This document shows positions 1-32,502 of a stretch of DNA of 32,502 nt, piece by piece. The first letter of the stretch is position 1. The number at the start of each line of letters is the position of its first letter. A model generated the notes under the pieces. That model made no database searches, was not told the DNA's origin, and saw only the letters and a list, made by a program, of their open reading frames with translations. Source of the stretch: Saccoglossus kowalevskii (taxonomy: Eukaryota > Hemichordata > Enteropneusta > Harrimaniidae); assembly GCF_000003605.2 (NCBI RefSeq), contig NW_003126388.1, positions 476,262-508,763 of the forward strand, written 5' to 3'. Position numbers and translations under genes: made by a program.

Positions 1-72
1 CGCCCTTTAATGCCAAAATAGTGGAATTAAATAGCAAAAAACATGGTTGTTGGTAAATCCTATATTTTCAAC

Positions 73-81
73 AGAATAATA
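73..81 (+). promoter_or_regulatory. Probable 3' splice acceptor and translation-start context
   Basis: A pyrimidine-rich run ends in AG at 73-74 and is followed by AATAATA and the ATG at 82. This suggests that a 5'-UTR exon lies left of the window. The context (A at -3, G at +4) is a strong initiator. It makes the MGCGAS start the mature N-terminus rather than the upstream ATG at 43. Confidence 0.5.
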
Positions 82-3000
82 ATGGGTTGCGGTGCCAGTG
101 CAACTATTAGGTCACCGGCCGAAGACGCGCCCCGTGGGCGTGAATCAACAGGATACTCAGGAGCATACGGCGGCATACACGGTGACTATGGGAATAATAC
201 CTCATTCGAAGCTGTAACAAGGATCGAGGAAGAGGAATTCGACGACGATTATTACGATAGTGTGCCACTGAAGGAAGAATTCGATCAGTGGATCTCTGAT
301 TTGAACAACATGAATGACTATGCTGACCATCAGGCTCTCCGTATTTTAGAGGAAATGGCAGAACATATGGACCCAACGGACAAAGAAGCTACGATCAAAA
401 AGACTAATTATCTAATTAAACTAAATTATCCTAAATTATTTGTAAAAATGTGGCATAACTTGAAAAATTATCAACTAGTACTAGACAAGTCAAAGCCATC
501 GGGAATCAACCCCACTGAGATCCGTGCTGCATACAATCTCGACTGTGCGAAGGTTGTGCTTTGGAACGCTGCCGATTGTTCCCCGAGAATGTGCTGGGAA
601 ATCGGAAAATATGGAATTATAGAAATACTTTTATCCCAGCTCAAACAACCTGAATATGCTCCAAATAAACTGACAGGAACTGAAAATTACTCTTCAATCA
701 ACGCTGACAGAGTGGTGCGTTCTACCACGGGAATTTTGCACAATGTTATTCGTAACTGTTTAGATAACAGGCACCATTTCCGCGAAGCTAACGCGGTAGA
801 ACTATTATCCAAGTACATTCATTGCAAACATGCTACTATCCAAGCAGTTTCCGTTCTCATTTTGGCTTACATCGTCAAAGATGAAGAAGTTGACAAGATT
901 TCTACAGGAGATGAAATAATTAAGTTTTTGTTGTTGGTGTACGCGGATGCGTTGAACGGCGATGAGCACATGTCACCTATGTATATGTTTGAAGTAACTG
1001 AGATCGTTGATGGGTTGATATATCTTGCAGCAAATGATGCCAATAAGGTAAGGAAACATACCAAATCTATTCCTTTGGGGATGCGTTAATATACTAGTAT
1101 ATCTTACAGCAAATGACACCGTCACGGGAAGAGAGCATAACACATATTCCATCAACAAGAATAACGCCCTCATCACATCGTTGCTACGTCTAAGCACCGT
1201 CCCTCAACACGGGACGGTGGTCTAAGGGAGATTAGAGTTGACGTAGATGGGACGCCGATATGTTTATTTTTTGACAGCTTTTTATCCTATTTATGAACCA
1301 GCAGTCCACATGGTATTAAAAATAGACATTACTGATAAAACATTGTTCACATATGTGATGGTAAACATTTAACGTGTTTTCCATATTTCGCCAATACCAG
1401 CCACAAATTATTGGAGAAAACGGCGGATTTCTTTTACTGATTTGTCGCATTTGGATTGTACACATATAAACCACCTTTGTCAAACAGATTAAAGCAGAGG
1501 GAGTCATCACCTGCGCATGCGTCAGATGTTTACAAACAAGCTTCTACCCTTGAGCCTTTGCGTTTTTAGCGTGTGTTGTTATCATCGCTTGGGACTCAAT
1601 TCCCGCGCATGCGCAGGTGACGACCCCGCTTTAATATAAGAGAGAAACATGTCTGAAAAGCAAAACAAAAATATAAATCATAGTAATACATTGACAAAAA
1701 GGTAAAGAAAGTTGGAGTGACAGTTGAGACCATATTATTTCCCAGCATGCCTTGCAGTTTATACTTTTAACGTATGTGGTTAAACATTTCTTCGATTTTG
1801 TTTTTACTACTGGACATATATCCCCACCTGACACAGATATTTAATTGTGCGTAAGTTGTACAAATGGAAATGTGTTAGGGGTTGTTTTCTGGATTCTGAC
1901 TTGAAGGAGACTAAGAGATAAGTAAACAATTGCTACAAAGTTTAAATTTCGAGGACATGCTTTGGCAAAATAGTTGGAATTTTTGAATATAGATAGTAAT
2001 ATTATAATATAGATAGTTAGAAGACAAAAAATATAGTCAAAACAAATCAAACATTAGAAAAGAGATTGCGGATTGTGGGAAAATAGTTTGTTATCAACAC
2101 AAATGTCGCGCATGCGCGGCGCGACGACCACCGTTCTTCAAATTATGAACATACATCTATCCATCTGTTTTGTACTTGTGAGTTTGTTTTGTTGTGAAAC
2201 ACATCTGAAATATTTATTCTATTTGAAGTTTAGTATTCTTATAATTCTTTATATTAATCGGACGTTTCTCAAAATAATTTACCACTTTTTTTCTTCGTTA
2301 GGTGAAATTCGTGAATAACGACGTATTGCCCTTACTTGTGGCAACTCTGACGTCCGAGTGTTCAACGGAAGAACACTGTTTAGCGGCTACTGCAATTTGG
2401 ACATTAGCATTCCATGCCGATAACAAAGATCGTATCCGGAAAGAAGAGGGATGTTTAGAAGGTATGTTCAACATGATCATTATAATCTCAAAGTAGGAAC
2501 AGAAAAATAGAAAAGATTTCTTGTTTTCGCTAATCGGTGAAATTCATTGGTCATAACATGGACTGTATGTGAAAACATTATGCAACAATTTGTAGTATTA
2601 GATAAAATTGTACCAACTCCTTAACAGATTTATGGAGATGGTAAAATTAGGGTTGAAGGACCACAGACTTCGCGCAGTTTGTGTTCGAATTTCGCGCAAA
2701 CAAGCAATGTATTTTACTCGCGTTGTATATACATCGTATGGCACACGACGAATGTGATGCTGTGAAGAACACTATCTAAAATGGCATTACACGAAAAGAT
2801 TTGAAATTAATAAAGGGCGACGGTCTTCACAACGCGTCGCGTTTTATATTGGCCCCATGCTAGGCGTACAAGAACGTGCATAAAATCCAATGTTTAAAGG
2901 GCGGTGGTCGTCGAGCCGCGTCCTGTTCGATATGGGACTCATAGCGACGTATATAACGCGTGTAAAATACATTGTTTATTTACATGAAAATCGAACATGC

Positions 3001-6000
3001 GCTACGCGACGACCACCGCGCTTTAAACGAAATCCTAACGCATGACCAGCACGGTAACCACGTCCCTTCAAGGTCCATTTGTCCATGAATGGAACAATAT
3101 ATTTTTGTTGAGCAAGAGCACTAATTAAATGTAATGACAACATTTTTTTCTTATAAAGCTCTGACAAAACTCCAGCACAGTGACAACTCTGGCCTTAAGA
3201 AAGCTTGCAATGGTGCACTATGGGAACTCCGTGATGGTGGTGAAAGTGTGACTCGTGCTGTGGAAAGTAGCGGTCATGTGATGATAAGCTACCAATGGAA
3301 CTGTCAGAAATTAATGGTGCAAGTAAAAAATCGTTTGAAAGATGCGGGATTTAAAGTGTGGATGGACGTCGAACAAATGGGTGAGTTTATTTGAGAATGT
3401 CATGTTTTGTCGGCATTTGTTTGCTTGAAGCAGGATATCTCAAAATGTTGTGGACGATTTTATTACAAAATGTCGACCAATCAACAGATCAGTTATCATG
3501 GAGACAGAATGTTTCAACTAATATTTTCAGATAATTACACAATAAGTAAGCTGTGAATGAATTGTCATGATATTTTTAGTAGGGTTGTTTTTGAGACAAG
3601 GTCAAATTAACATGATTTTGGAAGGAACTTGAATCTAGATTCGGCTGGCATGGAAACAGTGTTTTTTTGGGAAGGAATCTGCACCATTATCATGATTGTC
3701 AGAATAAAGACCAGTCTTAAGAATATGTAGCATGACGTTCATGGGTGTTTTTAATCCCCGTTCAGACGAAGTCCCAAAATGGAGACTATTAATTTGGGTT
3801 CCGTCCGTCCGTGCGTCCGTCTGGAGCTATTTCTCGGACACCCTTTGACCGATCTCGTTCAAACTTGGCATACAGCAATGTATGATGACCTACATATGCA
3901 CGCCAATTTTCGTTGTGATTCGATTAAATATGGCTGACTGGCAGCCATTTTGACCTCAAACTTGCTAAATTCTGATATTTAACATGTCCGGAACTGTTTC
4001 TCCGAGCTGCACAGGGTGATTTCAATCAAACTTTGTATGGTGATCATGCATATTGGGTTATAGGTGCACGACACTTTTTTTTTTGAGATTCGGTCCAAGA
4101 TGGCCGACTGGCGGCCATTTTGTTTTTTTCTGTTCAAAGTCTGTACATACAATGTAGGTACCATACTTCAAGATAACATAACACCATGTTTTGTTTTGAG
4201 ACATTTGATCAAATTTGTTTAATATCTTAAAATCACTGTCTTTAATGTGTCCGGAACTGTTTATCGGGGCTGAATAGGGCGATTTCAATCAAACTTTGTA
4301 TGATGATCATGTATATTGGGTTACACATGCACGTCATATTTTTTTCAAAATTTTGACCAAAATGGCCGACTTGCGGTCATTTTTTTTTTTTTCCCCATTT
4401 TTTGTGCCGATTCCTCTGAAAGATATGGCCTGATTCAGTTCAAAGTTTGCACATAGGTTGTATACTGCAGGGTAACACAACATGTTTTGTCTTTAGATGT
4501 TATCAAATTTGTCAAAATGGTGGCCATTTTGTCAAAAAAAACGAAAAATATCATTTTGTAATATGTCCAGAACTGTTTCTTGGAGCTGAACAGAGCGATA
4601 TGGCCTGATTCAGTTCAAAGTTGAATAGGCCATTTTCAATCAAACTTTGTATGATGACCTTACATATTAAGTTATGGTGCAAGCCATATTTCTTTTGGAG
4701 ATACTTGAACAACAATACCCGACTGGCTGCGTTTTTCTTTCATGCTATTTCCTCTGTAAGATATAGTTCAACGTTTTCACGTAGGTACTATACTGACAGT
4801 AACGCAATCTATAATCTGTGTTAGTGTTAAAAAAAATTGATCTTTCATTTCTATATGTCACTTGCTCCATGGTTTAATTTAAATAAAATTCAAACACGCG
4901 CTGTGCGACGACCACCACCCTTTAACTTACTTGTCACAATGTAATGTTACAGTAATACACTTTGTTCTGCTTCACAGTAATTTGTGTATTTTGATTTTGC
5001 ACGACTGATTTTGATATTACTGTACATAAATATTATTTTTATCTATTTCCTAGGAGGTTCAACACTGGAAGCAATGGCGGGCGCTGTTGAAAATGCAGAT
5101 GTTGTTCTTATGACAGTTTCTGAAAAATACAAAGACAGTCAAAGTTGTCGTTCTGGTAAGACATTGGGTAGCTCATTGTATCCACGAATCAATCGGCCAA
5201 ATTGTAATCTGTAATCGTATAACCTGACAAGGTCGCGCGAGTTGCACCCTCCGCAGCGCTCCAAACCCAACACAGTTAGAAGGGTTTGATGCCGTTTAGC
5301 CAGCGAGGGCGCCACACACACCTACAAATGTACATGTCAGGTTATACTGTAAAATGACTAATTTTCACTGGGTTTAAATTTCACTGATTTACCATTTCAG
5401 GCCTATTCCGTGGGTTTTAAATTCACTGTTTTGTCATTGTGTTCTAATGTGTTCTATGCTCAATTTTACATATTCACTGGGTTTTAATTTAGCGCATTTT
5501 CCAGTCAGCGAAATAAGCAAAATTAAAACCCAGTGAATAATTAACCCTTTTACAGTAATTGGTACAGATCAATTTATACTTATTGTACGCAAGCTGTATA
5601 AAATGTCAAACATAACAAAATTTTACGCCTACAGATAACCAACAAATAATATTTGATTGTATTAACAAAATCATTTCTTTCTTTACGAAACAGAGGCTGA
5701 ATATGCATATAAACGAAAAAAGACAATCATACCGATTCGAGTTCAACCCAATTATACTCCTGATGGCTGGTTAGGAATCATAGAGGCAAACAATTTATAC
5801 TACGACTTCAGTGCAGCCAACGCCATGGCAACAGTGATGCCAGACCTCATACGAGAGCTTGAGAAATCGATAGGAGGTAAACGAGTAAAGAAAACAGTGG
5901 AGCGGGATAAGGGTAAGGTGTTATCAATATCTGATAGTGTACAAGGTTTACTATTAGCTATGCTGAGTGGGGGAAATGGTATACTGAAATCAACAAAAAC

Positions 6001-6727
6001 ATGTTTAAACTTTGTAAATATACTTATAACAAATTTATTTCACCAATTTGAAAATGATTTCATTTGAAGTCAATCCCATTCAAATGAGACGACTGGATTG
6101 GTAGCTTTCATCATTACGGAAAGCGTTTGCGAATGAATCAGACAACAAATGTGTACTAATTAACTGGCATTTTAGTTTGATGACTTATAACGTGGACGCC
6201 TTTAATGACTACAGAGTCAGAACGTTATTTTCCTTCACTTGTTTTCACTATATTTTACTGTAAACTGTAAATTTTGCAGATTCTTTTTTGAAAATTGCAA
6301 CAGTTTCTAATGGCCAGTCCATTAATGAATTTACCAATATATATTAACAACTTTCGATTCTTGGAATACCAGTGTCGAAATTTGTATTCTGTCATTGGCG
6401 ACACGTAAATACAGGTCAATAATTTTATTGTTTTATTATTGTACATTTTTAGCTCAAGTAGTTCAGATTGGAACAACAGGATCTACACCTCTACAGACGT
6501 CAGCTGATGCATGGACAAACAGTGACGTCAGTACATGGCTGATGCAGAATAATCTCAGTCACATGAAAGGAAGATTTTCCGGATACACGGGGGAGGATGT
6601 GAAGGGACTGAAATCAGTACTAATCAAGGCGCCAGAGTTTTTCTATTCGTCTGCAAGTACAGATAAAGGAATAAAAACTCTTTTGGATGTTGTGAAGTTG
6701 GAGAGAGCGCTTGAGAAACTAGACTAG
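82..6727 (+). CDS. ARM-TIR-SAM protein, predicted lipid-anchored TIR-domain (putative NADase) signalling protein
   Basis: Six exons join in frame: 82-1047, 2302-2461, 3159-3380, 5054-5155, 5694-5912, 6453-6727 (647 residues). Residues 1-6 read MGCGAS, fitting MGxxxS/T myristoylation with Cys3 available for palmitoylation. An acidic stretch (49-59) precedes ARM-type helical repeats to about residue 403. A TIR domain follows at about 414-545, with HVMISY at strand A, WMDVEQMGG at the BB loop and CRSEAEYA around the putative catalytic Glu484. A SAM-like domain ends the protein (about 573-647, starting ADAWTNSDVSTWL). The family is known from invertebrates. The order ARM-TIR-SAM differs from SARM1 (ARM-SAM-SAM-TIR), so this is not a SARM1 orthologue. 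NAD cleavage is inferred from Glu484. The start is set by an acceptor-like TTTTCAACAG ending at 74 and a strong Kozak context (A at -3, G at +4). An ATG at 43 would lie inside that presumed 5'-UTR intron. Exon joins are confident; activity is not proven. Confidence 0.88.
1195..1219. other. Small GC-rich hairpin in intron 1 of the ARM-TIR-SAM gene
   Basis: CACCGTCCC and GGGACGGTG form a perfect 9-bp stem with a 7-base loop, in AT-rich surroundings. The remainder of intron 1 (1048-2301), apart from the family A copy at 1489, shows no gene. Confidence 0.45.
1489..1634 (-). mobile_element. Family A MITE (TTAAAGC...GCTTTAA), single-unit copy in intron 1
   Basis: The copy runs from TTAAAGC to GCTTTAA. 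Sub-terminal inverted GCGCATGCG blocks and a CACCTGCGCATGCG/CGCATGCGCAGGTG pair form the arms. Its core is the inverse of the unit amplified at 7551-8201 (ACGCAAAG, TGGGACTCAATT). It sits in intron 1 of the ARM-TIR-SAM gene. Confidence 0.8.
2893..3027. mobile_element. Family B MITE with GGTGGTCGTCG inverted ends in intron 2
   Basis: The ends TTTAAAGGGCGGTGGTCGTCG and its inverse bound a 135-bp element, and arm similarity continues inward to an inverted TTCGAT / ATCGAA pair. The TTAAAG end and the GTCGTC motif resemble family A. Related fragments occur nearby at 2812-2892 (TAAAGGGCGACGG), 4895-4924 (GCGACGACCACCACCCTTTAA), around 2108-2132, and at the very left edge (CGCCCTTTAA, 1-10). Confidence 0.7.
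3755..4830 (+). repeat. Family F repeat, degenerate array in intron 3 of the ARM-TIR-SAM gene
   Basis: It starts with TCCCCGTTCAGACGAAGTCC and GTCCGTCCGTGCGTCCGTC. At least three diverged units of about 250 bases follow, each with (C/T)GGAACTGTTTCT, a GCTGNANAGGGYGATTTCAA-like block, CAAACTTTGTATG(A/G)TGA and ATGGCCGAC(T/G)NGCGG(C/T)CATTTT. No sustained frame is seen. It resembles a widespread invertebrate interspersed repeat; I cannot name it. Confidence 0.7.
4895..4924 (-). repeat. Family B terminal fragment
   Basis: The stretch ACGCGCTGTGCGACGACCAC followed by CACCCTTTAA matches the right end of the family B element at 2893-3027. The matching left end is not found in this intron, so it is a truncated or rearranged copy. 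Confidence 0.5.
5345..5557 (+). mobile_element. Family C MITE (TACTGTAAAA ends) in intron 4 of the ARM-TIR-SAM gene
   Basis: The ends TACTGTAAAA and TTTTACAGTA are inverted and flank TTCACTGGGTTT arms. A second copy with the same internal order lies at 31907-32118. A TA duplication at the ends fits a Tc1/mariner-type non-autonomous element, though that assignment is an inference. Confidence 0.8.
5913..6452 (+). other. Intron 5 of the ARM-TIR-SAM gene, no distinct content
   Basis: A 540-base AT-rich intron with a clean GTAAGG donor and TTTTTAG acceptor. No repeat family identified elsewhere in the window is visible here. Confidence 0.7.
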
Positions 6728-7513
6728 AATGCACTAAACCAATTCGATATATTTGATATCACTACAGTGTTGAGATAAAAAATATGAACAACAACTCAGT
6801 TGAACATCTTTTACCAGTGTCAATATAGTAAAATGTTTATATTTTATATGTACATATCAAACCCATAACATTTTCATTAAAATGCTTTACAAAACGTTCC
6901 TTTGTAAAAGTACTCTACTGGGATAATTTTACACCAAGGAAATTGCGTGTATGATGTTTTATTGAACTTAAAATCCACCGCCTAAAACCATAAAGATATA
7001 TTTCTTGGACATTCTCATACTTTTGGGGTACTTCCAGGTTGAAAAAAAGTTATAAAAAAAAAACGAGGACTGGTGGATTGACCTGCATGCGCCAGTGTCC
7101 ACCTGTATTTTATACCTGCATAGATCCACTTCAAGCTTAACACAAACAGACATGTTATTGGATATATGCATGTACATTTGTTTGATGGTCCGATTCAAGA
7201 TGAACAGTACACTTTCTCACCATCTCAGAGGTGTGTAAACGGATTCAGTTTAAACTTTGTACTTTTCCAATTTTTCACAGATTGTTGGAAATGTTCAAGA
7301 ACTCACTTGCAAATTAACCTTGTCTCACACAAAAGAGGTAAATCTTCATAAATCCTGGCATGTAGTGTATTCTAAAAGTGTGGTGCCTTTTACTTTGAGC
7401 TAGTGTAGGTATCATGCATTCTTCAGTCAACGATGGAACAACTACATGGTATACTTATAATTAAATTTATTCACACCAACGTCTTAGTGGGGTATTTGCT
7501 ATCATAGTACCTG
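6728..7513. other. 3' UTR of the ARM-TIR-SAM gene and intergenic DNA
   Basis: After the ATTAAA at 6876 the stretch is plain AT-rich sequence up to the tandem MITE. Short open frames here lack any recognisable domain. Confidence 0.6.
6876..6881 (+). terminator. Polyadenylation signal variant ATTAAA for the ARM-TIR-SAM gene
   Basis: ATTAAA lies about 150 bases after the stop codon at 6725-6727. It is the common variant hexamer. A T/GT-rich stretch (cgttcctttgtaaaag) follows within 30 bases, as expected downstream of a cleavage site. Confidence 0.45.
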
Positions 7514-8223
7514 TTAAAGCGGGAGGGTCGTGACATGCGCATGCGCGGGGGAAATTGAGTCCCAAGCGTTGATAACAACACATGCTAAAAACGCAAAGGT
7601 ACATGGGTAGACGCTTGTTTGAAAACAATGACACGCTTTGGCCATCTGACGCAGGGGGGAAATTGAGTCCCAAGCGTTGATAACAACACATGCTAAAAAC
7701 GCAAAGGTACATGGGTAGACGCTTGTTTGAAAACAATGACACGCTATGGCCATCTGATGCGTGGGGGAAATTGAGTCCTAAGCTTTGAAAACAACACATG
7801 CTAAAAACGCAAAGGTACATGGGTAGACGCTTGTTTGAAAACAATGACACGCTATGGCCATCTGACGCGTGGGGGGAAATTGAGTCCTAAGCTTTGATAA
7901 CAACACATGCTAAAAACGCAAAGGTACATGGATAGACGCTTGTTTGAAAACAATGACACGCTATGGCCATCTGATGCGTGGGGGAAATTGAGTCCTAAGC
8001 TTTGAAAACAACACATGCTAAAAACGCAAAGGTACATGGGTAGACGCTTGTTTGAAAACAATGACACGCTATGGCCATCTGACGCGTGGGGGGAAATTGA
8101 GTCCTAAGCTTTGATAACACCACATGCTAAAAACGCAAAGGTACATGGGTAGACACTTGTTTGAAATCAATGACACGCTATGGCCATCTGACGCATACAC
8201 AGGTGACGACTCCCCCACTTTAA
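7514..8223 (+). mobile_element. Family A MITE with six internal tandem units
   Basis: The ends TTAAAGCGGGAGGGTCG and CGACTCCCCCACTTTAA are inverted repeats like those of the single-unit copies at 1489 and 26347. Between them the core is repeated, starting at 7551, 7659, 7767, 7876, 7984 and 8093 (period 108 or 109). Units 3 and 5 match each other, and units 4 and 6 do so closely, indicating duplication of a dimer. Minus-strand open frames across it are by-products of the repeat. Confidence 0.9.
7551..8201 (+). repeat. Tandem array, six units of 108-109 bp
   Basis: Every unit begins GAAATTGAGTCC and ends near GGCCATCTGA(C/T)GC. The change of period from 108 to 109 comes from a run of 5 or 6 G residues at the unit junction. 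Unit type alternates (TTTGAAAACAAC versus TTTGATAACAAC), giving a 217-bp higher-order period. Confidence 0.92.
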
Positions 8224-10094
8224 CAAGTAACAGCAATTCAATACAGACCAATGCAATCCACTGAATTTACACTTGGTGTAAACATGCACAATTCATTACC
8301 ATATGAAGTATACCAAAAATATCACAAACTCAAAACGTGTCTACAAAATGATTGCATGCAAATATAAAAATAACCTATTCCCCCAGTTTTTTTTCCCCAA
8401 CCCAATATGGGTCATCAAAAAATGTATTATTTTTAACGTAAAAACAGATTTTACATACTAACTGAGCCATTCAAGCAGGATCCATTCAAGATTTCAAAAG
8501 CAAACAAAGCAATGGGACTCCATTCTTCATTATGATCGATAGTTGAATTAATATAGCAACCAGATGTACTTTATCATTTATGTTACTTAACATGTAACTA
8601 TGGCATCGTCCACATAAATGTTTGGTAAAACATGCCAGTCAAGATTCTAGTAGCAAACCACTTAGATGGATATATAAATGACATTAGTACAATTTGCTGA
8701 CACTCTGCATTGACCAATTGGATTGGTCACAGGAATTCAGGTGATATGTAAATTGATTTCTAATTCGGATCGACTAGAAAAACCATCCTTCCATGGGACT
8801 GATGTGTTTCAACTGTCTTTCAAACAATACAATAATAGCACATAAATGCCAGAAATATTATGAAAAAAACATTATTCAATGAAAGAGCACTTGCTTGAAA
8901 GTAGTCAAGAAAACAAGTGACTATAAATTGCATTTTTAGTTGCAAAATGATACTTTGTTGTTTTCAATTCAAATGTACTTTAAAAATGAACCATAAACAC
9001 TTATCCATATTATATTGCCAATCTAAGTAGACAACAGTCAGCTGTGAAAACCAAATACAAGAAAAGGTCATCTAATAATCCTGTTACATGGAAAGTGAAC
9101 TAGAAAGGAAAAAAACATTGTGCACTACCAGTAATTTTACTGGATAAAATAGTAGATTTCAAAAATTGCCAAGTAGAACTACCGTAATCACATCAATTAA
9201 AAGTATAGTTGGGAAATTACATTGTTAGATGTCTGAAAAATACCACGTTCTCTATATACCAGTTATTCAAATAATCAAATTATGTTAAATAATCTCAATA
9301 AGTATAACAGCAAGAACATGTAAGGGATATTGAATCGATCTTATTCTAAAGTGCAATTTAACATTTTCACTACCAGGTCCCTCTTTTCATCGCAAATTCA
9401 TAAAATAGTTCTGTTTATAGTCTGCCCTTTCCTTCAGAAGATTGCGACAAAAAATTGCCAAATTATTGGAGTAAAAACTGAAAATTGAATAAAATGTTGG
9501 TTTGTTGGCTCTAAAAATTAGGGTTCATTTCCAGAAATATTGAAGAATATAAAGAAAAAAGTGCGAAAATTTGGACAAGAAAGACTTGTGGTGAGCTGGT
9601 TAATTTCAGATTTTCCAATCCCTATTACTTAGCTGTGATCTAAGTTACATGCTACCTACCACCAGTGCCAAAGACAACATGTTGTTCATTACCAAAGAAT
9701 TTTATGCATCGATAGATCCCAAATTGGAAATGTACACACCAAATAATAATGCTAATATTCCAGTGTATCATAAAGGCGGCTATTCACAGACAGTTCAATA
9801 AGAAGAATGGCAGTTCAGCTTGTAACATGTCCAATGTGATATGTGGTTTGTAGTAGGTAGACACAAGTTGATTACATACTTCAAGATGGTTTTCTTGGGG
9901 TCCTTATATTCAAGGTTATACCCTTATAAGGCAATACAAATAGCAATGTAGATATGTGCTAGCTCCTTTCAAAATACTGAACTTGTGAAGATTGATGTAT
10001 TTATCATTTACACATTATAATCCAGCCTTGTCAGTGTGCAAGTGTCCTGAGTTTACCATCCTGATATTCTTTGTATTTGCGAATCTGCATCATA
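8224..10094. other. Intergenic or ABHD18 3'-UTR stretch without recognisable feature
   Basis: About 1.9 kb of AT-rich sequence with frequent stops in all frames. It must contain the 3' end of ABHD18, transcribed leftward from 10095, but no canonical AATAAA on the minus strand stands out close to the stop. Confidence 0.6.
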
Positions 10095-20949
<10,855 letters not shown>

Positions 20950-23900
20950 ATGTTGCAGCCAATTCTTCACAAGTTACACAATCAAAGAATAGTGCTGGCT
21001 AGTGGTTCCCCAAGGAGACAGGAAATACTCCGAAATATTGTAAGTGTCGATCTTAGTAACAATTTAGAGTTCACGCATTAATCTAATCCTAACCCCGCCC
21101 CTCTGGTGACCACGCCCCATGCCAATTGTATATACCTGGTACCCCCATCCGGGACCCCCATCTTCTGGTCTTATACAAGTTACTTGGAGGGGCATATTGT
21201 ATTATATTGGGGGTGGATTGTTAGGCTTAGGAAGCCTTTAGGAATTCTTGCCACAAATCTAATTATGCCTCTCGTATGTGTAATCTGTACGGTAATTGTT
21301 GAATTGAAATCATAATTGGAAGCTTTAGTCGACAGTTTGTGTGTGTTTTTGTTCTAGTTGTTGATTGTTATTGTTGTTGCGGTATTGGTGGCGGCGGCGG
21401 CGTAGATGACTATAGACAGACAACTCAAATTGCACTTTGTTTTGCAGATTATTTTGCTGTGCCTAAGTGGGTAACCATTAGAATCTGTGACAGGGATGTG
21501 GAATTTTCCAAACAAACAACGAATCTGTACAGTGACATTTTAAAACAAACAAATATACACACATTTTACAGTAAAAAATATATATATACAAACATTTAAT
21601 AGAGAAACTCGAAAAAAAAAATTACTTTACAGCAATATCATGATGAATAAGTAGCGTAAAACTGAGTAAAGAAAACAAAAACAAAGAATAAATTGGTCAA
21701 TCTCTCCGCTTCACAGGGCTTCTCATCGTCAACCCTATAATGTAATGAAAATACATTCTAACTGTCATATTATCATTTAATTATCTTGTAGGGTTTGAAA
21801 TTTGAAGTAATTACTTCTAAATTTGAAGAAAATTTTGACAAGTCATTGTTTTCATCTCCAGTGGATTATGTAAATGAAACAGCAAAAGAAAAGACGCTGG
21901 AAGTAGCAAATCGACTACAGGGAGTAAGTTAGACTGGCAAAGTCGGGACTTCTTTTTTGGTTAACAAAAAAAATATAATTGTCAATTTAGCCTTTTTAAC
22001 GTGATTGCGAAAACTAGCATGACTGTGAAAGAAATCCCTTTAGTGGTCAGGTTAGTTCTCGCGATCACACTAAAAGGACTGAAAAACAATTAATTATATC
22101 TTTTTTTAAAACAAAAAAAAAGTCCCGACTTTGCCAGTCTAGGAGTAAGTGAATGTTTTAAAGTGACACTTTTGCATGTGAGTCATATCGAACATGAAGC
22201 AATGTGACAACTATGTTGATTTAATTAATTATACAAGAAATTACTGTGAATGAGAAGTTTTACCTGTCAATCAAATTGTGATGAATATGCCATTTGTTTT
22301 TGTCAGCCAGGATGTCCAGATATTATCATAGGAGCAGACACTGTTGTTGTAAGTATATTACTGATTGTGATAAATTCGATCATTTGAGTGTCAGATATTT
22401 TTTCCGTCTAAATTTCAGTTTTTCACATTTTGTAAAATTGTGACTAAAATTCATCATCATTTTGGACTATAAAGACAGATTCAGATATATTGCTTTTGGT
22501 TTTTGAACAAAAGTGTTGTCAACATTCCATGTGGAGGTGTACAGGCTGTACAAAATGATTTTGTTGAATTGCCAAAAATTCAAAGTGGCACTCAAAAGGG
22601 TAATTAGTTAAGGGGGGAGATATAAATTTCACCATTTCCGCCAATACATGCTGCAATGCAAGGCGGTAGGAAGCAAAAATTAGTTGGCCTGGCCATCCAT
22701 TGAGGGCCGTAGACCAGAGGCGTATGTTGACGTGGGCCGAAGTGGAGGGACGTGCAGAAGTGGTCCGGCCATAGCCGGTATGGCCGGTATGGTTCCTACG
22801 GCCTTGCAATATTGAATTTTTGTTTTTAAATTTTTGTTTTTAATGCAAGTAGTTTAATGAATGCAAATAATTGAAAGCAAAGGAAATATGTTACAATCCT
22901 ATTACATGTACTATACTTTACAACAATATTACAACCTAAAAATTGGATCAATTCTGTGTGGAGATTGTTATAAGTACACAATGTGAAATGTCAACTACTT
23001 AGGTCGAGTGGATGTAAGGATTGTAGCACTTTTCCACTATCAAACTTGGATTTCCTAGCTTTTCTCAATAAATGAATTTTACAGTATAATTTGAAAGATA
23101 AATGCGATTTGCATGTATAGTCTTTTTAGTTTTTATCTTATCCACTGTTACATAGAACTCTCAATTATTGATGTTGCTGGTAATAAGGATATAATTAAAA
23201 ATAGGACTTTATAATATTTATTGCAGTCATTGGGTGAAAAAATACTTGAGAAACCCCAAGATAAAAATGATGCTTTCACAATGTTATCATCTCTTAGCGG
23301 TAAAAGTCATACTGTATATACGGGAATGGTTATACTTACAAAGACAGGTATTTATCTGATTTATAACCCTCTGCAGTATCTTTTTAAAAACCTACCTAAT
23401 TCTTCTCAGCCAATCAGAATACTCTATTGCAGGGCTTAATGTACATAATGCCCTGCTTCCCTAATACGATTTCTTGTGTCGTGTCATGTCAATGTCCCAC
23501 CATAGGTGATTTTCCGCTCACTGCGAGATCACGCATATTGTGTGAAATGCGGGAACTGATTACAAAAATTGAACAATTTCATTTGGATTTCCATTTTTTA
23601 TAGGTTTTTTTTATAGCAATGTTGAAATGTTGATCTTTTAGAGGGGAATATTGCATTTAGATATCCTTACTTCGTCAAAATTGATCATCATCAAATGTGT
23701 ATAGCACATTATTATGTGTGAAAATAGCAAAAAAAAACTTTCACATTAGTCAAATCCCACACAATGTTTTTATGTCACTGTGATGCTATGATCATTGTTT
23801 ATCCGGTTTTGATGTTCAATTTCACGAAAACCACGGGATCTCAAGGTGAACAGAAAATGGTCTATTGTACTGTGGAATACTTTATTTTTGCTTATTAGTC

Positions 23901-25231
23901 CCCGTTCGGACGGAGTCCGAAAACGGGGACTTATGTTTTGCCCTGTGTGCGTCCGTCCGTGCGTCCGTGCGTCCGTGATCACCTGTATCTCGAACATGCA
24001 TGGACCGATTATGTTCAAACTTCACTCATACATCACACATTATATGGGACATATGCACATGCATTTTTTTCATGATCCGCTTAGCAATAGCTGAATGGCC
24101 ATTTTAAGGCCGAAAATGCATTAAAATCACGTATTTTCACAATTCCAGAACCGGATCTCAGTCATGCATGCATGGATTTTGTTCAGATTTAGTACAATGT
24201 GTTGTACATATGCAGGTGCATTTCGGTCATGATCTGCTTTGAATGTATATGTTACTCAAATATGAACGGAACGGGGACGTGTCATTGACAATGACTTGTT
24301 TTGTATGGAATTTATTTTCACTGATTTTTGATGAGTTTAATGTGAAATATAGGAAAAAAAGTATATTTGCTGGATTTTATTTTCACGGAATCATCCCTTC
24401 AACGAAAATGGCGAAAATACATTCCAAGCGAAAATAAAGCATTCTGCAGACTGTGTTAATCCCTAACATATTGGTTAAATGTAACGAAAGATCTTGTGTG
24501 ATATAAGAATCAAGTGTAAGCTTTGACATTGAACAAAATTTAGCACTACTGCCAATGAGAGGAAACACTGATATCACATAAAGGTTCACTCCCCCATAAC
24601 TTTATCTCACATATTACTCTCATGTGTGGTTTCTTAGGTATATAATTATATACTTTATATTGATACAGACAAACAGTCAAAGCACCCATTTGACATTCTT
24701 CAGTTCCATGAAGCCACTGATGTTGTATTCGGTGAATTAACACCAGAGATAATCCATGGCTATATAGAGACTGGAGAACCTATGTAAGTAAATTCCACAA
24801 CACTTATGTTTCATTATTGAGAATCAGGGATTGGGAATTCCTGGATTTTATTCATTCTACATACAAGCCATGACAATAGGACACATATGCGTTACAGTAT
24901 CATCAATGAAAGGTGGTGAATGAGAATGCACAAGTATAATATTTGTTTTGTGATTTGCAAGACTTCAATTGCAATCTTCATCGTATTTTCATTATAATTA
25001 CATGTCCATACAAATTAAATTTCCATTTCATTTCTTTATTGAGATAACTGTATGTTGAAAAAATTTATTTAACCTGTTTCATGTGATGATTTCAGGGACA
25101 AAGCTGGAGGTTATGGAATCCAGGCACTCGGTGGAACGCTAGTACAAGAAATACGAGGAGACTACTACAATGTCGTCGGATTCCCTTTACACCATTTTTG
25201 TAAACAATTTCTTAAATTGTATGCGAAATAA
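20950..25231 (+). CDS. Stand-alone Maf domain nucleotide pyrophosphatase (ASMTL N-terminal type, dTTP/UTP class)
   Basis: Six exons join in frame: 20950-21039, 21792-21923, 22307-22348, 23227-23347, 24669-24783, 25096-25231 (211 residues). Maf signatures appear in order: [12 protein letters not shown] (16-27), IIIGADTVV with the general-base candidate Asp85, [20 protein letters not shown], then [14 protein letters not shown] (167-180). Family knowledge: Maf enzymes hydrolyse non-canonical or selected nucleoside triphosphates to monophosphates. The DKAGGYGIQ form fits the YhdE dTTP/UTP subgroup. Similarity is highest to the Maf half of animal ASMTL (RRQEIL, VANRL, FCKQ), but the reading frame stops right after this domain and no methyltransferase exons are recognisable downstream. 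An in-frame TAA at 20902 with no intervening ATG fixes the start. A polyadenylation signal AATAAA lies at 25499. A MITE has duplicated the donor of exon 2. Confidence 0.93.
21921..22150. mobile_element. 212-bp fold-back MITE with 9-bp target-site duplication at the Maf exon 2 donor
   Basis: The element spans 21930-22141. Its ends TAGACTGGCAAAGTCGGGAC and the exact inverse match for 22 bases, and the two arms stay alignable almost to the centre, so the whole unit folds into one long imperfect hairpin. It is flanked by identical GGAGTAAGT copies at 21921-21929 and 22142-22150. A 9-bp duplication fits Mutator-like elements best; the family is otherwise unassigned. No coding capacity is seen, so it is non-autonomous. 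Each flanking copy contains the GTAAGT splice donor. Confidence 0.9.
22349..23226 (+). other. Maf intron 3 with an unassigned GC-richer block at 22600-22805
   Basis: Most of the intron is AT-rich. The block at about 22610-22805 is different: a run of G, GGCGGTAGG, and a GCCGGTATGGCCGGTATGG direct repeat. It may be an inserted sequence, but no inverted ends or target duplication are evident. The 96-residue open frame across it on the minus strand matches no family I know. Confidence 0.45.
23509..23858 (+). mobile_element. Family E MITE in Maf intron 4
   Basis: The inverted ends ATTTTCCGCTCACTGCGAGA and TCTCAAGGTGAACAGAAAAT bound 350 bases collinear with 12929-13279. It stands only 9 bases from the split family D copy beginning at 23868, so this intron received at least three insertions side by side. 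Confidence 0.85.
23868..24450 (+). mobile_element. Family D MITE split by a nested repeat in Maf intron 4
   Basis: The left end (TACTGTGGAATACTTTATTT) and the right part (from TTTTGTATGG at about 24299 to AAAGCATTCTGCAG) belong to family D. They are separated by a family F block starting at AGTCCCCGTTCGGACGG. Removing the block does not restore a perfect copy; about 45 bases of the host element are also missing. Confidence 0.75.
23897..24298 (+). mobile_element. Family F repeat (CCCCGTTCGGACGGAGTCC) nested in family D
   Basis: It begins with a small hairpin (AGTCCCCGTT...AACGGGGACT). GTCCGTCC runs and a segment with ATGTTCAAACTT and ACATATGCA follow, then a GGCCATTTT motif. The same order is seen at 3755. 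The right border is uncertain. Confidence 0.65.
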
Positions 25232-25498
25232 AATATGTTTTTAAAAGTGAATTATTTATAATGGTGATATGGGGGTACAAAGACAATTGAACTGGAGACA
25301 GAATACTGTGACTGTGTCAGGTACGTGCCGACTGTATAGAGACGCTTGTCATGGACATGCTAGCTGTATTGTTTGTTGTGTCTGCATCAACTGTGACTGT
25401 GGTAAACACCATGAACAGTAATTCCTTTTGAACAAAACAACATTTGTTGACTTACTATTTGGACTACAGGAGTATTTGTATTCAAAAGTAATTCTGGG

Positions 25499-25504
25499 AA
25501 TAAA
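25499..25504 (+). terminator. Polyadenylation signal AATAAA for the Maf gene
   Basis: The canonical AATAAA lies 268 bases after the Maf stop codon. It is followed by a GT/T-rich segment at about 25530-25545 (gctgtccttctttgtg), consistent with a cleavage downstream element. An overlapping AATAAA at 25227-25232 includes the stop codon itself and is a less likely site. Confidence 0.5.
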
Positions 25505-26346
25505 CAATATATAGACATGTTAAAAGTGCTGTCCTTCTTTGTGAAATATAATCACGAACATAATGCTATTCCTCATCACCTAGCTAACATGCATATTTCT
25601 ATTTTTTAATCTTTTCCAAGAAACAATCAGGTGCCGGGGACTTATTTAGTTATCTAAGAATTATATGCATTAAAAACGCCACCAGAAAGTGTGGGTTTAC
25701 AGGTATAACCCCACAGTTGAAGATCCAGTTAGCAGTTGCATTGCCAGTGCACAGTACTGAACCCATGTTAATTTACAGAAAAGATGTACATGTATTGTAG
25801 GCTTGGTCACTTGCTCATGAATAATTCAATGCATACAACTTTACATTACGATGACCCTTTCAATCAATTTGCATATTGATAAAATCTATTGGATACAAGT
25901 AGAATTTCATATCTACTGTCACTGCTGTGAGATTGCACCATCTTTTAAAAAGCTTTTCACATGACCTGATTCCAAGTTCATGCTATAATATTTCTTCTAA
26001 TGCTGCCCTCAATAGTTTATGCTGAGAGAAACTGATATGCGATTCACTGGTTTTAAAATAATTTCAATATAAATACTCTGAGCGCTGGCTTTGAAAAAAC
26101 AAACAGAATTGAGTCTTCCATCAAAAACCTATGCACTTTGAAAGTTTCATGGTGTGTTTCCTATTTTGACACTTTTATGTTATATTCCAGCTTTCATATG
26201 TTGACACCAGACACAGGATTCCAAAATGCATACACAATTTCTGAAACATGTGTATACACATATACTTGTATATATAATCCCATGATAGTTTGACGTAAAC
26301 AGACTCAAGTGATTATGCTATTATGGCAGTGTCTGCTAACGTCGAC
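25505..26346. other. Intergenic stretch after the Maf gene
   Basis: AT-rich sequence between the Maf polyadenylation signal and the family A MITE. I see no exons and specifically no acetylserotonin methyltransferase-type domain. Confidence 0.6.
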
Positions 26347-26509
26347 TCAAAGCGAGAGGGTCGTCACCTGCGCATGCGCGGGGAAATTGAGTCCCAAGTG
26401 ACAATAACACACGCTAAAACGCAAAGGTTCATGGGTAGACCCTTGTTTGTAAACAATGACACGCTATGGCCATCTGACGCATGCGCAGGTGATGACTCCC
26501 CCGCTTTAA
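26347..26509 (+). mobile_element. Family A MITE, single-unit copy
   Basis: It runs from TCAAAGCGAGAGGGTCG to the inverted CGCTTTAA end. The arms contain CACCTGCGCATGCGC and GCATGCGCAGGTG, and the core carries the same ACGCAAAGGTTCATGGGTAG string as the array at 7551. It lies between the Maf gene and the CNOT7/8 gene. Confidence 0.85.
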
Positions 26510-29017
26510 GAGAAAATATTGTGGGATCATATATTTATCACATGTATATTTCCACAGTGTGACATGACATGTGTTGACAGTGGAACTATTTGCTGAAATA
26601 ACACTTAATATCATTGCATGCACCTTGTATGTTATTTTTGTTGGTGCCACGGTGTTCCCATTTCCCTTAAATACCTACATTGCATGCCATGATGCTTACT
26701 CAAATTCGTTAGGATTTTTAAAAATTCAACCGATTTTTTGAAGGGACTGAATAAGGTACTAATTTAATTTTGAAAACTAACCATTGTTATCACAATCCGT
26801 AGTTATCAGACTGTGTATAACCCTGGAGGCTCCAGGCAACATTCGGATAGCGTGTACGATGAAAAATTTAGACATTACGTGACGTTACACTGTGGGGATA
26901 TGGGTTTTTCATTTGCCCTGCTCTGCATCACACTTTGGTGTTACGCAATTTACGCACATGATGCATGTAATGTACGAGATAAAGATACAGAGATATGTGA
27001 CATTTGCATTAGATGCAGCAACCCATGCACATTCCAAAATCCACACGCATACATAAAGAGACTAAGACAACTAGATATGCAACGTTGATAAGTAGAGTGT
27101 GTGTATTTACAAGCATAAAACACAAGACAACTTAAAGTTATACAGAACTACAAGAGAATAAAAAGCTACAGCTATAAAGGGCATTCGCAGTCAATGTGGT
27201 CTTTTTTTTTTTATGAAACTGTTTACAATCAAAACGATGTACTTTATGAATTTGTTTTTACCCCCACAGAATGCTCCTGTAAATTTTAACGGTATATTTC
27301 TTTTTTTTTTTTTAAAAACCTTATCCACAATGATAATATTGCTTTGCCTTTCCTGTTGGATGGTATAATTAATTGTAAGTTATTACAATTTGGTCTGTCA
27401 ACGTGAAAACCATCTCAACTGAAATGTCTTTCTATTTAAAAAAAAAACAATCCATACTGCATTTTGCATCTCAAAAAAAACATACAAAGTGTCCATCAAC
27501 TCCTTCACCCCCATTTCCCTGGTGAATGGAATCTCCCAATAGGTGATAATCGGGAGAATTCTAAAGCACGGTGATGAAAAGGTTTATGAAGTAAATACAT
27601 CCATGAATGCTAAAACCATTGTATGTTTCACAGGTGTTTTTGCACAAACTTTACAAAATAGTTTCATAAATGTGATGTAATGTTCGATTTTATAAATAGG
27701 AGTCTGTTGTTTTGATATGCTAATGCACTATGTCAATAAGAAAAAAACTGATGACCCAAGACATGTATAGGGCAAAGTTCAAGGATTGTTAAACCAAAGC
27801 AGGCTATAAAACAGATATTTACACAATCATTTAGCCCTCCAGTGGTAGCAGTGAGAAATGCTTAGTTTTTTTTTATGAAACAACTGCGTAATCGTTTTTT
27901 CAACATGGTATTATTTTTTAAAGGTAGTACTGGGTTATGTAAATGACGATTATACCCGATACAGACTTAATTCGAATTGTTTTGTGGTAATTGATCTCCA
28001 CATGCACCACTGAAGCAAAATGAATAGATTGCACATACAGCCAGTAAAGTAAAAGATCAGCCGCAAAGATAAAAAAAAATGTACAAAAAGAGTGAATCCT
28101 ACATTATTAAGACCAATTCATTTTTTGTCCAGTTTCAGTAGAATCTTTACAAAATTAATTGACATGAATAATTTAATTTGACATACTCTTCAGATGTTGA
28201 TAAACCACAACACAGCACAGCACAAACATGACAGTTCACTCAATTTGAAATTTCTTTTTCCCATTCGCTTTTTTTTTAAAAGTATTATAATTTAATCGGG
28301 GATCCAAAATGAAGCCATTGGTTAAAACAGGAATTCCTCCCTAAATTAGGCATGGCAAGACAATGACAACTTAGTGGTTGCGTAAGAATACTTATCTTCA
28401 ACCATGCCAATCATAAGAAGCTTAGACATGTCAACAAAATGAACACTTTTGTCGCCCTCTACTGGTGATTAATAATATGCCTTGTAACACTAAATATGAT
28501 CGTTTTGAAAACATCAGTTGTCAGCCAGTTTTAGTAGAAGATGGCAGTTGTAGCTAAGTTTATGTTTGTTCATTGGCACAGAAAAATTATATTCTTGACA
28601 AATAGGAGTTTTCACTCCAGACAAGTTTTGACTTTTAAAGGGGTTTAGAAGAAAATGCGCTAAGCGTGAAATTAAAAAAAAACATTGAGTAAGCCTGCTC
28701 TGGAATGTAATATTGGCGTTATCGGGATACGAACACAGGTTAACAATAAAATAAAAACACCAAGGATGGCTGGAAAGCATCTGCCTCAGTTGATGAAGGG
28801 TCCGAGTTATTTCCTATTTTCACATTTTTTTTCTTACTTTTTCTTTTCTACAAAATATAAAAGACCACAGCGAGCAACCCTATATAGTATAATACACAGT
28901 TTGTCTCCAGATCACTAAGAATTTGGAAACAAGAAATAAAACTACCCAAAGCACCTATTTCATGTATTCCCAGGGGGGTGCTGAAATAAACAAAACATAA
29001 ACGAGTAAATGCCTTTG
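26510..29017. other. Intergenic DNA and probable CNOT7/8 3' UTR
   Basis: CNOT7/8 transcription runs leftward from 29018 into this stretch. It contains many poly-T/poly-A runs (27208, 27300, 27438, 28261, 28670). ATTAAA-type hexamers on the minus strand occur at 28172-28177 and near 28290 but cannot be chosen between. The 91-residue open frame at 26813-27088 matches nothing known. Confidence 0.5.
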
Positions 29018-31827
29018 CTATGTCGTTAAATTGGTGGAGTTTTCATCGGCATGTGATGTACCGTTTTGGACGTAGGATGACCCAAGGCCGTAAAGGTGAC
29101 CGCAATACTTGGCATCGTCTACGTTGTCTTCAAAAAACATCTGAGAGAAACAAATTATGAAAGATTACATGTTGCAGCATTATACAAGTTCAATCTATGA
29201 TAACCTACAGTGTAAGAAACTTGTCAGGTAGAAATGATTTGTTGTATTGACCATTAAAATTCAATCCAATCCATTCCTTATTTGTAATCCTCTAAACCAA
29301 GTGAAAATTGCACAGATTTCTGTGTCACATCATGGTATTTTTATCCAAATACGTCAAAATTATCCACCATTTTATGGTCCTTGTTCATAGATGATTCGTA
29401 GTTGGTGTATCCATACGTTGCAAATGTTGCAGATCTACATTGACTCAGTACAATGAATAACATTCTGTGAAGCCACTCGGCACCCTTGGTGCTTTGTAAA
29501 AGGTTTGATTTCATTGCAAGACTATACAGACAGGAAATGTTAATCAACTTACTTCTCTCATTTTAAAGAATGAAGCACTGGTGAGTAAACTGTCACTTCC
29601 TGCTTGATGCTGCGGCCCAATCCTTGTCAGCTGAAACGAACATGCATATCTTGTAGTTAGAACTGAGTAACGTACCTCACTCAAATTCAAACGATTATGT
29701 ACGTCTCTGGGGATTCAGAGTGAGGCCAAGATAAATTATTCATAAATATTTTCAGTACAGTACTTGATAAATAAATCCAATAACATATGGCCTTTATCTA
29801 CCCACAAAGTCGTTAACGAATCTCTATCAGTGACTTGGCCTCCCTATTGATTCTGTGGCACACTCACTCAGGGTTCAACCCCAGGTAGGATTTAAATCCA
29901 GGTCTACTAATCACGAGCCCTTGCAACAACCACTATGCTACTAGCAATCGGTCTATAAGGTTATTTTGTATGTAGACTGTGGTAAAATACACTATAGTAT
30001 TCTAAAACTGTAAATGCCAAGTCTAATAGTTCTACCCACCGAAAGTTGTTCTGCGACTTCTTGAAGGCCACCTTTAAGGTTTTTACAGCTTTTCATTAGG
30101 TATTTAATATCGTATATACTCGGGAAATAAAGCCTCAGAAGGTCAAAAAACTCTGACTCGTCTGCTGGCAAATTGCTGTTGGTCAAGCATTTTAGAAGAT
30201 ACCCAAAATCATAACCACTGGAATAAAATGAAATGTATGTTACTCTTATGGCAGTCATGTAAAAAATATGTATTTATCATCTCCTAGCTAACTTCATACG
30301 TTTCAACTAGTGGTAGGATTCTATATACAGAGCTTCTGCTAACCCTTCTGATGTTATCAATGGAAAATTTATTTTGGATTAGACAAAATCACTTTTGACA
30401 CCACAGGAAAAAGTCAAAATATTAAATATTCTGATGAAATGGTTTTCAGGAAAGAAAATTGAAAAACCCGGAAAACACATGTTAACTAAGCATTAATGTT
30501 ACATGATGAGTAGCATATTTAAATTTACTATAAGACAGGATGATTGAACAAGTCACTAATTAGTTAAGAAAAACGTCAACATGGCTAAAACTGTTTAACT
30601 CACAGCAGAATCCCAAATAAATATTTTTAAACAAATGAATTCAAATTAAGTTACTGTGACCTCAAAAAAAACACAATATTGATGATAACAATACTGACAA
30701 CGAGGACGCTGACATACATTAAGCCTCGCCAAGAAAAGTATCACCAACAGTCAATTTTGCACCTTTTCTGCAATGGTAGTAGTGTGGCTGAATTGTGAGA
30801 TGAGGCCTACACAATAAAACCCAACCACTTCAATGAATGAAAAGCTTTATAAAATGTTGTATATGTGCTTCATTGGCAAAACACCAACAACTAATTATTG
30901 CTGTAATTTCTACACCTTGCACACAAAAGCATGGAGGTTCTCAGGGCGTATTTATGATTACAAACTTACCTGTGAAACGACAGCCATTTAACATTATCAC
31001 ACAGAACAACACCTGATGTCATTAACATTTCCGCAAATGTCGTCACATCAATCCCGTCCTCTTCGTGTTTCTTAAACTGCAGACCTGAGTTTTGTAAAAG
31101 GTCTATTGAATCTTGTGCATACATGTCTTCTCTGCAAAACCAAACGTACGTTAATTAGGAGAATGAACATGGTGAAACTATTGGTACCTTACCCATGTTT
31201 ATTGCATCATATCAGGCAACACAAAAACATGGCATTTAACAATTTGTTAACCTGTTTTATTAATGATCCTTTGAACACCTTTGATTTTGTGCAATACTTT
31301 GCACATTTTTCTGTATTTTTTCCATAATTTCTTTATTAATTTTTGCCCAATGAGAAATAATAACCATAAAATTTTCTTGCTTTATTCTTTGCAAAGATGA
31401 CAAAAGTTCACTTAAGCAGGGTTAAGGATGGACTAAATTCAAAATGAAAAGATAAGAAAAGCATGGAAACAATGGATTTCTTCATAGCATCTAGTGGCCA
31501 TTTTAAACTGAATATTGATCAAAAGATATACGAAGGTTCACACATTGTTACTTTAACCAAAAATCTCTATAAAGAGACATAAATTACAATGCCATTATAG
31601 GACTCATCCCACAACTGTCAAAAAGTGACTTACGTGAGATTAAACTTGAAGTTGAATTGGAATGTTGAGGCACCAGGTGGGTAGTGACCGTTCTCATCAG
31701 AGAATGTAAGACCCAACTGAATGATTTTTAAAAGATCCACATTACACCGTAGAAGTTGGTACTGATAATCGGCAGTGCTTCGGAATTCTCCAATTGGTCT
31801 GGCAACAACTCCTGGAAATTCTGTGTC
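29018..31827 (-). CDS. CNOT7: CCR4-NOT deadenylase catalytic subunit CNOT7/CNOT8 (CAF1/POP2), 5' exon outside window
   Basis: Five minus-strand exons join in frame: 31827-31634, 31131-30970, 30217-30040, 29630-29553, 29140-29018 (244 residues plus stop). The first visible codon is the Asp of DTEFPG, so about 39 N-terminal residues lie on an exon past the right edge. The DEDDh exonuclease set is complete: Asp1 and Glu3 of DTEFPG, Asp122 in SGYDFG, His186 in GPQHQAG and Asp191 in GSDS. These map without gaps to human CNOT7 D40, E42, D161, H225 and D230. The protein shortens poly(A) tails as part of CCR4-NOT, in the cytoplasm. The C-terminus after YGLGSSYVQNG is short and divergent (SHADENSTNLTT). 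CNOT7 and CNOT8 are vertebrate duplicates, so the symbol stands for a single pre-duplication gene. The acceptor of the first visible exon and all later junctions are clean GT/AG. Confidence 0.95.
29830..29955 (-). mobile_element. tRNA-derived SINE head in CNOT7/8 intron
   Basis: On the minus strand TAGCATAGTGG (29940-29930) matches an A box and GGATTTAAATCC (29899-29888) a B box, about 30-40 bases apart as in RNA polymerase III promoters. The sequence then runs into a non-tRNA tail (GGGTTGAACCCTGAGTGAGTG). It does not fold as an intact tRNA, so a SINE is the best reading. The right and left borders are approximate. Confidence 0.6.
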
Positions 31828-31906
31828 CTAGTCATGGAGAAAAGAATTTTTATGTGAATTTTGACTAAGAAATGCACTTGTAAATACAGTAGAATTTGGG
31901 TCAAGG

Positions 31907-32118
31907 TACTGTAAAATGTCTAATTTTCATTGGGTTTAAATTTTACTCATTTAGCATTTCAGGCATATTCAGTGAGTTTTTAAATTCACGGTTTTATCAT
32001 TTAGATAATGTGTTCTATGCCCCATTTTACATATTCACTGGGTTTTAATTTAGCACATTTTCCAGTCAGTGAAATAAGCAAAATTAAAACCCAGTGAATA
32101 ATTAACCCTTTTACAGTA
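31907..32118 (+). mobile_element. Family C MITE upstream of the first visible CNOT7/8 exon
   Basis: This copy is collinear with 5345-5557, sharing blocks such as TGTTCTATGC, CATATTCACTGGGTTTTAAT and CAGTGAATAATTAACCC, with scattered substitutions. It has the same TACTGTAAAA / TTTTACAGTA ends. It lies in the intron preceding the first visible CNOT7/8 exon. Confidence 0.85.
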
Positions 32119-32136
32119 GTCAAAATTCTTTTACTA

Positions 32137-32502
32137 CCGTATTTATCCGGGTATAAGCCCAGGGTCTTGAACATGGAAAATTGCCAAAAAGAAGGGGTGG
32201 GCATTTTCCAGGAGATCCCCGGCAAAAAAACCGAAAATTCGCGAAAATTGACAACAGGCAGATCGAACTACGGCAGGAAATAGAACGGCAAATGAAAACA
32301 TGCAACGGAAATAAATGAACAATATGCAACACTAGAAGTAAAACAAAAATAATGTATTGTTTATAATGTGGCAAATAAACCAGAAATAATAAAAATCGAC
32401 AGTGAGAAAGCATTTGAATTAGGATTTTCCCGCCGACAGACACGCCCAATACGCGTGAACTCAAAATGAATTAAAATGTCAGGGGTTAAACTGCGTAAAA
32501 TG
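32137..32502. repeat. Probable transposon end, cut by the window edge
   Basis: ACCGTATTTATCCGGGTATAAGCCC-type sequence at 32137-32161 resembles the end of an interspersed DNA element common in animal genomes. GC-rich segments with CCCGGC and CGCGAAAATT follow. The other end is not in the window. The open frame of 114 codons on the minus strand has no recognisable domain. Confidence 0.45.

Follow-up and report, generated by a model that had tools for sequence, protein, structure and literature searches.

The window analysed here is a stretch of 32,502 nucleotides of the Saccoglossus kowalevskii genome (contig NW_003126388.1, positions 476,262 to 508,763), and all positions below count from its first letter. 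On its forward strand we find a Maf gene of the ASMTL type with six exons. Conceptual translation places exon 1 at 20950..21039, where the open reading ends in phase 0 at the donor ATT/GTAAGT, exon 2 at 21792..21923 (132 nt with the left of two donors), exon 3 at 22307..22348 (42 nt, with an acceptor common to both donors), exon 4 at 23227..23347, exon 5 at 24669..24783 and exon 6, stop codon included, at 25096..25231. Exons 1, 4, 5 and 6 are additionally backed by matches in the animal's own genome, and exon 2 by alignment to the Maf domain of human ASMTL (2p5x). With exon 2 ending at 21923, the six exons give an uninterrupted protein of 211 amino acids, which is Maf by Pfam (PF02545, 3.3e-60) and whose closest solved structure is the human ASMTL domain 2p5x (3.2e-73; next 4.3e-35). 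The join of exons 2 and 3 aligns with the human protein except for two additional human residues at this point. When we searched the genome (572 Mb in 4830 contigs) with the protein, the gene was detected at a single locus, with five of the six exons matched and the 42-nt exon 3 without a score, and no paralogous Maf gene was found that could stand in for the ancestral site. Minus-strand exons at about 18470 to 20240, which by eye we take to resemble ABHD18, adjoin the Maf gene. At 31 to 6727 the forward strand carries open frames (31..1089, 5666..6067 and 6329..6727), which presumably belong to a single gene as its armadillo, TIR and SAM portions, again judged by eye. About six 108-bp tandem units occupy 7438..8195, with a related single copy at about 26416..26509 and inverted relatives at 1527..1613.

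The feature under study lies at the end of Maf exon 2. The 9-mer GGAGTAAGT occurs at 21921..21929 and again at 22142..22150 and nowhere else in the window by exact match; in none of 100 shuffled windows did it occur twice. Between the two copies lies an element of 212 bp (21930..22141, not assigned to a strand), which starts with TA, ends with TA and opens with the triplet TAG. Its ends, TAGACTGGCAAAGTCGGGACTT, form a perfect terminal inverted match of 22 bp, arms of 41 nt are 90% complementary, and the fold-back runs along the entire element (−56.3 kcal/mol as DNA, z −11.5; −95.3 kcal/mol as RNA). Inverted ends, folding and family matches together identify it as a non-autonomous fold-back MITE. 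It is short and non-coding, has terminal inverted repeats and exists in many copies, and the length of its target-site duplication (TSD) is constant at 9 bp in the family, with one copy fitting 10 bp better. The original prediction had described precisely this arrangement, a fold-back MITE of 212 bp with GGAGTAAGT exactly at both borders, and the positions agree; 363 genome matches to its end and differing 9-bp repeats at other copies speak for it as well.

The repeat search, the family table and the conceptual translation agree on what the two 9-mers mean for the gene. Each contains GGA, the last codon of exon 2, followed by the donor GTAAGT, and thus spans donor positions −3 to +6. The gene carries two identical donors on the forward strand, 221 bp apart and both matching the consensus at 6 of 9 positions. 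With a duplication of exactly nine bases, in register, both present the same U1 target and will score equally in any 9-mer model. Use of the left donor (21921..21929) preserves the frame and gives an exon 2 of 132 nt and an intron 2 of 383 nt. Use of the right donor (22142..22150) would extend exon 2 to 353 nt and shorten intron 2 to 162 nt; conceptual translation then reads GGA GTA AGT TAG and stops after residue 76. The intron upstream of exon 2 measures 752 nt. The last codon and donor inside the 9-mer, the pair of equivalent donors, the frame kept by the left one and the immediate stop and unproductive product of the right one had all been predicted, and the six-exon translation bears them out. 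Intron 2 is complete even without the element, running from GTAAGT at 22145 to CAG at 22306. The hairpin stops just short of both donors, which are partly open in RNA folds, neither being consistently favoured. We rejected RNA accessibility as a guide to donor choice, since the fold result varies with the length folded and does not separate the two.

We next turn to the family. The 22-bp end has 363 matches in the genome at up to 2 mismatches (175 forward, 188 reverse), compared to 0 for the reversed control. A similarity search with the window element gave 39 other loci among the best 40 of 356 candidates scored, of which 30 with both ends were tabulated together with the window copy (31 rows), the remaining 9 being excluded. 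From a longer subfamily we took 30 loci, with both ends placed in 21 and not in 9. After removal of 3 duplicates the pooled set contains 49 distinct copies. Direct repeats of 9 bp flank these copies perfectly in 20 cases, with at least 8 of 9 matches in 30 and with at least 7 of 9 in 34, while shuffled flank pairs reach the last threshold in 0.68 copies on average and in 3 at most. At 7, 8 or 11 bp every one of the 49 copies misses by at least two positions. At 10 bp L078 alone comes close, with 9 of 10 positions matching, and it is among the 15 copies that fall below 7 of 9 at 9 bp. We take these 15 to be old or damaged copies, or copies with ends placed a few bases off. The expectation that copies with the 22-bp end are flanked by 9-bp duplications was therefore confirmed for 34 of 49 at the threshold of 7 of 9; that they always are was not. 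The repeats differ between the copies, and from this we conclude, by comparison of the family members, that GGAGTAAGT is host sequence and constitutes the target-site duplication.

We believe that the boundary of Maf exon 2 and intron 2 was the landing site of a non-autonomous cut-and-paste element bearing long inverted repeats. The staggered 9-bp cut would by coincidence have framed exactly the bases that are read by the U1 snRNA (−3 to +6). Repair of the gaps would then have placed the same donor on both flanks of the element, which is what the sequence and the family comparison display; the donors are identical because the 9-bp stagger lay exactly over these positions. The left donor would remove the element within the intron and keep the protein, as the intact frame suggests. 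The right donor, if used, would make the hairpin part of the exon and run into the TAG at the start of the element, creating a truncated and probably NMD-prone transcript. How far the allele is tolerated would depend on how often the left donor wins. The mechanism needed is ordinary transposition, and we assign a probability of roughly 0.88 to the whole explanation, that is, a MITE insertion on the Maf donor, a donor pair made by the TSD, and a target hit by chance.

How well the insertion is tolerated is a separate question. The original prediction had called it neutral, which is too strong, given that the rules in the literature for equal donors select the left one at some intron lengths and the right one at others. 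These rules derive from human cells, and the host of the Maf locus is another animal. In the study in question (PMC9225289), minigenes with two identical strong donors and flanking introns of 365 nt spliced from the upstream donor alone. For human transcripts whose donors are nearly equal, the same paper reports that exon-defined events favoured the upstream and short-intron events the downstream donor, the downstream bias being strongest when a long upstream intron is combined with a short downstream intron. The Maf locus straddles this intron-length limit, with 383 nt from the left donor and 162 nt from the right. The insertion could hence be harmful, with the right donor often winning, so that the assembly would hold a low-output Maf allele which is rare or heterozygous in the population. 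The human bias toward the downstream donor fits this reading, as here 752 nt upstream face 162 or 383 nt downstream. The assembly searches, which gave no second haplotype of the site, fit it as well: a search with the whole region found no empty site or second haplotype among the best 40 of 281 candidates, and a search with the joined flanks returned only the window's own place. However, the 365-nt minigenes, whose introns are close in length to the 383-nt intron of the left donor, used the upstream donor exclusively, and the Maf frame is free of lesions, an indication that the left donor is at least partly functional. In addition, a divergence of about 7.5% separates the window copy from the short-copy consensus (pairwise, 10 transitions, 5 of them at consensus CpG sites, and 4 transversions), and the insertion consequently need not be very recent. 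Overall, we regard a harmful insertion as rather unlikely.

One may further speculate that both donors are used and that the hairpin sets their ratio, so that the fold-back shape buffers the effect of the insertion on splicing. We consider this decidedly unlikely. If true, the folded hairpin would hide about 212 nt and bring the left donor to about 171 nt from the acceptor, near the ancestral 162 nt, it would shrink the exon made by the right donor to about 141 nt, and the spare donor would yield a tunable unproductive transcript.

Returning to the insertion by chance, we analyzed the target sites of the 34 duplication-bearing copies. The nine TSD positions are nearly uninformative (at most 0.22 bits). 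Outside of them we observe a palindromic flank preference, TRYA-N-[9]-N-TRYA, with T at +2 in 29 and A at −2 in 24 of the 34 copies and up to 0.7 bits at +2. The complete TRYA is present on the left in 10 and on the right in 9 of 34 copies, where about 0.9 would be expected against a rough background of 0.325 each for A and T. When shifted six bases outward, the same two positions have A in 15 and T in 6 of 33 copies, and the count of A at −2 thereby has the weaker contrast. Of the window's own flanks, TACAG on the left conforms to the motif, while GAATG on the right departs from it. One copy sitting exactly on a donor might suggest that the family actively seeks out splice donors or GT-rich sites, but among the left copies of the 34 duplications GTAAG, GTGAG or a complement appears only in that of the window, and the information lies in the flanks rather than in the duplicated bases, making such targeting highly improbable. 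Since the family favours TRYA flanks and not donor motifs, the element probably hit the donor by chance and is not donor-seeking. Finally, the TA at both ends could by itself suggest a TA duplication, with GGAGTAAGT being part of the element or matching over 9 bp by chance, but the 9-bp repeats at this boundary vary among the other copies and are perfect in 20 of 49, against a shuffled mean of 0.68 and maximum of 3, so that the family comparison refutes this idea, which retains practically no probability, and the flank table likewise rejects TSDs of TA and of 7, 8, 10 or 11 bp; copies ending elsewhere, with the 9-mer inside the element, had been named as what would overturn the prediction, and the family flanks did not overturn it.

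Short family members measure 189 to 228 bp. The consensus of the longer subfamily is about 629 bp with terminal inverted repeats of 133 bp at 90% identity, and the short members look like the arms of this longer form. A TSD of 9 bp, within the 8–10 bp of Mutator-like elements (MULEs), together with long inverted repeats of 133 bp fits this superfamily, of which the family is a candidate member. Around 12 places with a MULE domain (about 1.5 kb on each side, about 3.4 kb for 3 of them) we detected no family terminal repeat at up to 3 mismatches in 16 bases; three places (L052, L057 and L059) gave hits with 4 mismatches only, and at a further one of the 12 (C3234) a copy of the family starts at a distance of 4.4 kb from the domain, facing the other way. 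Within about 1.5 kb of 13 P-type places (PF21787) there were again only 4-mismatch hits, in L090, L092 and L096, and within the same distance of the 2 KDZ places (PF18758) no hit at all. At one MULE-domain locus (L051) the domain is flanked on both sides by several inverted matches of about 163 bp that overlap one another, an arrangement reminiscent of a Foldback-type Mutator element. Relatives of about 600 bp contain a short open frame (37 amino acids in L044), and in none of 86 genome matches is there a long frame around it, the largest being 103 amino acids with an internal stop. A family member of 1965 bp (L103:231-2195) has a perfect 9-bp TSD, an interior degenerate tandem array and no frame of at least 80 amino acids; satellite-like DNA may have been captured by this element or have expanded within it. 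L104 and L105 contain only frames of up to 121 amino acids. For want of a long frame, L103 and the relatives of about 600 bp were rejected as the autonomous partner.

Maize Ds insertions supply alternative splice sites. For a donor duplicated by a TSD, none of the titles and opening lines of abstracts among the matches listed describes an identical case, in a search that mostly left subscription literature uncovered. The Tm1 Mutator/Foldback elements of root-knot nematodes (PMC3169594) share long fold-back-like terminal repeats, MITE-like members and mostly 9-bp TSDs. They differ in having terminal repeats made of tandem repeats, a putative transposase in some copies and no TSD consensus, whereas the longer members of our family have simple terminal repeats of about 133 bp, and the family shows TRYA flanks and no transposase that we could find. 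Muta1, an active mosquito MULE (PMC5225508), has TSDs of 8 or 9 bp, and long terminal repeats are named there as a MULE feature. In Muta1 both TSD lengths occur and target preference is described as little or none; in our family 9 bp dominates and no copy fits 8 bp. The TRYA preference is thus unlike what is reported for both systems. The competing-donor minigenes (PMC9225289) likewise place two donors of identical 9-mer strength before one acceptor, but the Maf pair arose naturally by transposition, its donor is weaker (6 of 9) and a strong hairpin lies between. The Maf locus could in this way serve as a natural duplicated-donor minigene with a clear productive or unproductive readout. In its available text, the paper on fungal stwintrons (PMC12403724) reports no TSDs. 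A further relation is to introners (Gozashti et al. 2022, PMC9860276), which are non-autonomous DNA elements, often with terminal inverted repeats and TSDs of 3–9 bp, and in which the target duplicate can supply a splice site. Introners, however, make a new intron in coding sequence, whereas here the donor was duplicated at an already complete intron, which the element lengthens while leaving a redundant competing donor. The locus shows how a transposon can strike an intron at its most sensitive bases and yet leave a working donor, by a donor duplication related to the splice-site co-option through which introners make introns.
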